Source of the DNA: Cypionkella sp.
Lineage (GTDB): Bacteria; Pseudomonadota; Alphaproteobacteria; Rhodobacterales; Rhodobacteraceae
DNA length: 64,000 nt
Assembly: GCF_030652235.1 (NCBI RefSeq)
Contig: NZ_JAUSBA010000050.1
Location: 1-64,000, forward strand
Reading direction: 5' to 3'
The stretch's first letter is position 1; each line of letters opens with the position of its first letter. The translations under genes were made by a program, and so were the position numbers. The notes under the pieces are model-generated. The model worked only from the letters and a program-made list of their open reading frames with translations. It ran no database searches and had not been told where the DNA came from. Positions 1 to 64,000 of this stretch are shown here, in pieces.

Positions 1-31
1 GCAGCTTCCGGATAACGTTCAGTAGTCCCAT
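1..31 (-). CDS. IstA-like transposase, first 10 codons only
   Basis: ATG at 31 on the minus strand begins MGLLNVIRKL and runs off the left edge of the window. IS21-family IstA proteins typically start with a very similar M-x-LLNVIR motif. It sits the expected roughly 110 nt inside the IS terminus. Only 10 residues are visible, so the call depends on the terminal repeats next to it. Confidence 0.5.
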   Translation of the reverse strand, partial: MGLLNVIRKL

Positions 32-141
32 GTCGATCACTCCTTTGAACCCCTCGCTCTTCGCTTGGGGGAGGGTCACATGGGTCAAATCTCAATGGAA
101 ATTATCCGCCTACCCGGGTCACTTCTCAGTGCAAATCAACA
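1..141 (-). mobile_element. End of an IS21-family insertion sequence
   Basis: Read on the minus strand, the segment starts with TGT at 141 and carries two 21-nt direct repeats (82-102 and 116-136) of the form GGGTCA-N2-TCTCA-N-TG-N-AAAT. A short ORF starting MGLLNVIRKL follows at 31. Multiple terminal repeats and an IstA-like first gene are typical of IS21-family ends. The rest of the element lies to the left of the window. The left neighbour of its terminus is an integrase gene whose reading frame stops inside the IS end, so the element landed in that gene. Family assignment is by recognition of the terminus and IstA start, not by a database match. Confidence 0.65.
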
Positions 142-693
142 TTCCTTCACGTCGTCAATCGTGATGGTGCCCACATTCTTGTCACCGATCTTCGGCACGG
201 CATGAAGGTCAAGGCTTGCCCGCCATTGCTTGCGGTGCTTGTCGCTGGAAAGCGTCTTTTGCATGTAGTCGCTTTTCATGTATTCGTCCAAAGCGTCGGC
301 AAAGGTTACGACCTTCGGCGCGTCGGGAATGACCTTTTTCGCCCGGTTAACTTCGATGGGGTTTTGCCCTGCTTCGACCATTTCGCGAAGTTCGATAGCT
401 TTGCGACGGGCTTCCTTGACGCTCAATCCCTTTTGAAACTTCGGTTCACCGGGGCGCGGTGGTTCGACCCAACGGCCCAAACCCGTGCAAGAAGTCTTGC
501 CGTTCAACGTGAAGAACACTTCAAAGGACTTCGATACCCGTTCGACGCCCTTGCGGTCAGTGTGCTTCGTGACCCGCAGGAAAAGCCCGTCGGCAAGCTT
601 GTCGCGTAAGCGCGTGACCGTCTTGCCGGGTTCCGGCCCCTTGATGGCAGCAATGAACTTGTCGTCCAGCTTTTCGTATTCCTTGCGCGACAT
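136..693 (-). pseudogene. Tyrosine integrase, N-terminal fragment cut by IS21
   Basis: The 185 residues match the N-terminal half of P4-type tyrosine integrases: an arm-binding domain of DUF4102 type (about residues 15-110, with GLGRW, VKEARRKA and GQNP motifs) followed by the start of the core-binding SAM-like domain (about 125-180). The whole catalytic domain with its Arg-His-Arg-Tyr residues is missing. The last codons (Cys, stop) are supplied by the TGTTGA terminus of the IS element at 141, so the true coding sequence breaks at about 142. Such an enzyme would integrate and excise a genomic island. This copy should be dead unless the remaining part is expressed elsewhere. The attachment-site copy lies just upstream of its start. 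Confidence 0.75.
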
Positions 694-843
694 ACCGAAA
701 CCCCTTGCCTAAGCGTTGCCTAAGGGATTACGCATAAACAGGCGGTCAAATCAAGACGGGTGCGGACGATACAATGCAGCAAGCATTTGGAAACAATGAA
801 GATTTCAGACAGTGACAGACGGTGTCAGACATACCAATGGAAG

Positions 844-862
844 CCCTACGGGCTGCCACTTC
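844..862 (+). other. Attachment-site remnant: copy of tRNA-Glu 3' end
   Basis: These 19 bases are identical to 1871-1889, which covers the T-arm/acceptor 3' part and CCA end of the tRNA-Glu gene plus 4 bases beyond it. The match ends sharply on both sides. P4-type integrases recombine at tRNA 3' ends and leave such direct repeats. The truncated integrase starts only about 150 bp away, as expected for an int-proximal att site. Short repeats of CAGAC/GTCAGAC type lie just before it (about 808-832) and could be integrase arm sites. The island would extend leftwards out of the window. Confidence 0.6.
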
Positions 863-950
863 TTCCATTACCCTGAAACCGCTGAGTAGTTTCAGCCCCC
901 TTGCGCCGCGCGACAGCCCGGCTATTCTGCCCACAATCTTTACTTGTTGG

Positions 951-1757
951 ATGCAGACCGTGTTGACCAAATCTTTGACCGCATTGCTTTTTTCCCTGAC
1001 TTTAGCCGCCCCTGGTTTGTCTGCCCCTTGCAGCAACACCTCATCTGGGTTTGACGCGTGGAAGGCCGATATGGCGCAAGCGGCCAAAGCCGAGGGCGTC
1101 GGCGAAGCGGGCCGCGCGGCCCTGCTGGGGGCAAGCTATTCCAAAGCCACCATCGCGGCGGATCGCAACCAGAAAAGCTTCAAATACACCCTGCAAAAGT
1201 TCCTGTCCGTGCGCGGCGCCGATGCGATCATTTCGCAGGGCCGCGCCCGCGAAAAGAAGAATCCCGACTTCTATGCAGGGCTTGAGACGCAATATGGTGT
1301 GCCCGCAGGCGTCTTGCTCGCCATCCACGGGATGGAAACCGGCTTTGGCAATTTCATGGGTGACACCAATGTCGTCTCGGCCATCGCCACCCTGACCTTC
1401 GACTGCCGCCGCACAGATTTCTTCCGCCCGCATCTGATCGGCGCGCTGCTGCTGGTCGATCAAGGCTCGATCAGCGCCAAATCTGTCGGCGCAAAGCATG
1501 GCGAGCTTGGCCACACTCAGTTCCTGCCCGGCAATGCGCTGGCTTACGGCCAAGATGGCAACGGCGACGGGCGGATTGATCTGACCAACCTCACCGACGC
1601 GATGGCAACCACCGCCAACTACTTGCGCCAGAAGGGCTGGCAACCTGGGCTGGGCTATCAGGAAGGCGAGCCAAACTTCGCGGTGATCAAAGAATGGAAC
1701 GCCGCTAAGGTGTATCAGCAAGCCATCGCGTTGATGGCTGCAAGAATCGACGGCTGA
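951..1757 (+). CDS. Lytic murein transglycosylase, MltB/SLT_2 type (GH103)
   Basis: The 268-aa protein should cleave the MurNAc-GlcNAc bond of peptidoglycan in the periplasm, forming 1,6-anhydro-muramyl ends. A signal peptide covers about residues 1-25 (ending GLSA). The catalytic Glu is E129 in HGMETGFGNF, and GHTQFLPGNALAYGQDGNGDGRIDL is the conserved second motif region of the family. The ATG at 951 is chosen over one at 822 because it places the signal peptide at the N terminus and because the longer version would run through the att repeat. It has no lipobox, so it is probably soluble. It stands alone between the att remnant and tRNA-Glu. Confidence 0.85.
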   Translation: MQTVLTKSLTALLFSLTLAAPGLSAPCSNTSSGFDAWKADMAQAAKAEGVGEAGRAALLGASYSKATIAADRNQKSFKYTLQKFLSVRGADAIISQGRAREKKNPDFYAGLETQYGVPAGVLLAIHGMETGFGNFMGDTNVVSAIATLTFDCRRTDFFRPHLIGALLLVDQGSISAKSVGAKHGELGHTQFLPGNALAYGQDGNGDGRIDLTNLTDAMATTANYLRQKGWQPGLGYQEGEPNFAVIKEWNAAKVYQQAIALMAARIDG

Positions 1758-1810
1758 ATCGGTTTCCCCTCTTGAACCCTGCGCGCCAACCGCTTAGGAA
1801 CCGCCGCAGT

Positions 1811-1885
1811 GGCCCGTTCGTCTATCGGTTAGGACACCAGATTTTCATTCTGGTAAGAGGGGTTCGACTCCCCTACGGGCTGCCA
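1811..1885 (+). tRNA. tRNA-Glu (anticodon UUC)
   Basis: A full 75-nt cloverleaf can be folded. The acceptor stem is GGCCCGT/ACGGGCT. The D arm runs GTC...GAC, the anticodon stem CCAGA/TCTGG carries loop TTTTCAT with anticodon TTC, and the T arm is AGGGG/CCCCT with loop TTCGACT. Discriminator G and an encoded CCA complete it. Its 3' 15 nt are repeated at the att remnant at 844. The gene itself is intact. Confidence 0.95.
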
Positions 1886-2006
1886 CTTCCCATGATTTTG
1901 TCAATGAAACCCATCGCTTGGGCTTCCACCTCCCCCGGTGCATCTTCCTTCCAAAGCGGCAACAATCACACTAATATTTGCCAAATTCCCCAGCGAAAGC
2001 GCGCCA

Positions 2007-2912
2007 ATGGATCGGCTGATCAGCGAACGTATGTTCGTCACCGTGCTGGAAACCGGCAGTTTTGCCGCCGCAGCGCAGCGCTTGGGCACCAGTTCCGGCC
2101 AAGCCTCCAAGCTGGTGTCAAAGCTTGAAGCCGAGCTTGGCGTGCGGTTGTTGCACCGTACCACCCGCGCGCTGGCAGCAACCGAGGCGGGTCAAGCCTA
2201 TTTCGACCGTCTGCGCGGCCTGCTCGATGAATTTGACGCGCTCGATACCGAAATCCGCAACGCTGCCTTGTTGCCACGCGGAAAGATCCGGCTCAGCGCG
2301 CCGTTAAGCTTTGGCACCATCCGGCTTGCCCCGCGTCTGGCCGATTTTGCCAAGGCCTATCCCGAGATCGCGCTGGATGTGCATTTCTCTGACCGCCTTG
2401 TGAACCTTGTCGATGAGGGCTTTGATATGGCGGTCCGGGTTGGCAAGCCCCGCGACACCACGCTGATTGCGCGCAAACTGTGCAGCTCGCAACTGATCGT
2501 CGCGGCCTCCCCCGCCTATCTTGCGGCGCGGGGGGTTCCGCAAACACCGCAAGATTTGACCGGGCATGACTGTTTGATCGACACCAATTACCGCGACCCC
2601 CATCGCTGGATGTTCGCTCAGAATCAACGCGTTGCGGTGGATGGGCGGCTTATCTTCTCCAATGCCTCCGCCTGTATGATCGCCGCCGAGGCCGGGCTTG
2701 GCATCGCGTCTTCGCCCGATTTTGTTCTGGCCGACAGCCTTGCCAGCGGTCGCCTCGTCCGCCTGCTCGGCGCTTATGAAGAACCGCCGATGGGGGTGTT
2801 TGCGCTGTATCCCTCCGGTCGGCATCTGGCATTGAAGATGCGGATGCTGATTGATTTTCTGGTGCAACAACTGCCGCACCCCAGCACATCCCTTCCAAAT
2901 CGGATGGAATGA
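2007..2912 (+). CDS. LysR-family transcriptional regulator (of the DoxX-VOC-GST-hydrolase genes)
   Basis: This 301-aa protein has an N-terminal winged helix-turn-helix (about residues 1-60, with GSFAAAAQRLGTSSGQASKLVSKLE) and a substrate-binding-like effector domain from about 90. It resembles the large LysR group with a C-terminal LG-x-Y motif. ATG at 2007 gives the usual LysR N terminus (MDRLISERMFVTVLETGSF); the upstream start would add 23 unrelated residues. It is followed on the same strand, after an 80-bp gap, by DoxX, VOC, glutathione transferase and hydrolase genes. By inference it senses quinones or related electrophiles. Confidence 0.85.
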   Translation: MDRLISERMFVTVLETGSFAAAAQRLGTSSGQASKLVSKLEAELGVRLLHRTTRALAATEAGQAYFDRLRGLLDEFDALDTEIRNAALLPRGKIRLSAPLSFGTIRLAPRLADFAKAYPEIALDVHFSDRLVNLVDEGFDMAVRVGKPRDTTLIARKLCSSQLIVAASPAYLAARGVPQTPQDLTGHDCLIDTNYRDPHRWMFAQNQRVAVDGRLIFSNASACMIAAEAGLGIASSPDFVLADSLASGRLVRLLGAYEEPPMGVFALYPSGRHLALKMRMLIDFLVQQLPHPSTSLPNRME

Positions 2913-2992
2913 TCTTCCATTTGGCAAGATTATCAATCCAATCGGCAAGAGCCATATTGCGATCATCCATCCAAACCCAAAGGATCATCGCA

Positions 2993-3406
2993 ATGACCGC
3001 CCTGCCCACCCAATCCACCAGCCAGACCGACCTCGCCGCCCTCATCCTGCGTGTCAGCCTTGGCGCTTTGTTCCTCGCCCATGCTGGTCTGAAAATCTTC
3101 GTCTTCACCCCCGCAGGCACCGCTGGCTTCTTCCAAAGCATCGGCCTGCCCGGCCCGCTCGCCTATCTGGTGATCTTGCTTGAAGTGCTCGGCGGCCTCG
3201 CCCTGATCGCCGGATACCGCACCCGCACCGTCTCTCTCGTCCTGATTCCCGTGTTGCTCGGGGCCATTGTCACCGTGCATTTTGCCGCAGGTTTCTTCTT
3301 CACCAACGAAAACGGCGGCTGGGAATATCCGGCGTTCTGGATCATCGGCCTTGTGGTGCAATCTATGCTCGGCGACGGTGCCGCATCTTTAAGCCGCCGC
3401 AGCTAA
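2993..3406 (+). CDS. DoxX-family membrane protein (MhqP-like)
   Basis: The 137-aa protein has four predicted membrane segments (about residues 17-35, 55-75, 80-100 and 110-128) and the DoxX pattern LILRVSLGALFLAHAG near the start. DoxX proteins are small inner-membrane proteins linked to thiol or quinone stress; their biochemical role is not settled. ATG at 2993 is preferred because the 28 residues upstream are not DoxX-like. It is the first gene after the LysR regulator, and the next gene starts 24 bp later, so co-transcription is likely. Bacillus MhqP belongs to the same family and is induced by quinones. Confidence 0.8.
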   Translation: MTALPTQSTSQTDLAALILRVSLGALFLAHAGLKIFVFTPAGTAGFFQSIGLPGPLAYLVILLEVLGGLALIAGYRTRTVSLVLIPVLLGAIVTVHFAAGFFFTNENGGWEYPAFWIIGLVVQSMLGDGAASLSRRS

Positions 3407-3430
3407 CCCCTGAACTTTCGGAGAATCGAC

Positions 3431-4240
3431 ATGTCCACTGCATCTGCATCCTTGGAAATCGGCCGCGTCGCCCTGACGGTGCATGACATCGGGCGTGTCG
3501 GTTCGTTTTACAAACAAGCGCTTGGCTTGACTGAACTTAGCAATGATGGCGAAACCCTGCGCCTTGGCGCGGGCAACACCCCACTGCTGGAGCTGCGCGC
3601 CGACAAAACCGCTCGCCGCCGCAGCCCGAAAGAAGCTGGCTTGTTTCACACCGCCTTCCTGCTGCCCACCCGTGCCGATCTTGGCGCGTGGCTGCTGCAC
3701 GCCTCTGACAGTCAACTGCTTCTGGAGGGTGCCTCTGACCACCTCGTCAGCGAGGCGATCTATCTGTCAGACCCGGAAGGCAACGGCATAGAGGTCTATA
3801 TCGACCGCCCGCGCTCGGCGTGGAAAACCCAAGGCGGCCAGATTCAAATGGCCACCAACGGCCTTGATCTGAACAACCTCGCCGCCTCTGCCAAGGCCCC
3901 GTTCACCGAAAGTCCCGAGGGCACGGTGATCGGCCATGTCCATCTGCAAACCGGATCTGTGCCCGAGGCCGAGGCGTTCTACAATGGCGCCTTAGGCTTT
4001 GCGATCACCACCCATTACCCCGGTGCCGCCTTCTACGGCGCAGGCGGCTACCACCATCACATTGCCACCAACACTTGGAACAGCCGGGGTGCAGGCAAGC
4101 GCAATTTCCCCTCGACCGGGCTTGCCGATCTTGAAATTCTGGCAGATGCAGCCCCCCTCGCCGCCCTGCGCGCCAAACTTCCCGCCGCCCTGACTGACCC
4201 TTGGGGCACCCCGATCACCCTCTCGCCGAAGGTTGCCTGA
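3431..4240 (+). CDS. Two-domain VOC (glyoxalase/dioxygenase) protein, CatE/MhqE-like
   Basis: The 269-aa protein contains two vicinal-oxygen-chelate domains. The first (about residues 8-130) starts IGRVALTVHDIGRVGSFYKQ and has YLSDPEGNGIEVYIDRP at its end. The second (about 165-265) starts IGHVHLQTGSVPEAEAFYNGALGF and contains AFYGAGGYHHHIATN. This arrangement is that of CatE-type catechol-2,3-dioxygenases and of Bacillus MhqE/MhqO, which handle hydroquinones. Metal ligands expected of the family (His, Glu) are present in both halves. It sits between DoxX and the glutathione transferase, and its stop nearly touches the next start. Confidence 0.8.
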   Translation: MSTASASLEIGRVALTVHDIGRVGSFYKQALGLTELSNDGETLRLGAGNTPLLELRADKTARRRSPKEAGLFHTAFLLPTRADLGAWLLHASDSQLLLEGASDHLVSEAIYLSDPEGNGIEVYIDRPRSAWKTQGGQIQMATNGLDLNNLAASAKAPFTESPEGTVIGHVHLQTGSVPEAEAFYNGALGFAITTHYPGAAFYGAGGYHHHIATNTWNSRGAGKRNFPSTGLADLEILADAAPLAALRAKLPAALTDPWGTPITLSPKVA

Positions 4241-4241
4241 C

Positions 4242-5180
4242 ATGTTGGTCGACGGAAAATGGATGGAAAACTGGCAGCCCGTGCAGGCGAAAGACGCGAC
4301 AGGTGGCTTCGTGCGCCAACAATCGACGTTCCGCAACTGGATCACCCCGGATGGCACATCCGGCTTCAAAGCTGAATCCGGGCGCTACCACCTTTATGTA
4401 GCACTGATCTGCCCTTGGGCGTCACGCACTCTAATCGCGCGCCAACTCAAAGGCTTAGAATCCGCCATCACCGTGTCCGTGGTCGAGCCCAGCCTTACCG
4501 ACCAAGGCTGGCGCTTTGGGGACTACCCCGGCAGCACGCCGGACCATCTGCACAACGCCACCTATATGCACCAGATCTACACCCGCGCCGATGCCCACGT
4601 CTCGGGCCGCGCCACCGTGCCGGTGCTGTGGGACAAACACACCGACACGCTGGTCAACAACGAATCTGCTGACATTGTGCGTATGCTCAACTCTGGCTTC
4701 GGCAGCATCGCCACTGGCCCCGATCTTTACCCCGAGGCCCTGCGCGCTGAGATCGACGCCCTGAACGACCAGATCTACCCAGGGCTCAATAATGGTGTCT
4801 ATCGCGCAGGCTTTGCCACCACCCAAACCGCCTACGAATCCGCTTTCGCCGATGTGTTCGCCAGCCTCGACAGCCTAGAGGCGCGCCTGTCCGACAACCG
4901 CCCCTACCTGCACGGCACAGCCTTTACCGAAACCGATATCCGCGCCTTCGTCACCCTGATCCGCTTTGATGCCGCCTATCACGGGTTGTTCAAAACCAAC
5001 CTGAAACGCATCGCCGACTACCCTGGCCTGCAAGCCTATATGCTGCGCATCCTAGCACTTCCCGGCATCGGCGATACCGTCAGCATCGACCATATCAAAC
5101 GCGGCTATTACTCGATCAAAACCCTGAACCCCTTGGGCCTTGTCCCGGCAGGACCCCTGCTGCCTTGGGACAAAGCATGA
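4242..5180 (+). CDS. Glutathionyl-hydroquinone reductase, Xi-class glutathione S-transferase (YqjG/ECM4 type)
   Basis: The 312-aa protein carries the ECM4/YqjG signature: WKAESGRYHLYVALICPW-like segment with the catalytic Cys (C57 in CPW), then SVVEP and the substrate region GWRF, followed by a C-terminal all-alpha GST domain. Enzymes of this class remove glutathione from glutathionyl-hydroquinones, regenerating hydroquinone. ATG at 4242, one base after the upstream stop, is chosen over a TTG at 4233 that overlaps the VOC gene. The gene overlaps the next hydrolase by 4 bases (ATGA), showing translational coupling. Confidence 0.85.
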   Translation: MLVDGKWMENWQPVQAKDATGGFVRQQSTFRNWITPDGTSGFKAESGRYHLYVALICPWASRTLIARQLKGLESAITVSVVEPSLTDQGWRFGDYPGSTPDHLHNATYMHQIYTRADAHVSGRATVPVLWDKHTDTLVNNESADIVRMLNSGFGSIATGPDLYPEALRAEIDALNDQIYPGLNNGVYRAGFATTQTAYESAFADVFASLDSLEARLSDNRPYLHGTAFTETDIRAFVTLIRFDAAYHGLFKTNLKRIADYPGLQAYMLRILALPGIGDTVSIDHIKRGYYSIKTLNPLGLVPAGPLLPWDKA

Positions 5181-5776
5181 GCAAGTTGTTGATCATGCTG
5201 CACGGTGTCGGCAGCAGTGGTGCCGATCTGGCCCCGATCGGCCAACACATCGCGCAAAATATCGGCGCGCAATGCGAAAGCCCCGATGCACCGCAACCCT
5301 ATGATTTGGGCGACACCGGGCGTCAGTGGTTCTCTATCGCTGGCGTCACCAAGGCCAACCGCCCCATCCGGGTCGTTGCAACCCGCGCCAGTTTCGACGC
5401 CACCCTCGCCGAAATCATCGAAGCCCACGGCCTGCAAAACCAGTTGCACAACGTCGCTTTGATCGGCTTCTCGCAAGGCGCGATCATGGCGCTGGACGCC
5501 GTGGCGTCCGGCCGCTGGCAGGTGGGCGCAGTTGTCGCCTTCTCACTGCGCCTCGCCACGCCGGCACCGCTGACGCCAGCGCTAAAAACCCCGGTCCTGC
5601 TGATCCACGGCACCACCGACCCGGTGATGCCTATCTCCGAGGCCACGACGGCCGAAGCCGCCCTCACCGCTGCAGGCATGCAAACCACATTGCACCTGCT
5701 GCCCGGCGTCGGCCACACCATCACCCCTGCGGGCGTCGCATTGGCCCAAGACTTTCTGCGCGCAGTGCTAAATTAA
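5177..5776 (+). CDS. Alpha/beta hydrolase, carboxylesterase/phospholipase family (MhqD-like)
   Basis: The 199-aa enzyme has the short carboxylesterase fold of the phospholipase/carboxylesterase family: oxyanion region MLHGVGSSGADL, nucleophile S99 in GFSQG, catalytic Asp in HGTTDPVMP and His in GVGHTI. Bacillus MhqD, which is co-induced with MhqE by hydroquinones, is of this family. Its ATG overlaps the stop of the glutathione transferase gene (ATGA), and it ends the operon. The 3' end overlaps the 3' end of the opposite-strand Lrp gene by 4 bases, so the two transcripts converge. Confidence 0.8.
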   Translation: MSKLLIMLHGVGSSGADLAPIGQHIAQNIGAQCESPDAPQPYDLGDTGRQWFSIAGVTKANRPIRVVATRASFDATLAEIIEAHGLQNQLHNVALIGFSQGAIMALDAVASGRWQVGAVVAFSLRLATPAPLTPALKTPVLLIHGTTDPVMPISEATTAEAALTAAGMQTTLHLLPGVGHTITPAGVALAQDFLRAVLN

Positions 5777-6246
5777 CGCCGCTGGGTGTCCACCGGATAA
5801 GCCGTGCCAAACTTCATCCGCTCCATTACGAAATGCGAGGTAAAGTTCTTGATCGCCACCGCATCGGTCAGGCGTTTGTATAGCCCGTCAAAATCCGCCG
5901 TATCGCCCACCGAAATCCGCAGCAGATAATCCATCTCTCCGGCCATCCGGTAGACTTCCATAATCTCGGGGATCGCCTCGGTCGCCTTCACGAACGCATC
6001 GCGCCACTCGGCGGAATGATCCACGGCTTCGACCTCGACAAACGCCGTCAGCCCAAAGCCAAGCCGGGCCGCGTCTACCATTGCCACCCGTCCGGTGACG
6101 ATGCCGGTGGCCTCAAGCCGTTGAATCCGTTTCCAGCACGGCGTCTGCGACAGCCCCACCCGGTCGGCAATCTGCGCCACTGGCAGCGTCGCATCGCGCA
6201 TCAACTCGGAGATAATCTTGCGATCAATCTGGTCAAGCTCGGCCAT
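5773..6246 (-). CDS. Lrp/AsnC-family transcriptional regulator
   Basis: The 157-aa protein has an N-terminal helix-turn-helix (LDQIDRKIISELMRDATLPVAQIADRVGLSQTPCWKRIQRLE) and a C-terminal RAM/AsnC ligand-binding domain (about residues 70-150). Members respond to amino acids and assemble as octamers. The start at 6246 gives the standard MAELDQIDRKI N terminus; an upstream ATG at 6285 would add 13 unrelated residues. It diverges from the sulfate transporter genes over a 290-bp AT-rich gap. The target is unknown; Lrp proteins often regulate their divergent neighbour. Confidence 0.85.
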   Translation of the reverse strand: MAELDQIDRKIISELMRDATLPVAQIADRVGLSQTPCWKRIQRLEATGIVTGRVAMVDAARLGFGLTAFVEVEAVDHSAEWRDAFVKATEAIPEIMEVYRMAGEMDYLLRISVGDTADFDGLYKRLTDAVAIKNFTSHFVMERMKFGTAYPVDTQRR

Positions 6247-6536
6247 AGCCGTTCCCCTTCTGCTTTGATGCCTAGGATGAGGCAAAAATTATAAATGTCT
6301 ACCATTCTTATCGTGATACTTTTGAAAATTCTCTAATGCATTGTTTTTAAATAAGTATATCTAATAAAACCGAGTTCCCGCCCATCAACCCATTGACAAT
6401 AAGGCAGAGAGAATTTTCTTCTAAAATCACGACAAAAAAGAGCGGTATTTTTCCATTGCCATACTCGACTAACTCTGTCGTTATTAAGGGCGTCGATACA
6501 CTCGACCCTGCCCAAACAATCCAGAGGGAGACCACC
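6247..6536. promoter_or_regulatory. AT-rich divergent promoter region (lrp / sulfate operon)
   Basis: This 290-bp stretch is clearly AT-richer than its surroundings and holds no supported gene; the short ORFs in it look random. A TTGACA hexamer (6393-6398) reads towards the sulfate transporter genes, but I see no convincing -10 at the usual spacing. It should contain the promoters for the Lrp gene (leftward) and for the sulfate uptake genes (rightward) with their regulator sites. Confidence 0.45.
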
Positions 6537-6761
6537 ATGTTCGCAGCACCCCATTCAGACTTCAGCCATGCGGCACCGATGTCCTGCGCCTATCAGGTTT
6601 CTCTGATCGACCGCCGCACCGGGCGCGCCCACCGTGTCTCGGGCAACCCGCTGGTTCGCTTCACCCGCGATCCGCAAGCGGCGGTGCAAGAATTGCTCGA
6701 TGGCCGCGATGCCCGCTTGTGGGAAACCCGCGTCGAGCCCTTGGACGCCTATGCGCGATGA
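6537..6761 (+). CDS. Small hypothetical protein upstream of sulfate-binding protein gene
   Basis: I do not recognise this 74-aa protein. ATG at 6537 follows a good ribosome-binding site (GAGGGAG). There is no signal peptide, no membrane segment and no Cys pair. The middle is basic ([12 protein letters not shown]) and the C-terminal part is acidic/helical. It precedes the sulfate-binding protein gene by 74 bp on the same strand and probably shares its transcript. A role linked to sulfur starvation is inferred from position only. Confidence 0.5.
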
Positions 6762-6835
6762 CCGCCCCCATTCTCGGGTTGATCCCCGCCCTTCCCTTTC
6801 CGGCCAAACGCCACGCATTTCCGCAGGAGAAACCA

Positions 6836-7975
6836 ATGCTCACCACCATCACCGTTGCAGGCCCAATCTCTGCTTATGACAAACCGACTGCCCAAGGCAC
6901 CCTCACCCAGCGCCACCCCGATGGCCGCGTCACCATCACCACCGGCGAGCGCGAGTTCACAGGCTTCCCGGTGCGCGAAAACTGGCTGGGCAAAGCCGCG
7001 CTGATCGCGCTCTCGGCGCTGTATCTCAGCTTTTCCGCCGCACAAGAACTGCGCGCCGAAACCCTGCTGAACGTCAGCTACGACCCAACGCGCGAGCTGT
7101 ACAAAGACCTCAACGCCGCCTTCATCGAAAGCTACATCACCGCAGGCAACCCGGCCCCGACGATTGAGGCCAGCCATGGCGGTTCCGGCGCCCAAGCCCG
7201 CGCCGTGATCGAAGGTCTGGATGCGCAGGTGGTCACGCTGGCATTGGCCGCCGACATCGACAAGGTCGCCAAGGAAGGCAAACTGCCCGCCGACTGGCAG
7301 TCGAAATTGCCGCACAATTCCTCGCCCTATACCTCGACCATCGTGTTTTTGGTGCGCGAGGGCAACCCGAAGGGCATCAAAGATTGGGGCGACCTGGTAA
7401 ATGAGGGTGTCGAAGTCATCACGCCGAACCCCAAAACGAGCGGAGGCGCGCGCTGGAATTACCTCGCCGCGTGGGCTTGGGCCGAAAAGAACGGCAAAGA
7501 CCCGCAAGCCTATGTCAAATCCCTGCTGGAACATGTGCCTGTGCTGGACAAAGGCGCCCGCGATGCCACCACCACCTTTGCCCAGCGCGGCATTGGCGAT
7601 GTGCTGCTGGCCTGGGAAAATGAAGCCTATCTGGCAGAAAAAGAACTCGGCGCAGATCAGTTTGACATCGTGGTCCCGTCGCTCTCAATCCTCGCTGAGC
7701 CGCCCGTTGCGCTTGTTGAGGCCAATATCCACAACGACGATCAGCGCAAACTGGCCGAGGCTTATCTGAACTTCCTCTACACCCCCGAAGCCCAAGCCAT
7801 TATTTTCAAAAACTTCTACCGTGGCTGGGATACATCGAAAGCCGACCCGGCTGATGTCGCCCGCTTCCCGAAACTGGAACTGGTCGACATCTCCCACTTC
7901 GGCGGCTGGGCCGAAGCACAAAAAACCCACTTCGCCGATGGTGGCACCTTCGACCAAATCTACACCGCGAAGTAA
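6836..7975 (+). CDS. Sulfate/thiosulfate ABC transporter, periplasmic binding protein
   Basis: From about residue 75 the 379-aa protein is a standard sulfate-binding protein ([22 protein letters not shown], then [16 protein letters not shown] and the C-terminal [19 protein letters not shown]). It delivers sulfate to the CysTWA importer. Odd feature: with ATG at 6836 (good GGAGA site) about 50 hydrophilic residues precede the signal peptide, which looks like [23 protein letters not shown] at 6971 would give a normal N terminus ([11 protein letters not shown]). Either the true start is this GTG or the gene has a fused N-terminal piece. It is the first transporter gene of the operon, 6 bp before cysT. 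Confidence 0.9.
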
Positions 7976-7981
7976 CGCCCC

Positions 7982-8818
7982 ATGCGCAGACCGCTGATCA
8001 ACCGCTCGCCACTCCCCGGCATGGCCTTAAGTGCCGGGATCACTCTCACCCTACTGTCTCTGGTGGTCTTGCTGCCAATTTGCGCCCTTCTTCTGAAGGG
8101 CGCCACGGCTGGTTTTCCCGCCCTATGGACCGAGGTGAACACCCCCCGCATCTGGGGCGCTTTGTTCCTATCGTTCCGCCTGTCGTTCATCGCCGCCCTG
8201 GTCAACCTCGTCTTCGGCGTCGCCCTCGCATGGGTTCTCGTGCGCTACCGCTTCTCCGGCCGCCGCCTTTTAGACGCCGCCGTTGACCTCCCCTTCGCGC
8301 TGCCCACCGCCGTCGCGGGCATCGCCCTAACCGCGCTTTACGCCCCGAACGGCCCGTTCGGGGCCATCGCCAAAGATCTCGGTTTCAAAATCGCCTATAC
8401 CCAATGGGGCATCCTGATAGCCCTCATCTTCGTTGGTCTGCCTTTTGTGACCCGCACCGTGCAGCCCGTCGTCGAGGAAATCGAACGCGAGGTTGAAGAA
8501 GCCTCCGCCACCCTCGGCGCCACCCGCGCCTACACTCTGCGCCGCGTGGTGCTGCCGATGCTGGCCCCCGCCGCGATGACGGGCTTTGCGCTGTCGCTGG
8601 CCCGCGCGGTTGGCGAATACGGCTCGGTGATCTTCATCGCAGGCAACATCCCGCTAAAAACCGAGATCGCACCGCTGCTGATCGTCATCAAACTCGAAGA
8701 ATTCAACTATGTCGGGGCCACCGCCATCGGCATCGCCATGCTGGTGATTTCCTTCGCGATCCTCTTGCTGATCAACGCCATCCAAGTTCTCAGCCGCCGG
8801 AGGATTGGCTATGTCTGA
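7982..8818 (+). CDS. cysT: Sulfate ABC transporter permease CysT (CysU)
   Basis: The 278-aa inner-membrane protein has six predicted membrane segments and the binding-protein-dependent permease loop EEASATLGATRAYTLRRVVLP (EAA motif) at about residues 170-190. It pairs with CysW to form the channel for sulfate. ATG at 7982 follows the binding protein gene by 6 bp, and its end overlaps the cysW start by 8 bases. The assignment to CysT rather than CysW rests on operon order and on its resemblance to the CysT half (LPFALPTAVAGIALT). Confidence 0.9.
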   Translation: MRRPLINRSPLPGMALSAGITLTLLSLVVLLPICALLLKGATAGFPALWTEVNTPRIWGALFLSFRLSFIAALVNLVFGVALAWVLVRYRFSGRRLLDAAVDLPFALPTAVAGIALTALYAPNGPFGAIAKDLGFKIAYTQWGILIALIFVGLPFVTRTVQPVVEEIEREVEEASATLGATRAYTLRRVVLPMLAPAAMTGFALSLARAVGEYGSVIFIAGNIPLKTEIAPLLIVIKLEEFNYVGATAIGIAMLVISFAILLLINAIQVLSRRRIGYV

Positions 8819-9695
8819 CACCCCCACCACCCTTAAATCCAAAACTCCGCAGGCCCACCGCCCCGTCACCACCGAATCCCCCGGCTTCCGGGTCGCGCTG
8901 ATCGCCGCGGTCATTATCTTCCTCGCCCTCCTGCTGTTCGCCCCCCTCGTCGCCGTCTTCGCCGAGGCTCTGTCAAAAGGCGCCATCGAAGCCATCAAAT
9001 CCCTAGCCAACCCCGAGGCGACATCGGCGATCAAACTCACCCTGATCGTCGCCGCCGTGGCCGTGCCGCTGAACGCCGTGTTCGGCATTGCCGCCGCTTG
9101 GTTCATCACCAAATACGACTTTCGCGGCAAAGCCCTGCTGATCACCCTGATTGATTTGCCCTTCTCAGTCTCACCAGTCGTAGCGGGCCTCTGCCTCGTG
9201 CTGACCTTCGGTGCCAACACCGCCATCGGCGGTTGGATGGTCGCCCAAGCCTACCCCATCGTCTTCGCCTTGCCCTCGATCATCCTCGCCTCGATGTTCG
9301 TGACCTTCCCCTTTGTTGCCCGCGAGCTGATCCCGGTGATGATCGAACAAGGCCGCGCCGAGGAAGAAGCCGCTCTGACGCTTGGAGCCTCCGGCTGGCG
9401 CATCTTCTTCACCGTCACTTTGCCCAACATTCGCTGGGCGCTGCTGTACGGCGTGCTGCTTTGCAACGCCCGCGCCATGGGTGAATTCGGCGCGGTCGCC
9501 GTCGTGTCCGGCAAAATTCGCGGCCAGACCGCCACCATGCCGATCACCATCGAGATGCTGTACAACGAATACCTCTCGGTCGCAGCCTTCAGCCTCGCCG
9601 CCGTGCTGGCCCTGCTCGCCCTGCTGACCCTCACCCTGAAAACCCTGCTGGAATGGCGCTTTGCCGATCAGCTTGCCGCCGCACACCGTCCCTGA
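8811..9695 (+). CDS. cysW: Sulfate ABC transporter permease CysW
   Basis: The 294-aa second permease has six membrane segments and the EAA motif [25 protein letters not shown] at 8811 is preferred over a TTG at 8805; both overlap the cysT stop, so translation is coupled. [19 protein letters not shown] is typical of CysW. The first 25 residues are hydrophilic and Thr/Pro-rich, slightly longer than in many relatives. Confidence 0.9.
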
Positions 9696-9706
9696 AAGGC
9701 CAGCCC

Positions 9707-10426
9707 ATGCAAATCGAAATTGATCAGATTTCCAAAGAGTTCGGCGCGACGGCAGCCCTGCATCCCGTCTCACTCTCCATTCCCTCGGGGGCTTTGGTTG
9801 CACTGCTTGGCCCCTCGGGCTCCGGCAAAACCACGCTGCTGCGCATCCTTGGCGGCCTTGAGTTTCCCACCGCCGGCCGGGTCTTGTTTGATGCCACTGA
9901 CGCGACCAACCTGACCGTGCAAGACCGTCGCGCAGGCTTTGTGTTCCAATCCTACGCTTTGTTCCGCCACATGACGGTGTTTGAAAACATCGCCTACGGC
10001 CTGCGCGCCCGCCCCTCCGCCCAGCGCCCGGCCAAGGCCGAAATCGCCCGCCGCGTCACCAAACTGCTGGAGCTGATACAACTGCCCGACATCGGCGCGC
10101 GTTATCCCAGCCAGCTTTCCGGCGGTCAGCGCCAGCGCGTCGCACTCGCGCGCGCCCTCGCCATCGAACCCCGGATGTTGCTGCTCGACGAGCCATTCGG
10201 CGCCCTAGATGCCCGTGTGCGCAAAGAACTCCGCGCGGGCTTGCGCGAAATTCACGACACCACCGGCCTCACCACCGTGTTCGTCACCCACGACCAAGAC
10301 GAAGCCATGGAACTCGCCGATTTGGTGGTGGTGATGTCGATGGGCCGCATCGAGCAAATCGGCCGCCCGCAAGACATCCGCGCCCGCCCCGCCACGGCTT
10401 TCGTCAAGGAATTTTTGGCGGTCTGA
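9707..10426 (+). CDS. cysA: Sulfate ABC transporter ATPase, short CysA
   Basis: The 239-aa ATPase powers sulfate uptake. Visible motifs are Walker [10 protein letters not shown] (about residues 34-42), Q-loop FVFQSYALF, signature [15 protein letters not shown], Walker [13 protein letters not shown] and H-loop [10 protein letters not shown]. Classical CysA is about 350 aa with a C-terminal TOBE regulatory domain. Here the protein stops right after the nucleotide-binding domain. The stop is followed by sequence unlike a TOBE domain, so this is a natural short form or an old truncation. It is the last gene of the operon. Confidence 0.88.
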
Positions 10427-10441
10427 CCGCCAGAGAATCCC

Positions 10442-11434
10442 TCATGCCGATAGAAAATTCCCCCCCGTCGACTGATAAAATTGCGCCTGCGCCCGCCCCG
10501 CTCGCTTTGACGCATACAAAGCCGCATCGGCATCGCTCAGCATCCGCTCGGCCTCGGGTGGATCATACAAAGTCGAAATCGTCAGCCCGATCGAGGCTGA
10601 AATCCGGCAGTCTGTGCCTTCAAAATCAATCGGTTGCGTTAATCGATCAATGATCCGCCGCGCGATCTGATTCAGACGCGCCGGGTCCGACAACCCCGGC
10701 AACAGCACGACAAATTCATCGCCGCCCACCCGCGCCACCATATCCGACGCCCGCGTTTCCACCACCAGCGCCTTAGCCACCTCGCGCAGCACCTCATCCC
10801 CTGCTGCATGGCCCAGTGTGTCATTCACCTGCTTGAAGTAATCCAGATCAATGTGCATCAAGCCAAACGCCACGCCCTGCCCGATCAGGGCCGGCAGCGA
10901 CACTTCCAGCGCCCTCCGGTTGCGCAAGCCCGTCAGCGTATCGGTCAACGCCTGTTCCTCCGCCGTGGCCTTCGCGCCGAGCAGACTTAGGTTCAGCCGC
11001 CTGAGCTCGGTCATCACAGCCTGCTTGACCTCCACCAGATACAGCATTTCCACCGCCATATCGGTGGCGGCGAAATCCGCATCGGTCAGCGCATGATGCC
11101 GCACCGCCTCAATCAGCCGGATGCCAAACGACAGGTTCAACAGCATCCCGCCATCGCCCGTCGGCATCGCCAGCCCGCGAAACGTATCGCCTTTGCCGCG
11201 CAAATCGACATGCAGGGTCGACCCGGCCCGCGCCCGCAGATCATCCATCGAGGAGATCCCAGCAGGCCTGCGCACCGCAAACACTTTCAGAAGCCCCACC
11301 CCCAACGGCAGCGGCCCCTCAATAAGCTTGGCCAAAGTCGGCCCCATCGTGGTGATCTTACCCACCGCATCCAGACCGACATGCATCGGCATCATCCGCG
11401 ACAGCGCAGCTTGGTTTAAGGCAGCACCCGGCAT
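10442..11434 (-). CDS. Diguanylate cyclase with H-NOX-associated (HNOBA) N-terminal domain
   Basis: The 330-aa protein should make cyclic di-GMP from two GTP. Residues 15-125 look like the HNOBA domain found beside H-NOX proteins (FHVGLDAVGKI-like start, VFAVRRP, GLAMPTGDGGMLLNLSF). A signalling helix (about 125-160) and a GGDEF domain (165-325) follow. GGDEF is intact at residues 237-241, and the inhibitory site RASD (228-231) sits five residues before it, so product inhibition is expected. It lies 3 bp after the H-NOX-like gene in the same operon and is presumably controlled by that protein. There is no EAL domain. Confidence 0.88.
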   Translation of the reverse strand: MPGAALNQAALSRMMPMHVGLDAVGKITTMGPTLAKLIEGPLPLGVGLLKVFAVRRPAGISSMDDLRARAGSTLHVDLRGKGDTFRGLAMPTGDGGMLLNLSFGIRLIEAVRHHALTDADFAATDMAVEMLYLVEVKQAVMTELRRLNLSLLGAKATAEEQALTDTLTGLRNRRALEVSLPALIGQGVAFGLMHIDLDYFKQVNDTLGHAAGDEVLREVAKALVVETRASDMVARVGGDEFVVLLPGLSDPARLNQIARRIIDRLTQPIDFEGTDCRISASIGLTISTLYDPPEAERMLSDADAALYASKRAGRAQAQFYQSTGGNFLSA

Positions 11435-11437
11435 CAG

Positions 11438-12025
11438 CTAAGCCTCCGGCATGGCCAGCTCAAACCGCCGCCCCTTTGCATAAGTGTGATCCAGCAGATG
11501 CACCGCAACCACCTCACAGCTTGCCTCGACCCCGGCATGATCCAGCACCACCAACGCGCCATAATCATCCGCCATCGCCCGCAAAAGCCCGACCGCGACA
11601 TGCCCTACCCCATCAATCAGTTTTGAGACATGCAGCAAAAACCGCCCCTCGCCCTGATCCAGCAGGGTGAAGCTGGGCACCTCCAGATCGGGCAGGCCCA
11701 AGCGGCCATGTTCCGGCAAATCTTCCATCGAGTGCAGAAAATCCTGAAAACTCACCCCACCAAAGCGCAACAGCCGACGCAGCGCTTCAAGATTGGGATG
11801 CGACACCAGATAGGTGCCCAAATCCTCTAACACCGTCTCACGCGGCCGCTGCAAATGCCGGGCTGCGGCGTCAATCACGGCTTCGGTCAGCGCTGTGTCA
11901 TACAACAGCAGCGGTTCAAAGTTGTCAAAGCCAAGGCCGGCCGCGCGCGCAATCGCCGACCAGTTGGCCACCCCATAGGTGTCGCGCAGAAAACACTGGA
12001 TCGAGCGGTTGATCAGGCCGTGCAT
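11438..12025 (-). CDS. H-NOX (heme NO/O2-binding fold) protein lacking the heme-ligand residues
   Basis: The 195-aa protein starts MHGLINRSIQCFLRDTYG, the H-NOX family signature, and has family length and pattern throughout. In canonical H-NOX and guanylate cyclase beta1 the proximal heme ligand is the His of LDALHDHL and the propionates are held by Tyr-x-Ser-x-Arg. Here the aligned segments read MEDLPEHG (P104 at the His position; the next His, H106, is kept) and LHVSKLIDG (V133, K135, I137 in place of Tyr, Ser, Arg). So the usual heme anchor is absent. It is the first gene of a two-gene operon with an HNOBA-GGDEF protein. It may sense another ligand or act as a protein-only switch. Confidence 0.8.
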   Translation of the reverse strand: MHGLINRSIQCFLRDTYGVANWSAIARAAGLGFDNFEPLLLYDTALTEAVIDAAARHLQRPRETVLEDLGTYLVSHPNLEALRRLLRFGGVSFQDFLHSMEDLPEHGRLGLPDLEVPSFTLLDQGEGRFLLHVSKLIDGVGHVAVGLLRAMADDYGALVVLDHAGVEASCEVVAVHLLDHTYAKGRRFELAMPEA

Positions 12026-12120
12026 CGGGACACTCGCAAAATGATTCTCCCCAAGTTTAAGCGCGGGGCCTTAACAATTACCAAATCGCCGCAAGGGCAG
12101 CGCGACATTCGCTGATTTAG

Positions 12121-12217
12121 AGCGTGTCAGGTTTTGCGAGAAACATCCTCATCGCAAAACGCGTTCAAGCACCTGCGAGAGGCAGCGATGTTCGATTCAA
12201 TCTAAATCTGACACGCT
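12121..12217. repeat. Nested inverted-repeat element, MITE/REP-like
   Basis: AGCGTGTCAG (12121-12130) and its exact complement CTGACACGCT (12208-12217) bracket a 97-bp unit. Inside it GTTTTGCGA (12131-12139) and TCGCAAAAC (12152-12160) form a second stem. It sits alone in the gap between the H-NOX gene start and the stop of the methyltransferase gene. Small intergenic elements with such GTGTCAG...CTGACAC ends occur in rhodobacterial genomes, to my recollection. Only one copy is present in this window. Confidence 0.45.
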
Positions 12218-12304
12218 TCACGACCCACAGGCAAGCGGGCGTCCAAAATGCCAAAGGGCCCGCGCAGAAATTCGCACAGGCCCCCTATAACCCTTTGCAA
12301 GAAT

Positions 12305-13864
12305 TCAGAAATCGGTAGGCGCGCCGCCCTCTTGCTTGCGCTTGGCCACGAACTGCCGCAGCGCTTCCTGATGATTGCCGTTCATCTCGGGCGCTTCAAA
12401 TTCCGCGATGATTTGCTTGTAGATCCGGTGTGCGCGCTCCACCGTCCAGATTGATCCATCTTGCTGCCACGCCTCATAATTGCGCCAATCTGACACGATG
12501 GGCGCGTAAAATGCCGTGGCATAGCGGTCTTGGGTGTGCTGGCAGCCAAAGTAATGCCCGCCAGGGCCAACCGCCTTGATCGCGTCAAACGCCAGATCAT
12601 CCGGGGTCACCGCCACCACCGCATCCTCAAAATAACGTTGGATCATCTGCAACACTTCGCAGTCCATGATGAACTTCTCGGGGCTTGCGATCAGCCCGCC
12701 CTCCAGCCAGCCCGCGGCGTGATAGACCATGTTGGTGCGGCTTTGCACCGCCGCCCACAGGCTATTGCTGGTTTCCCACATCGCCTGCCCATCCGGCACG
12801 TTGGCCGCACATGTGCCAGACGAGCGCATCGGCAGCTTGTAATGCCGCACCAACTGCCCGGTCATCTGCGTCGCCCGCATATATTCCGGCGTGCCAAACG
12901 CGGGCGCGCCCGACTTCATATCGACGTTGCTGGTGAACGTGCCCAAAGCCACCGGACAGCCTGGATTGATGTATTGAAGCAAGGCCACACCCGCCAAACC
13001 TTCGGCCAAGGACAGCGATACCGCCCCCGTCATCGTGACAGGCGCCATCGCTCCTGCCAGTGTAAATGGCGTGATAACAACAGGCTGCCCACGCTTGGCC
13101 AACCGCATCGCTCCGTCCAGCATCGGATAATCATGCTGCAACGGCGAGACCGAGTTGATGTTGGTGTACATCCGGGGCTTGGCGTCGAATTCGTCATGGC
13201 TGAGACCGCCCGCGATACGGACCATCTCCATCACATCCTCGACCCGCTCTGCCCCCAACGAATAGGCGTGAACGACCTTATCGGTCAGCGTCAGCTTTTC
13301 ATACAGACAGTCCAGATGCCGGACGCTGGCATGAATATCCACGGGCTCTACCGGATAGCCGCCCGCGATATGGATGCAGTTGAAATACTGCGTCAACTTC
13401 ATGAATTCCTTGAACGTCGCAAAGTCGCCCGTGCGCTTGCCGCGCTCCAGATCCCAGGCGTTCGGCGGGCTGGATACGTTCACAAACAGCATGTGCTTGC
13501 CGCCCATGATCACTGCACGCTCTGGGTTGCGTGGGGTAATGGTAAAGCTTTCCGGCGCATGGGAAAGCATCTCCATCACGAAATCTTCGTCCATCTTGAC
13601 GTTGGTGCCGTTCACCACGCAGCCAGCCTGCTTGAGATAAGCCACGGCTTCGGGGTTCAGAAACTCGATGCCGATTTCCTTCAAAATCCGCATCGTCGCT
13701 TTGTGCACCGCCTGCACACCATCGGCATCCAGAGGTTCAATCGGGCGGTCGTTATTCACCGGAATCCGCCACGGCATCTGGTCAATCACTGCCGAGCCCG
13801 CCCGGCTTTTGTTGCCCGCCCGACCCCCGGCACGAATACGTTTGCGGCTTGCGTCATCGCTCAT
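12305..13864 (-). CDS. Trimethylamine methyltransferase (MttB)-family protein, non-pyrrolysine type
   Basis: The 519-aa protein belongs to the MttB superfamily, which moves a methyl group from a quaternary or tertiary amine to a corrinoid protein. Recognisable blocks are VHKATMRILKEIGIEFLNPEA, MLFVNVSSPPNAWDLERG, and GTCAANVPDGQAMWETSNS in the region where archaeal MttB reads UAG as pyrrolysine. There is no in-frame TAG; the frame is open, so it is a non-Pyl member (relatives include glycine-betaine demethylases). No corrinoid protein gene lies nearby. The start at 13864 (MSDDASRKRIRAGG) is preferred over 13891. The substrate cannot be told from sequence. Confidence 0.85.
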   Translation of the reverse strand: MSDDASRKRIRAGGRAGNKSRAGSAVIDQMPWRIPVNNDRPIEPLDADGVQAVHKATMRILKEIGIEFLNPEAVAYLKQAGCVVNGTNVKMDEDFVMEMLSHAPESFTITPRNPERAVIMGGKHMLFVNVSSPPNAWDLERGKRTGDFATFKEFMKLTQYFNCIHIAGGYPVEPVDIHASVRHLDCLYEKLTLTDKVVHAYSLGAERVEDVMEMVRIAGGLSHDEFDAKPRMYTNINSVSPLQHDYPMLDGAMRLAKRGQPVVITPFTLAGAMAPVTMTGAVSLSLAEGLAGVALLQYINPGCPVALGTFTSNVDMKSGAPAFGTPEYMRATQMTGQLVRHYKLPMRSSGTCAANVPDGQAMWETSNSLWAAVQSRTNMVYHAAGWLEGGLIASPEKFIMDCEVLQMIQRYFEDAVVAVTPDDLAFDAIKAVGPGGHYFGCQHTQDRYATAFYAPIVSDWRNYEAWQQDGSIWTVERAHRIYKQIIAEFEAPEMNGNHQEALRQFVAKRKQEGGAPTDF

Positions 13865-13986
13865 CTGGCGTCTCCATTCTGGCGACCACAACCGTGGACG
13901 CTGCTGGTGCCCAAGATGAACGAAACGCAGAGCCTTAGCGCACCACGTTCCCGACGCAAATGTGTCGTTTTTGTCCGACGCCCCGG

Positions 13987-14673
13987 TTAGACCGCCGCCA
14001 AGCCGTCAATCCAAGCGCCCAAATGGCTGATATCGGTCAAAACCACATCCGCATGAGCCTCAAGACCGGCGCGCACAGCGATCCCGGTCAGCACCGCCAC
14101 CGCCTGCATTCCCGCAGCCCGGCCCGCATCCAGATCATGCAAACTGTCGCCCACCATGGCAACCCGCCCCGGTGTCAAACCACAGTGCCGCACAAAGGCC
14201 AAAAGCTGCCCCGGCGCGGGCTTGCCGCCAAAGCCGGAATCACAGCCCACCACGAAATCAAACAACTCCAACACCCCGGCCCCGGCCAAATGCCGCCGCG
14301 CTGGCGCCTCGGTGTCATTGGTCGCCAAGCCCAGCTTCAGCCCGCGCGCCCGCAAAGCCCCCAGCACGGCGGGCAAATCCACCGCTGGCACCATCGGCGC
14401 ATCGGCAGACAGCTGGTTCATCCGCTCCAACAACTCGTCCAGCCCCAGCCCCGGCAGATGCGGCAGCAAAATATCGGCGATTTCGGGCGTGGTCATCGCG
14501 ATCACCGGGCTGTCGATGGCAAAATCATTGCGCGCCGCATCATATCCCAACACCTGCGCCAGCCGCCCATCGGCATCGCCCAACTCGGCCAACAGGCTGC
14601 GTGTCCACGCGCCCCAAGACAGCCGAAAATCAAACAGCGTGCCGTCCTTGTCGAAAATCAGCGCCTCAATCAT
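13987..14673 (-). CDS. HAD-superfamily phosphatase, phosphoglycolate phosphatase-like
   Basis: The 228-aa protein has the HAD motifs: nucleophile motif IFDKDGTLFDF at the N terminus (canonical DxDGT), motif II LATND, a Lys in GGKPAPG, and the acidic motif GDSLHDLDAGRAAGM. It is of Gph type and probably hydrolyses small phosphate esters such as 2-phosphoglycolate; the substrate is not provable. Start at 14673 (MIEALIFDKDGTL) places motif I at the usual position. It stands 78 bp downstream of the DUF3572 gene on the same strand. Confidence 0.8.
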   Translation of the reverse strand: MIEALIFDKDGTLFDFRLSWGAWTRSLLAELGDADGRLAQVLGYDAARNDFAIDSPVIAMTTPEIADILLPHLPGLGLDELLERMNQLSADAPMVPAVDLPAVLGALRARGLKLGLATNDTEAPARRHLAGAGVLELFDFVVGCDSGFGGKPAPGQLLAFVRHCGLTPGRVAMVGDSLHDLDAGRAAGMQAVAVLTGIAVRAGLEAHADVVLTDISHLGAWIDGLAAV

Positions 14674-14751
14674 GCCAGTCTCCATTTGGTCAGCCTGCTG
14701 ACCGGGGCTTTCTTTTGGCCGCACCCTGAAGCCTTGATCGAAAAAACGCAA

Positions 14752-15033
14752 TCAGGTCCAGTTCGGCAACTGCCCACCCGGCAATTCTGTCCGCGCATGC
14801 ATGACCGCCGTATAGGGCAGAGTGGAGGCATCGCAGAACCCGATAACCCGCGCATCATCCTCCATCAGAAAATCCAGCACCGCGCCCAAAAACACCGGAT
14901 CACCCGCAAGTGCCGCCAATTCGCCCTGCCCCGCCCCTGTCGCGTTAAGGAATACCCCGACCAGATCATCCTGTGCCAAAAGCCACGCAAACGCCTGCAA
15001 AGCCAGAGTTTCAGCAGATTCCCGCTTATTCAT
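14752..15033 (-). CDS. DUF3572-family protein
   Basis: The 93-aa acidic, helical protein has MNKRESAETLALQAFAWLLAQDDLVGVFL at its start and a conserved GFCDASTLPYTAVMHARTELPGG end, which I recognise as DUF3572, a family of unknown function in alphaproteobacteria. It is transcribed divergently from the PleD-like gene with a 134-bp gap, an arrangement I recall as common in this group. Start 15033 is chosen because upstream codons to 15168 read into the divergent promoter region. No catalytic residues are apparent. Confidence 0.7.
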   Translation of the reverse strand: MNKRESAETLALQAFAWLLAQDDLVGVFLNATGAGQGELAALAGDPVFLGAVLDFLMEDDARVIGFCDASTLPYTAVMHARTELPGGQLPNWT

Positions 15034-15167
15034 GCCGTTTTCCCCAGGTTTTGCGCAGGTCATACCGAAATTGCGCTGCTGATCTATTAATTTTGGAAAG
15101 GATTTCTTAACCCTTTCTACGCCACAGTGGAAACACAAGCTTAACAATAGGTGCGGGTGTTTCGACA

Positions 15168-16559
15168 ATGGTCGGCAAGATACTCATCGTGGACGATGTT
15201 GCGACGAATCGCATCGTCATGAAGGTCAGGCTGACGGCTGCGGGCTATACCCCGCTTTTGGCGGCGGATGGCGCCAGCGGTCTGAAACTTGCCCTGACCG
15301 AAGCACCGGATCTGATCCTGCTTGAACTTACCCTGCCCGATATGCCGGGGCTGCGGTTGCTAAAACGATTGCGGGCGGAACCCGGCTTGCGGCATGTGCC
15401 GATCGCAATCTGTTCGCCTGTGCTGGATGCCAAAGCGCGCTGTGCGTCATTCCGCGCCGGGGCCGATGATTTCCTGCAAAAACCGCTCGATGATCAAAAC
15501 CTGCTTGCGCGGATTCGCAGCTTCATGCGCGCTCGCGATGAAGTGGAAGGCTACTCACCGCATCACGACGGCATCGCCATGCTGGGTCTGGCCGAAGCTC
15601 CGGCGACGTTTTATCAACCCGGTGTGATCGCCCTGATCACCCAACGCAGCGAAGTGGCGCTGAAACTGCGGCGCGATATGGCCCCGCATCTGACCGACCG
15701 CGTGCTTGTCATGTCGGCAGAAGAGGCGATGACCGAAGGCATGCATGACGGCACCACGCCGGATGTGTTTTTGATCGAATCCGATTTCAACGGTCCAGGC
15801 TCTGGTCTGCGGCTGATGTCAGAACTGCGCTCGCGCACCCACAGCCGACACGGCGCGTTTTGCGTGCAATCCAGCCGCGGATCGGCCATCGCGGCGGCGG
15901 TGGCGTTTGATCTTGGCGCGCATGATCTGGTGGCACATGGCATCCCGGCCGAAGAACTTGCGCTGCGGCTGGTCCGGCTGCTGGCGCGAAAACGCGAGGC
16001 CGATGCGATGCGGGCCTCGGTGCAAGACGGTTTGCGGCTGGCGATGATTGACAGCTTGACCGGCCTGCACAACCGCCGCTACGGCATGGCGCAACTCGCC
16101 GCCATCGCCGATATTTCCCGCCGATCGGGGCAGGAGTTTGCCGTGATGGTGGTCGATCTTGATCGCTTCAAGTCGGTGAACGATCGCTGGGGCCATGCTG
16201 CAGGCGACGCCGTGCTGATTGAGGTGGCACAAAGGCTGAACCGCAACCTGCGGGTGGGCGATCTGCTGGCCCGCATCGGTGGCGAAGAATTTCTCATCGC
16301 TTTGCCGGAAACCTCGCTCACCGAGGCCCGCAGCATTGCCGAACGCCTGTGCCACGCCATCGAAGAATCCCCGGTGCGAATCGGCGATTTTTCTGTTTTG
16401 CAGGTCACCGTCTCCATTGGTCTTGCCACCTCCGCCGATGCCTGCGCTCCCTGCGTCAAAGACACCTTGTCAGACCTGATCGACCGCGCCGACCGCGCCT
16501 TGCTTCACGCCAAATCGGCAGGCCGCAACCAAGTCACCATCAGCCGCACCGCCGCCTGA
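15168..16559 (+). CDS. PleD-like response regulator, REC-REC-GGDEF diguanylate cyclase with Glu53
   Basis: The 463-aa protein has receiver 1 (residues 1-125), a degenerate receiver 2 (about 145-275) and a GGDEF domain (about 295-460) with GGEEF and an I-site RVGD five residues before it. PleD family proteins dimerise on phosphorylation of D53 and make c-di-GMP. Here the acidic pair D9/D10, S83 and K105 are conserved, but the phospho-acceptor is E53 (LILLELTLPDMPG). Receiver 2 also reads Glu at that place (FLIESDF). Asp-to-Glu can mimic phosphorylation, so the enzyme could be constitutively primed. The gene diverges from DUF3572. ATG at 15168 gives the standard MVGKILIVDD start. Confidence 0.9.
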   Translation: MVGKILIVDDVATNRIVMKVRLTAAGYTPLLAADGASGLKLALTEAPDLILLELTLPDMPGLRLLKRLRAEPGLRHVPIAICSPVLDAKARCASFRAGADDFLQKPLDDQNLLARIRSFMRARDEVEGYSPHHDGIAMLGLAEAPATFYQPGVIALITQRSEVALKLRRDMAPHLTDRVLVMSAEEAMTEGMHDGTTPDVFLIESDFNGPGSGLRLMSELRSRTHSRHGAFCVQSSRGSAIAAAVAFDLGAHDLVAHGIPAEELALRLVRLLARKREADAMRASVQDGLRLAMIDSLTGLHNRRYGMAQLAAIADISRRSGQEFAVMVVDLDRFKSVNDRWGHAAGDAVLIEVAQRLNRNLRVGDLLARIGGEEFLIALPETSLTEARSIAERLCHAIEESPVRIGDFSVLQVTVSIGLATSADACAPCVKDTLSDLIDRADRALLHAKSAGRNQVTISRTAA

Positions 16560-16610
16560 CACGGTCAAGCAAAAGGCCGAAGAAGTGCCCCGGCCCCCAC
16601 CCACCAATCC

Positions 16611-17129
16611 CTAAGGCTTCGGTGGTGACCCCTCATCGCCAAACTTATCCGGCCCGCCCTTGCGCCCCTGCTGCAAACGCTTCTCCAGACGGTCCGCAAA
16701 CACCCGCCGCGCCTCGGGCGTCATTCCCACCAGCAGATCGCGCATCAAGCCCTGCCCCACCTCAAACCGCCCCGCCATCTGCACCCGTTGCGCCTCCAGC
16801 ACCGTCGTCAGTTGGCCCGGATCAAACGGATCGGCCCGCAGCACGTCCAGCAAAACCTGTGCATCCTGCCCCGCCTCTTGCCGCGCCTGCCGCATCTCGG
16901 GCATCCGCGCCAGCAAAGCTTTGCGCAACGCCTTGCGATCCTCACGGCTCAACGCCTCGGAAAACGGACCAAAGCCGATCTCACGCACACCGCGCGGCCC
17001 GCCCTCTTCGTGATCCTTCAGAAACGAGCCCGCAAACACCCCCGCCACGGCCAGGTTCAGCGCCACCGAAACCGCCAGCGCGATCCGCAACCCCTTGCCC
17101 GGTGCTTTCACCTCAGCCGCTTCGCTCAT
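16611..17129 (-). CDS. Periplasmic heavy-metal-sensor/CpxP-like protein
   Basis: The 172-aa protein has one membrane anchor (about residues 16-37, LRIALAVSVALNLAVAGVFAGSF) followed by a helical periplasmic domain rich in Arg, Glu and Gln with LSREDRKALRKALLARMPEMRQAR and a second MTPEARRVFADRLEKRLQQ segment. Such LTxxQ/LSxxDR helical repeats are typical of CpxP/Spy/ZraP-type stress proteins. It follows the putative anti-sigma gene by 3 bp and is third in the sigma-factor operon. Its role as periplasmic sensor or chaperone is inferred. Confidence 0.7.
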   Translation of the reverse strand: MSEAAEVKAPGKGLRIALAVSVALNLAVAGVFAGSFLKDHEEGGPRGVREIGFGPFSEALSREDRKALRKALLARMPEMRQARQEAGQDAQVLLDVLRADPFDPGQLTTVLEAQRVQMAGRFEVGQGLMRDLLVGMTPEARRVFADRLEKRLQQGRKGGPDKFGDEGSPPKP

Positions 17130-17132
17130 CAC

Positions 17133-17474
17133 CTATTCCTCTGCCAAAAGCACATCAAGCTGCGGCATCAAATCGACCTGATCGACCGAGCCCACAGCCC
17201 ACATATCCGAAACCGCGCCCAGACCATCCGGCTGCACAAAGCCAAAAAACAACCCCACCACCGCAGCCGAGCCGACCCCCACCAAAGACCCTGCCCCGCC
17301 AAACAACGCAGCCAAGCCCGCCAACCACCCCGCGCGCGGCACCACAGCAGCCACCCACACAGGCCGCGCTTGCAGATCAGCCGCATCCGCCAAAACCCGC
17401 GCCACCAGCGCCTCCGACGGCTGCACCAAAGCCCGCGATGCCCCGGCCAACAGATCGTCAAGGTCATCCATCAT
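17133..17474 (-). CDS. Small membrane protein, putative anti-sigma factor
   Basis: The 113-aa protein has a helical cytoplasmic N terminus (MMDDLDDLLAGASRALVQPSEALVARVLADA) and one or two hydrophobic stretches (about residues 45-75), followed by an acidic C terminus. It overlaps the 3' end of the ECF sigma gene by 4 bases and precedes the CpxP-like gene. In many operons of this shape the second gene encodes the membrane-bound antagonist of the sigma factor. No HxxxCxxC zinc motif is present, so this is inference from position. Confidence 0.5.
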   Translation of the reverse strand: MMDDLDDLLAGASRALVQPSEALVARVLADAADLQARPVWVAAVVPRAGWLAGLAALFGGAGSLVGVGSAAVVGLFFGFVQPDGLGAVSDMWAVGSVDQVDLMPQLDVLLAEE

Positions 17475-18067
17475 TCCGCCTCCTCATAGCCTAAAGCCGC
17501 CCGCTGCCCTGATAAAAGTGCAGCCAAAGCCCGCTTGCCCCGCGCCGTCAGACTTTCCACCGCTTCCACGCCAATTTGCAGTATCTCGGCAATCTCGGGG
17601 TTGCTGAACCCCTCGATATGCCGCAACACCACCGCTTCGCGTTGCCGCTCGGGCAGGGCGGCCAAAGCCTGATCCAACGCCGCCATCCGGTCCGCCTCAA
17701 TCATCCCCGCCACCACAGACGCAGCGCCATCCGCAGGCTCGGCCACATCATCGAGCGCCTCGGCCCGGCGCCGCCTGCGCGCCCGCAAGCGGTCCGTACA
17801 CAGATTGGCCACCACCCGGTAAATCCAGGTCGAGACTTTCGCCTCCCCCTGTCGCCACTCCGGTGCCACCTTCCACAACCGCAGCATCGCTTCCTGTGCC
17901 ACATCCTCGGCCTCGGCCCGGTCTGCCAGCATCCGCCCGGCATAGCCCAAAACCCGCGGCAACAGCCGCCCAGCCAGCAGCCGTGCGGCATCCGGGTCGC
18001 CATGGGCATAAAGCACCACCAGCGCCTCATCAGCCAAGTCTGCAAGGGTATCGCGCGGCATTGTCAT
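17471..18067 (-). CDS. RNA polymerase ECF-type sigma factor
   Basis: The 198-aa protein has sigma region 2 (about residues 25-95, with AEDVAQEAMLRLWKVAPEWR and STWIYRVVANLCTDRLR) and region 4 (about 130-185, LPERQREAVVLRHIEGFSNPEIAEIL). It is a group IV sigma factor and would direct RNA polymerase to its own stress promoters. Start at 18067 or 18061 gives the normal N terminus. It heads a three-gene operon with a membrane protein and a CpxP-like protein, pointing to an envelope or metal stimulus. Confidence 0.87.
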   Translation of the reverse strand: MTMPRDTLADLADEALVVLYAHGDPDAARLLAGRLLPRVLGYAGRMLADRAEAEDVAQEAMLRLWKVAPEWRQGEAKVSTWIYRVVANLCTDRLRARRRRRAEALDDVAEPADGAASVVAGMIEADRMAALDQALAALPERQREAVVLRHIEGFSNPEIAEILQIGVEAVESLTARGKRALAALLSGQRAALGYEEAE

Positions 18068-18248
18068 CCTGTGATCGGGCTTACCCGGCTTGCCCCGGGC
18101 TCGCAACATTTTGCAACAGATATGGGTTTCACTGTGACGTGGGGTCTGCCGCAACAACCGCAAACCCCACCCCTAACGCCGCGATCCCAACCAAAGCCTG
18201 TGGGGATCTTCGGCCCTGACCCAGATCAGGACGTCTGATCAGGTTTGA

Positions 18249-18878
18249 TCAATTCGCCGGTTCATTCCCTGCATCTTGGCCGCCATCCGGCCCGCCCATC
18301 ATGTCATCCTCCATCGGAGGACGCGGCTTGCCATGCCCATCTTTGCCGTGCTTGCCGTGGCCCTTGCCATGCTTCTCATGCATCGCCTTGCGCGCGGCAT
18401 CGACCTCATCTTGGGTGACCGCCCCGTCTGCATTGGCGTCGATCCGGTCAAACAGCATCTCCGGCCCCGGTCGCGCCGCCATCTCGGCCGCACTCAGCAG
18501 CCCATCGCCATCCGTGTCCATCTTCTTGACCATCTCCGCCGAGCGTGCCTTGATCCGATCGGTCGAGGCTGCAATCCGCGGTGCCGCCAGCTCATCCGCC
18601 GAGATTTTGCCATCCGCATTGGCGTCAATTTCCTTGACCTTGGCGGCGCGGAACGCCTCGACCTCGGCCTTGGTCACTTTGCCGTCTTTGTCGGCGTCCA
18701 AAGTGGCGAAATCAAACCCGCCATGCGGTGGCTTTGGTGGCGTCGCATCCTGCGCATAGGCCGCAGCCCCCATCAAAGCCGCCACCAGAATCAAGGCCGA
18801 CCCTGCCAGTTTCGGATTTCCCGCCAGTGTGCTGTAGCGCGCCAATTTGGTGTTGATCGCCGATTTACTGTGAAGCAT
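18249..18878 (-). CDS. Exported EF-hand calcium-binding protein
   Basis: The 209-aa protein has an N-terminal hydrophobic export signal (about residues 23-42, ending AAAYA) and four EF-hand loops: DADKDGKVTKAE, DANADGKISADE, DTDGDGLLSAAE and DANADGAVTQDE. The tail is rich in His, Lys and Gly (HEKHGKGHGKHGKDGHGK) and could bind metals. Start at 18878 follows a GGAGAA site. It lies upstream of the sigma-factor operon on the same strand with a 181-bp gap, and similar EF-hand genes often accompany CpxP-like genes. It probably acts in the periplasm. Confidence 0.8.
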   Translation of the reverse strand: MLHSKSAINTKLARYSTLAGNPKLAGSALILVAALMGAAAYAQDATPPKPPHGGFDFATLDADKDGKVTKAEVEAFRAAKVKEIDANADGKISADELAAPRIAASTDRIKARSAEMVKKMDTDGDGLLSAAEMAARPGPEMLFDRIDANADGAVTQDEVDAARKAMHEKHGKGHGKHGKDGHGKPRPPMEDDMMGGPDGGQDAGNEPAN

Positions 18879-19077
18879 TTTCTTCTCCTGAAGCTCGCCA
18901 CAGCCTCTGCTATGGCGTTCATACCAAGATAAACGCCGCAGCTTTCGGTTTCCGTCGCGCCCCGCTGCTTGATTTATTTTCAAGCCCGCTTGCGACAAAG
19001 CAGCGCCCCCCCGTGTAAGTACTCAACTTTCATCCCCATATCGCTTAGAACATGCTTCTTGCATTCAGGATTTTCCG

Positions 19078-19539
19078 ATGACCGACGCTGCCCTACACCT
19101 CGACACTGATCATGAAGCCGCTGATCTTCATACCCATGATCACGACGCCTTCGCCGAGCGTCCGGCTTGGCCCGCCCTGCGCCGGGGTTGGGCGCGGCGA
19201 TGCCCGAATTGCGGCGCAGGCCCGCTGCTGAAAGGCTATCTCAAGGTGCGCGAAAGCTGCCCTGTGTGTTCCGAAGACTTCACCCCGCAGCGCGCCGATG
19301 ATGGCCCGGCCTACCTTACCATCCTGATCGTCGGCCATCTGATGGCACCGCTCTTGATGTTCGTCTTCGTGAAATACCGGCCCGAGCCTGCCACGCTGAT
19401 CACCCTCTTCTCCATCGGCACCGTGGCACTGTCGCTCTATCTGCTGCCGCGCCTGAAAGGCGCGCTGGTCGGGCTGCAATGGGCCAAACGAATGCATGGT
19501 TTTGGCCGCACCACCCCCACCACGCCCGAGCAGTTGTGA
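19078..19539 (+). CDS. DUF983-family membrane protein
   Basis: The 153-aa protein contains a zinc-ribbon pair CPNCGAGPLLKGYLK and CPVCSEDFTPQRADDGPAYL (about residues 42-75), then two membrane segments (about 78-95 and 105-125). This is the DUF983 pattern. The function is unknown; some relatives sit near cytochrome oxidase genes, but none is nearby here. The N terminus is His/Asp-rich (HTHDHD). It overlaps the following Nudix gene by 4 bases (GTGA). Confidence 0.8.
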   Translation: MTDAALHLDTDHEAADLHTHDHDAFAERPAWPALRRGWARRCPNCGAGPLLKGYLKVRESCPVCSEDFTPQRADDGPAYLTILIVGHLMAPLLMFVFVKYRPEPATLITLFSIGTVALSLYLLPRLKGALVGLQWAKRMHGFGRTTPTTPEQL

Positions 19540-20150
19540 GCAATCCCGCAGCCGAAGCGATCCGCCCCGCCGCCACCATCGTGCTGTGGCGGCCTGCGGG
19601 CTCCGGATTTGAGGTGCTGATGGGCCAGCGCGGCCATGCCGCCGCCTTCATGCCGTCGAAATACGTCTTCCCCGGTGGCAGCGTCGATGCCGAAGATGCC
19701 ACCGATGCGCTGCCCGGCCTGGGTACCGATTGCGCCCACCGCCTGACGCTGAACTGCCCCGCAGATGCCCCCACGCCGGGAACGCTTGCGACCGCAGCCC
19801 TGCGCGAACTGACCGAAGAAACCGGGCTTTCGCTGCCGGGTCCCGCCCCCGGTGCTTTGCACTTCATGTTCCGCGCGATCACCCCGCCGGGCCGCACGCG
19901 CCGCTTTGACGCCCGCTTCTTCCTCACCTCCGCCGCAGGCGTCACAGGTGACACAGAGGTCTTCTCCGACACCCTGACCGAACTGTCGCACCTGCACTGG
20001 ATCGGCCTTGCGGAAGCCCGCGCGCTCGATCTGCCCTTCATCACTGAAGTTGTGCTCGCCGAAGTCACCGCCCTGTTAAACGGCCACCCCCAACCCGGCG
20101 TGCCGTTCTTCGATAACTCTGGTCCCGTGCCGACGTTCCGCAGGCTGTAA
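19536..20150 (+). CDS. Nudix hydrolase
   Basis: The 204-aa protein shows a Nudix-like core: VLMGQRGHAAAFMPSKYVFPGG and the box end LRELTEETGLSLPG. The first Glu of the classical box is not evident, as in a subgroup related to NUDT7/NUDT19-type coenzyme A or nucleotide hydrolases. The substrate is unknown. The GTG at 19536 overlaps the DUF983 stop and is chosen as start because no ATG fits; the coupling suggests a two-gene operon. Confidence 0.78.
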   Translation: MSNPAAEAIRPAATIVLWRPAGSGFEVLMGQRGHAAAFMPSKYVFPGGSVDAEDATDALPGLGTDCAHRLTLNCPADAPTPGTLATAALRELTEETGLSLPGPAPGALHFMFRAITPPGRTRRFDARFFLTSAAGVTGDTEVFSDTLTELSHLHWIGLAEARALDLPFITEVVLAEVTALLNGHPQPGVPFFDNSGPVPTFRRL

Positions 20151-20200
20151 GCAAACCGCAGCGCCCAAAACCAGCTCCTCAGGTCATCCTCTCTGCTCAA

Positions 20201-20265
20201 ATATCCCCGCCGGAGGCACATTAGGCCAGCCGCAGAAGCCTCCGGCGGGAGTATTTCAAAAAGAG
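20201..20265. repeat. GCCTCCGGCGGGAGTATTT inverted-repeat element, copy 1
   Basis: CCCCGCCGGAGGC (20205-20217) pairs with GCCTCCGGCGGGA (20238-20250), followed by GTATTT and AGAGCA. The same hairpin recurs at 22811-22866 and 50983-51046, with a half copy at 61522-61558. It lies between the convergent Nudix and murD genes, where it may act as a transcript-end structure or a REP-like element. Confidence 0.7.
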
Positions 20266-20330
20266 CAAATCGGCAGAAAGCTTAACACTTCCTGAACGCA
20301 GCTCCATAACTCTTTGAACCAAAATGAAAT

Positions 20331-20353
20331 AAAAATGGTCCCGCGTCGGGACC
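20331..20353 (-). terminator. Rho-independent terminator after murD
   Basis: On the minus strand GGTCCC-GACGC-GGGACC is followed by ATTTTT. It begins 7 bp beyond the murD stop. It belongs to a family of near-identical GGTCCC...GGGACC terminators that also occurs at 41218-41239 and 52636-52660. Confidence 0.75.
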
Positions 20354-20359
20354 GTCCAC

Positions 20360-21760
20360 TCACCCCAGCAAAGCCTTCACCCGCGCGGTAAAATCATCGC
20401 CCCGCACCTCAAAATTCGGATACTGATCAAACGAGGATGCCGCCGGGGCCAGCAACACTACCTCCCCCGCCACAGCCTCCTCAGCAGCCCGGCTGACCGC
20501 CCGCTCGATCGTCTCACAAATCTCATAAGGGGTGTCGCCCAATTCCAGCGCAAACTCACGCGCCGAATGGCCGATCAAGTAAGCCTTCAACACCGATCCC
20601 AGATGCGGCGTAAGCCCCGCAATGCCACCTTCCTTGCCCATCCCCCCGGCAATCCAGCGGATCTTCGCAAACGCCTGCAACGCCTTGCCCGCCGCATCGA
20701 CATTGGTGGCCTTGCTGTCATTGACAAACCGCACCCCGGCCTTCTCGCCCACCAACTGGCTGCGATGCGGCAGCCCTGCAAACGAATGAAACGCGGTCTC
20801 AATCAGCTTCGGCCCGATCCCGAGAGACCGACAGGCCGCATAAGCCGCGCAAGCATTCTGATGATTATGCGCCCCCGGCAGCCCCGCCACTTCGCGCAGA
20901 TCGACCGAGGCCACCTGCTTGCCCCGCCGCCATTCCGCCAAAAACCCCTTGCGGACAAACACCGCCCAGCCAAAGCCCTCTAGCTTCTGCCCCGAAGATA
21001 TTCGGATCACCCGATCATCCTGCGGCCCCTCGGCCAACTGATTGGCGAGAAACCGACCCTCAACCTCGTCCACCCCAATCACCGCTCGATCCGGCCCCCC
21101 TTCGGCAAACAGCCGCCGCTTGGCCGCGAAATAGCCGCCCATTCCGGCGTGACGATCCAGATGATCTGGCGAGAGATTGGTGAACACCGCCACATCCGGC
21201 GTCAGGCTGCGCGCGAGGTCGGTTTGATAGGAGGACAACTCCAGCACCACCACCTCACCATCCTGCGCGGGTTCGATATCCAGCACCCCGCGACCGATAT
21301 TGCCCGCCATCTGCGTCGCCCGCCCCGCCACCTCCAAAATGTGGTGGATCAGCGCCGTGGTGGTGGATTTACCGTTCGATCCGGTGACGCAGATCACCCG
21401 GGGGGTGATGTCGAAATCGTCCCACTCCGGCCCCGCAAAGCTGCGGAAGAACAGGCCGATATCGTTGTCGAGCGGCACCCCGGCCTCCAGGGCCCGCGCG
21501 ATCACTTTGTTCGGGGTGGGGTAAAGATGCGGGATGCCGGGCGAGGTGATCAGCGCCACTACGCCCTCAAAGGCGCCGGCGCGGGTCAGGTCGGTGCAGG
21601 TGAAACCCTCGGCCTCGGCCTTAAAACGGGCTTCGAGGCTGTCGTCCCAGATCAGCACCTCGGCCCCACCTTCAATCAGGGCTCGGGTGGTGGCAAGGCC
21701 AGAGCGGCCCAGACCCAGCACGGCCACTTTTTGGCCCTCGTAGCCTTTTACGGGAATCAT
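20360..21760 (-). CDS. murD: UDP-N-acetylmuramoylalanine--D-glutamate ligase MurD
   Basis: The 466-aa cytoplasmic ligase adds D-Glu to UDP-MurNAc-L-Ala. Visible are the N-terminal nucleotide-binding fold ([17 protein letters not shown]), ATP site [13 protein letters not shown], central VLELSSYQ and the [10 protein letters not shown] motif, and the C-terminal FVNDSKATN and [11 protein letters not shown] motifs. Start at 21760 (MIPVKGYEG) fits the family; the longer ORF adds 19 unrelated residues. It is the last gene of the cell-wall cluster on this strand and is followed by a terminator. ftsW and murG, which usually come next, are absent. Confidence 0.95.
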
Positions 21761-22073
21761 CGCAGCCTCCGGTTTTATCTGGGCCTGACAATGCCCCGAG
21801 CTGGGGGGGCGGGGCAAGACGGCATCTGTCCGCGCGTGGACCGAGGGGCGGTGTATTATTTATCAATGGGTTAGAAGTAGGGCATTAGGGATTTGTTAGG
21901 GTTTGCCGTCGTGGCGGGGTAAACCGCGCTCTCCGGTTGGCAAAGCTGCGTGAGGTGAGTCTCCACCGCAACACTCTGGCCCCACCGCTGGACGTTTGCC
22001 CCTCAAAGCTGGTCGCCGTCAGCTTGCGGCTCTATGCTTTATCGCAGCAGTCAAAAACAAGAAAGTGACGATT
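21761..22073. other. Gene-free gap between murD and an exported protein gene
   Basis: This 313-bp gap lies between the divergent murD start and the start of the exported protein gene. I see no ORF worth calling. There are G-rich and C-rich tracts (about 21795-21815) and a TATTATTTATCAATGGG stretch near 21850-21870 that could be promoter DNA, but nothing I can assign. Confidence 0.4.
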
Positions 22074-22772
22074 ATGCAGGTTCTGAGCAAGCACATCCTT
22101 GCCATCCTTGGCTTTATTCTGACAGCATCGGTGGCCCAGGCCGAGATGACAGGCGGGCAGGTCAAGCTCTCGCAATCGGGGTTTACCGATGATTTCTCGG
22201 TCGCAAAGACCAATATCAGCGGATCAGTCGAATTGGCGTTTGGGCCTCAGTTCGGCATGCAGATGGATCTGGGCGTCAATATGCTGAACTTCGCCGATGA
22301 GACTGCGACCAATTTTGTCACCCACGGCACCTATAAGCTGGGCGACAGCACGGCCTTGGGTGCGTTTTACGGCATGGATGCAGTGAATGGCGGGCGCACC
22401 GATGTTTACGGGGTTGAGGCGGCGCAGAACTTTGGCACCGGCGGCGTGCAGGGCTATCTTGGCCGTGCCGAGGACGGCGACGGCAGCGGCACGGTGCTGG
22501 GCGTCAGCGGCGGCATGGTGATGGGCAATGGCGTGGGCATTGGCGGCTCGCTGGATCACGGCTCGTTTGATGGTGCTTCGCTGACCCGCTACGGGTTGCG
22601 CGGTTCTTTCGGCTTGGGAGACAGCTCGAAAATGTTCGCAGAGCTTGGGGCGCTGAACACCGATACTGGCTCGGAAACCTATGCCAAGATCGGTGCTACC
22701 TATAATTTTGGCACGAATTCTGGGTTGATGTTTGGCGACCGCAGCCTGTTCAACCTGCTGCCGGGCTTGTAA
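22074..22772 (+). CDS. Exported beta-rich, porin-like hypothetical protein
   Basis: The 232-aa protein has a signal peptide (about residues 1-24, ending AQA) and a glycine-rich, alternating beta-strand sequence (LGVNMLNFADETATNFVTHG, LGAFYGMDAVNGG, VLGVSGGMVMGNGVGIGG) like small outer-membrane barrels. It does not end in the classic terminal aromatic residue. I do not recognise a specific family. It is on the opposite strand between mraY and murD, interrupting the cell-wall operon. ATG 22074 is chosen because it gives the signal peptide. Confidence 0.6.
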   Translation: MQVLSKHILAILGFILTASVAQAEMTGGQVKLSQSGFTDDFSVAKTNISGSVELAFGPQFGMQMDLGVNMLNFADETATNFVTHGTYKLGDSTALGAFYGMDAVNGGRTDVYGVEAAQNFGTGGVQGYLGRAEDGDGSGTVLGVSGGMVMGNGVGIGGSLDHGSFDGASLTRYGLRGSFGLGDSSKMFAELGALNTDTGSETYAKIGATYNFGTNSGLMFGDRSLFNLLPGL

Positions 22773-22810
22773 GCGCAGATCGGTCTCGGGTTTCATCTGT
22801 TTCCAAACAT

Positions 22811-22866
22811 CCCCGCCGGAGGCATCCGTGATTTATCTCAGGAGCCTCCGGCGGGAGTATTTAGGC
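22811..22866. repeat. GCCTCCGGCGGGAGTATTT inverted-repeat element, copy 2
   Basis: CCCCGCCGGAGGC (22811-22823) pairs with GCCTCCGGCGGGA (22844-22856) followed by GTATTTAGGCCA. It lies just after the stop of the exported barrel-like protein and matches copies at 20205 and 50983. Confidence 0.7.
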
Positions 22867-22951
22867 CAGTCTGAAAACCTTTTTACGGCCAAGATCCGAA
22901 GGGGCGAGGCCACAGGTCGCGGGACCAAATTTTAATCTTGTTTAAGCCAAA

Positions 22952-22984
22952 CAAATGCCCGGTGCAGATCGCTCCGGGCATTTT
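22952..22984 (-). terminator. Terminator after mraY
   Basis: AATGCCCGG (22954-22962) and CCGGGCATT (22974-22982) form a 9-bp stem flanked by T-rich sequence on both sides. It begins 9 bp beyond the mraY stop, so minus-strand transcription from mraZ may end here before the inserted opposite-strand gene. Confidence 0.7.
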
Positions 22985-22992
22985 ACTGCGCC

Positions 22993-24075
22993 TCAGCGCA
23001 CCTTCAGCGTGGCAAGGCCGATCATCGCAAGGATCAGACTGATGATCCAGAACCGGATGACGATTTGCGGCTCGGCCCAGCCTTTTTTCTCAAAATGGTG
23101 GTGAATCGGGGCCATCAGGAACACCCGCTTGCCAGTGCGTTTGAAGTACAGCACTTGGATGATCACGCTGAGCGCCTCAACCACGAAGAGACCGCCGACG
23201 ATGGCGAGGACGATTTCGTGTTTGGTGCAGACGGCGATCGCCCCCAAAGCGCCGCCCAAGGCGAGGCTTCCGGTATCGCCCATGAACACCGCCGCCGGGG
23301 GGGCATTGTACCACAGAAAGCCGAGGCCGCCGCCAAACAAAGCGGCGGCGAACACCAGCAACTCGCCTGAGCCCGGAACGAAATGCACTCCGAGATATTC
23401 AGCAAAGTTAAAGTTACCGACAATGTAGGAGATTACCCCCAAGGTACCGCCCGCGATCATCACCGGCATGATGGCAAGGCCGTCTAAACCGTCGGTTAGG
23501 TTCACCGCATTGGCGGCGCCGACGATGACAATCATGCCGAAGGGGATGAAGAACACGCCGAAATCCAGCAGCACGTTTTTGAACAAAGGCAACGCCAGTT
23601 GGTTGGTCAACTCGGGCGGATGGAAGCTTGAGGCGGCATAGGTGGCCAGCGCTGCGATCAACAGACCCGCGATCATCCGTACCCGGCCAGAAACGCCCTT
23701 GGTGTTTTGCTTGGTGACTTTAGCGTAATCGTCGGCGAAACCGATCAGACCGAAGGCCAGCGTCACCAGCACCACGATCCAGACGTAGGGGTTGTCGAGC
23801 CGCGCCCACATCAGGGTCGAGACCGTCAGCGCCGACAGGATCAAAAGCCCGCCCATGGTGGGGGTGCCAGCTTTGATGAAGTGGCTTTGCGGGCCATCGT
23901 CGCGGATCGGTTGGCCCTTGCCTTGCTTGCGGCGCAGCAGGTCGATCAAGGGTCGGCCAAAGATGAAGCCGAAGATCAGTGCGGTGGCAAAAGCGCAACC
24001 GGCACGGAAGGTAATGTAGCGAAACAGGTTGAAGACGTCGCCGCCATCCGAAAACTCGGTGAGCCAATACAGCAT
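22993..24075 (-). CDS. mraY: Phospho-MurNAc-pentapeptide transferase MraY
   Basis: The 360-aa inner-membrane enzyme makes lipid I from UDP-MurNAc-pentapeptide and undecaprenyl phosphate. It has about ten membrane segments, the catalytic Asp regions [15 protein letters not shown] and [13 protein letters not shown], and the [12 protein letters not shown] loop. Start MLYWLTEF at 24075 is the family start. Just upstream the ribosome-binding site and start codon are duplicated (24099-24101), giving an 8-codon mini-ORF whose TAA overlaps the mraY ATG. Confidence 0.95.
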
Positions 24076-24101
24076 TACGCTTCTCCTTGTTGCGAGAGCA
24101 T
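24075..24101 (-). other. Mini-[11 protein letters not shown] from duplicated start region, coupled to mraY
   Basis: On the minus strand the segment AGAAGCGTAATGCT occurs twice, 26 bp apart. The upstream ATG (24101) opens eight codons (MLSQQGEA) and stops with TAA that shares its last A with the mraY ATG (TAATG). The real mraY ribosome-binding site (AAGGAGAA) lies inside this mini-ORF. It could tune mraY translation by reinitiation. Confidence 0.55.
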
Positions 24102-24145
24102 TACGCTTCTCTTTGGTGCGCGGGGGGACGGCATGATCCCGCGCC

Positions 24146-25591
24146 TTATTGCTTGGTGTCGGGCGCTGGGTGCCCCAATTTGCGCAGGGCGTCAACGATC
24201 AGGCTGACCTTTATGCCCTTCGAGCCCTTCACCAGCAGGATATCCCCTGCGTCAATCAGGCTACGCGGGCGGGCGGCAAGGTCGCGGGCATCGGCCACCC
24301 ACTCGCCACGTTGCGCGCGGGGAAGGTTTTGCCACAGCGTTTTCATCCGGGGCCCGACGCAGTGGATCAGGTCGATTTTGTTCAGAAGCGGGTGTTGGGC
24401 TATGGCTTCGTGCAAAGCGATTTCGGTCGGGCCAAGCTCTAGCATATCGCCGAGGATGGCGATGCGGCGGCCCTTGCCGACGCGGCCGATGCCGTCTTGC
24501 GGGGTGGCGGCGATCAGCACATCCAAGGCGGCGGCCAGCGAGGTCGGGTTGGCGTTGAAGGCATCGTCGATCAGATCGAAGCTGGTTTCTTCCACGATAT
24601 CAAGGGTGATATGTTCGCGCGTGCCGCGGCCTGCGGGGGGTTGCCAGCGACCAAGGTCACTTGCAGCAATCATCGGGTCGAGGTGCAGGGCATCGGCGAC
24701 GGCGAGCGCGCCCAGACCATTGGCGGCGAAATGGCGGCCGGGGCTGAGGACTTTGAACAGGCTCGGGGTGCCTTGCCGTGTGGCTAGCACGATGGTGGCG
24801 ATGTCGCAGAGGGTGACTTGGGTCAGGTGGTAGTCGGCGGTGGCGGTGGTGCCAAAGGTGATGGCTTTGGCCCCGACTGCGGCAGCTTTGGCTTGCAGGA
24901 TCGGGGTGATGCTTTGGTCACTTGGGAAAATCGCGGTGCCACCGGGGCGCAGGCCGTCGAAAATCGCGGCTTTCTCGTGGGCGATGCCCTCAAGGTCGGT
25001 GAACGCTTCCAGATGCGCCGCGGCCACGATGGTGATCAGCGCGACGTCGAGATCAGCCATACGGGCCAAGGGCGCAATTTCGCCGGGGTGGTTCATGCCA
25101 ATCTCGATCACCGCGAAATCGGTGTCTGGCGGCATGCGGGCGAGGGTCAGCGGCACGCCCCAGTGGTTGTTATAGCTGGCTTCGGCGGCATGGGTCTTGC
25201 CTTGGCCAGACAGGATGCTGCGCAGCATTTCCTTGGTTGAAGTTTTGCCGACTGAACCCGTCACCCCCACCACTTTCGCTGCGGTCCGGGCGCGCGCAGC
25301 TTGGCCCAGTTTTTCCAGCGCGTGCAGCACGTCATCCACGATCAGCAGCGGGGCATCGGGGGCTGTGCCTTCGGGAACATGCGACACAAGGGCAGCGGCG
25401 GCCCCCTTTTTCAATGCCTGAGCGACAAACTCGTGACCGTCACGCATATCTTTCAGCGCTACGAACAGATCACCTGGCTTAATGGTGCGGGTGTCGATCG
25501 AGACTCCGGTGGCGATCCATGTGGCGGTCGAGCGGCCATTGGTGGCGGTGACGGCGTCGGCTGAGGTCCACAGTTCGGGCAAAGGTTTCAT
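24146..25591 (-). CDS. murF: UDP-MurNAc-tripeptide--D-Ala-D-Ala ligase MurF
   Basis: The 481-aa cytoplasmic ligase adds D-Ala-D-Ala to the muropeptide precursor. Visible are [15 protein letters not shown] (ATP site, about residues 110-124), [22 protein letters not shown] and [15 protein letters not shown] in the C-terminal part. Its start overlaps the end of murE by 4 bases, so the two are translationally coupled. mraY follows after a 70-bp gap. Confidence 0.95.
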
Positions 25592-27069
25592 AGCAATCCA
25601 TCCAGTGCGGCGACAGCGATGCTGGCCTGTTCCACATCGTCAAACGGGTAAATGTTGCCCATGATCACCTGACCGCTCTCATGCCCCTTGCCCGCGACCA
25701 ACAAAGCGTCACCGGGTTGCAGGGCATCGACGGCAAGCAGAATTGCCTCGGCACGGTCGCCGACCTCATTGGCTTCGGGACATGCGGCCATGATGGCGGC
25801 ACGGATAAGGGCGGGGTCTTCCGAGCGCGGGTTATCGTCGGTGACATAAAGCACATCGGCGTTGTCGCGCGCAGCGGCCCCCATCAGCGGGCGCTTGGTG
25901 GTGTCGCGGTCGCCGCCTGCGCCGAACACCACGATGACCCGGCCCATCACATGCGGGCGCAAAGCGCGCAGCGCGGTTTGCAAAGCATCGGGGGTGTGGG
26001 CGTAATCGACGAACACCGAGGCGCCATTCAGCCGCGTGCCCGCCAGTTGCATCCGGCCCCGCACACCCGAAAGCTGCGGCAGCACGGCGAACACATCGCG
26101 GGCGGATTCGCCTGCCCCGATCACCAGACCTGCCGCCAAGGCGACATTTTCGGCCTGAAAGCCGCCAATCAGGTTCAGCCGCACTTGGTAGGGCGTGCCC
26201 TTCCATTCATAGCGCACATCCTGACCCGATGCGTCAAAGCGCTGGCCGAGGATGCGCAGATCGCAGCCTTCGCCGGTGCCGACCGAAATCAGGCCTTGGC
26301 CGCGTGCCACCGCGATCAGCGCCACCTCATGGCCCTTGGGGTCGTTCATATTGATCACCGCCACGCCATCTTCGGGCAGCACGCGGTCGAACAACGCGGC
26401 TTTGGCGGCGAAATAAGCCTCAAAGGTGTGGTGATAATCCAGATGGTCTTGGGTGAAGTTGGTGAAGCCCGCCGCTTTCAGTCGCACGCCATCCATCCGG
26501 CGCTGATCAAGTCCGTGCGAGGATGCCTCCATCGCGGCATGGCTAACGCCCTCAACCGCAGCCAAAGACAGCATCCTGTGCAAAGTGATCGGGTCGGGCG
26601 TGGTATGGGCAGACGGCGCAGACCATGCGCCTTCAACCCCGGTGGTGCCGATGTTAATCGCAGCATAGCCCAAAGCCATCCAGATTTGCCGCGCAAAGGT
26701 CGCTACGGAAGTTTTGCCATTGGTGCCAGTCACCGCCACCATCACGGCGGGCTGGCTGCCAAACCACAGGCTTGCCGCACGCGCTATCGCCTCACGCGGG
26801 TCTTCTGCGACGATCAGGGCAGCATCAGAATCGGCCAAAACCTGTGCCGCCAGCCGTGCCCCTGCGGCATCGGTCAGGATGGCAACTGCGCCGCGCGCCA
26901 AGGCCAGCTCGATATAGCTTGCGCCATGCACCGCGGAGCCCGGCATCGCGGCGAACAGAAAGCCATCTTCCACCGCGCGGCTGTCCAGCGTGATGCCGCG
27001 CAGCACCGGGTTGCGGCCTTCGCGGGCGGTCAGGCCCAGGTCTGCGAGTGTTTTTGTCCGATCTGCCAC
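25588..27069 (-). CDS. murE: UDP-MurNAc-L-Ala-D-Glu--meso-DAP ligase MurE
   Basis: The 493-aa ligase adds meso-diaminopimelate to the precursor. Visible are the ATP site VTGTNGKTSVATF, EASSHGLDQRRMDG, NFTQDHLDYHH, and the DNPR motif (VTDDNPRSEDP) that marks DAP-specific MurE rather than Lys-type. It starts with GTG at 27069; the nearest ATG is out of frame. It lies 15 bp after ftsI and overlaps murF by 4 bases. Confidence 0.95.
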   Translation of the reverse strand: MADRTKTLADLGLTAREGRNPVLRGITLDSRAVEDGFLFAAMPGSAVHGASYIELALARGAVAILTDAAGARLAAQVLADSDAALIVAEDPREAIARAASLWFGSQPAVMVAVTGTNGKTSVATFARQIWMALGYAAINIGTTGVEGAWSAPSAHTTPDPITLHRMLSLAAVEGVSHAAMEASSHGLDQRRMDGVRLKAAGFTNFTQDHLDYHHTFEAYFAAKAALFDRVLPEDGVAVINMNDPKGHEVALIAVARGQGLISVGTGEGCDLRILGQRFDASGQDVRYEWKGTPYQVRLNLIGGFQAENVALAAGLVIGAGESARDVFAVLPQLSGVRGRMQLAGTRLNGASVFVDYAHTPDALQTALRALRPHVMGRVIVVFGAGGDRDTTKRPLMGAAARDNADVLYVTDDNPRSEDPALIRAAIMAACPEANEVGDRAEAILLAVDALQPGDALLVAGKGHESGQVIMGNIYPFDDVEQASIAVAALDGLL

Positions 27070-27084
27070 AACATACCCCCAAGC

Positions 27085-28872
27085 TTAATTCTTGACGGCT
27101 ACTAGCCCATCCAAGCTGGCGGCTTCAACCTGTGGCCGCATCCCCAGTAACGGGGCCGCACGGCGAATGATCTCGGCGGCAACAGGGACGGCGGTCCAGC
27201 CCGCAGTGCGGCGCGGTTTTGACCCGGTGTTTTCCGAAGGCTCGTCCAGCGTCACCACCAGCACATATTTCGGATCATTTGCGGGGAACACAGAGGCGAA
27301 CGTATTGATCACCTTATCATCGTAATAACCGCCGCCGCGCTTGGTTTTCTCGGCGGTGCCGGTCTTGCCCGCCACCGCATAACCCGGCACATCGCCCAAG
27401 CTGGCGGTGCCTTCGGTGACGACGCGGCGCATCATGCCGACGGCCAGAAGCGCCACACGTTTCGACAAAATCCGTTCCCCCTGCATCGGCTCGGTGCGTT
27501 TGAGCAGCGTCGGCGTCACCTTGATGCCGCCATTGGCGATGCTGGCGTAAGCAGTGGCAAGGTTCAGCGGGCTGCCCGAGATGCCATGGCCGTAAGCGGC
27601 AGTAATCGTGACGATTTCCGGCCAGCGCGCCGGGCGCAGCGGCTTCGCACCCTTTGCTTCCACCAGTTCCACCGGAGAGGCATCGAACAGGCCCAAAGCT
27701 TTCAAGAACGCCTGCTGACGCTCGCCACCAATCATCATCGCGATATGGGCGGTGCCAACATTGGAGGATTTTGCAATGATATCAGACACCGACAGCAGTG
27801 GGCCATAGTTGTGGCCCTCAAACTCATTGATCTTGAATTTGCCAAAATACATCGGCGCATTGGCATCAACAAGGGTTTCGGGCGTAAGCAGCCCCAACTC
27901 GATGGCCTGCGCTGCGGCGAAGATTTTGAAGGTCGAGCCCAACTCATAAACGCCTTGCACCGCGCGGTTGAACAGCGGGCTGTCAGACGGCTCGCCCGAG
28001 GTCGGGTTGGCGGGGCGGTCGTTCGGATCAAACGTCGGGCCAGCGGCAAGGGCGACGATTTCGCCGGTGTTGACATCCATCAGAATCGCGGCACCACCCT
28101 TGGCGTTCATCATGGTGATGCCCGCTCCCAAGACATCCTCGACCGCCGCTTGCACGGTGATATCCAGCGAAGTGACCAAAGGCGTGCCCGCTTGGGCCGG
28201 ATCGCGCAGGCGCGCGTCGGCAAATCTTTCCAGCCCGGCGGTGCCGATCACTTCGGCGCTGTTGACGCCTTCTGCGCCAAAGGACGAGCCCCCAAGGACA
28301 TGGGCGGCCAAGGTGCCATTGGGGTAAAGCCGCATCTCACGCGGGCCAAACAACAAGCCGGGGTCGCCGATTTCATGCACCATTTGCATCTGTTCGGGCG
28401 ACAGCACCTTGCGCACCCAAAGGAAACTGCGGCCATCGATGAAACGCCGCAGCAGGGCTTTCTCATCCAGATCAGGGAAGATCACGGCCAGTTCGCGGGC
28501 GACACGGGCGGGATCAATCAGATCGCGGGTTTGCACATACAGCGCATGGGTCAGCATGTTGGTGGCAAGGATCCGGCCATTGCGGTCGACAATATCGGCG
28601 CGACCCGCATCAATTTCGGTGCCTGCCGAGGCGGTACGCGGCTCGATCGGTTCCGAGGCCGCAATCGTGCCCATCCGCGCGCCGATCAGGGTGAAAGCGC
28701 CGAAAAAGCACAAAGCGAGGATGACGAGGCGGACTTGGGCAGAGCCACGGGATTTGTCGCGCATGACTTCGTGGCGCAGACGCAGGTTTTCGCGCTCGAT
28801 GCTGTCGGGGTTCTCGCCCCTTTGGCGGGCGTGCAGGATGCGGGCAAGCGGGCGCAGGGGCGTGCGGGTCAT
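27085..28872 (-). CDS. ftsI: Division transpeptidase FtsI (PBP3)
   Basis: The 595-aa septal peptidoglycan transpeptidase has a cytoplasmic tail, one membrane segment (about residues 47-68, LVILALCFFGAFTLIG), a dimerisation domain and a C-terminal penicillin-binding domain. The active-site Ser is S313 in STFK, with SSN (SSNVGT) and KTGT (GKTGTAEK) motifs intact. It works with FtsW at the septum. It overlaps the ftsL-like gene by 4 bases and is followed by murE. Confidence 0.95.
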   Translation of the reverse strand: MTRTPLRPLARILHARQRGENPDSIERENLRLRHEVMRDKSRGSAQVRLVILALCFFGAFTLIGARMGTIAASEPIEPRTASAGTEIDAGRADIVDRNGRILATNMLTHALYVQTRDLIDPARVARELAVIFPDLDEKALLRRFIDGRSFLWVRKVLSPEQMQMVHEIGDPGLLFGPREMRLYPNGTLAAHVLGGSSFGAEGVNSAEVIGTAGLERFADARLRDPAQAGTPLVTSLDITVQAAVEDVLGAGITMMNAKGGAAILMDVNTGEIVALAAGPTFDPNDRPANPTSGEPSDSPLFNRAVQGVYELGSTFKIFAAAQAIELGLLTPETLVDANAPMYFGKFKINEFEGHNYGPLLSVSDIIAKSSNVGTAHIAMMIGGERQQAFLKALGLFDASPVELVEAKGAKPLRPARWPEIVTITAAYGHGISGSPLNLATAYASIANGGIKVTPTLLKRTEPMQGERILSKRVALLAVGMMRRVVTEGTASLGDVPGYAVAGKTGTAEKTKRGGGYYDDKVINTFASVFPANDPKYVLVVTLDEPSENTGSKPRRTAGWTAVPVAAEIIRRAAPLLGMRPQVEAASLDGLVAVKN

Positions 28873-29240
28873 GGCGTTTGCGCTTCTTTTGTCGCGGCAA
28901 GCGTGCCAGACACCATTTCCCCGCCCTCAATCGGCAGGTTGGTGATCAAAGGTGCAGGCGGGAAGGTGATTTGGCTGGTGACACCGAATTGCGAGGGCAG
29001 CATGGGGAGCAGTTCCAGCCGGTCAAAGTTCAGCGTCGCCAGATCGCGCAGCCGGTCGGGACGGTTCAGATAGGCCCATTCGGCGCGCTCGATCGACAGG
29101 CTTTCGCGCAACGTGCCGATTTCGTTTTGCAGGTTAGTGACATCGCGCAGCGAGGCTTGAGTCGCATAATTCTCACGATAGGCCCAAAACCCCAACGCCA
29201 TCACAGCGAGAAACGACAGAACGTAAAGCACGGGGCGCAT
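28869..29240 (-). CDS. ftsL: Cell division protein FtsL
   Basis: The 123-aa protein has a single N-terminal membrane segment (about residues 4-22) and a coiled-coil stretch (NLQNEIGTLRESLSIERAEWAYLNRPDRLRDLA), which is the shape of FtsL, the divisome partner of FtsB and FtsQ. Sequence conservation in FtsL is low, so the call relies on length, topology, the NRPDRLRDLA segment and the position between rsmH and ftsI. The tail overlaps ftsI by 4 bases. Confidence 0.85.
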   Translation of the reverse strand: MRPVLYVLSFLAVMALGFWAYRENYATQASLRDVTNLQNEIGTLRESLSIERAEWAYLNRPDRLRDLATLNFDRLELLPMLPSQFGVTSQITFPPAPLITNLPIEGGEMVSGTLAATKEAQTP

Positions 29241-29243
29241 GGC

Positions 29244-30257
29244 TTAGCGGTGTCCTTTTTTGTTGGAAGCTTTCGGCAGATCGGGGGCATGAAGTGCCGC
29301 GCCGTCGATATCCTTGGCGGGGGCTGCGGTGCGTCGTGCCACCCGCAGCTTGGCCGAGCGCGCGCGCGTGTTTTCTTCAAGTTCAAGATCATCCGGGCCA
29401 ATCGCCTTGCGGGTGACCAAATCGAACCGCGCAGTGGTGTTTTCTTTGACCGGGGCGTAGCGGTTGGCGTTCGGCTCCTCGCCTGCTGCCTGCTGGAAGA
29501 AGCGCTTCACCACGCGATCCTCCAGCGAGTGGAAGGTGACAACCGCCAGCAGCCCACCGGGTTTCAACGCGCGTTCAGCGGCCAGAAGCCCCTGCACCAG
29601 TTGACTAAATTCCTCGTTCACCGCGATACGCAGGGCTTGGAAGCTGCGGGTGGCGGGGTGGCTTTGCCCCGGCTTGGGCCGTGGCAGGCATTTCGCGACA
29701 ATTTCGGCCAGCCGCAACGTCGTGACAATCGGCTCGGCGCGCTGTTCGACAATCGCATGCGCAATCCGGCGCGAGGCGCGTTCTTCGCCGAAATGATACA
29801 GGATATCGGCAAGGCGTTGTTCGGTTGCGGTGTTCACAATATCGGCGGCAGACTCACCGGATTGGCTCATCCGCATGTCCAAGGGGCCGTCTTTCTGAAA
29901 CGAAAAGCCACGTTCGGCCTGATCAATCTGCATCGAGGAAACGCCAAGATCCAGCACAACGCCGTCGAGCAATTCCCCGGCATGCCGGTCCATGTCAGAG
30001 AAATTCCCCGCCACCAGCCGCAGCTTGTCGCCATAAGCCCCAGCCCAAGGAGCCGCCAGTTCCAGCGCCAAAGGGTCGCGATCGACGCCGATCACACAAT
30101 CGGCCCCAGCCTCCAACAGCCCTTTCGTATAGCCGCCTGCCCCAAAAGTGCCATCCAGCCACAGCCCGCGCACCGGGGCGACAGCCGCCAACAACGGCCG
30201 CAACAATACGGGGATATGCGGAGAGCGGCCGATGTTCTGGTCGCGGATCGGGTCCAT
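29244..30257 (-). CDS. rsmH: 16S rRNA m4C1402 methyltransferase RsmH (MraW)
   Basis: The 337-aa enzyme N4-methylates C1402 of 16S rRNA using S-adenosylmethionine. Visible are [12 protein letters not shown] at the start, the SAM-binding [43 protein letters not shown], and [16 protein letters not shown]. The start at 30257 (MDPIRDQ) is one base after the mraZ stop and gives the usual N terminus; the upstream start would overlap mraZ. It is second in the cluster. Confidence 0.95.
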
Positions 30258-30258
30258 G

Positions 30259-30759
30259 TCAGCCCGCCCGCGCAGCCCGACCCACAAGGGCCAAGGGATC
30301 TACGCCATCATCGTCATCATCGTTCATTTCGGCGTCGTAGACCTCGCGGCGATACAGCTTGAAGCGGTTAGTGTAGCCCGCAAACGCCGCCTCTCCGGCA
30401 ATATCGTCTGCCGAAAACCCCATCTTGGCCCGCACTTTCAGCGGCAAAACGATGCGGCCATCGGGCTCAATCTCGACCATCACCGAGCGCGAAATCAAAT
30501 CGCGTTCTGCCTTATCGCGGTCGTCCGAACCCAGTTCCATCGCTTCGATCTTGGCGGCCAAAGCATCGGCACCCGACTTTGAATAACACTCGACGAAATT
30601 CCGGCTTTTGCCACCGTAGACCATGTAAACTTTGGGGCGTGCATCATCAGAGGAGGGGTCTTCTGCTTCCAGAATGCGGCGGAAGGCTGCTGGGATCGAA
30701 ACCCGCGCCTTGCTGTCTACCTTCTGGTAGAACTCGCCTCTGAACGCCTCACTCACCAT
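30259..30759 (-). CDS. mraZ: Transcriptional regulator MraZ
   Basis: The 166-aa protein contains two SpoVT-AbrB-type repeats ([22 protein letters not shown] and [17 protein letters not shown]). MraZ represses its own cell-wall/division cluster through direct TGGGN repeats spaced by 5 nt. Such repeats are abundant upstream (31025-31079 and 31330-31384). The C terminus carries an acidic stretch (NDDDDDG). It is the first gene of the cluster, behind a long leader with a strong terminator. Confidence 0.95.
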
Positions 30760-30797
30760 CGGCCTTTCGGCTCCTTTTGGGGTTCTTCAACCCCTTG

Positions 30798-30841
30798 AAA
30801 TAGAAAAGGCGGACCGAGCTGCTGCCACTGCTCGGTCCGCC
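30798..30841 (-). terminator. Strong intrinsic terminator inside the mraZ leader
   Basis: On the minus strand a perfect 12-bp stem (GGCGGACCGAGC / GCTCGGTCCGCC, 30841-30830 and 30819-30808, 10-nt loop) is followed by TTTTCTATTT. It lies only about 40-80 bp upstream of the mraZ start and on the same strand. It would therefore end most leader transcripts before mraZ, as reported for the UpsM leader of Rhodobacter sphaeroides. Confidence 0.8.
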
Positions 30842-31010
30842 GTCTGTCCCATCGCTGGGCGTCCTGCTGCGCTTGCCACCTGGGGGAGATGTCTGCTCGC
30901 TCGCGCGCCGGATCTGTCAAAGTAGGAAAGGCGGGGTGCCTGTATGAGCCTGTCTTTTTCGCCTTGTTCGGGGTCTTCAGCCGCCCCTGCTTTTTATGTC
31001 CCGCCGTTCC
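30803..31010 (-). ncRNA. UpsM-like leader sRNA upstream of mraZ (5' end uncertain)
   Basis: In R. sphaeroides the sRNA UpsM (about 200 nt) arises from the mraZ leader by partial termination and RNase E processing. Here the same layout is present: no ORF of note between 30760 and 31458, a strong minus-strand terminator at 30798-30841 and MraZ boxes further upstream. The 3' end is well supported by the terminator. The 5' end given is only an estimate from the known UpsM length. Sequence identity to UpsM could not be checked. Confidence 0.5.
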
Positions 31011-31024
31011 GTCTTCGTGAGAAC

Positions 31025-31079
31025 AGGGATGCCATGGGATTTCATGGGAAGCAATGGAAATCTTTGGGTGAGCAAGGGG
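31025..31079 (+). promoter_or_regulatory. MraZ-box array A (period-10 TGGGA repeats)
   Basis: GGG or GGA cores occur at exactly 10-bp steps: 31026, 31036, 31046, 31056, 31066 and 31076, giving units such as TGGGATTTCA and TGGGAAGCAA. E. coli MraZ binds TGGGN direct repeats with 5-nt spacers, i.e. the same period. The array reads on the strand opposite to mraZ, about 270 bp upstream of its start, close to where a UpsM-type promoter would lie. Confidence 0.65.
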
Positions 31080-31206
31080 AATATCTTGTTTTCAGGCCGC
31101 GCAGAAAACAGCATCTAGTGGCCTGGGAAGCTAAACTTAGTCGGTAACGCCGCTTTCACGGCAGCGTGAACACTAGATATAGATATTCAGAATTCCTTCG
31201 GCAGGC

Positions 31207-31221
31207 CCCCATGATTTCCCA
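31207..31221 (-). promoter_or_regulatory. Additional MraZ-box-like pair
   Basis: On the minus strand TGGGA-AATCA-TGGGG forms one more pair with the 10-bp period, between arrays A and B. A weaker TGGGT lies near 31250. It may extend the operator region of the mraZ promoter. Confidence 0.4.
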
Positions 31222-31304
31222 AGAATTTTTCAAATCTGCCAAAAATCACCCAAGTCTTGCGCAGAAATAGGCCGGATCGACGAAAGATAGTCAGCCCGAA
31301 ATGC

Positions 31305-31330
31305 AAAAAACCGAGGTTTCCCTCGGTTTT
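31305..31330 (-). terminator. Terminator after the Mrp/ApbC gene
   Basis: On the minus strand AAAACCGAGG-GAAA-CCTCGGTTTTTT forms a 10-bp stem with a GNRA tetraloop and a T run. It lies about 130 bp beyond the stop of the Mrp/ApbC gene and separates it from the mraZ leader. Confidence 0.8.
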
Positions 31331-31384
31331 CCCATGGCATCCCATGAAAGTGATTCGCAGGGCTAGGTTTCCCGTGAACGCCCA
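31330..31384 (-). promoter_or_regulatory. MraZ-box-like array B, inverted relative to array A
   Basis: On the plus strand CCC cores lie at 31331, 31341, 31371 and 31381, all in one 10-bp phase. On the minus strand this reads TGGGA-TGCCA-TGGGA. The 14-mer GGGATGCCATGGGA of array A (31026-31039) recurs here exactly in inverted orientation (31330-31343), about 300 bp away. Confidence 0.5.
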
Positions 31385-31458
31385 TGTCGGGTCGGCGTAG
31401 AGTGGGTCTTCAACGCACCACCCTTCCCATCTCGCGTAGGTTTGGTTAAAAACCCACC

Positions 31459-32559
31459 CTAAGCCATACCGCCCGCAATCAGCCTTTGCGCCAGCCGTGC
31501 ATAGGCCTGCGCATGCGGACTGTCGCCCAAAGCAATCGGCGTCCCTGCATCCCCCGCCAAACGCACATCTATAGACAGCGGCAATTCGCCCAAGAACGGC
31601 AGGTCCAACCGTTTCGCCTCTGCCACCACCCCGCCATGGCCGAACAGATGTTCCTCATGGCCGCAATTCGGGCAGATATAGGTCGACATGTTCTCGATCA
31701 GCCCCAGCACCGGGGTTTTCAGCTTCTGGAACATGTCCAGCGCCTTGCGGGCATCCAGCAGGGCCACATCCTGCGGGGTCGAGACCACGATCGCGCCCGT
31801 CAGATGCGTGCGCTGGCAAAGCGTCAATTGAATATCGCCGGTGCCCGGTGGCAGGTCGATGATCAGCACATCCAACTCGCCCCAAGCCACCTGCCCCAAC
31901 AACTGCTGCAACGCCCCCATCAGCATCGGGCCGCGCCAGATCACCGCCTCATCTTCCTTCAGCATCAAGCCAATGGACATCATCGTGACGCCATGCGCGT
32001 GCAACGGCTCAATAATCTTGCCATCAGGGCTGGCCGGGCGCTTGTTCACCCCCATCATGCGGGGCTGGCTGGGACCATATATATCAGCATCCAGCAAGCC
32101 GACCCGCCGCCCCTGTTTCGCCAAGGCAACGGCGAGGTTAGAACTGACGGTGGATTTGCCCACCCCGCCCTTGCCCGAGCCAATCGCGATAATCCGGTCC
32201 ACCCCGGCGATGCGGGCAGGCCCGCCCTGATGTGGTGTCGGGTGCTGGCCGATCTTCACCGCGCCGGGATTTGCACCCAACATGGGCGGTGCCGCCGTGG
32301 CCGCTTTCGGCGCCGGGCCGTGCGCCGTCATCACCGCCTGCACATCCGTCACACCGGGCAGCGCCTTCACCGCCATCTCAGCCGCCACCTGCGCCGGGGC
32401 CAAAGCGTGCGCCTCGGCAGGCGTCGGCGCTTCAATAACGAATCGCACCAGCCCGCCTTCGACCATCACCGCGCGCACCAGATCGCGCGACACCAGCGTG
32501 CCGCCCGGCACCTGCACCCGCGCTAGCACTGCCATCACTTCATCCCGTGTCACGCTCAT
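31459..32559 (-). CDS. Mrp/NBP35-family iron-sulfur carrier ATPase (ApbC)
   Basis: The 366-aa protein has an N-terminal DUF59/MIP18-like domain (residues 1-85), an Ala/Pro linker and a P-loop ATPase domain with deviant Walker [28 protein letters not shown], and [13 protein letters not shown]. The C-terminal CPNC pair needed to hold a bridging Fe-S cluster is present. Such proteins carry or assemble 4Fe-4S clusters. It is a single gene reading towards the mraZ leader, with a terminator between them. Confidence 0.9.
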
Positions 32560-32755
32560 GGTTTTTCCTTCGCCCGCATTTTAGTTTGCACGCTACTTAA
32601 ATTGGCAGTTGCGCCAGGCAAAGTTGTGCGCTTTGACGGAAAGGGCAAGCCCTGTTGACCAAACGCTCAAATATTCAGCGAAGCGTCTGTTAAAAATGAA
32701 CATTTTGCGACGCTTAGCCATGCGCTTGTTGCATGGCTGCATTGATCACTCGACC

Positions 32756-32785
32756 CATTGTGCAGTTGCAGCATTTGCCCCATGT
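32756..32785 (+). promoter_or_regulatory. Candidate heat-shock (RpoH-type) promoter for the DUF1127/sRNA transcript
   Basis: CCCCATGT (32778-32785) matches the -10 of sigma-32 promoters, and CATTGTG (32756-32762) is a weaker -35, with 15 bp between them. The homologous locus in R. sphaeroides (RSP_6037/ccaF1 and CcsR RNAs) is transcribed by RpoHI/RpoHII. A 7-bp stem GCCATGC/GCATGGC (32717-32737) lies upstream. Confidence 0.4.
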
Positions 32786-32861
32786 TACCCCTAACAGCGG
32801 AACAGAAGGGTTTAGGCATCCGGCCAAGACCAACCGCTCGCAGAACAAAAATGAGGCTATC

Positions 32862-33077
32862 ATGGCATACGTAAACACTACCCGCGCCGTCCAAGTATCG
32901 GCATCCGACCGTATCTCGGGCATCTTCGCGTCGATCTCGGCAATGCTGGCACGCCGCCGGGTTTATGACCGCACCATCCGCGAATTGCGTCAGCTGACCG
33001 ACCGTGAGCTGTCCGATCTGGGCATCGCCCGCTCGCTGATCACCGAAATCGCCCGTGAGGCAGCTTACGGCAAGTAA
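32862..33077 (+). CDS. DUF1127 small RNA-binding protein (CcaF1-like)
   Basis: The 71-aa basic protein ends in the DUF1127 motif RELRQLTDRELSDLGIARSLITEIAR. In R. sphaeroides a 71-aa DUF1127 protein (CcaF1, RSP_6037) is encoded directly upstream of the CcsR1-4 sRNAs, binds RNA and helps their maturation under stress. Here the same gene is followed 11 bp later by the first CCTCCTCCC hairpin. ATG at 32862 (MAYVNTTRAVQ) is chosen; the upstream codons are non-conserved leader. The link to CcaF1 is by family, size and neighbourhood. Confidence 0.85.
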   Translation: MAYVNTTRAVQVSASDRISGIFASISAMLARRRVYDRTIRELRQLTDRELSDLGIARSLITEIAREAAYGK

Positions 33078-33087
33078 TCCCTGAACC

Positions 33088-33596
33088 GGCCGCTACCTCC
33101 TCCCAGCGGCTTGGTTTCACGGCGCGGCGGCGCGCAACTCCTCCCTTGCGCCGTCGCCTTTTTATTGTCTTCGATGAGCCTTCCTCCTCCCTTGGGCTCT
33201 CGGATACGCGGCGATCTGGTCTCCTCCCTCAGATCGTCGCACCCTATTCGCGCGGCCCACCTCCTCCCGGGCCTGTGTGATCAGGCGGTGATCCAACCTC
33301 CTCCCTGGATCACTGCCACCTTATTTGACTTCGATGAGCCCTCCTCCTCCCTTGGGCTCTCGGACACGCGGCGATCTGGTCTCCTCCCTCAGATCGTCGC
33401 ACCCTATTCGCGCGGCCCACCTCCTCCCGGGCCAGTGTGATCAGGCAGCGGCCCTAACCTCCTCCCTAGGGTCGCTGCCGCTTTAACTCCCCGGCCAACT
33501 CCTCCCGGGCCGGAGATAGCGGTGACGCGGGCCACCTCCTCCCTGGCCTGCACGATTTGGCGGCACCCCCCTCTCCTCCTCCCTAGGGGTGCCGCC
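33088..33596 (+). ncRNA. Array of 13 CCUCCUCCC-loop hairpins (CcsR/cuckoo RNA family)
   Basis: Thirteen stem-loops follow each other in about 510 bp, each with CCTCCTCCC or CTCCTCCC in the loop. Loop motifs are at 33096, 33138, 33183, 33221, 33260, 33297, 33343, 33381, 33420, 33458, 33499, 33535 and 33575. Stems are perfect or nearly so (e.g. 211-218/230-237, 288-295/306-313 and 559-569/586-596, adding 33000). Known cuckoo RNAs carry two such loops, so 6-7 sRNAs may be encoded; R. sphaeroides has four (CcsR1-4). The motif is anti-Shine-Dalgarno and known to be stress-induced. T-runs after hairpin 2 (33159-33164) may be an internal end. Confidence 0.85.
33170..33446 (+). repeat. 117-bp duplicated unit inside the sRNA array
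   Basis: 33170-33286 and 33330-33446 are the same 117-bp sequence with three substitutions (33181/33341, 33205/33365 and 33274/33434). Each copy holds three hairpins (numbers 3-5 and 7-9). The period is 160 bp, with hairpin 6 in between. This shows recent segmental duplication as the way the array grew. Confidence 0.9.
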
Positions 33597-33660
33597 TTCC
33601 TCCCCTTGCATCTGACATGCCGCCCCACGATACTTCCGTAGGGGTAAAACAGGCGGGTTC

Positions 33661-34809
33661 ATGCGGATTTCTATGCTTTCAGCGGCGCTTGTGGCGGCAT
33701 TGGTCGGCTACGGCTCTACCATCGCCCTCGTGCTTTCCGCCGCCGCCGCCCTCGGTGCCAGCCCCGCGCAAACCGCCAGCTGGGTGTTCGCAATCTGCAT
33801 CGCCAAGGCGGCAGGCTCGGCCTATCTCAGCTATGCCCACCGCATCCCCGTCGTGCTGGCATGGTCCACCCCCGGCGCCGCGCTGATCGCCGCCACCAGC
33901 GGAATCAGCATGGCCGAGGCTGTGGGTGCGTTCGCGCTCGCAGGCGTACTGATCGCCCTCACCGGAGCCTTGCGCCCGTTGGGTCGCCTCGTCGCGCTGA
34001 TACCGGACGGCGTCGCTGCCGGAATGCTCGCAGGCGTGCTCTTGCCGTTCTGCCTGAAGGGCAGCCTCGCCGCCCAAAGCCTGCCCGGCTCGGTGCTGCC
34101 GATGATCGCTATCTTCTTGGCGGTCAGGCTGAAAAACCCCGCCCTTGCGGTGCTGGCGGCGCTGGCCACCGGGCTGATCCTTGCCTTCGCGACCGGGGCA
34201 GCACACCTGCCACAGCTTGCCCTACCGCTGCCGACCCTCACGTTCATCCCGCCCGCGTTCCGGCTGGATGTGCTGCTCGGCCTTGGCCTGCCGCTGTATC
34301 TGGTGACGATGGCCTCGCAAAACCTGCCCGGTTTCGCCACCCTGCGCGCCGCCGGATACGAACCGCCCGTCGGTGCCGCCCTGATCACCACCGGCGGGAT
34401 TTCTGCCGTCGCAGGCCTGTTTGGCGCGCATACCGTCAGCATGGCCGCGATCACGGCGGCGATTTGTCTGGGCGACGACACCCACCCCGACCGCAACCAG
34501 CGCTGGAAGGTCGGTCTGATCTACGCCGGGTTCTGGGTCATGCTGGGCTTGCTTGGGCCGGTGATCCTGCCGATTCTGGCGGCCCTGCCGCCCGCGCTGA
34601 TGATAGCATTGGTCGCTTTGGCGCTGCTCGGCCCCCTGATGGGCGCGCTGACCGGAGCGTTCACCCCACCGCACACCCGCTTTGCCGCGACGGTGACGCT
34701 CGCCACCACCGCCTCGGGCGTCGCCGCGTTTGGGATTGGTGCGGCGTTCTGGGGCTTGCTGGCAGGTCTGGCCGTTTACACATTAGAGCGGTTGAAGAAA
34801 AATCCGTGA
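33661..34809 (+). CDS. BenE-family benzoate/H+ symporter-like transporter
   Basis: The 382-aa protein has about 11-12 hydrophobic segments and BenE-type motifs: VVLAWSTPGAALIA near residue 65, LGLPLYLVTMASQNLPGFATLRAAGYEPP in the middle, and FGAHTVSMAAITAAICLGDDTHPDRNQRW. The family moves benzoate or related anions with protons across the inner membrane. No benzoate degradation genes are present, so the substrate is open. The start at 33661 lies 65 bp after the last sRNA hairpin. Confidence 0.85.
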   Translation: MRISMLSAALVAALVGYGSTIALVLSAAAALGASPAQTASWVFAICIAKAAGSAYLSYAHRIPVVLAWSTPGAALIAATSGISMAEAVGAFALAGVLIALTGALRPLGRLVALIPDGVAAGMLAGVLLPFCLKGSLAAQSLPGSVLPMIAIFLAVRLKNPALAVLAALATGLILAFATGAAHLPQLALPLPTLTFIPPAFRLDVLLGLGLPLYLVTMASQNLPGFATLRAAGYEPPVGAALITTGGISAVAGLFGAHTVSMAAITAAICLGDDTHPDRNQRWKVGLIYAGFWVMLGLLGPVILPILAALPPALMIALVALALLGPLMGALTGAFTPPHTRFAATVTLATTASGVAAFGIGAAFWGLLAGLAVYTLERLKKNP

Positions 34810-34887
34810 CGCCGCCGCCAGATCGAAATTCGAGCCGAATTTCGTGCCGGAATTTTTCAAATTCCGCCCGGCTTGACCCGGTCTGCC

Positions 34888-37320
34888 CTAAAACGGCACG
34901 TCATCGACCTGATGCGCGGGCACCACCCAGCGCGCCACGATCATCTTCGATCCGGCATGATCAAATTCGATGCTCAGCTTATCGCCCTCAATCCCGATGA
35001 TCTCGCCATAGCCAAACTTGGTGTGAAACACCCGGTCGCCGATGACGTAGGAAGACACCGCCTGCGCATCAATCGTCACATTGCGCGCCTCACGCGGTTG
35101 GCTGACCCCACGCTGCGCCGAGCGGTCCTGCATCCGCTTCCAGCCCGGCGAGTTATAGACATCCGCCTTCACCGCCCGATCTTCCAGCGCCGCACCGAAA
35201 GACGGGGCCGCGGCCCCATAGCCACCGCGATGCAGGCTAGGTGGCGTCAGCACCTCGACGTGCTTTTCGGGCAATTCGTCAATGAAACGGCTGGGCAGCT
35301 GGCTTTGCCACTGGCCATAGACCCGACGGTTTGAGGCAAAGGAAATCGTGCAAAGCTCCTCCGCCCGCGTGATGCCGACATAGGCCAGACGGCGTTCTTC
35401 CTCCAAGCCCTTCTTACCCGACTCGTCCATCGAGCGTTGGCTGGGGAACAAGCCATCCTCCCAACCGGGCAGAAAAACCACCGGGAATTCCAATCCCTTG
35501 GCGGCGTGCAGCGTCATGATCGACACTTTCTCCGCCGCTTCCTCGTTGTCGTTCTCCATGATTAGGCTGACATGTTCGAGAAAGCCTTGCAGGCTGTCGA
35601 ACTGCTCCAACGCCTTCACCAGTTCTTTCAGGTTCTCCAACCGCCCCGGCGCTTCCGGCGTTTTGTCGTTCTGCCACATCGAGACATAGCCGGATTCCTC
35701 CAGAATAACCTCGGCCAGCCGCACATGGCTGAGATCATTGGCAGGCGGCGTATCCGGCAGCATCGGCTCGATCAGCGCATCTTCGGGCGGCACAATCCGC
35801 GCGCCGGTCAAAGCCGCGTGCCAGCGATCGACGCCTTCAACAAAGCCGCGCAACTGCCCGGCCCCCTTGCCGCCAATGCCACCGCGCGCCACCAGACTGC
35901 GCGCGCCATCCAGCAACGGCAGCGCCTGCCCGCGCGCCTCGCGTTGAATATCCTGCTGCGCTTTGTCGCCAAGCCCGCGCTTGGGCAGGTTCACCACGCG
36001 TTCAAACGCCAGATCATCCTCCGGCGAGACCGCCAACCGGAAATACGCCATCGCATCGCGAATCTCCTGCCGCTCGTAGAACCGAGGCCCGCCAATCACC
36101 CGATACGGCAGCCCGATGGTCAAAAACCGATCCTCAAACGCCCGCATTTGGTGCGACGCCCGCACCAGAATCGCCATGCCGTCCAGTGAGGTCGCTTCAA
36201 TCCCGCGTCGCCCGCGCTGTGCGGCCTCAATTTCCTCGCCGATCCAGCGGGCTTCTTCTTCGCCATCCCAATGGCCGATCAGCCGCACTTTCTCCCCTTG
36301 TGCTCCCGCCGTCCACAGCGTCTTGCCCAAACGGTCGGCATTGGCTGCGATGATCCCCGAGGCAGCCGCCAGAATATGCGCCGTCGAGCGGTAATTCTGC
36401 TCCAATCGCACCACTTTCGCGCCGGGAAAATCCTTCTCAAACCGCAGGATGTTGCCCACTTCGGCGCCGCGCCAGCCGTAGATCGACTGATCATCATCGC
36501 CAACGCAGCAGATATTCCGATGCCCCTGCGCCAGCAGCCGCAGCCACAGATATTGCGCGACGTTGGTGTCTTGGTATTCGTCGACGAGGATATATTTGAA
36601 CCAGCGCTGATACTGCGCCAGCACGTCCTGATGCTTCTGGAAAATCACCACGCAATGCAGCAGCAGATCGCCGAAATCGGTGGCGTTCAGGGTGCGCAGA
36701 CGCTCTTGATACTGCGCATACAACTCCGTGCCACGATTGTTATAAGCCGAGGCTTCCGACGATGGCACCCGGTCCGGCGTCATCGCCCGGTTCTTCCAGC
36801 TGTCAATCATGCTGGCCAGCATCCGCGCAGGCCAGCGTTTTTCGTCAATATTCGCCGCCGCAATTAACTGCTTCAGCAGCCGCAACTGATCATCGGTATC
36901 CAGAATGGTGAAGTTGCTCTTTAACCCCACCAGTTCGGCATGACGGCGCAATATCTTCACCGACAGCGAGTGAAACGTGCCCATCCACGCCATGCCCTCG
37001 GCGACATCGCCCAGCAAGCGCCCGACCCGCAGCTTCATCTCGCGCGCGGCCTTGTTGGTAAACGTCACCGACAAAATCTCACGCGGGGTTGCCTTGCCCA
37101 TGTTCAGCAAGTGCACGATGCGCGAGGTCAGCGCCTTGGTTTTCCCCGTCCCAGCCCCCGCCAGCATCAGCACCGGGCCATCCAAAGCCTCCACCGCCTC
37201 GCGCTGCGCCGGGTTCAGATCATCCAGATAGGGCGCAGGCCGCGCCGCACCACGGCCAAGGGCGCGCTGTGACAGCGGCACCGCTGCCGCGAAAGCATCT
37301 TCGTCATCCGTCCAGTTCAT
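34888..37320 (-). CDS. DNA helicase UvrD/PcrA
   Basis: The 810-aa superfamily-1A helicase unwinds DNA 3'-5' in mismatch and nucleotide excision repair. Visible are the Q-motif DLNPAQREAVEAL, Walker A GAGTGKTKAL (about residues 55-64), LSVTFTNKAAREM, the DEYQDTN box, DDDQSIYGWRGAE, RLEQNYRST, TLHAAKGLEF and VGITRAE. The C-terminal tail (about 720-810) is of the UvrD/PcrA type with FGYGEIIGIEGDKLSIEFDHAGSK. A LexA-type box lies 41 bp upstream of the start. Confidence 0.93.
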   Translation of the reverse strand: MNWTDDEDAFAAAVPLSQRALGRGAARPAPYLDDLNPAQREAVEALDGPVLMLAGAGTGKTKALTSRIVHLLNMGKATPREILSVTFTNKAAREMKLRVGRLLGDVAEGMAWMGTFHSLSVKILRRHAELVGLKSNFTILDTDDQLRLLKQLIAAANIDEKRWPARMLASMIDSWKNRAMTPDRVPSSEASAYNNRGTELYAQYQERLRTLNATDFGDLLLHCVVIFQKHQDVLAQYQRWFKYILVDEYQDTNVAQYLWLRLLAQGHRNICCVGDDDQSIYGWRGAEVGNILRFEKDFPGAKVVRLEQNYRSTAHILAAASGIIAANADRLGKTLWTAGAQGEKVRLIGHWDGEEEARWIGEEIEAAQRGRRGIEATSLDGMAILVRASHQMRAFEDRFLTIGLPYRVIGGPRFYERQEIRDAMAYFRLAVSPEDDLAFERVVNLPKRGLGDKAQQDIQREARGQALPLLDGARSLVARGGIGGKGAGQLRGFVEGVDRWHAALTGARIVPPEDALIEPMLPDTPPANDLSHVRLAEVILEESGYVSMWQNDKTPEAPGRLENLKELVKALEQFDSLQGFLEHVSLIMENDNEEAAEKVSIMTLHAAKGLEFPVVFLPGWEDGLFPSQRSMDESGKKGLEEERRLAYVGITRAEELCTISFASNRRVYGQWQSQLPSRFIDELPEKHVEVLTPPSLHRGGYGAAAPSFGAALEDRAVKADVYNSPGWKRMQDRSAQRGVSQPREARNVTIDAQAVSSYVIGDRVFHTKFGYGEIIGIEGDKLSIEFDHAGSKMIVARWVVPAHQVDDVPF

Positions 37321-37644
37321 AGAGCCAACCTATCGCGGTTCTTGCCCGAGATAAAGCAGTGTTCCCGCATTGTTCACAGGAAACTTTCGCGCCAGTTTTG
37401 TTGAAACAGCGAGCTGATTTTCACCAGCCTGCACAATCGCTAGGCCAATCCGCGCCCGAAAGCCCGCGCCATTCAAAAACCGCCCATTTTTCAGGCAAAG
37501 AATCGTCCTATCCGCAACAGTCGAATGTTAGCGCCGATCATATCGCAAATCTGTCATATCATGGCGTTTCCGCCCCTTGCGCTGCACCGCAGCACGGCTA
37601 GTGTCGGCCTGACAAGCCCCTTCTCCCGCTGCCCGGAGTCTCGC
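37321..37644. other. Gene-free divergent region between uvrD and pyc
   Basis: This 324-bp gap carries the LexA box for uvrD at 37361-37375. The rest must hold the uvrD and pyruvate carboxylase promoters. The ORF extending upstream of pyc to 37525 is non-conserved leader sequence. I see no further structured element. Confidence 0.5.
37361..37375. promoter_or_regulatory. LexA (SOS) box upstream of uvrD
   Basis: GTTC-CCGCATT-GTTC is an exact match to the alphaproteobacterial LexA operator GTTC-N7-GTTC (known from Rhodobacter and Caulobacter). It lies 41 bp before the uvrD start, where it can repress transcription until DNA damage. Confidence 0.7.
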
Positions 37645-40600
37645 ATGACCGAATTCAAGAAAATCCTGATCGCCAATCGCGGCGAAATCGCGATCCGCGT
37701 GATGCGGGCTGCCAATGAGATGGGCAAAAAGACCGTCGCCGTCTATGCCGAGGAAGATAAGCTCAGCCTGCACCGTTTCAAGGCGGACGAGGCGTATTTG
37801 ATCGGCGAAGGCCTGTCGCCTGTCGGTGCCTATCTGTCGATCCCCGAAATCATCCGGGTGGCGCGGGCTTGCGGCGCTGATGCGATCCATCCGGGCTATG
37901 GCTTGCTGTCGGAAAACCCGGATTTCGTCGATGCCTGCGATCAGGCTGGCATCACTTTTATCGGCCCAAAAGCCGACACCATGCGCGCCTTGGGTGATAA
38001 GGCCTCCGCCCGTCGCGTCGCCATGGCCGCAGGCGTTCCGGTTATTCCGGCCACCGAAGTCTTGGGCGATGATTTTGACGCCATCAAGAAAGAGGCCGCC
38101 GCGGTCGGCTACCCATTGATGCTGAAAGCCAGCTGGGGCGGCGGCGGTCGCGGCATGCGCCCGATTCTGTCAGAATCCGAGCTGGTCGATAAGGTCCGCG
38201 AAGGCCGTCGTGAGGCCGAAGCCGCCTTTGGCAACGGCGAGGGCTATCTGGAAAAGATGATCATCCGCGCGCGGCACGTCGAGGTGCAGATCCTTGGCGA
38301 CAAGCATGGCGCGATCTACCACCTCTATGAACGTGATTGCACCGTACAGCGCCGTAACCAGAAGGTCGTCGAACGCGCGCCCGCCCCCTACCTCACCGGT
38401 GCCCAACGCGCCGAGGTGTGCGATCTGGGCCGCCGCATCTGCGCCTATGTCGGCTATGAATGTGCTGGTACCGTCGAATTCCTGATGGATATGGACAACC
38501 AGCAGTTCTATTTCATCGAGGTCAACCCCCGCGTTCAGGTCGAGCATACCGTCACCGAACAAGTCACCGGCATCGACATCGTGCAAGCACAAATCCTGAT
38601 CGCCGAGGGTAAAACCCTGGCCGAGGCCACCGGAAAGGCCAATCAGGAAGAAATCCACCTCACCGGCCACGCGCTGCAATGCCGTGTCACCACCGAAGAC
38701 CCACAGAACAACTTCATCCCGGATTATGGCCGGCTGACCGCGTACCGTTCGGCCACCGGCAACGGCATCCGTCTGGATGGTGGCACGGCTTACGCAGGCG
38801 GCGTGATCACCCGCTATTACGATTCGCTGCTGGTGAAAGTCACCGCCACCGCCCAGACCCCCACCGCCGCCATCCGCCGGATGGACCGGGCCTTGCGCGA
38901 ATTCCGTATTCGCGGGGTGTCGACCAACATCGAGTTTGTGATCAACTTGCTGAAGCACCCGACCTTCCTCGATGACACCTACACCACCAAATTCATCGAC
39001 ACGACGCCAGAGCTGTTCCAGTTCAAGAAGCGCCGCGACCGGGCCACCAAAATCCTGACCTATATCGCCGATATCACCGTCAACGGGCATCCAGAAACCG
39101 CGGGGCGCACCAAACCCCATGCCGAAGCGCGCACGCCAAAAGCCCCGAAGGCATTGGGCGAGCCTGCAATGGGCACCCGCAACCTGCTGGAACAACACGG
39201 CCCGCAGGCTGTCGCCGACTGGATGGGCAAACAGCAAAAGCTGCTGCTGACCGACACCACGATGCGCGACGGCCACCAATCCCTGCTGGCCACCCGGATG
39301 CGCTCGATCGACATGATCAAGGTCGCGCCCGCCTATGCCGCCAACCTGCCACAGCTTTTCAGCGTCGAATGTTGGGGCGGGGCCACTTTCGACGTGGCCT
39401 ACCGCTTCCTGCAAGAATGCCCGTGGCAACGCCTGCGCGATCTGCGCGCGCTGATGCCGAATGTGATGACGCAGATGCTGCTGCGTGCGTCCAATGGCGT
39501 CGGCTACACCAACTATCCCGACAACGTGGTGCAAGCGTTCGTCAAACAAGCCGCCAGCACGGGCGTCGATGTGTTCCGGGTATTCGACTCCTTGAACTGG
39601 GTCGAAAACATGCGCGTCGCGATGGATGCGGTGATTGAGGCGGGCAAAGTCTGCGAAGGCACCGTCTGCTATACTGGCGATATGCTTGACCCCAATCGCG
39701 CCAAATACGATCTGAAATACTATGTCGATACCGCCAAACAGTTGAAAGCCGCAGGCGCGCATGTGCTGGGCTTGAAGGATATGGCGGGCCTGTTGAAACC
39801 CGCCGCCGCCAAACAACTGATCAAAACCCTAAAGCAAGAGGTCGGCCTGCCGATCCACTTCCACACTCATGACACCAGCGGCGCGGCAGCGGCGACGATC
39901 ATGGCGGCCTCAGATGCAGGCGTCGATTGCGTCGATGCGGCGATGGATGCGTTTTCGGGCGGCACCTCGCAGCCCTGCCTCGGCTCCATTGTCGAAGCCT
40001 TGCGCCATACCGACCGCGATACGGGGCTGGATATGGCCGCGATCCGGCAAATCTCAAACTATTGGGAAGCGGTGCGCGGCCAATATGCGGCGTTTGAATC
40101 CGGCATCCCTGCCCCCGCCTCGGAAGTCTATCTGCACGAGATGCCCGGCGGCCAGTTCACCAACCTGAAAGCCCAAGCCCGCTCGCTGGGGCTGGAGGAA
40201 CGCTGGCACGAGGTCGCGCAGACCTATGCCGATGTGAACCAGATGTTCGGCGATATCGTCAAAGTCACGCCGTCGTCGAAAGTTGTCGGCGACATGGCGC
40301 TGATGATGGTGTCTCAAGGTCTGACCCGCGCGCAGGTCGAAGACCCGAAGGTCGAGGTGGCCTTCCCGGATTCGGTGATTGATATGCTGAAAGGCAATCT
40401 TGGCCAACCGCATGGCGGCTGGCCCGCAGGGATTTCCAAGAAGGTGCTGAAGGGCGAAACGGCCTCTACCGCCCGTCCGGGTGAAAGCTTGGCCCCGGTT
40501 GATCTGGAAGCAGTGCGCGCGAAACTGTCTGAAGAACTCGGCGGCTTCAAGATCGACGACGAGGATCTGAACGGCTATCTGATGTATCCCAAGGTGTTCC

Positions 40601-41085
40601 TTGATTACATGGGCCGCCACAAAGCCTATGGCCCGGTGCGCACCCTGCCGACGCGGACGTTCTTCTACGGCATGGCCCCCGGCGAAGAAATCACCGCCGA
40701 GATTGACCCCGGCAAAAAGTTGGAAATCCGTCTGCAAGCGGTGGGGGAAACCACCGACGACGGCGAAGTGAAGGTGTTCTTTGAGCTGAACGGTCAGCCC
40801 CGCGTGATCAAGGTGGCGAACCGCGCGATCAAAGCGAAAGTTGCGGCCAAGCCGAAAGCCGTTGAGGGCAATCCGGGCCATATCGGGGCGCCGATGCCCG
40901 GCTCGATTGCCTCTGTTGCTGTGGTGGCGGGGCAAAAGGTAAACGCGGGCGATCTATTGCTGACCATCGAGGCGATGAAGATGGAAACCGGGATTCATGC
41001 CGACCGCGCCGCTGTGGTCAAAGCGCTGCATGTGCAGCCGGGCAGCCAGATCGACGCCAAGGATCTGTTGGTCGAGTTGGAGTGA
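37645..41085 (+). CDS. pyc: Pyruvate carboxylase
   Basis: The 1146-aa biotin enzyme makes oxaloacetate from pyruvate, bicarbonate and ATP. Domains in order: biotin carboxylase (about 1-455; IANRGEIAIRVMRAANEMGKK, HPGYGLLSENP, KASWGGGGRGMR, EVNPRVQVEHTVTE), carboxyltransferase (about 540-840; LLTDTTMRDGHQSLLATRMRS, metal-binding FHTHDTSG), tetramerisation region, and biotin carboxyl carrier domain with K1112 in EAMKMET. Single-chain form of normal length. ATG at 37645 gives the conserved MTEFKKILIANRGE start. Confidence 0.96.
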   Translation: MTEFKKILIANRGEIAIRVMRAANEMGKKTVAVYAEEDKLSLHRFKADEAYLIGEGLSPVGAYLSIPEIIRVARACGADAIHPGYGLLSENPDFVDACDQAGITFIGPKADTMRALGDKASARRVAMAAGVPVIPATEVLGDDFDAIKKEAAAVGYPLMLKASWGGGGRGMRPILSESELVDKVREGRREAEAAFGNGEGYLEKMIIRARHVEVQILGDKHGAIYHLYERDCTVQRRNQKVVERAPAPYLTGAQRAEVCDLGRRICAYVGYECAGTVEFLMDMDNQQFYFIEVNPRVQVEHTVTEQVTGIDIVQAQILIAEGKTLAEATGKANQEEIHLTGHALQCRVTTEDPQNNFIPDYGRLTAYRSATGNGIRLDGGTAYAGGVITRYYDSLLVKVTATAQTPTAAIRRMDRALREFRIRGVSTNIEFVINLLKHPTFLDDTYTTKFIDTTPELFQFKKRRDRATKILTYIADITVNGHPETAGRTKPHAEARTPKAPKALGEPAMGTRNLLEQHGPQAVADWMGKQQKLLLTDTTMRDGHQSLLATRMRSIDMIKVAPAYAANLPQLFSVECWGGATFDVAYRFLQECPWQRLRDLRALMPNVMTQMLLRASNGVGYTNYPDNVVQAFVKQAASTGVDVFRVFDSLNWVENMRVAMDAVIEAGKVCEGTVCYTGDMLDPNRAKYDLKYYVDTAKQLKAAGAHVLGLKDMAGLLKPAAAKQLIKTLKQEVGLPIHFHTHDTSGAAAATIMAASDAGVDCVDAAMDAFSGGTSQPCLGSIVEALRHTDRDTGLDMAAIRQISNYWEAVRGQYAAFESGIPAPASEVYLHEMPGGQFTNLKAQARSLGLEERWHEVAQTYADVNQMFGDIVKVTPSSKVVGDMALMMVSQGLTRAQVEDPKVEVAFPDSVIDMLKGNLGQPHGGWPAGISKKVLKGETASTARPGESLAPVDLEAVRAKLSEELGGFKIDDEDLNGYLMYPKVFLDYMGRHKAYGPVRTLPTRTFFYGMAPGEEITAEIDPGKKLEIRLQAVGETTDDGEVKVFFELNGQPRVIKVANRAIKAKVAAKPKAVEGNPGHIGAPMPGSIASVAVVAGQKVNAGDLLLTIEAMKMETGIHADRAAVVKALHVQPGSQIDAKDLLVELE

Positions 41086-41124
41086 GCCAAACCGATTTTT
41101 GATAAAAATCGTGGTCCCATACAT

Positions 41125-41153
41125 GAAACCCCCGCGCCAGATGGTGCGGGGTT
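41125..41153 (+). terminator. Terminator after pyc
   Basis: AAACCCC and GGGGTTT arms around CGCGCC/GGTGC form a GC-rich stem with an AGAT loop, about 40 bp after the pyc stop. A second small stem (GATTTTT-GAT-AAAAATC, 41092-41108) precedes it. Confidence 0.6.
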
Positions 41154-41217
41154 TATGCGTTCAATCGTTAAGAAAGTCTGAATTTCGACTTGCAAGCTGT
41201 TGATATTGAAGCATATT

Positions 41218-41239
41218 AAAAAGGTCCCGAGTTGGGACC
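41218..41239 (-). terminator. Terminator after phnA
   Basis: On the minus strand GGTCCCAACTCGGGACC is followed by TTTTT. It begins a few bases past the phnA stop. The 17-nt hairpin is identical to the one at 52636-52652. Confidence 0.8.
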
Positions 41240-41242
41240 GCC

Positions 41243-41764
41243 CTAAATCTTCTTCACAAACGCGGTCAAGATCACGATCCGCTGATCCTCAACCCGGCCT
41301 TCAATCTGCTCGGGATTATCCGCCACCAAAGAAATCCGCCGCACTGCCGTGCCGCGTTTGGCGGTGAAATTCGCGCCTTTCACCACCAGATCCTTGATCA
41401 ACATCACCGAATCGCCGTGGGCCAGCAAAACCCCATTGCTGTCGCGATGCTCGACACTGGCCGCAACTTCCGTCCACCCCTGCACCTCATCCGACAACAC
41501 CATGCCCTCGCGCGCCTCGACCGCCCAAGGTTCGGCCAACTGCCCCAGCTTGCGCCAGACCGCCAGTTGCACCGCAGGCTCTACCGACCAAGCCGCGCCC
41601 TCAAGGCAGCGCCAATGCGAAGCATCAGCGGGCACATCCTCGCGACAGGCGGGGCAAAGAGCCACTTCACCCGCAGGCGGCACATCGACCGCAGCCAGAT
41701 CGGCGGCAGCGCCACAGAATTCGCACGCATTGCCCGCGCGGGCCAGAAGATCGGAAAGTGCCAT
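41243..41764 (-). CDS. PhnA/YjdM-family zinc-ribbon protein
   Basis: The 173-aa protein has an N-terminal Cys pair region (CEFCGAAADL and CPACREDV, about residues 14-45) and a C-terminal PhnA domain with HGDSVMLIKDLVVKGANFTAKRGTAVRRISLVADNPEQIEG. PhnA proteins are named for phosphonate loci but their function is not established; the C-terminal fold is SH3-like. Start at 41764 (MALSDLLARAGN) is chosen over 41821. The gene is followed by a good terminator and stands alone. Confidence 0.85.
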   Translation of the reverse strand: MALSDLLARAGNACEFCGAAADLAAVDVPPAGEVALCPACREDVPADASHWRCLEGAAWSVEPAVQLAVWRKLGQLAEPWAVEAREGMVLSDEVQGWTEVAASVEHRDSNGVLLAHGDSVMLIKDLVVKGANFTAKRGTAVRRISLVADNPEQIEGRVEDQRIVILTAFVKKI

Positions 41765-41829
41765 GATATGTCCTTTGGTTTCCCCAGCCCTAGACCCCGC
41801 GTCCGGCAAAGGCCAGCGCAAAGCGGCGG

Positions 41830-42777
41830 CTAAAGCACCCGCAGCGTCTCACCCAGCCAAGGCCATTCCGCCTGCGCAGGCGCAACGATCTGCGCCGCGA
41901 TCAGGCCGCGCAGACGGCTGGCGATCTGCCGGGGCATGTCGCGCAGCACGCCTTCACGCGCGGAAAGCGAGAGGGTGCGTTGCAAGGGTTCAAACGGCGG
42001 CGGGGCCACATCAATCTGGCGATGAAAGCGTGCGGCGTGGTGCAAGGCCAAGGGCGGCAAGATCGTCCAGCCCTGCCCGCCCGCCACCATCGCCAAGATC
42101 GCATGATAGCTGTCCAATTCAAACCGATGCGCCAGCCGCAGGTTTTGCCGTGCCAGATGGCCCGCGATCTGACGGCCCATCACATGCCGCGCGGTATATT
42201 GGATCAGCGGCAGATCTGTATGGCTGCGACCTTTCGGGGTCACGGCGAGGAAGGGTTCGGCGAGCAAAGGATGCACCTCGCGCCAGCCTTGGTCGGCGGT
42301 GTCGGAATCCAGATCGGCGGCCACCACGATGTCAAGCGAGCGGCTTTCAAGCTGATCAAGCAGGCGGTGGCTGGCCCCGGTTTCCAAGAGGAACCGACAG
42401 CCTTTGAGCTCGCCCGCCAAGGCTGACAGCAGGCTGGGCGTCACCTCGGCGTCGAAATCTTCGATCATGCCAAGCCGCAACGTGGTCAGGCCCGACAGAT
42501 CAGCCACCGCCAGATCAGCACGGGCCTCGGCCTCGGCATTCAGGATGGTTTGAGCGTGGCGACGAAACATCGCGCCCGCAGGCGTCAACCGCATCGGACG
42601 GGCGGAGCGATCCAGCAGCACGGCGGCGAGCGCGGTTTCAAGCCCGGTCAACTGCTGACTGATCGCCGAGGGGCTGACCCCTAAGCGTTTCGCAGCCGCA
42701 GAAATCGCGCCCTCTTCGGCGACGGCGAGGAAGACCTCAATCCCCCAAAGCGTGACGCGACCCTGTTGTTCTGCCAT
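41830..42777 (-). CDS. LysR-family transcriptional regulator
   Basis: The 315-aa protein has a LysR winged helix (VTLWGIEVFLAVAEEGAISAAAKRLGVSPSAISQQLTGLE, about residues 8-46) and an effector domain (about 95-300). The target cannot be told. It is on the same strand downstream of phaR with a 15-bp gap, so it could be read from the PHA locus, but no functional link is visible. Confidence 0.85.
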   Translation of the reverse strand: MAEQQGRVTLWGIEVFLAVAEEGAISAAAKRLGVSPSAISQQLTGLETALAAVLLDRSARPMRLTPAGAMFRRHAQTILNAEAEARADLAVADLSGLTTLRLGMIEDFDAEVTPSLLSALAGELKGCRFLLETGASHRLLDQLESRSLDIVVAADLDSDTADQGWREVHPLLAEPFLAVTPKGRSHTDLPLIQYTARHVMGRQIAGHLARQNLRLAHRFELDSYHAILAMVAGGQGWTILPPLALHHAARFHRQIDVAPPPFEPLQRTLSLSAREGVLRDMPRQIASRLRGLIAAQIVAPAQAEWPWLGETLRVL

Positions 42778-42792
42778 CTAAAGATTTGGCAT

Positions 42793-43347
42793 CTAAAGCT
42801 TCGACAGCTTTTTCTGCAGCTCGGCGAATTGCTTTTTGATCTCGGCCAGTTCCTCAGCCGGGTCTTGCGCAGCGTCTTCCTTGGCGGGGCCAGAGCCTGC
42901 CCACCCGGGCACCCCACCCATCATGGTTTTCATAAACGCTTCCTGCTGTTTGCGCATCAAATCAAACCCCGGCATCGCGGTCAGCGGGTTCGGGATGACG
43001 TTCATGTTTTCGATCACCTTGGTCGGGCCATCCCGCAGCATCTCAAAACTGGCGGCAAGGAATTGCGGCACCACGGATTGGATGTTGGTGGTGTAGCTGC
43101 GCACCAAGTCCGTCAACACATTGGTCGGCAGAACGGTGTCGCCCTTGGATTCATGCTCGGCGACGATCTGCAACAGATATTGCCGGGTCAGGTCATCACC
43201 GGATTTCAAATCAATAATCTGCACCTCGCGCCCAGCGCGGATGAAGCCTGCAATGTCTTCAAGGGTGACGTAATCAGAAGTCTCGGTATTATAGAGACGG
43301 CGGCTGGCATAGCGCTTGATCAGCAGCGGCTTAGCAGGTTCGGCCAT
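42793..43347 (-). CDS. phaR: Polyhydroxyalkanoate synthesis repressor PhaR
   Basis: The 184-aa protein starts with the PhaR DNA-binding domain (LLIKRYASRRLYNTETSDYVTLEDIAGFIRAG) followed by the PHB accumulation regulatory domain (about residues 70-115). The C terminus is a helical, Lys/Glu-rich tail. PhaR represses the phasin gene and its own gene and is released by binding to PHB granules. Two PhaR-type boxes lie upstream (43365-43400), in line with autoregulation. It is third after phaC and phaP. Confidence 0.93.
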   Translation of the reverse strand: MAEPAKPLLIKRYASRRLYNTETSDYVTLEDIAGFIRAGREVQIIDLKSGDDLTRQYLLQIVAEHESKGDTVLPTNVLTDLVRSYTTNIQSVVPQFLAASFEMLRDGPTKVIENMNVIPNPLTAMPGFDLMRKQQEAFMKTMMGGVPGWAGSGPAKEDAAQDPAEELAEIKKQFAELQKKLSKL

Positions 43348-43364
43348 AGTTCTCTCCCCAAGAT

Positions 43365-43400
43365 ATTGCAGTGCAGAGAAAGTCTAGGGCAGTGCAGCAT
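43365..43400. promoter_or_regulatory. PhaR-type boxes upstream of phaR
   Basis: ATTGCAGTGCAG (43365-43376) and GCAGTGCAGCAT (43389-43400) are 24 bp apart. They share the GCAGTGCAG core with the palindrome upstream of phaP. PhaR of Paracoccus binds TGC-rich sites of this kind. Confidence 0.6.
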
Positions 43401-43479
43401 AAAAAGAAAGGGCGGGCACAATGGCCCGCCCCATGCATCCCAAGCCAGGGAAGAAATCAGGATGCGCGATCCTTGCAGA

Positions 43480-43935
43480 TTACTTGGCAGCGGTCGCTGC
43501 GGTGGCTTTTTTGGTCGCAGCGGTCACTTCGTCGGTGGCTTTTTTGACAACAGCCGAAGCTTCAGCTGAAACGTCTTTGCCAGCAGCCAGCATCAGTTCA
43601 ACAGTTTCCATCTGCACTTTTTTGGCCACTTCAGCGAAAGCAGCCATATTTTCCGAAGCCAATTCAGCAGCAGCCGAAGCGAAATCGGTGATGGATTTGG
43701 TATAATCAGCCGGCTCGGGTTTGGCCTTTGCAGCGCCCGACAGCTTGGCAATGGTCTCTTTTGCCCATTTGGACGAGATTTCGGTCGATTTTTCAGCAGC
43801 TTCCAGAGCCACTTTCGACAGTTTCTCGCCAAACGCAGCTTGGGTTTTGAAAGCGTTCTGGAACGCCGAAGCGTCAACCGGGAACTTAGCCATCATGTCT
43901 TGCATGGTTTTGGTGAAATCATTCGCATTGTTCAT
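43480..43935 (-). CDS. phaP: Phasin PhaP
   Basis: The 151-aa Ala/Lys-rich helical protein (NDFTKTMQDMMAKFPVDASAFQNAFKTQ, then ALEAAEKSTEISSKWAKETIAKLSG) is a phasin that coats PHB granules. The C-terminal tail is an Ala/Thr/Lys repeat typical of phasins. It lies between phaC and phaR on the same strand and has a PhaR-type palindrome 55-75 bp upstream of its start. Confidence 0.9.
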   Translation of the reverse strand: MNNANDFTKTMQDMMAKFPVDASAFQNAFKTQAAFGEKLSKVALEAAEKSTEISSKWAKETIAKLSGAAKAKPEPADYTKSITDFASAAAELASENMAAFAEVAKKVQMETVELMLAAGKDVSAEASAVVKKATDEVTAATKKATAATAAK

Positions 43936-43990
43936 TTTATGCTCCTAATGGTTTGCGGGGGCATCCCCGTTTTCCGATGAGATAAATGTA

Positions 43991-44012
43991 AATGCTGCAG
44001 TGCAGCATTGCA
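43991..44012. promoter_or_regulatory. PhaR operator palindrome upstream of phaP
   Basis: AATGCTGCA-G-TGCAGCATT (43991-44009) is a perfect 19-bp palindrome, followed by GCA, and lies upstream of phaP. A related CTGCAACGCAG (44023-44033) is close by. It fits the TGCA-rich PhaR operator. Confidence 0.65.
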
Positions 44013-44088
44013 AGTGAATTTTCTGCAACGCAGCGGTGACGGTGTCGCAGGTCTTGCACAGGGTGCCGCTAGGGAAACGCAAGCAAAC

Positions 44089-45894
44089 TCAGCCCTTTGG
44101 CAAGTTGGGTTGCAGCGAGACATAAGTGCCAGGGGCGGCGCACAGCACCGGGCGGACCGAATCACCTGGAACGCGGGCGGGAATTTGCGTGCCGGATTGC
44201 GCGGCTAGCCATTCCCCCCAACGCGGCCACCAACTGCCCTGATTGAAGCTGGCGCTGGCCATCCAATCATCCGGCGCGCCCGCCACTGGACCTGCATTGG
44301 TGTAGTGGCCGTATTTGCCCTTTGAGGGTGGGTTGATGATGCCCGCGACATGGCCCGATTGCGAGACGATGAAGGTTTTGTCCTTGGACCCCATCTGCTT
44401 GAAGCCGTTAAAGCTGCCGCGCCAATGGGCGATATGGTCAGTCTCACAGGCGATGGCGCAGACCGGGATCTGGATGTCCTTCAGGCTGACGTTATGGCCG
44501 AAAACCTTATAAGTGCCCTGGGCCAAACCATCATCTTGGCAAAGGCCTCGCAGGTATTCGATCGCCATCTTGCAGGGCAGATTGGTGCCGTCGCCGTTCC
44601 AATACAGCAGATCAAACGCGGGCGGAGCCTCACCCATCATATAGCTTTTGATTGCCGGGCCGTAGATGAGGTCATTGGAACGCAGATAGCTGAAGGTGCG
44701 ACTCATGAAGGTTTTAGACAGCATACCATCGGCAAGGCTTTGGCGCTCTATCCCATCAAGGAAATCATTGTCGAGGAATACGCCGACCTCGCCCGGATCA
44801 GAGAAATCGGTCAGCATGGTGAAGAAGGTCGCGGATTTCACCGAGGTGTCACCTGCACGGTGCAGGTGCGACAGCGTCAGGCTGAGGGTGGTGCCCGCGA
44901 TGCAATAGCCGACCGCGTTGATCTGTTTTTCGTCGGTAATCCGGCGCACCTCGGCCATCGCGGTGAGGTAGCCCTCGCGGATGTATTCATCCATGCCGAC
45001 ATCGGCATAGGACGCATCCGGATTAACCCACGAGACGATGAACAATGTGAAACCCTGATCGACGATCCATTTGATCAGCGAGTTTTCCGGCTTCAGATCC
45101 ATCACGTAGAATTTGTTGATCCACGGCGGGAAAATCAGCAAAGGCGTCTGGAAAACCGTTTTGGTGGTCGGGCTGTACTGGATCAGTTCCAGCATCCGGT
45201 TGCGGAACACCACTGATCCGGGGGTGGTGGCGATGTTTTCGCCCAATACAAACGCCTCACGGTCGGCCAAAGTCACGGCGAGTTCGCCGTTGTTGGCCTC
45301 GATATCAGCGACGAGATTCTCAAGGCCGCGCACCAGACTTTCGCCATCGGTCGCCAAGGCTTTTTCCAAAGCATCCGGGTTGGTGCCCAGAAAATTGGTC
45401 GGCGACAGCATATCCACGATCTGTTTGGTGAAATATTCGACGCGCTTTTTGTCGCCGGGATCAATCGATTCCATATCGCCTACGGCATCGCGCACCGCTT
45501 CGGCATTGAACAAATATTGCTGTTTCAAGTAGTTGAAGGCAGGATGCGTGTCCCACAACGGGTTTGAGAACCGCCGATCCGTCGGGCCCGCATCGACGGG
45601 GGCCCTCAACTCACCGCTCGCCAAGGCAGCTTGGGCCTCGACATAATGCTTCATCGTCTTGCCCCAATAGGCAACCTGATGCTCCAGCACTTTCGCCGGA
45701 TTCTGCATCATTCCGGCCAGATAGGCCGCGGCGGCTTTCAGATACATGTCTTGCCCCGGCCCCTGCACGCCGGGATCGGATGACTTTTTATTTGCCAAAG
45801 CTGCCATCAAACGTGCTGACAATGCTTCAATTTTGGCAAGATTAGCAGTCATCTTCTCTAATTTTGCACCTGCGGCATTGTCTTCGGTTGTCAT
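44089..45894 (-). CDS. phaC: Class I polyhydroxyalkanoate synthase PhaC
   Basis: The 601-aa enzyme polymerises 3-hydroxyacyl-CoA, mainly to PHB, on granules. Catalytic Cys is C331 in the lipase-like box GYCIAG; the FPPWINKFYVMDLKPENS block, the Asp region (ETDHIAHW) and the active His (SGHVAGIINPP) are all present. Length is normal for class I. It diverges from phaZ over a 104-bp gap that carries a PhaR-type box. phaP follows after about 150 bp. Confidence 0.95.
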   Translation of the reverse strand: MTTEDNAAGAKLEKMTANLAKIEALSARLMAALANKKSSDPGVQGPGQDMYLKAAAAYLAGMMQNPAKVLEHQVAYWGKTMKHYVEAQAALASGELRAPVDAGPTDRRFSNPLWDTHPAFNYLKQQYLFNAEAVRDAVGDMESIDPGDKKRVEYFTKQIVDMLSPTNFLGTNPDALEKALATDGESLVRGLENLVADIEANNGELAVTLADREAFVLGENIATTPGSVVFRNRMLELIQYSPTTKTVFQTPLLIFPPWINKFYVMDLKPENSLIKWIVDQGFTLFIVSWVNPDASYADVGMDEYIREGYLTAMAEVRRITDEKQINAVGYCIAGTTLSLTLSHLHRAGDTSVKSATFFTMLTDFSDPGEVGVFLDNDFLDGIERQSLADGMLSKTFMSRTFSYLRSNDLIYGPAIKSYMMGEAPPAFDLLYWNGDGTNLPCKMAIEYLRGLCQDDGLAQGTYKVFGHNVSLKDIQIPVCAIACETDHIAHWRGSFNGFKQMGSKDKTFIVSQSGHVAGIINPPSKGKYGHYTNAGPVAGAPDDWMASASFNQGSWWPRWGEWLAAQSGTQIPARVPGDSVRPVLCAAPGTYVSLQPNLPKG

Positions 45895-45916
45895 GTTAAT
45901 CTTTAGCCCCTATTCT

Positions 45917-45936
45917 TTCTGCTGTGCAGCATAATG
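45917..45936. promoter_or_regulatory. PhaR-type box in the phaC-phaZ divergent promoter
   Basis: TTCTGCTGTGCAGCATAATG contains the same CTG-TGCAGCAT core as the phaP and phaR boxes. It lies about 25 bp before phaC and 63 bp before phaZ, so it could regulate either. Confidence 0.5.
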
Positions 45937-45998
45937 TCGCCCCGCCGCAAGGGCCCGACGACGATTGGGCCGGGGCCCCCTCCCCGTAAGGAATCGTG

Positions 45999-47357
45999 AT
46001 GAAGTATATGGCGACCTACGACCTTATGGAAAGCATTCGTAACACCAATGAGTGGATGGGCGCTACTGCGCGTGCCATGGCATCTTATCCGGCGTTCTCG
46101 ATGACGATGAGCCCGATGTTGAACGTGATGGCGGCTTGGGGAGAGGTGACCGAACGCAGCTTTGGCCGCATGGTGGTCAAGCCAGATTGGGGCATCCGAT
46201 CGATTCCAGGCCCTGACGCGCAAGACCATTTGGTTGATGTGGTGCCGGTGGTGGAGCGCGCTTTTGGTAGCCTGATGCAGTTCAAAGTGCGCAGGCGAGC
46301 ACCCATGGCCCGCAAAGTGATGCTGGTGGCCCCGATGTCGGGACATTATGCCACACTGCTGCGCTCGACCGTGTCCAGCCTGTTGCCGGACGCCGATGTC
46401 TATATCACCGACTGGCACAATGCCCGCGACATACCAGTGTCGGAAGGCAAGTTCGATATCGAAGATTACACGCTGTATCTGGTTGATTTCATGCGCGCGC
46501 TTGGCCCCGATACCCATGTGATCGCGGTGTGCCAGCCAGCACCCTTGACCTTGGCCGCGACGGCTTATTTGGCCGCCGAAGACCCGGATGCGCAGCCGCG
46601 TTCGCTGACTTTGATCGGCGGGCCGATTGATCCCGATGCGGCGGCAACCGATGTCACCGACTTTGGCCGCCGAATCACCATGGGCCAGTTGGAGCAGATC
46701 GCCATCCAGCGTGTGGGCTTCAAATACAAAGGTGTCGGCCGTTTGGTCTATCCGGGTTTGCTGCAACTGCAAAGTTTCATGTCGATGAACGCCGAGCGCC
46801 ATAAGAAAGCGTTCAGCGACCAGATCATGCGGGTGGCGCAGGGCGATGCCTCGGATCACGACGCGCATAACCGCTTTTATGATGAATATCTGGCGGTGAT
46901 GGATATGACCGCCGAATTCTACCTTTCCACCGTCGAGCGGATCTTCAAGAATCGTGAGATCGCGAAAAATGAATTCATCGTCGCGGGCAAAAAGGTCGAT
47001 ATCGGGGCGATCACTCGCGTTGCGGTCATGACGGTAGAGGGCGAGAATGATGACATTTCCGCCCCTGGCCAATGCGTCGCCGCGCTGGATATGCTGACCG
47101 GTCTGCCTGACAGCAAAAAGGCGCAACACCTTGAACCCGGCGCGGGCCATTACGGCATCTTCGCGGGCAAAAGCTGGCGGTTGAATATTCGGCCGTTGGT
47201 GTTGTCGTTCATTGACGCCAATTCGGGCGCAGCGCCTGTTGTTCAAGCGCCTGTTTCCGAAACATCCGTCGCCGCAGCATCGGCTGCCGAAGCACCTGTC
47301 ACCTCAGCCCCGGCTGCGAATGTCACCCGACTGGCTTCGGCAAAGTCCAAGCACTAA
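45999..47357 (+). CDS. phaZ: Intracellular polyhydroxyalkanoate depolymerase PhaZ
   Basis: The 452-aa protein breaks down stored PHB. It belongs to the intracellular depolymerases that use a Cys nucleophile; the corresponding segment here is HVIAVCQPAPLTLAA (about residues 168-182). The family blocks VMLVAPMSGHYATLLRSTV and DWHNARDIPVSEGKFD are present. The last 50 residues form an Ala/Pro/Val-rich tail beyond the hydrolase domain, probably disordered. ATG at 45999 follows an AAGGA site; a GTG one codon earlier is possible. Confidence 0.9.
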   Translation: MKYMATYDLMESIRNTNEWMGATARAMASYPAFSMTMSPMLNVMAAWGEVTERSFGRMVVKPDWGIRSIPGPDAQDHLVDVVPVVERAFGSLMQFKVRRRAPMARKVMLVAPMSGHYATLLRSTVSSLLPDADVYITDWHNARDIPVSEGKFDIEDYTLYLVDFMRALGPDTHVIAVCQPAPLTLAATAYLAAEDPDAQPRSLTLIGGPIDPDAAATDVTDFGRRITMGQLEQIAIQRVGFKYKGVGRLVYPGLLQLQSFMSMNAERHKKAFSDQIMRVAQGDASDHDAHNRFYDEYLAVMDMTAEFYLSTVERIFKNREIAKNEFIVAGKKVDIGAITRVAVMTVEGENDDISAPGQCVAALDMLTGLPDSKKAQHLEPGAGHYGIFAGKSWRLNIRPLVLSFIDANSGAAPVVQAPVSETSVAAASAAEAPVTSAPAANVTRLASAKSKH

Positions 47358-47374
47358 CCACTTGTTATTGCAAC

Positions 47375-47406
47375 AAAGGCCCGAGGGGAAACCTTCGGGC
47401 CTTTTT
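47375..47406. terminator. Bidirectional terminator between phaZ and the hydrolase gene
   Basis: AAAGGCCCGAGG and CCTTCGGGCCTTT form a stem with A and T runs on the two sides. It sits between convergent genes and can serve both. Confidence 0.85.
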
Positions 47407-47407
47407 C

Positions 47408-48124
47408 CTATCGCAGCATCATCGGACCGGCGAAAAATCCCTCGATCGCCTTGGACACCACCTCAGGCTGCTCCAAGCTCGCCAGATGCCCGGCGGCCTC
47501 GATCACCAAAAGCTTGCCATAGGGCATCAGATTGGCGGTGAATTCCTGCCTGCGCATCGGCACCAATGTATCGGCCTCTCCCGCGATCACCAGCACCGGC
47601 AGCTTCACGCGGCGCATGGTTTTCTGCTGATCGGGCCTACGTTGCAGGGCGCGCGATTGACGCAGGAACACGCCCTCCCCCAGACCCAGCGCCATATCCT
47701 GCACCAAAGCCATGATCTCGTCGCGCCAATCTGCCTCGACAATGGCCGACAACGGAATTTCCTGCCGCATCGCTTCAGCCAAGCGGCCCGATTTCGCGGC
47801 AACAATCCGGGCTTCGCGGGCAGCGGCGGCTTGCGGCGGCTCTGACAACGGATCGGTTGCCATCAGCACCACACGGGTGACGCGCTCAGGGAGACGCCGG
47901 ATCAGATCCAGCGCAATATCGCCGCCCAAGCCATGGCCCAGCAGCGCGAATTTCTCGGGAAGACCGGGCAGCATGGCCTCTGACATCTGCTCCACCGTCT
48001 CGCCCTTGGTCGGCAGCACCACCTGCATCGCCCGCGCCGCCCCTAAGCGCACCATCTGCGGCAAAAACAGCCGCGCATCGGCCATCAGGCCGGGGATCAA
48101 CACAAGGGGTTCGGGGTGCGGCAT
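47408..48124 (-). CDS. Alpha/beta hydrolase
   Basis: The 238-aa protein has an alpha/beta-hydrolase fold with LVLIPGLMADARLF at the start, the nucleophile elbow GHGLGG (where the usual Ser is Gly: LLGHGLGGDIA), a likely acid in GEADTLVP and His in EAAGHLASLE. The replacement of Ser by Gly in the G-x-S-x-G elbow suggests loss of standard esterase activity or a different function. It overlaps the upstream hydrolase gene by 1 base (TGATG). The substrate is unknown. Confidence 0.7.
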   Translation of the reverse strand: MPHPEPLVLIPGLMADARLFLPQMVRLGAARAMQVVLPTKGETVEQMSEAMLPGLPEKFALLGHGLGGDIALDLIRRLPERVTRVVLMATDPLSEPPQAAAAREARIVAAKSGRLAEAMRQEIPLSAIVEADWRDEIMALVQDMALGLGEGVFLRQSRALQRRPDQQKTMRRVKLPVLVIAGEADTLVPMRRQEFTANLMPYGKLLVIEAAGHLASLEQPEVVSKAIEGFFAGPMMLR

Positions 48125-48879
48125 CAGTTTGTAGCTTTCAGCACATCGGCAATCGCGTCTGTGATCAACGACAGGCAAGCGGGGGTAGAAAAGCGGTGGT
48201 CTGCGCCTTTCACCAGTGTCAGGCGGATATCGCCTCCCGTGGCATGATCCAGCAGGCGCAGCGCAACCGAGGGCGGCACGTCAATGTCATCGGTGCCTTG
48301 CAGCAGGCGGGTGGGGAAATTCAGCGTCAAAGCCGTGCGCAGAACCAGCCGATTGCGACCCTCGTTGATCAGGCGGCGGGTGATTACATAAGGCGCGTCA
48401 GAGTATTCTGACGGCAGCGCGATCTGACCTTTATTCATGATTTCAGCGCGTTGGGCATCGGTAAAATCAGCCCACATGGAATCTTCGGTGAAATCTGGCG
48501 CGGCCGCGATGCCGACAAGCCCTGCAATCCGTGCCGGAATCGCCAGTGCCACCAACAGCGAAATCCACCCCCCCATGGAGGACCCAACCAGCACAAGCGG
48601 CCCCGAAGTCACCGCCCCAATCACAGCAAGCGCATCCTCAAGCCAATCGCCTATCGCGCCATCAAGGAAATCACCCGATGACACCCCATGCCCTGAATAA
48701 TCCAACCGCAGGAAAGCCCGCCCCGTAGCCTCGGCCCAATCCTGCAAATACACCGCCTTGGTCCCGGTCATATCCGACTTGAAGCCGCCCAGAAACACCA
48801 CGCAAGGCCCCTGCCCTTTGGTGAAATGATAGGCAATCCGGCGGCCCTGAGGCGTCGTCAACTGATGCGGTTCGGTCAT
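48124..48879 (-). CDS. Alpha/beta hydrolase, ABHD10-like
   Basis: The 251-aa protein shows VVFLGGFKSDMTGTKAVYL at the start, LDYSGHGVSSGDF, the nucleophile elbow GSSMGGW, an acid in GTDDIDVP and His in KGADHRFS. The set resembles the ABHD10/palmitoyl-thioesterase-like group common in alphaproteobacteria. It is coupled to the downstream hydrolase by TGATG. It diverges from thrS with a 125-bp gap. Confidence 0.8.
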   Translation of the reverse strand: MTEPHQLTTPQGRRIAYHFTKGQGPCVVFLGGFKSDMTGTKAVYLQDWAEATGRAFLRLDYSGHGVSSGDFLDGAIGDWLEDALAVIGAVTSGPLVLVGSSMGGWISLLVALAIPARIAGLVGIAAAPDFTEDSMWADFTDAQRAEIMNKGQIALPSEYSDAPYVITRRLINEGRNRLVLRTALTLNFPTRLLQGTDDIDVPPSVALRLLDHATGGDIRLTLVKGADHRFSTPACLSLITDAIADVLKATN

Positions 48880-49004
48880 GCTGCCTCACTTTTTCTTCAC
48901 CTTAGCCGCCTGCGGTTGACAAGGCCACGGGCGATAGGCAAAACCCCGCTCACATAACCCGCAACCGGGCGTTTCGTAGGCGCCAAAACGACGAGGAGGA
49001 CGAT

Positions 49005-50951
49005 ATGTCCCAGATTTCGCTTACATTCCCTGATGGCAACAAGCGCGATTACGCCGCTGGCGTGACGGGTGCCGAGGTGGCCGCGTCAATCTCGACCAGC
49101 TTGGCAAAAAAGGCGATCTCCGCCACGATCAACGGCGCGCATTCCGATCTGCAATGGCCGATCCACAGCGATTCGAGCATCGCTATCCACACGCTTTCCG
49201 ATGACGTGCAGGCGCTGGAGCTGATCCGCCACGACGCCGCCCATATCATGGCGCGCGCGGTTCAGGAAATCTGGCCGGATGTGAAAGTCACCATCGGCCC
49301 GGTCCGTGATTACGGCTGGTTCTATGATTTCGACCGCGCCGAGCCGTTCACGCCGGAAGACCTTGGCCAGATTGAGGCCAAGATGAAGCAAATCATCAAC
49401 GCCCGCGATCCGGTGAAAACCGAAGTCTGGGACCGCGCCCGCGCAATCAAATTCTACGAGGACAAGAACGAGCCGTTCAAGGTCGAGCTGATCAACCGCA
49501 TTCCGCCCGGCGAAGATCTGCGGATGTATTGGCACGGGCCTTGGCAGGACTTCTGCCGTGGCCCGCATTTCGCACACACCGGCCAAGTCCCCGCCGACGC
49601 CTTCAAGCTGACGCATGTGGCCGGGGCCTATTGGCTCGGCGATGCCAGTCGCCCCATGCTGCAACGCATCTATGGGCTTGCGTTCAAGAACCGCGACGAA
49701 CTGAAAGCCCACATGACGATGCTGGAGGAGGCCGCCAAACGCGACCACCGCAAGCTGGGCCGCGAGATGGACCTGTTCCACATCCAAGATGAAGCCCCCG
49801 GCATGGTGTTCTGGCACCCGCATGGCTGGACGATTTACCGTCAGTTGGAAGACTACATGCGCGGCCGTCAAAAGGCAGCGGGCTACAAAGAAATCAAGAC
49901 GCCACAAGTGGTTGACCGCGTGCTGTGGGAGAAATCCGGCCATTGGGAAGCCTACCGCGAGAACATGTTCATCGTCGAGGTTGACGAGGATGGCGCGAAG
50001 GAAAAGCGCATCAACGCGCTGAAACCGATGAACTGCCCGTGCCATGTGCAGATCTTCAACCAAGGTTTGAAATCCTACCGCGACCTTCCCTTGCGCTTGG
50101 CGGAGTTCGGATCGTGCCATCGTTACGAATCTTCCGGCTCGATGCACGGCCTGATGCGGGTGCGTGGCTTTACCCAAGACGATGCGCATATCTTCTGCAC
50201 CGAAGATCAGATCGGCAGCGAGTGCGAGGCCTTCATCAAACTGCTGGCATCGGTCTATAAAGACCTTGGCTTTGACGGCTTTGAGATCAAATTTTCCACC
50301 CGCCCGGATGTCCGCATCGGCTCGGATGAGACATGGGATAAGGTCGAGAGCATGTTAGAGGCCGCGATCAAGGCTACAGGCGTGGCCTATGAGGTCGATC
50401 CCGGTGAAGGCGCGTTTTACGGCCCGAAGCTTGACTTCAAACTGACCGACGCGATTGGTCGCAAATGGCAATGCGGCACCTTCCAGGTTGACCCCAACCT
50501 GCCAGTGCGGCTGGACGCGGAATATGTTGGCGAAGATGGCGCAAAGCACCGCCCCTATATGCTGCACCGCGCGATTTTAGGGTCTTTCGAGCGGTTTATC
50601 GGCATCCTGATCGAAAACTACGCCGGAAAACTGCCGTTCTGGCTGGCACCGCGTCAGGTCGTGGTGGCCGCGATCGTCTCAGATGCCGACCCGTTCGTGC
50701 ATGAAATCACCAATGCGCTGATCAAGGCTGGCGTCCGGGCAGAGGCTGACACCCGCAATGAGAAGATCAACTACAAGGTGCGCGAACATTCGGTTGGCAA
50801 GGTTCCGGTAATCCTCGCTGTGGGGATGAAAGAGGTCGAGGACCGCACGGTTTCAGTGCGGCGTCTTGGTGACAACCGCACCGAGACGATCAGCTTGGAT
50901 CAGGCTTTGGCCGAGTTTGGCTTTGCCGCCCTGCCGCCCTCGGGGCACTAA
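49005..50951 (+). CDS. thrS: Threonyl-tRNA synthetase
   Basis: The 648-aa class II synthetase charges tRNA-Thr. Domains in order: TGS (residues 1-60), editing domain (about 65-225; [16 protein letters not shown]), catalytic core (about 245-540; [46 protein letters not shown]) and anticodon-binding domain (about 545-640). Length is normal. ATG at 49005 follows a GAGGAGGA site. No T-box is seen, as expected for this phylum. Confidence 0.96.
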
Positions 50952-50982
50952 AACTCTGGCCAATTTCACATTGGTCTGAACA

Positions 50983-51046
50983 CTCCCGCCGGAGGCATCC
51001 AGATCTGCCTCAGAAGCCTCCGGTGGGAGTATTTTAGAAAGAGCAA
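50983..51046. repeat. GCCTCCGGCGGGAGTATTT inverted-repeat element, copy 3
   Basis: CTCCCGCCGGAGGC (50983-50996) pairs with GCCTCCGGTGGGAG (51016-51029), followed by TATTTTAGAAAGAGCAAATC. The last part AGAGCAAATC is shared with copy 1. It is placed just after the thrS stop. Its left flank TTCACATTGG matches, in inverted orientation, the flank of the half copy at 61522. Confidence 0.7.
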
Positions 51047-51105
51047 ATCCAAGACGCGGCAGCTCCGCCGAGCGGTGGCTCGATCCCGCCCGAGGTGGCC
51101 CCTGT

Positions 51106-51501
51106 TTAATGGGCATCCGGTTGCCGTGCGGCCAGTGCGAACACGCCGCCAAGGCCGCACATCGCAATCGGGAACATCGTGAAGACGTTGAATCCGAAGG
51201 CGACATAGATGCCCACCGCAGCCGCCAGCATGAGAACGCCTGCCGGAATATTCTGCGACCGCGCCATCGCAGCACCCGCAATCGCAAGGATAGGCGCCAG
51301 AAAGCTTGCCATTTTGATCACCATCGGATGATCGACTTGCTTGCCAATATCGCCAATGGCGCCGTGGCTCGCGACAAACTCGGTGTAGCCATAGCCGAAA
51401 AACCCAACAATCATGGCCAAAACGCCGCCAATCAGGCCTAAAGTCAGTGCTGCGTTTCTCACCCGAATCTCCGTGCTTGATTTTCGCCTAAGGTTTGGCA
51501 T
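51106..51501 (-). CDS. Small multi-pass membrane protein, hypothetical
   Basis: The 131-aa protein has about four hydrophobic segments (about residues 18-38, 60-75, 80-97 and 102-122). I do not recognise a family. The start at 51501 (MPNLRRKSSTEIRVRNAAL) puts a basic tail in front of the first membrane segment. It is divergent from the cold-shock gene and convergent with thrS. Confidence 0.6.
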   Translation of the reverse strand: MPNLRRKSSTEIRVRNAALTLGLIGGVLAMIVGFFGYGYTEFVASHGAIGDIGKQVDHPMVIKMASFLAPILAIAGAAMARSQNIPAGVLMLAAAVGIYVAFGFNVFTMFPIAMCGLGGVFALAARQPDAH

Positions 51502-51610
51502 GATTTCATCAGTGACGACAGACTTTCTGAACGCCTGCTTGGCCCGAAAGACCTGGATTGCACGGCCCGGGGTAATATCGCCTCGGGGGGGTTGAGATAG
51601 GAGAGACGGC

Positions 51611-51817
51611 ATGCCAACCGGCACCGTAAAATGGTTCAACAGCACGAAGGGCTACGGCTTTATTGCGCCCGATGATGGCGGGAAGGATATCTTCGTTCAC
51701 ATCTCGGCAGTCGAGCGCGCCGGATTGAAAAGCCTGAACGACAACCAGAAAATCGGCTTCGAGCTGCAATCTGGTCGTGATGGCAAGGAATCCGCAGGAG
51801 ATCTGCGCTTGCTATAA
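51611..51817 (+). CDS. Cold-shock protein (CspA family)
   Basis: The 68-aa protein is a single cold-shock domain with RNP1 KGYGFIAP and RNP2 DIFVHIS intact. It binds single-stranded RNA/DNA and acts as an RNA chaperone. It is transcribed alone, has a GGAGAG-type site and is followed by a clear terminator. The Lys/Gly-poor C terminus (DLRLL) is shorter than in some paralogues. Confidence 0.92.
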   Translation: MPTGTVKWFNSTKGYGFIAPDDGGKDIFVHISAVERAGLKSLNDNQKIGFELQSGRDGKESAGDLRLL

Positions 51818-51827
51818 GGTCTGAAAG

Positions 51828-51850
51828 CGGCCCTTTCGGGGGCCGTTTTC
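51828..51850 (+). terminator. Terminator after the cold-shock gene
   Basis: CGGCCC-TTTCGG-GGGCCG is followed by TTTTC, 10 bp after the stop. It lies at the 3' end of the convergent ArsC-like gene too. Confidence 0.8.
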
Positions 51851-51851
51851 C

Positions 51852-52175
51852 TTACAGCAGGGCCGCTTGCACCGCATCATCCCAGCCGAGGTAGAACTTG
51901 CCATCGGCGTCAATCACTGGTCGTTTCATCACTGCGGGTTGGGCTGCGATTTGTGCCTCGGGGTCAGAGACTTTCAGGAAATCGTTTAAACCGCGATAGG
52001 TGGTGGATTGCTTGTTCACCGCGCGATCACCAAATTCGATCACGATCTTGTCGATCTCGGCCTCGGAAAGCGGCTGCGCCCGGATGTCGCGGAAGGTGAC
52101 GTCGCGACCTGCGGTCTTAAGCGCTTTCAGGGCTTTCTTGCAAGTGTCGCAGGTGGAAATGCCGTAAAGGATCAT
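51852..52175 (-). CDS. ArsC/Spx-like thioredoxin-fold protein
   Basis: The 107-aa protein starts MILYGISTCDTCKKALKAL with a CxxC motif (C9, C12) and has the ArsC-family pattern NKQSTTYRGL and MKRPVIDADG. It resembles the YffB/Spx group rather than true arsenate reductases; no arsenic genes are nearby. The role is unknown but probably thiol-related. The start at 52175 overlaps the stop of the DUF2177 gene by 4 bases, showing an operon. Confidence 0.82.
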   Translation of the reverse strand: MILYGISTCDTCKKALKALKTAGRDVTFRDIRAQPLSEAEIDKIVIEFGDRAVNKQSTTYRGLNDFLKVSDPEAQIAAQPAVMKRPVIDADGKFYLGWDDAVQAALL

Positions 52176-52576
52176 TGCAGGCCTTTGAATATCAGCTTGG
52201 TGAGATACACGCCGCCCCAAGCTGAGAACGCCGTTAGGAAGGTGCCCCAGATCAGGTCGGTGGCGACCATCTCGGGGCTCCACGCCTTCATAATCGCGTA
52301 GCTGGTGAATTCATAGGTGCCGTAGGCCATTGCGCCCACGATCGCGGCAGGCAGGAACACCGGAGTGTCGGATTTCAGACCAGGGATTGAGATCAGGTAT
52401 AAGAGGCCCGCGACATAGGCGGCGTAGAAAGCGGCGGCGGGAAGGTAGCGGATCTCGGTTAGCAGTTGGTCACCCAGATTGCGGCGAAACAGCGGCTGCA
52501 TGTGGAGGGTCAGCATCACCGCGTCGAGGATCAGGAAGATCAGCGCGGTCAGGATGTAGAGGGTGATGATTTGCAT
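52172..52576 (-). CDS. DUF2177-family membrane protein
   Basis: The 134-aa protein has four predicted membrane segments (about residues 5-25, 46-65, 75-92 and 108-128) and the DUF2177 pattern FLILDAVMLTLHMQPLFRRNLGDQL and AYGTYEFTSYAIMKAW. The function is unknown. Start 52576 follows a GGAG site. It overlaps the ArsC-like gene by 4 bases. Confidence 0.82.
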   Translation of the reverse strand: MQIITLYILTALIFLILDAVMLTLHMQPLFRRNLGDQLLTEIRYLPAAAFYAAYVAGLLYLISIPGLKSDTPVFLPAAIVGAMAYGTYEFTSYAIMKAWSPEMVATDLIWGTFLTAFSAWGGVYLTKLIFKGLQ

Positions 52577-52635
52577 GGGGCTCTCCTTTAGTGAATAATT
52601 AGAGTGCGGCATGAATTTGGGAAGGGGTCGCGGAT

Positions 52636-52660
52636 GGTCCCAACTCGGGACCTTTTATTT
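52636..52660 (+). terminator. Orphan GGTCCC...GGGACC terminator
   Basis: GGTCCCAACTCGGGACC followed by TTTTATTT is a good plus-strand terminator, but the nearest plus-strand gene ends about 800 bp upstream at 51817 with its own terminator. The hairpin is identical to that after phnA. It may insulate the ynj genes or be a leftover of a lost gene. Confidence 0.65.
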
Positions 52661-52666
52661 GTCTTT

Positions 52667-52686
52667 TATATCAATGCGTTGATATA
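52667..52686. promoter_or_regulatory. Inverted repeat TATATCAA-TGCG-TTGATATA
   Basis: Two exact 8-bp arms separated by 4 bp lie in the gap between the DUF2177 and ynjF-like genes. It has the look of a regulator operator. The arms are in ATCAA...TTGAT order, the reverse of an FNR box. Confidence 0.35.
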
Positions 52687-52804
52687 CGTGAATTAATGAA
52701 AAATTAAATCTTTGCCGCCGGACTCACGTTTTTGACATCTGATTGAAAGATGAAGCACAAACACGGCCAAGTCCCTATGCTGGTGCGGAATGTGGGGAGC
52801 AGGC

Positions 52805-53410
52805 ATGATAGACGCGAAACTTTTGCCGTTGCAGAACTGGCTGTTGCGGGGGCCCGCGCGGGTGCTGGCGAGGTGGGTTTCGGCGGATCAGGTCTCGCTG
52901 GCCGGATTTGCTTTAGGCGCGCTGGCGGTGCCGGCTTTGGCGTTTGGGTTTTATGGACTGGCGCTGGTTTTGCTGGCGCTGAACCGGGTGGCGGATGGCT
53001 TGGATGGTGCTGTGGCGCGGATCAACCGGCCGACAGATCGCGGGGCTTTCTTGGATATCGCGCTGGATTTCGTGTTTTACGCGCTGTTTCCACTGGGGTT
53101 TGCTTTGGCTGATCCGGGCGGCAACGCCCTGCCTGCCGCGGTGCTGATCGCCAGTTTTGTCGGCACCGGATCGTCGTTTCTGGCTTTTGCCAGCATTGCG
53201 GCGCGGCGGGGGATGCAGGCGGCTGATTATCCCAGCAAAGGGATTTATTACCTTGGTGGCTTGACCGAAGGCTTTGAAACGATTGCGATCTTCACCTTGA
53301 TGGCGCTAAATCCGGCGTGGTTCTCTGTGCTGGCTTATGGCTATGCGCTTGCCTGCTGTCTGACCACGGGCTTGCGTTGGCGGATGGGCTGGCAAGCCTT
53401 TGCCTCGTAA
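52805..53410 (+). CDS. CDP-alcohol phosphatidyltransferase, YnjF-like
   Basis: The 201-aa membrane protein contains the full CDP-alcohol phosphotransferase signature D-x2-DG-x2-AR-x8-G-x3-D-x3-D (ADGLDGAVARINRPTDRGAFLDIALD region, about residues 62-87). It should transfer a phosphatidyl group from a CDP-lipid to an alcohol. The acceptor is unknown. It precedes ynjBCD-like genes by 55 bp; E. coli ynjF lies in the same neighbourhood with ynjBCD, supporting the name. Confidence 0.8.
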   Translation: MIDAKLLPLQNWLLRGPARVLARWVSADQVSLAGFALGALAVPALAFGFYGLALVLLALNRVADGLDGAVARINRPTDRGAFLDIALDFVFYALFPLGFALADPGGNALPAAVLIASFVGTGSSFLAFASIAARRGMQAADYPSKGIYYLGGLTEGFETIAIFTLMALNPAWFSVLAYGYALACCLTTGLRWRMGWQAFAS

Positions 53411-53465
53411 GCTGCGCGGGCTATACCCTGCTGATATGATATGAATTTCTAAGATTGGAGTTACC

Positions 53466-54650
53466 ATGAAACTGCCGCTGGTTGCCGCCCTTGGGCTGCT
53501 GTTTGCCACCCCTGCGCTTGCCGATTGGGCGCAGACTTTGGCCGAGGCGAAGGGCCAGACGGTGTATTTCAACGCCTGGGGCGGCGATGCGCGCACCAAT
53601 GCGTTTATCGCTTGGGTGGGTGCCCAAACCGAGGCGCAATATGGCGTGAAGGTGGAGCAGGTGAAGCTGACCGACACGGCCGAGGCGGTGACTCGGGTGA
53701 TTTCGGAAAAGGCGGCGGGGCAAGACACGGGTGGCTCGGTCGATCTGATCTGGATCAATGGGCCGAATTTTCTGGCAATGAAGGATCAAGGTTTGTTGCA
53801 TGGGCCGTTTGTGGCCGATTTGCCGAATGCGCAGTATCTGGATTTGGCGACTTCGTCGGCGGCTTCGGTGGATTTTACGGTGCCGGTCGAGGGCATGGAA
53901 AGCCCGTGGCGGCTGGCGAAGTTTGTGTTCAGCTATGACAGTGCCAAGGTGGCAGAGGTGCCTGGCGATATGGCCGGATTTGTCGATTGGGCGGCGGCGC
54001 ATCAGGGCCGGATGACGCATCCGGACCCGTCGAATTTCATGGGGGCGACGTTTTTGAAGCAGGCGTTGATTGAACTGGCCCCCGATCCTGCTGTGTTGCA
54101 GCAGCCGGTGACCGACGCGGCGTTTGCCACGGCGACGGTGCCGTTGTGGGCGTGGTATGACGCGTTGCGGCCGAACCTGTGGCAAGGCGGGGCGACGTTT
54201 CCGGCAAGTGGCGAGGTGCAAAGCCAGATGCTGAACGATGGCGAGGTGGATATCTCGATGTCGTTTGATCCGGCCTCAACTGCGGCGGCGATTGCCGAGG
54301 GGACTTTGCCAGCGACGGCGCGGGTGTTCGTGCCGAAAGCGGGCAGCATTGGCAATATCAGCTTTGTGGCGATCCCGTACAACGCGGCCCATGCGGCGGG
54401 GGCGGAAGTGGTGGCGAACTTTCTGCTAGAGCCTGCGACCCAAGCGCATATGCAGGATATTACGGTTTTGGGCTCGTTTGCGGTGCTGGACCCGGCGCGG
54501 CTGGATGATGCGGGCAAGGCCAGGTTTGCGGCTTTGCCAAAGGCTGACGCCCTGCCCGCGCTGGAGGATCTGGGGCCGGTACTGTTGGAGCCGCATGCCA
54601 GCTGGATGACGCGTTTGGTCGCAGAATGGGCCAAGCGTTACACCAAGTGA
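53466..54650 (+). CDS. ynjB: ABC transporter substrate-binding protein, YnjB-like
   Basis: The 394-aa protein has a signal peptide (about residues 1-19, ending ALA) and the family-1-type periplasmic binding fold. VYFNAWGGDARTNAFIAWVGAQTEAQYGVKVE and DLIWINGPNFLAMKDQGLL are typical of YnjB. The ligand is not established; the family is related to thiamine/iron/spermidine binders. The permease gene overlaps its stop (GTGA). No TPP riboswitch is seen upstream. Confidence 0.82.
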   Translation: MKLPLVAALGLLFATPALADWAQTLAEAKGQTVYFNAWGGDARTNAFIAWVGAQTEAQYGVKVEQVKLTDTAEAVTRVISEKAAGQDTGGSVDLIWINGPNFLAMKDQGLLHGPFVADLPNAQYLDLATSSAASVDFTVPVEGMESPWRLAKFVFSYDSAKVAEVPGDMAGFVDWAAAHQGRMTHPDPSNFMGATFLKQALIELAPDPAVLQQPVTDAAFATATVPLWAWYDALRPNLWQGGATFPASGEVQSQMLNDGEVDISMSFDPASTAAAIAEGTLPATARVFVPKAGSIGNISFVAIPYNAAHAAGAEVVANFLLEPATQAHMQDITVLGSFAVLDPARLDDAGKARFAALPKADALPALEDLGPVLLEPHASWMTRLVAEWAKRYTK

Positions 54651-56308
54651 GCCGCTTGCGTGGCGCGGTTTTGGCGGTGGTGCTGCTGGGGCTGATCGCG
54701 CCGATTTTGGTGGGATTGGCCGAAACCGCGCGCGCGGCGTTTGGGGTGTTGCCTGCTTTGGGGTTGAACGCATGGTCGCTGAAGCCGTGGCGGATGCTGT
54801 TTGCGCAGCCGGGGTTTGGCAGCAGTCTGCGGTTGAGTGTGGTGACCGGGCTGGGATCGACCCTGATCGCGCTGGCCTTGGCGGTGGGGTTTTGTGCCGC
54901 GGCACCGGGGCGGATGCGGTGGCTGCCACCCTTTCTGGCCGTGCCGCACGCGGCGATGGCGGTGGGGTTGGCGTTTGTTTTGGCGCCCTCGGGCTGGATC
55001 GCACGGGCTTTGGCACCGGTGATGGGATGGGTTCAGCCGCCCGATATCGCCTCGGTGCATGACGCTTGGGGACTGGCGCTGATGCTGGGGCTGGTGGTGA
55101 AAGAGCTGCCGTTCTTGCTGTTGGTGATGGCATCGGGGCTGAGCCAGCTTCCCGTGGCCCGGCAGATCGCCGTCGGGCGGGCGATGGGCTATGGGCCGGG
55201 GGTGGCGTGGATCAAGCTGATCTTGCCGCAGCTTTGGCCGCTGATCCGGCTGCCGGTTTGGGTGGTGCTGGCTTACGGTGTGTCGGTGGTGGATATGGCG
55301 ATCATTCTGGGCCCGTCAAACCCGCCGACATTGGCCGTGGCGGTGCTGCGCTGGTTTAGTGCGGCAGATGTGGCGATGATCCTGCCCGCCTCGGCAGGGG
55401 CATTGCTGCAAGCGGGGCTGGTGGTGGGCTGTATTGCAGTGCTGTGGGGTGCAGAGGGCGTGCTGCGCGTTGTGGGTCGTTGGTGGTTGCGGCGCGGGGG
55501 GCGGGGGATGTCTTGGGCACCGGGTTTGCAACTGGCACGGGTTGGGGTTTGGGGTCTGATCGGGTTGGCTGCGGTGGCGCTGCTGTCGCTGATGGTGTGG
55601 TCGCTGGCCTGGCGCTGGTCTTATCCGATGATCTGGCCGGAAGCGTGGTCGGGCGGGATTTGGATGCGCGCTGACTGGGGTAAAGCCCTGATAAATACAC
55701 TTGTTTTGGCGGGCGTCACGGTGGTGCTGTCGCTGCTGTTGGCGGTGTTCTGGTTGGAGGCGGAAGAAAACCTCACGCGTGCAGCTTGGGCCGAAGCGTT
55801 GATTTATCTGCCACTGCTGATACCGCAGATTGGCTTTCTTTATGGGCTGAACGTGGTGTTTTTACGGGCTGGCATTTCGGGCGGTTACGGCGCGGTGGTC
55901 TGGGCGCAGGCATTGTTCGTGTTTCCCTATGTGATGATCGCTTTGTCAGAGCCTTGGCGGGCGTTGGATGCGCGGTTGCTGCGGCTGGCGGCGGCGTTGG
56001 GCGCGGGGCGCTGGCGACGGTTGATCGCGCTGCGCTTGCCGATGCTGCTGGGGCCGATCCTGACCGCGGCTGCGATTGGGGTGGCGGTGTCGGTGGCGCA
56101 ATATCTGCCGACGCTGTTCTTGGGCGCGGGGCGGATTGCGACACTGACAACCGAGGCGGTGACGTTGTCTTCCGGCTCGGATCGCCGGGTGACCGGTGTG
56201 TATGCCAGTCTGCAAGCTGCCCTGCCCTTCGCGGCCTATGGGCTGGCGGCGCTGGTGCCTGCGTGGTGGCATCGCAACCGGCGTGATCTGCGCAGAGGTG
56301 GGGTATGA
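54647..56308 (+). CDS. ynjC: ABC transporter permease, fused two-domain, YnjC-like
   Basis: The 553-aa inner-membrane protein carries two permease halves with about 12 membrane segments. The EAA-type loops read ARQIAVGRAMGYGPGVAWIKLILP (first half) and LLRLAAALGAGRWRRLIALRLP (second half). This double permease matches YnjC. It begins with GTG at 54647 overlapping the ynjB stop, and overlaps ynjD by 4 bases at its end. Confidence 0.85.
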   Translation: MSRLRGAVLAVVLLGLIAPILVGLAETARAAFGVLPALGLNAWSLKPWRMLFAQPGFGSSLRLSVVTGLGSTLIALALAVGFCAAAPGRMRWLPPFLAVPHAAMAVGLAFVLAPSGWIARALAPVMGWVQPPDIASVHDAWGLALMLGLVVKELPFLLLVMASGLSQLPVARQIAVGRAMGYGPGVAWIKLILPQLWPLIRLPVWVVLAYGVSVVDMAIILGPSNPPTLAVAVLRWFSAADVAMILPASAGALLQAGLVVGCIAVLWGAEGVLRVVGRWWLRRGGRGMSWAPGLQLARVGVWGLIGLAAVALLSLMVWSLAWRWSYPMIWPEAWSGGIWMRADWGKALINTLVLAGVTVVLSLLLAVFWLEAEENLTRAAWAEALIYLPLLIPQIGFLYGLNVVFLRAGISGGYGAVVWAQALFVFPYVMIALSEPWRALDARLLRLAAALGAGRWRRLIALRLPMLLGPILTAAAIGVAVSVAQYLPTLFLGAGRIATLTTEAVTLSSGSDRRVTGVYASLQAALPFAAYGLAALVPAWWHRNRRDLRRGGV

Positions 56309-56934
56309 GTCTGGAACTGTTGGAGCTTTCGGTGCGGCGAGGGGGGGTGGCGTTGTTTCCGCCCCTGTCCTTGCAGGTCGCGGGCGGCGCGGTGGCTGCG
56401 GTGATGGGGCCATCGGGGGTAGGAAAATCCACCCTGCTCGATGCTATCGGTGGCCATTTGGCGCATGGGTTTTCGCTGACCGGTCGGGTGCTTGTGCAGG
56501 GCCGCGATGTGACCGCCCTGCCCGCCGAGGCGCGGCGGATCGGGGTGATGTTTCAGGATGCGCTGCTGTTTCCGCATCTGTCGGTGGGGGATAACCTCGC
56601 CTTTGGGCTGCCTGCTGCGGTGCGCGGGCGGGCGGTGCGGCAGGCGGCGGTGGAGGCGGCTTTGGCACAGGCGGGGCTTGAGGGCATGTATGGCCGCGAT
56701 CCGGCGACGCTGTCGGGTGGCCAGCGGGCGCGGGCGGCGTTGATGCGGGCGCTATTGGCCGAGCCTTTGGCGTTGCTGTTGGATGAGCCGTTTTCCAAGC
56801 TGGATGCGGCTTTGCGCGGCGAGATGCGGCGGTTTTTGTTCGGCCATCTGCGCGCGCGCGGGATTGCGACACTGATGGTGACGCATGATCCCGAGGATGC
56901 AGCGGAGGCAGGTGGGGCAGTGGTGGTTTTGTGA
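56305..56934 (+). CDS. ynjD: ABC transporter ATPase, YnjD-like
   Basis: The 209-aa ATPase has Walker A GPSGVGKST (about residues 35-43), Q-loop VMFQDALLF, signature LSGGQRARAALMRAL, Walker B ALLLDEPFSKLD and H-loop LMVTHDPEDAAEAGG. It is short, as is YnjD. It completes the importer with YnjB and YnjC and overlaps the permease gene (ATGA). Confidence 0.88.
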   Translation: MSLELLELSVRRGGVALFPPLSLQVAGGAVAAVMGPSGVGKSTLLDAIGGHLAHGFSLTGRVLVQGRDVTALPAEARRIGVMFQDALLFPHLSVGDNLAFGLPAAVRGRAVRQAAVEAALAQAGLEGMYGRDPATLSGGQRARAALMRALLAEPLALLLDEPFSKLDAALRGEMRRFLFGHLRARGIATLMVTHDPEDAAEAGGAVVVL

Positions 56935-57071
56935 GGGTTGGGTTTGGGGCTGGCCGCTAGGGGTTTCACGTCTCCCGCTACGACATTTCTTCGCTACATC
57001 GTAGCAAACTTCGACGCACCCGTAGGATATTTGAGCCAATGTGAAACAAATTTTAGATAAATTTTAGCGGG

Positions 57072-57548
57072 TTAGCGGCGGAGGTATTCTGTGGCGATGC
57101 AGGCGGGAGCCTCGGCGCGCAGTGGGATTGATCGGAGTTGCTGCCAGTCTTTTACGTCAAAATCCGGGAAGAAGGCGTCGGCGTCGGGGATGTCGAGGCC
57201 GACTTCGGTGATCAGCAGGCGGTCCGCGAGGGGCAAAAGCGCGCGGTAGATACCTTCGCCACCGATGCCGTAAGCGCGGGCATAGCCTTGGGTGCGGGCG
57301 AAATCCAGGGCGGCTTCGGGGGTGGGGAAGACGTGCTCTGTCAGGGATTTGTCAGACGAGACCACGCAATTCAGACGATTTTTCAATGGCTTAAATGGCA
57401 GGCTTTCCCATGTCTTGCGGCCCATGATGATGCCCCCCCCGGTGGTTTCGCGTTGGAAAAACGCCAGATCCTCGGGCGCGTGCCACGGGATCAGGTTGTC
57501 TTTGCCAATAGCGCCATTGCGCGCGCGGGCGACGACGAGGCTAAGCAT
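57072..57548 (-). CDS. folA: Dihydrofolate reductase
   Basis: The 158-aa enzyme reduces dihydrofolate with NADPH. Visible are VVARARNGAIGKDNLIPWHAPEDLAFFQRET, GRKTWESLP, and GIGGEGIYRALLPLADRLLITEV. The start overlaps the thyA stop by 1 base (TGATG), giving the usual thyA-folA operon. Length is normal. Confidence 0.94.
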   Translation of the reverse strand: MLSLVVARARNGAIGKDNLIPWHAPEDLAFFQRETTGGGIIMGRKTWESLPFKPLKNRLNCVVSSDKSLTEHVFPTPEAALDFARTQGYARAYGIGGEGIYRALLPLADRLLITEVGLDIPDADAFFPDFDVKDWQQLRSIPLRAEAPACIATEYLRR

Positions 57549-58381
57549 CAGACCGCCACCGGCGCTTTGATCGCCGGATCGGGATCGTAGTTCAGAAAAT
57601 CAAAATCTTCGTATTTGAAGTCGAAAATCGACGTGACCTGCCGCTTGATGCGCAGGGTGGGCAGGGGTTTTGGGCTGCGGGCCAGTTGCGTCTGCACCTG
57701 ATCCAGATGGTTCGAATAGATGTGCGCGTCGCCCATGGTGTGAATGAAATCGCCCGGCTCGTAGCCCGTCACATGCGCCAACATGCATTGCAGCAGCGCA
57801 TAAGACGCGATGTTGAACGGCACGCCGAGGAACATATCGGCGGAACGTTGGTAAAGTTGCAGGTGCAGCTTGCGGCCTGCGATGCGGACTTGCCACAGGG
57901 TGTGGCAGGGCGGCAGCGCCATATCCGGCACCTGCGCAGGGTTCCAAGCCGAGACAATCAGGCGGCGGCTGTCGGGGGTTTTGCGAATCGCGGTCACCAA
58001 ACCCTCGATTTGATCGACGCTGTCGGCATAGAACACCGGGCGGCCTTCGGGGTCTGCGCCTGCGGGGGTCAGCTTGGGGAAGCGCCGCCATTGCGCGCCG
58101 TAAACCGGGCCCAGATCGCCGTTCGCATCCGCCCATTCATCCCAGATGCCGACGCCATTTGCCTTGAGATAGCCGATGTTGGTGTCACCGTTCAGGAACC
58201 ACAACAGCTCGTGGATGATGGATTTCAGGTGCAATTTCTTGGTGGTGACCAGCGGAAAGCCTTGGGTCAGGTCATAGCGGCTCTGCATCCCGAAATACGA
58301 AATCGTCCCGGTGCCGGTGCGGTCGGTCGAGGTTTCGCCCTCGGCCAGCACGGTACGCAATGCGTCGAGATAGGTTTGCAC
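57548..58381 (-). CDS. thyA: Thymidylate synthase
   Basis: The 277-aa enzyme methylates dUMP to dTMP using methylene-tetrahydrofolate. The active-site Cys is C159 in [27 protein letters not shown] and the Arg/Asp substrate motifs are present. It begins with GTG at 58381 (MQTYLDAL); no in-frame ATG lies nearby. First gene of the thyA-folA operon. Confidence 0.95.
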
Positions 58382-58629
58382 GTCTGTGTTCCGTTTGGTT
58401 TAAGGGTTTTGGTTTGCGGGCGCGTGACAAGCTGTTGTCAGGCTTGGCGGTGGTTTGTCTATATATAGACATGATCTATGCGCTAGGCCAAGGCCGAAGC
58501 TTGCACTTGCAAGGGGTGATGCCGGGCGGGCACAGCGGTGAAAGATTGGATGTCAAAATCGAATCCTTTTTGACTTTCAAGGGTTTTGCACGCAAAGTTG
58601 ATGTGATTTTCGTGAGGTTGGGACTGTTG
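58382..58629. promoter_or_regulatory. Divergent region thyA / lipoprotein with a 16-bp palindrome
   Basis: This 248-bp gap contains the perfect palindrome TGTCTATATATAGACA (58456-58471), a likely operator or promoter core. The ORF running through the gap in frame with the lipoprotein is non-conserved leader. No other structure is evident. Confidence 0.45.
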
Positions 58630-59634
58630 ATGAAACCGATTTATCTGCTGTTTGCTGCGGCACTGACTTTGGCAGCTTGTGACGGCAACCCATTCTTGCC
58701 GGATGATCCGAGCACAGGTGTTCCTCCCACCGGCACCGGTGGCACGACGGATGGCACGGCCAAATCTGCGATCCGGCGCGTCGAGGTGAAAGACACCTCT
58801 ACCGGTAACGGTTATGCGGAAGGCTTCAAGTACAACGCTGCTGACGATACGTTTGATGTGGATGGCTTGGGTTTTGACGGCGGCAACGTTTACCAGCGCG
58901 GCACAGCTGTGGCCTCACTTGGGCCTTTCAAGGTCTACGAAGGCGATAACACCTTTACCGACCCTGCTACCGGGACCGTGATCAACCAGTTTGCGCATCG
59001 CGCGATCTATGGCATTTCGTCCAGCGGGCGCACCAGTTTTGCCGTTGTGCGCACTGGGGCGTATATCCCTTACGGCTTTGGCGGGTTTGTCTATCAGCGC
59101 GATCGTGGGGTGACGTTGCCGAGTTCAGGGCAGGCCGGCTATCAGGGAAAATATGCGGCGTTGCGCGATTTCGACGGCACTGCCGGGTTGGAATATGCCA
59201 CGGGTGACATGCAGGTGGCGATCGACTTCAACGATTTCAACGATGGGGCAGCGGTGCAGGGCCAAGTGTTCAACCGCGCGATCCTTGACTCGAATGGCAA
59301 TGACATCACCGGCAGCGTGATCACGGCGATGAACGACAACCTTGACCCGACAACTCCGCTGACCGAATTGCCGACCTTGGTTTTCGCAGTCGGGCCTGGC
59401 GTGCTGAATGGCGGCGACAAATCGGCAGGCGAAATCGCGGGCAATTTGAGCAGTCATTATGTCGACGGCAGTGGTGTGCAGACTTTTGAGTCCGGAAAAT
59501 ACTACGCGCTGATCACAAATGGTGAAAATCTGAACGCGGGCGAAGTGGTTGGCATCATCGTGGTCGAAGCGGAAGATCCCCGGCTTGAGGGCGTCACCGT
59601 GCGTGAGACCGGCGGATTTATCCTGTATCGGTAA
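58630..59634 (+). CDS. Lipoprotein with TbpB-like beta-barrel domain, probable type XI secretion cargo
   Basis: The 334-aa protein has a lipoprotein signal (LTLAAC, lipid-modified C17), a Pro/Thr/Gly-rich linker (about residues 20-45) and a beta-rich body. The C-terminal part (about 210-334) has the alternating pattern of TbpB-type eight-strand barrels: DFNDFNDGAAVQGQVFNRAIL, GEIAGNLSSHYVDG, YYALITNGENLNAGEVVGIIVVE and GGFILYR at the end. Cargo lipoproteins of Slam translocators have such barrels. A Slam-like gene follows 5 bp downstream. The natural ligand is unknown. ATG 58630 is chosen because it gives the lipobox. Confidence 0.7.
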   Translation: MKPIYLLFAAALTLAACDGNPFLPDDPSTGVPPTGTGGTTDGTAKSAIRRVEVKDTSTGNGYAEGFKYNAADDTFDVDGLGFDGGNVYQRGTAVASLGPFKVYEGDNTFTDPATGTVINQFAHRAIYGISSSGRTSFAVVRTGAYIPYGFGGFVYQRDRGVTLPSSGQAGYQGKYAALRDFDGTAGLEYATGDMQVAIDFNDFNDGAAVQGQVFNRAILDSNGNDITGSVITAMNDNLDPTTPLTELPTLVFAVGPGVLNGGDKSAGEIAGNLSSHYVDGSGVQTFESGKYYALITNGENLNAGEVVGIIVVEAEDPRLEGVTVRETGGFILYR

Positions 59635-59639
59635 GCCCA

Positions 59640-61007
59640 ATGCACCGCCTTGCCAGAGCCCTGCTGATCGCGGCCAGTCTGATCAGCCCGATGGCTGCGC
59701 AGGCGAAGCCGGTCACTCTGGGCGTCGAGGCCATGCGGCAACTGGCGTTCGAGGCGGTGACGGCGGGCTTTGCAGAGCAGGCCTTCGTTTACACCGATCT
59801 ACTGCTGCAACGCGACACAAAGGACAGCACGGCACTGGCGATCCGCGCGCAAGCTTTGCGCGCCCTGGGCCGCACCGAAGAGGCGCAAGTGGCGGCGAGA
59901 TTTGCTTGGAAGTATGCGCACAGCGATAACGGTCGCTATGGGGCCGCAATGGCGATGGCGCAGGTGTTGTCGACCGAGGGCAGGCGCACGGCGGCGCAGT
60001 TATGGTTGCGGCGTGCGGCAGAAGTCGCGCCCAACGCCCGCGCCTATGCGATCGCGCGGCGTGATTTTGGCTATGTGAAGTCGCGTAATCCTTGGGTTTT
60101 CCAGCTCGACGCCTCGGCTTCGCCGTCGTCAAATGTGAATAATGGCAGCAGCAACAGCTTCATGAGCATTGGCGGCCTGCCGATTCTGTTTGATATCCCC
60201 CCTGACCAACAGGCGCTGTCAGGATTTCAATTCGGCCTTGGTCTGACAGGCAAATATCGGTTTTCACCAACCGCCCCGAATCGTCAGACCGAAGCGAGGA
60301 TCGGGCTCATGTCGCAGGGCGTGGCGCTGTCTGGCGATGCCAAGGATAAGGCACCAGATGCACACGCGCAGGACTACACCTATACCGCGCTGGAGTTCGG
60401 GATGGCGCATCATCGCGGCTTGGACCCTGCAGCACAGAATGTGCTGCATGTTACGGGCACGGCAGGACATAACTGGTATGGCGGCGATGATCTGTCGAAT
60501 TATCTGCGCCTCTCGCTGGGCTTGGACCACAAATTGGCGCATGGCTCCAGTCTCAGCTTTGGCCTTTCGGGCGATCATACCGCACGGCTGGATCGGCCTA
60601 TCCAGTCGTCAGATCGGATTACCGCCTCGGTGGGTTACACCTTTGCTTTGGGGGCAAATCGTCTGTCGGTTGAGGTCGAGGGGGCGCAGACCACTTCCGA
60701 TTCGGCTGAGGTGCGCAATGATGCGGTGACACTGTCGCTGGGGTGGAAAAAAACCAAGCCTGTGGCGGGGCTGATCTTGTCAGGTGGGTTGGATCTGACA
60801 CAGCAGGTGTTTGCCGACTCGCGGTATGTTATCGGTGGGCGCGAGGATGACAAGCTGACCGCGCAGTTGCAGGTTGGTTTCCAGAATATTGAGTATATGG
60901 GGTTTTCGCCCGTTGTGACGATGCAGGTGACGCAGGTGCAATCGAATACCGCCCAAAATGAGCGGCGCAACCTTGGCATCACTCTGGGCATACAATCAGC
61001 CTTCTAA
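59640..61007 (+). CDS. Slam-type surface lipoprotein assembly modifier (type XI secretion translocator)
   Basis: The 455-aa protein has a signal peptide (about 1-23), a periplasmic TPR-like helical domain (about 25-150, AVTAGFAEQAFVYTDLLLQ, LALRALGRTEEAQVAARFAW) and a C-terminal outer-membrane barrel (about 155-455) ending in Phe. The junction FQLDASASPSSNVNNGSSN and the following IGGLPILFD are characteristic of the Slam/DUF560 family. Slam moves lipoproteins to the cell surface. It lies directly after the lipoprotein gene, as cargo-translocator pairs usually do. Confidence 0.78.
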   Translation: MHRLARALLIAASLISPMAAQAKPVTLGVEAMRQLAFEAVTAGFAEQAFVYTDLLLQRDTKDSTALAIRAQALRALGRTEEAQVAARFAWKYAHSDNGRYGAAMAMAQVLSTEGRRTAAQLWLRRAAEVAPNARAYAIARRDFGYVKSRNPWVFQLDASASPSSNVNNGSSNSFMSIGGLPILFDIPPDQQALSGFQFGLGLTGKYRFSPTAPNRQTEARIGLMSQGVALSGDAKDKAPDAHAQDYTYTALEFGMAHHRGLDPAAQNVLHVTGTAGHNWYGGDDLSNYLRLSLGLDHKLAHGSSLSFGLSGDHTARLDRPIQSSDRITASVGYTFALGANRLSVEVEGAQTTSDSAEVRNDAVTLSLGWKKTKPVAGLILSGGLDLTQQVFADSRYVIGGREDDKLTAQLQVGFQNIEYMGFSPVVTMQVTQVQSNTAQNERRNLGITLGIQSAF

Positions 61008-61062
61008 CCCCTCGCCTTTCCCGGTTTGCCTGCTAAGTTGAACGCCAACACAGGAGCTGCGC

Positions 61063-61491
61063 ATGACAATTCGCTATTTACACACGATGGTCCGGGTGCT
61101 GGATCTTGACGCTTCGATGGCGTTCTATCGCCTGCTGGGGTTGGAGGAGACCAAGCGCTATACCAATGACAAGGGGCGGTTTACGCTGGTGTTCATGGCA
61201 CCTCCGGGGCAGCCGGATTGCCCGGTGGAGTTGACCTATAATTGGGATGGTGATGCGGGATTGCCGTCGGATTCGCGGCATTTTGGGCATTTGGCCTATG
61301 AGGTGGACGATATCTACGCCACTTGCGCGCATTTGGCGGCCAATGGTGTGCTGATCAACCGTCCGCCGCGCGATGGGCATATGGCGTTTGTGAGATCCCC
61401 GGATAACGTCTCGATCGAGATTTTGCAGAAGGGGGAGTCGTTGGCTGCGGCGGAGCCTTGGGCTAGCATGGGCAATACCGGCAGTTGGTGA
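61063..61491 (+). CDS. gloA: Lactoylglutathione lyase (glyoxalase I)
   Basis: The 142-aa single-domain VOC enzyme converts the methylglyoxal-glutathione hemithioacetal to lactoylglutathione. Visible are YLHTMVRVLDLDASMAFYRLLGLEE (metal His), VELTYNWD (metal Glu), FGHLAYEVDDIYATC and VSIEILQKG. Length fits the family. Transcribed alone. Confidence 0.88.
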   Translation: MTIRYLHTMVRVLDLDASMAFYRLLGLEETKRYTNDKGRFTLVFMAPPGQPDCPVELTYNWDGDAGLPSDSRHFGHLAYEVDDIYATCAHLAANGVLINRPPRDGHMAFVRSPDNVSIEILQKGESLAAAEPWASMGNTGSW

Positions 61492-61521
61492 GGATTTTCT
61501 CTGGAAGCGCGTGTTGAAACA

Positions 61522-61558
61522 TGCACCTTCGGCGGAAGTATTTTTGCCAATGTGAATA
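61522..61558. repeat. Half copy of the GCCTCCGGCGGGAGTATTT element
   Basis: GCACCTTCGGCGGAAGTATTTTTGCCAATGTGAA keeps the right arm of the repeat in altered form and the CCAATGTGAA flank found in inverted form at copy 3. The left arm is missing. A related flank occurs at 57028-57053. Confidence 0.5.
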
Positions 61559-61575
61559 GTTAAGAAATTGGGCCA

Positions 61576-62661
61576 TTAGAAGGACCAGAGGCTGTAGGCG
61601 TCTGGTCCTATGGTTTTTGTTTCGCGCAGGGTCAGGCGCGGGGCGTCTTTCAGGGCGGTAAGGTTGAGGGCGGCGAGGCTGGCTTTGCCGTCACAGCCGA
61701 TTAGCGCGCCTGCGGTGAACAGCGCCAGATCATCCACAAGATTGGCGCGGATCAGCGCGGCTGCGAGCGTGCCGCCGCCTTCGCAGAAAATCCGGGTCAG
61801 GCCTTGGTTGGCAAGGGTTTGCAGCGCGGCGTGGGGGTTTATGGTTGCGTTTTCGCAGGCGGTTTCCAGCAGGATCGCGCCCTGCCCTGCCCAAGCCTCG
61901 CGGTTTTCCTGCGGGGCATAGGGGCCATGCAGCAGCCAGACCGGGGAGGTTTTGGCGGTTTGACCCAAGCGGCTTTCAGGGCTGTGGCTGAGGCGACTGT
62001 CCATCACGATGCGGATCGGCTGATGCGTGGCCCCAAGCTCGCGCACCGTCAGATCGGGATCATCGGCGCGGGCGGTGCCAGAGCCGATCAGCACGGCATC
62101 GTGGTTCAGGCGCATGGCGTGTACCGCGCGGCGCGATGCGGGCCCGGTGATCCAGCGGGATTCTCCCGTGGCGGTTGCGATACGGCCATCCAGAGTTGTG
62201 GCGAGTTTCAGGGTGACAAAGGGCAAGCCTTGGGTGACGCGCTTGAGAAAGCCTGCATTGGCGCGGGCGGCCTCGGCTTGCAGAATGTTTTCCGTTACGT
62301 CAATGCCAGCGGCGCGGAGCATGGCATGGCCTTTGCCCGATACACGCGGGTCGGGGTCTTGCAGGGCAGAGACCACGCGCGCCACACCTGCGGCGATCAA
62401 AGCTTCGGCACAGGGCGGGGTTTTACCGTGATGCGCGCAGGGTTCCAGGGTGACGTAAGCCGTGGCGCCGCGCGCTGCGGGCCCGGCTTGGCGCAGCGCC
62501 ATCACCTCGGCATGCGGGCGTCCTCCGGGCTGTGTCCAGCCGCGCCCGACGATAATGCCACTACGGTCGATCACGCAGCCGACCGCCGGATTGGGCCAAG
62601 TGCGACCCAAGCCCCGCGCAGCAATGCGCAGGGCATGGGCCATATGGTCTGCGTCGCTCAC
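61576..62661 (-). CDS. ribD: Riboflavin biosynthesis deaminase/reductase RibD
   Basis: The 361-aa bifunctional enzyme deaminates and then reduces the pyrimidine intermediate of riboflavin synthesis. The deaminase domain (about 1-145) has the zinc motifs PHAEVMAL and [11 protein letters not shown]; the reductase domain (about 150-360) has [22 protein letters not shown] and [13 protein letters not shown]. It begins with GTG at 62661, overlapping the nrdR stop by 4 bases (GTGA). Confidence 0.94.
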
Positions 62662-63125
62662 TCGTCCGCAGCGGTGCCGGGGCGGAGCTCGGACACGAAG
62701 CGGTCGAAATCATCGGCGGCCTGGAAGTTCTTGTAAACACTGGCAAACCGGACATAAGCGACGGTGTCGATGCGCGCTAAAGATTCCATCACGATCTCAC
62801 CGATCACCTTCGAAGAAATGTCGGTATCGCCCAAGGATTCGAGACGGCGCACAATACCGGAAATCATCTGATCAATCCGTTCGGGATCAATCGGGCGTTT
62901 CTGCATTGCGATGCGGATCGAGCGTTCCAGCTTGGTGCGGTCGAAATCCTCGCGCTTGCCAGAGGTTTTTACGACGACCAGATCGCGCAACTGCACGCGT
63001 TCGTAGGTGGTAAAACGCCCACCGCAGGCCGGGCAAAACCGACGGCGGCGGATCGAGACGTGATCCTCCGCAGGGCGGCTATCCTTGACTTGCGTATCGA
63101 CGTTTCCGCAGAATGGGCAGCGCAT
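62658..63125 (-). CDS. nrdR: Transcriptional repressor NrdR
   Basis: The 155-aa protein has the N-terminal zinc ribbon (CPFC at 3-6, CPAC about 31-34) and an ATP-cone (about 50-135). It senses ATP/dATP and represses ribonucleotide reductase genes. It is coupled to ribD, a frequent arrangement in alphaproteobacteria. A perfect DnaA box lies 57 bp upstream. Confidence 0.95.
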
Positions 63126-63181
63126 AGGCTCCCTCCTTGCTTGTTATTTGTGACTGCCTCGGCCCCGGCTATCCTGCCGAG

Positions 63182-63190
63182 TTATCCACA
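63182..63190 (+). promoter_or_regulatory. DnaA box TTATCCACA upstream of nrdR
   Basis: An exact consensus DnaA-binding 9-mer lies in the 147-bp gap before nrdR. DnaA is known to regulate nucleotide-synthesis genes in some bacteria. A single 9-mer can also occur by chance. Confidence 0.4.
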
Positions 63191-63272
63191 GACCCTAGCG
63201 CCATTGCCTAGCCTTCGCCTAGGGGGCTGATCGCGGATACTGCATATAGGTGCAAGGTGTGGCGGGCAGGAC

Positions 63273-63681
63273 TCAGGTCAGGTCTAAAACCCGGGTTTTC
63301 TGGGCCGCGTCCGGGATCAGGCGAGTGTCGTCGCGGCCAAGGATGCGGTAGCGATTGCGCGCGATCGGTTTGTAGACCGCGTCTTTCAGCACTTTCGGAA
63401 GGTATCGTGTGATGCGGGCGCAGCGCCAAGGGCTTGGCAGTTCCGCCATCGCGGCGGCGAAGGCATCGAGACGCTGGTGGATCTCGCCGTTGATGATCAC
63501 GAGATTAGTTTCAAAATCTGTCAGCGGCAGGTTCAGGATGGTGTAAAGTGCTCGGCCGAGCGGACTTTGCGCGGTGGCATAGTGGAACTTCTGCGCACAG
63601 TCGTGTGCATAGCATGAAGCGGAAGAAGGTCGAGCAGAACACGCATGCACCGTCGCACACGATCAGGTTTTTGCCCGCCAA
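63273..63681 (-). pseudogene. DCC-family (DUF393) thiol-disulfide oxidoreductase, frameshifted
   Basis: On the minus strand the segment from 63681 reads MAGKNLIVCDGACVFCSTFF, the DCC-family start with its DGxCxxC motif. The rest of the family pattern (QKFHYATAQSPLGRALYTIL and the basic C-terminal RYLPKVLKDAVYKPIARNRYRILG) continues in another frame from about 63605. A one-base insertion near 63600-63612 would explain the break. So the gene is disrupted, or the base is a sequencing error. The intact protein would be about 135 aa. A TTG start at 63681 is the only in-frame option seen. Confidence 0.65.
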
Positions 63682-63944
63682 GCGGTGATTGAGCGGGCTG
63701 GGAAAAGGTCAGCGGTTTGCACATGAAAACTGTGGCGCAGGTTTTGCGGCAGGGCGAGAGGGTGTGATGCCGCAGAGGGGCTAGCCCTAGCCCTGCGAGC
63801 TTACCCCTGGATATTTGCGCGTGGAGGATAACAATCTTAGGAAAATTGGCGCGATCCCGCCAAAACCGCGCGGATAACGCAAGCGTGAATGGGCGGACGG
63901 GCGGTGTGTCCTAGACTTTTGTCTTTACAACCATGGAGCGTACA

Positions 63945-64000
63945 ATGACCCGAATGACCGCAAAGGATTTCAGCCCGAAGCTGCTGGAGCTTTATGATTT
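63945..64000 (+). CDS. Start of a probable dienelactone hydrolase-family gene (partial)
   Basis: ATG at 63945 opens MTRMTAKDFSPKLLELYDF and runs off the window. The start is like that of dienelactone-hydrolase-type alpha/beta hydrolases common in Rhodobacteraceae, from memory. Only 18 residues are visible, so the call is weak. Confidence 0.35.
   Translation, partial: MTRMTAKDFSPKLLELYD

Follow-up and report, generated by a model that had tools for sequence, protein, structure and literature searches.

The window, by which we mean the whole 64-kb stretch analysed (contig C29 of a 4.8-Mb Cypionkella sp. genome), contains a long run of hairpins just behind a small DUF1127 gene, and the question it raises is whether this run is an exceptional expansion of the CcsR small RNAs of Rhodobacter sphaeroides, as the initial annotation held, or a member of a known series. 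The locus is of a known kind, and that first reading made it more exceptional than is warranted. Taken by itself, the array is a CcsR locus of ordinary type, if rather long; the newer result is a box in its promoter region that has a twin elsewhere in the genome.

Anatomy of the array

The gene in front of the array was correctly described as a 71-aa DUF1127 gene that the hairpins directly follow (Pfam PF06568), with 19 nt between its stop codon and the first motif core. The nearest named relatives of its product are in Cypionkella psychrotolerans (97%), Cypionkella sp. RYN_515, Pseudorhodobacter sp. PARRP1 and C. aquatica, and the genome has four other DUF1127 genes. We also note, on the minus strand of the window, a leader of ~700 nt (30760-31458) ahead of mraZ (30259-30759). 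Near 31330-31300 it has a hairpin that looks like a terminator (by eye), and it lies where the dcw cluster of R. sphaeroides has its UpsM leader.

The exact motif CTCCTCCC is present 13 times on the plus strand between 33097 and 33583 (487 nt) and has no other copy in the 64 kb of the window, whichever strand is read, against a mean of 1.94 and a maximum of 6 in 100 shuffles. Nine of the 13 are CCTCCTCCC, with a leading C, and in H2, H4, H8 and H11 the letter in front of CTCCTCCC is A or T; CCUCCUCCC (or CUCCUCCC) is in the loop of all 13 hairpins, the full nine letters in nine of them. When the hairpins were folded singly with the motif forced unpaired, all 13 formed stems of 8-13 pairs with the motif in the loop, and the free fold of each was identical. 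In 500 shuffles of the flanking letters nine hairpins were never equalled, two were equalled once, H11 six times and H12 nine times. The whole array (525 nt) folds at -253.3 kcal/mol, compared with -183.1 +/- 5.5 for 100 dinucleotide shuffles (z -12.8; -11.5 in a separate calculation). Motif count and folding thus bear out the thirteen stem-loops first described, nine with one form of the motif and four with variants. Their stems, said to be self-complementary and unrelated, are indeed self-complementary by these folds and shuffles but are not all unrelated, since H3-H6 and H7-H10 are a tandem duplication with a period of 160 bp, 89% alike over 149 nt, to which part of the window's hairpin number is due.

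The unit of the array is a pair of hairpins, of which the window has about 6.5. Hairpins were surveyed at 57 loci, 29 of them from the family, 27 from the 51 named ones and one the window itself, and 55 of these have at least one hairpin (L039 and L095 gave none); the survey left out L041, L042, L045 and L047-L067, where earlier counts gave no array, and the 60 family loci L098-L157. In arrays of at least six hairpins, with linkers of more than 60 nt excluded, odd hairpins are followed by linkers of 3.8 nt on average (n=232) and even hairpins by linkers of 21.5 nt (n=196). In arrays of at least four, the mean number of T residues in the 8 nt 3' of the stem is 0.80, 3.60, 0.78, 2.00, 0.91 and 2.09 for hairpins 1-6 (n=50, 50, 50, 48, 47 and 46) and 3.54 after the last hairpin (n=50). 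At L082 of family genome G116, which has eight motifs, the spacings of 39, 65, 35, 69, 35, 67 and 34 make four clean pairs, and the CcsR1 model has four matches there. The Rfam CcsR1 model itself is 83 nt long and spans two hairpins, and it matches four window pairs end to end. In R. sphaeroides, RSs0680a comprises two stem-loops, both bearing the motif (PMC3927594), and RSs0680a-d were renamed CcsR1-4 (PMC5036791); the known locus would therefore have about 8 hairpins. With the pair as unit, repeat counts become comparable across genomes. H11 is seemingly the remnant of a pair whose partner was lost, because sister genome G003 retains an extra hairpin there (by eye).

Table 1. Features of the array locus and of the LsrB-like regulator gene (window positions; C25 is another contig)
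Feature	Position	Strand	Evidence or remark
ParA/NUBPL-type P-loop NTPase gene	31459-32559	minus	one flank of DUF1127 gene
VtlR/LsrB-type box, ATGC-N7-GCATGGCTGCATTG	32720-32744	+	conserved 5' of array loci
RpoH-type promoter candidate, TTGTGC-N14-CCCCATGTT	32758-32786	+	conserved in upstream alignment
ccaF1-like DUF1127 gene, 71 aa	32862-33077	+	Pfam PF06568, E 2.7e-10
Hairpin array, 13 stem-loops	33083-33596	+	
CcsR1 model match to pair 1 (H1+H2)	33077-33162	+	41.8 bits
H1	33083-33117	+	folding
H2, then terminator-like TTTTATTG; pair 1 with H1	33121-33159	+	folding
Tandem duplication, period 160, 149-nt copies at 89%	33138-33446	+	
H3	33170-33204	+	folding
H4, pair 2 with H3	33208-33240	+	folding; pair without CcsR1-model match
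H5	33244-33284	+	folding, separately from H6 (33284 common to both)
H6, pair 3 with H5	33284-33317	+	CcsR1 model 33245-33322, 41.3 bits
H7, tandem copy of H3	33330-33364	+	folding, repeat comparison
H8, tandem copy of H4; pair 4 with H7	33368-33400	+	no CcsR1-model match to pair
H9, tandem copy of H5	33404-33444	+	folding (separately from H10), repeat comparison
H10, pair 5 with H9	33444-33479	+	CcsR1 model 33405-33483, 51.2 bits, E 2.3e-11
H11, seemingly half a pair	33488-33516	+	folding
H12	33527-33551	+	folding
H13, last of the array, pair with H12; weak T-tail TTCCTCCC	33559-33596	+	CcsR1 model 33522-33598, 34.6 bits
BenE transporter gene	33661-34809	plus	other flank of DUF1127 gene and array
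LsrB-like LysR gene (locus L226, C25:4375-5402)	C25:4530-5402	minus	51% to trxB-linked LysR protein

A default Rfam scan of the window reports a tRNA only. The CcsR1 model (RF02791) gives 34.6-51.2 bits on four window pairs, with E values from 1.8e-6 to 2.3e-11, and no match to pairs H3+H4 and H7+H8; the covariance search that the initial annotation had suggested is therefore significant by E value on four pairs, but all its scores are below the Rfam gathering score of 65.3. The three-hairpin ar14 model (RF02344) gives 53.8, 48.5 and 35.4 bits on three stretches of the window, the best of which does not reach its gathering score of 58.8. At E 1e-8 the CcsR1 model finds 104 of 199 family genomes and none of 14 controls, and it exceeds the gathering score in 8 of the 199. 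Family resemblance is thus significant but sub-threshold, and the DUF1127 gene, the folds and the CcsR1-model matches together support the assignment to the ccaF1-CcsR (cuckoo, CIN1) kind with anti-Shine-Dalgarno loops that had been made from the letters of the window.

Array size and stem pairing among relatives

At least three consecutive motifs are present in 14 of the 15 genomes of the genus (own included). Hairpin counts over the 55 surveyed loci range from 1 to 17 with a median of 9, counts of 7-17 being common in the family, and eight loci have at least 13: the window, L018 (15), L020 (13), L071 (14), L073 (13), L091 (17), L092 (13) and L093 (14). A cruder motif count over 90 family loci (from 93 places, G092, G129 and G155 left out) gave at least 13 in seven, the window's own among them, and one or none in 17; this counter stops at gaps, so that the C. 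psychrotolerans locus L017 scores 2 where the folding survey finds 12 hairpins, and L081 scores 1 rather than 8. With 8 of 55 loci (7 of 90 by the cruder count) at 13 or more, thirteen hairpins are in the upper part of the family range and are not particular to this Cypionkella sp. genome. The locus had been called "far larger" than the known one, an expansion of "about threefold"; it is ~1.6-fold as large as the ~8 known hairpins, and the comparison of loop counts across relatives that the initial annotation had proposed leaves nothing exceptional in its size.

Three of these arrays, L091, L093 and L071, are in other genera and are longer than the window's (17, 14 and 14 hairpins). Cypionkella sp. 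RYN_515 has an extra pair of CTCCTCC motifs well 3' of its main array (L018:4102-4144). A candidate second cuckoo locus in the present genome, with two motifs at C8:125614 and 125661, was rejected; paired arms were not clear there by eye.

Selection on the stems was judged by comparing all 13 window hairpins with their best counterparts in six relatives, with identity taken over 32 flank letters and with controls in which the pairing partner was slid by -2, -1, +1 or +2. In the 23 comparisons with at least 25 of 32 letters identical there are 10 double changes, all of them still paired, and single changes keep a pair in 9 cases and break it in 12; each slid control has 0 paired doubles (broken 0, 2, 2 and 0). 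At 22 or more of 32 (31 comparisons) 15 doubles are paired and none broken, compared with 2, 6, 0 and 2 paired in the controls, and at 19 or more (43 comparisons), where true pairs and controls stand less far apart, 23 are paired and 6 broken, compared with 7, 16, 6 and 10 paired. In the closest comparisons 57 of 736 arm positions have changed and the loop core has not, a constancy that is partly built in by the choice of hairpins by motif. Paired doubles exceed those in the slid controls, and on this comparison pairing is therefore under selection among close hairpins, though single changes often break pairs. The cuckoo pattern of free stem sequence with pairing kept was found, most clearly among close hairpins. 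That selection acts on structure, as the initial annotation argued, is upheld by the ten of ten double changes that stay paired; in the loosest set 83 single changes break a pair and 35 keep it.

The promoter box and an LsrB-like regulator gene

A simple scan of the window found no sigma-70 promoter and no terminator, its 8-nt loop limit excluding the array hairpins, and the 3' end of the array has a weak T-tail only. An alignment of 26 upstream regions contains a strongly conserved stretch that holds the promoter candidate TTGTGC-N14-CCCCATGTT, which we take to resemble a sigma-32 promoter. The R. sphaeroides operon is reported to have an RpoHI/RpoHII promoter (PMC10253847).

Just upstream of the promoter candidate is the box. 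Its letters 32730-32744 are the exact reverse complement of the 15-bp VtlR-binding motif CAATGCAGCCATGCA quoted for Brucella (PMC12595884) and also fit GCAT-N3-TG-N3-T (PMC7486931); the exact 15-mer is found once in the whole genome. When 350 nt upstream of 81 loci were searched for TGCATGGCWGCATTG, it was present with at most 3 mismatches at all 50 loci with at least four hairpins (window's included; at most 2 in 46, at most 1 in 40) and in 6 of 1620 shuffled upstream regions. Among the 28 loci that have one hairpin or none it is also present at 11 (at most 2 mismatches in 6); several are from Paracoccus, and the sequence of one, L039, ends just 3' of the gene. By its distribution the box therefore tracks the DUF1127 gene and is not tied to the array alone. 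The genome's other four DUF1127 genes lack it, the best match in their loci having 3 mismatches. The bare 15-mer has many sites with 2-3 mismatches, seemingly mostly in coding sequence (by eye). The extended box is matched perfectly at exactly two places in the genome, one in the ccaF1 promoter and one downstream of an LsrB-like LysR gene, and with 2 mismatches at six more.

The order trxB-vtlR is well conserved in Alphaproteobacteria, and in Agrobacterium vtlR follows trxB and abcR1/2 follow vtlR (PMC7486931). By eye, an MDWDKLR-type LysR gene follows trxB at 15 of 30 class loci. The trxB-linked LysR protein used as query (P0001) has one outstanding relative in each of 61 Rhodobacteraceae genomes (own included), at 241.6-329 bits, and no second-best match in them exceeds 141.9 bits. 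In the present genome the best solved relative of the LsrB-like gene product is 9HH1 (241.6 bits; next 108.4), which is Agrobacterium LsrB (PMC11975290). These scores and the position of the gene suggest that it is the LsrB orthologue. The genome's own trxB locus (L183, with 1.5-kb flanks) has no LysR neighbour, and Lrp-like and Hsp20-like ORFs are seen there by eye. The protein has a single cysteine and none at the LsrB cysteine positions (by eye), and may therefore lack the redox sensing that has been reported for LsrB.

The second perfect box is 131 nt past the matched LysR stretch and 110 nt past the stop codon, on the strand of the gene. It is followed by a small RNA-like stretch with ACCUCCCUGUUGGAC and a terminator, which scores 54.1 bits with the SorY model (E 3.3e-10; gathering score 111) and 41.8 with SorX (gathering score 46.6). 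Two of seven fetched LysR loci have SorY (115 bits) or SorX (57.2 bits) there above the gathering score, and the core of the small RNA is seen by eye in six of the seven, L231 being without it. Among the matches listed, which cover 37 of the 61 genomes searched (the last of the 37 in part), 17 have a box with at most 2 mismatches within 300 nt 3' of the LysR gene on its strand, and in those 37 genomes 8 of 9 DUF1127 places have the box upstream. The other 20 of these 37 have no such box 3' of the gene, and the bare 15-mer is found there on the same strand at up to 3 mismatches in just 2 of the 7 fetched loci (L226 and L230), the palindromic arms being more constant than the 15-mer. This patchiness, together with the closeness of the predicted site to the promoter candidate and the derivation of the published motif from Rhizobiales (PMC12595884, PMC7486931), would fit a box bound by a different dimeric regulator, or one that is simply part of the promoter. 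We think this unlikely: the only two perfect extended sites in the genome are the one before ccaF1 and the one just 3' of the LsrB-like gene, that second placement recurs in the 17 genomes, and the best solved relative of the regulator is LsrB by a wide interval in score.

The promoter box and its twin beside the SorY/SorX-like small RNA suggest a shared regulatory circuit under the LsrB-like protein. We lean towards the view that an ancient regulon of LsrB/VtlR, an adjacent anti-Shine-Dalgarno small RNA and a DUF1127 gene is common to Rhizobiales and Rhodobacteraceae; in Rhodobacteraceae the small RNA would be SorY/SorX, positionally equivalent to AbcR, and the DUF1127 gene would bear the CcsR array, so that one LysR regulator would drive both anti-Shine-Dalgarno small RNA systems of the singlet-oxygen response. 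Such a shared regulon is at odds with a section heading of PMC11975290, "LsrB is a LTTR unique to Rhizobiales". CcsR and SorX/SorY are described as being under RpoE and RpoHI/HII control, and in those parts of the open-licence literature that our search covered we found no tie of either to the LsrB/VtlR regulator. If the regulon is real, rhizobial VtlR/AbcR and the photo-oxidative stress small RNAs of Rhodobacter are one conserved circuit.

A probable ccaF1-CcsR operon and its known relatives

The locus is quite probably a ccaF1-CcsR operon, transcribed as one RNA and processed to two-hairpin anti-Shine-Dalgarno small RNAs. The transcript that we infer would run from the RpoH-type stress promoter and encode the DUF1127 protein and then the ~6.5 two-hairpin CcsR modules, with binding of the LsrB/VtlR-type LysR regulator probably adding control at the conserved box just 5'. 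RNase E, with the help of CcaF1 that has been reported in R. sphaeroides, would cut the precursor into small RNAs that each show two CCUCCUCCC loops. These loops would base-pair to G-rich Shine-Dalgarno sequences, so that target mRNAs are translated less or become less stable; many of the targets would probably serve uptake or catabolism. H2 is a strong hairpin whose T-rich tail comes right behind the first pair (window 33121-33169), and it is perhaps a leaky terminator within the array, one that determines how much of the first pair is made relative to the remainder.

Perfect Shine-Dalgarno complements of the form GGGAGGAG-N3-9-ATG occur 12 times in the genome and once for the reversed pattern. 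This excess does not discriminate as proof of targets, because GGGAGGAG is itself a strong Shine-Dalgarno sequence, and the twelve sites are candidate targets. Eight of the 12 frames were checked in Pfam and three in NCBIfam. Seven belong to named families: dctA, iolD (a 97-aa piece), an ABC permease, a sigma-54 activator, an AraC regulator, a phasin and an integrase (a piece).

The array could instead remain uncut and act as a titration sponge like CsrB/RsmZ, its equal loops sequestering CcaF1 or Shine-Dalgarno-bearing mRNAs and its hairpin number setting a threshold. The repetition of a single loop motif behind a gene for an RNA-binding-type protein, hairpin numbers that vary from 1 to 17 across loci, and the RNA binding and influence on CcsR levels reported for R. 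sphaeroides CcaF1 (PMC10253847) agree with this; we regard it as improbable, however, as the spaced-pair module with T-rich ends fits cutting into separate small RNAs and the loop is an anti-Shine-Dalgarno sequence for which an mRNA-pairing role has been proposed (PMC3927594). It is very improbable that the hairpins are mainly 3' UTR stabilisers or terminators of the ccaF1 mRNA with a loop motif that is a by-product of tandem duplication, for although a duplication is present and H2 and the last hairpin are terminator-like (at least 5 T in 8 nt) at 18 and 17 of 50 loci, the arms vary (at the 57 of 736 positions above) while the loop core, in part through the motif-based choice, is constant, and CcsR RNAs are described as regulators in R. 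sphaeroides.

As a ccaF1-CcsR operon the locus is like ccaF1-CcsR1-4 of R. sphaeroides (RSP_6037) in having a 71-aa DUF1127 gene and then two-hairpin units with CCUCCUCCC loops, an RpoH-type promoter candidate and four pairs that fit the CcsR1 model. It differs in having ~6.5 pairs rather than four, one of them seemingly minus a hairpin and two of them tandem copies, and in model scores below the gathering score. It shares variable stems and conserved CCUCCUCCC loops with the cuckoo or alpha-r14 RNAs (ar14 RF02344, NfeR1, SmelA075, SmelA099; PMC3927594, PMC10746234), but these have 2-4 hairpins (PMC4504443), whereas the window has a long array joined to ccaF1. The Rhizobiales VtlR/LsrB regulon, which comprises the regulator, AbcR small RNAs and DUF1127 genes, likewise has the 15-bp box before a DUF1127 gene and a small RNA just 3' of the LsrB homologue, as abcR1/2 after vtlR (PMC7486931); here, in contrast, trxB has no LysR neighbour, the regulator has one cysteine, the small RNA resembles SorY/SorX, and the DUF1127 gene bears a CcsR array.
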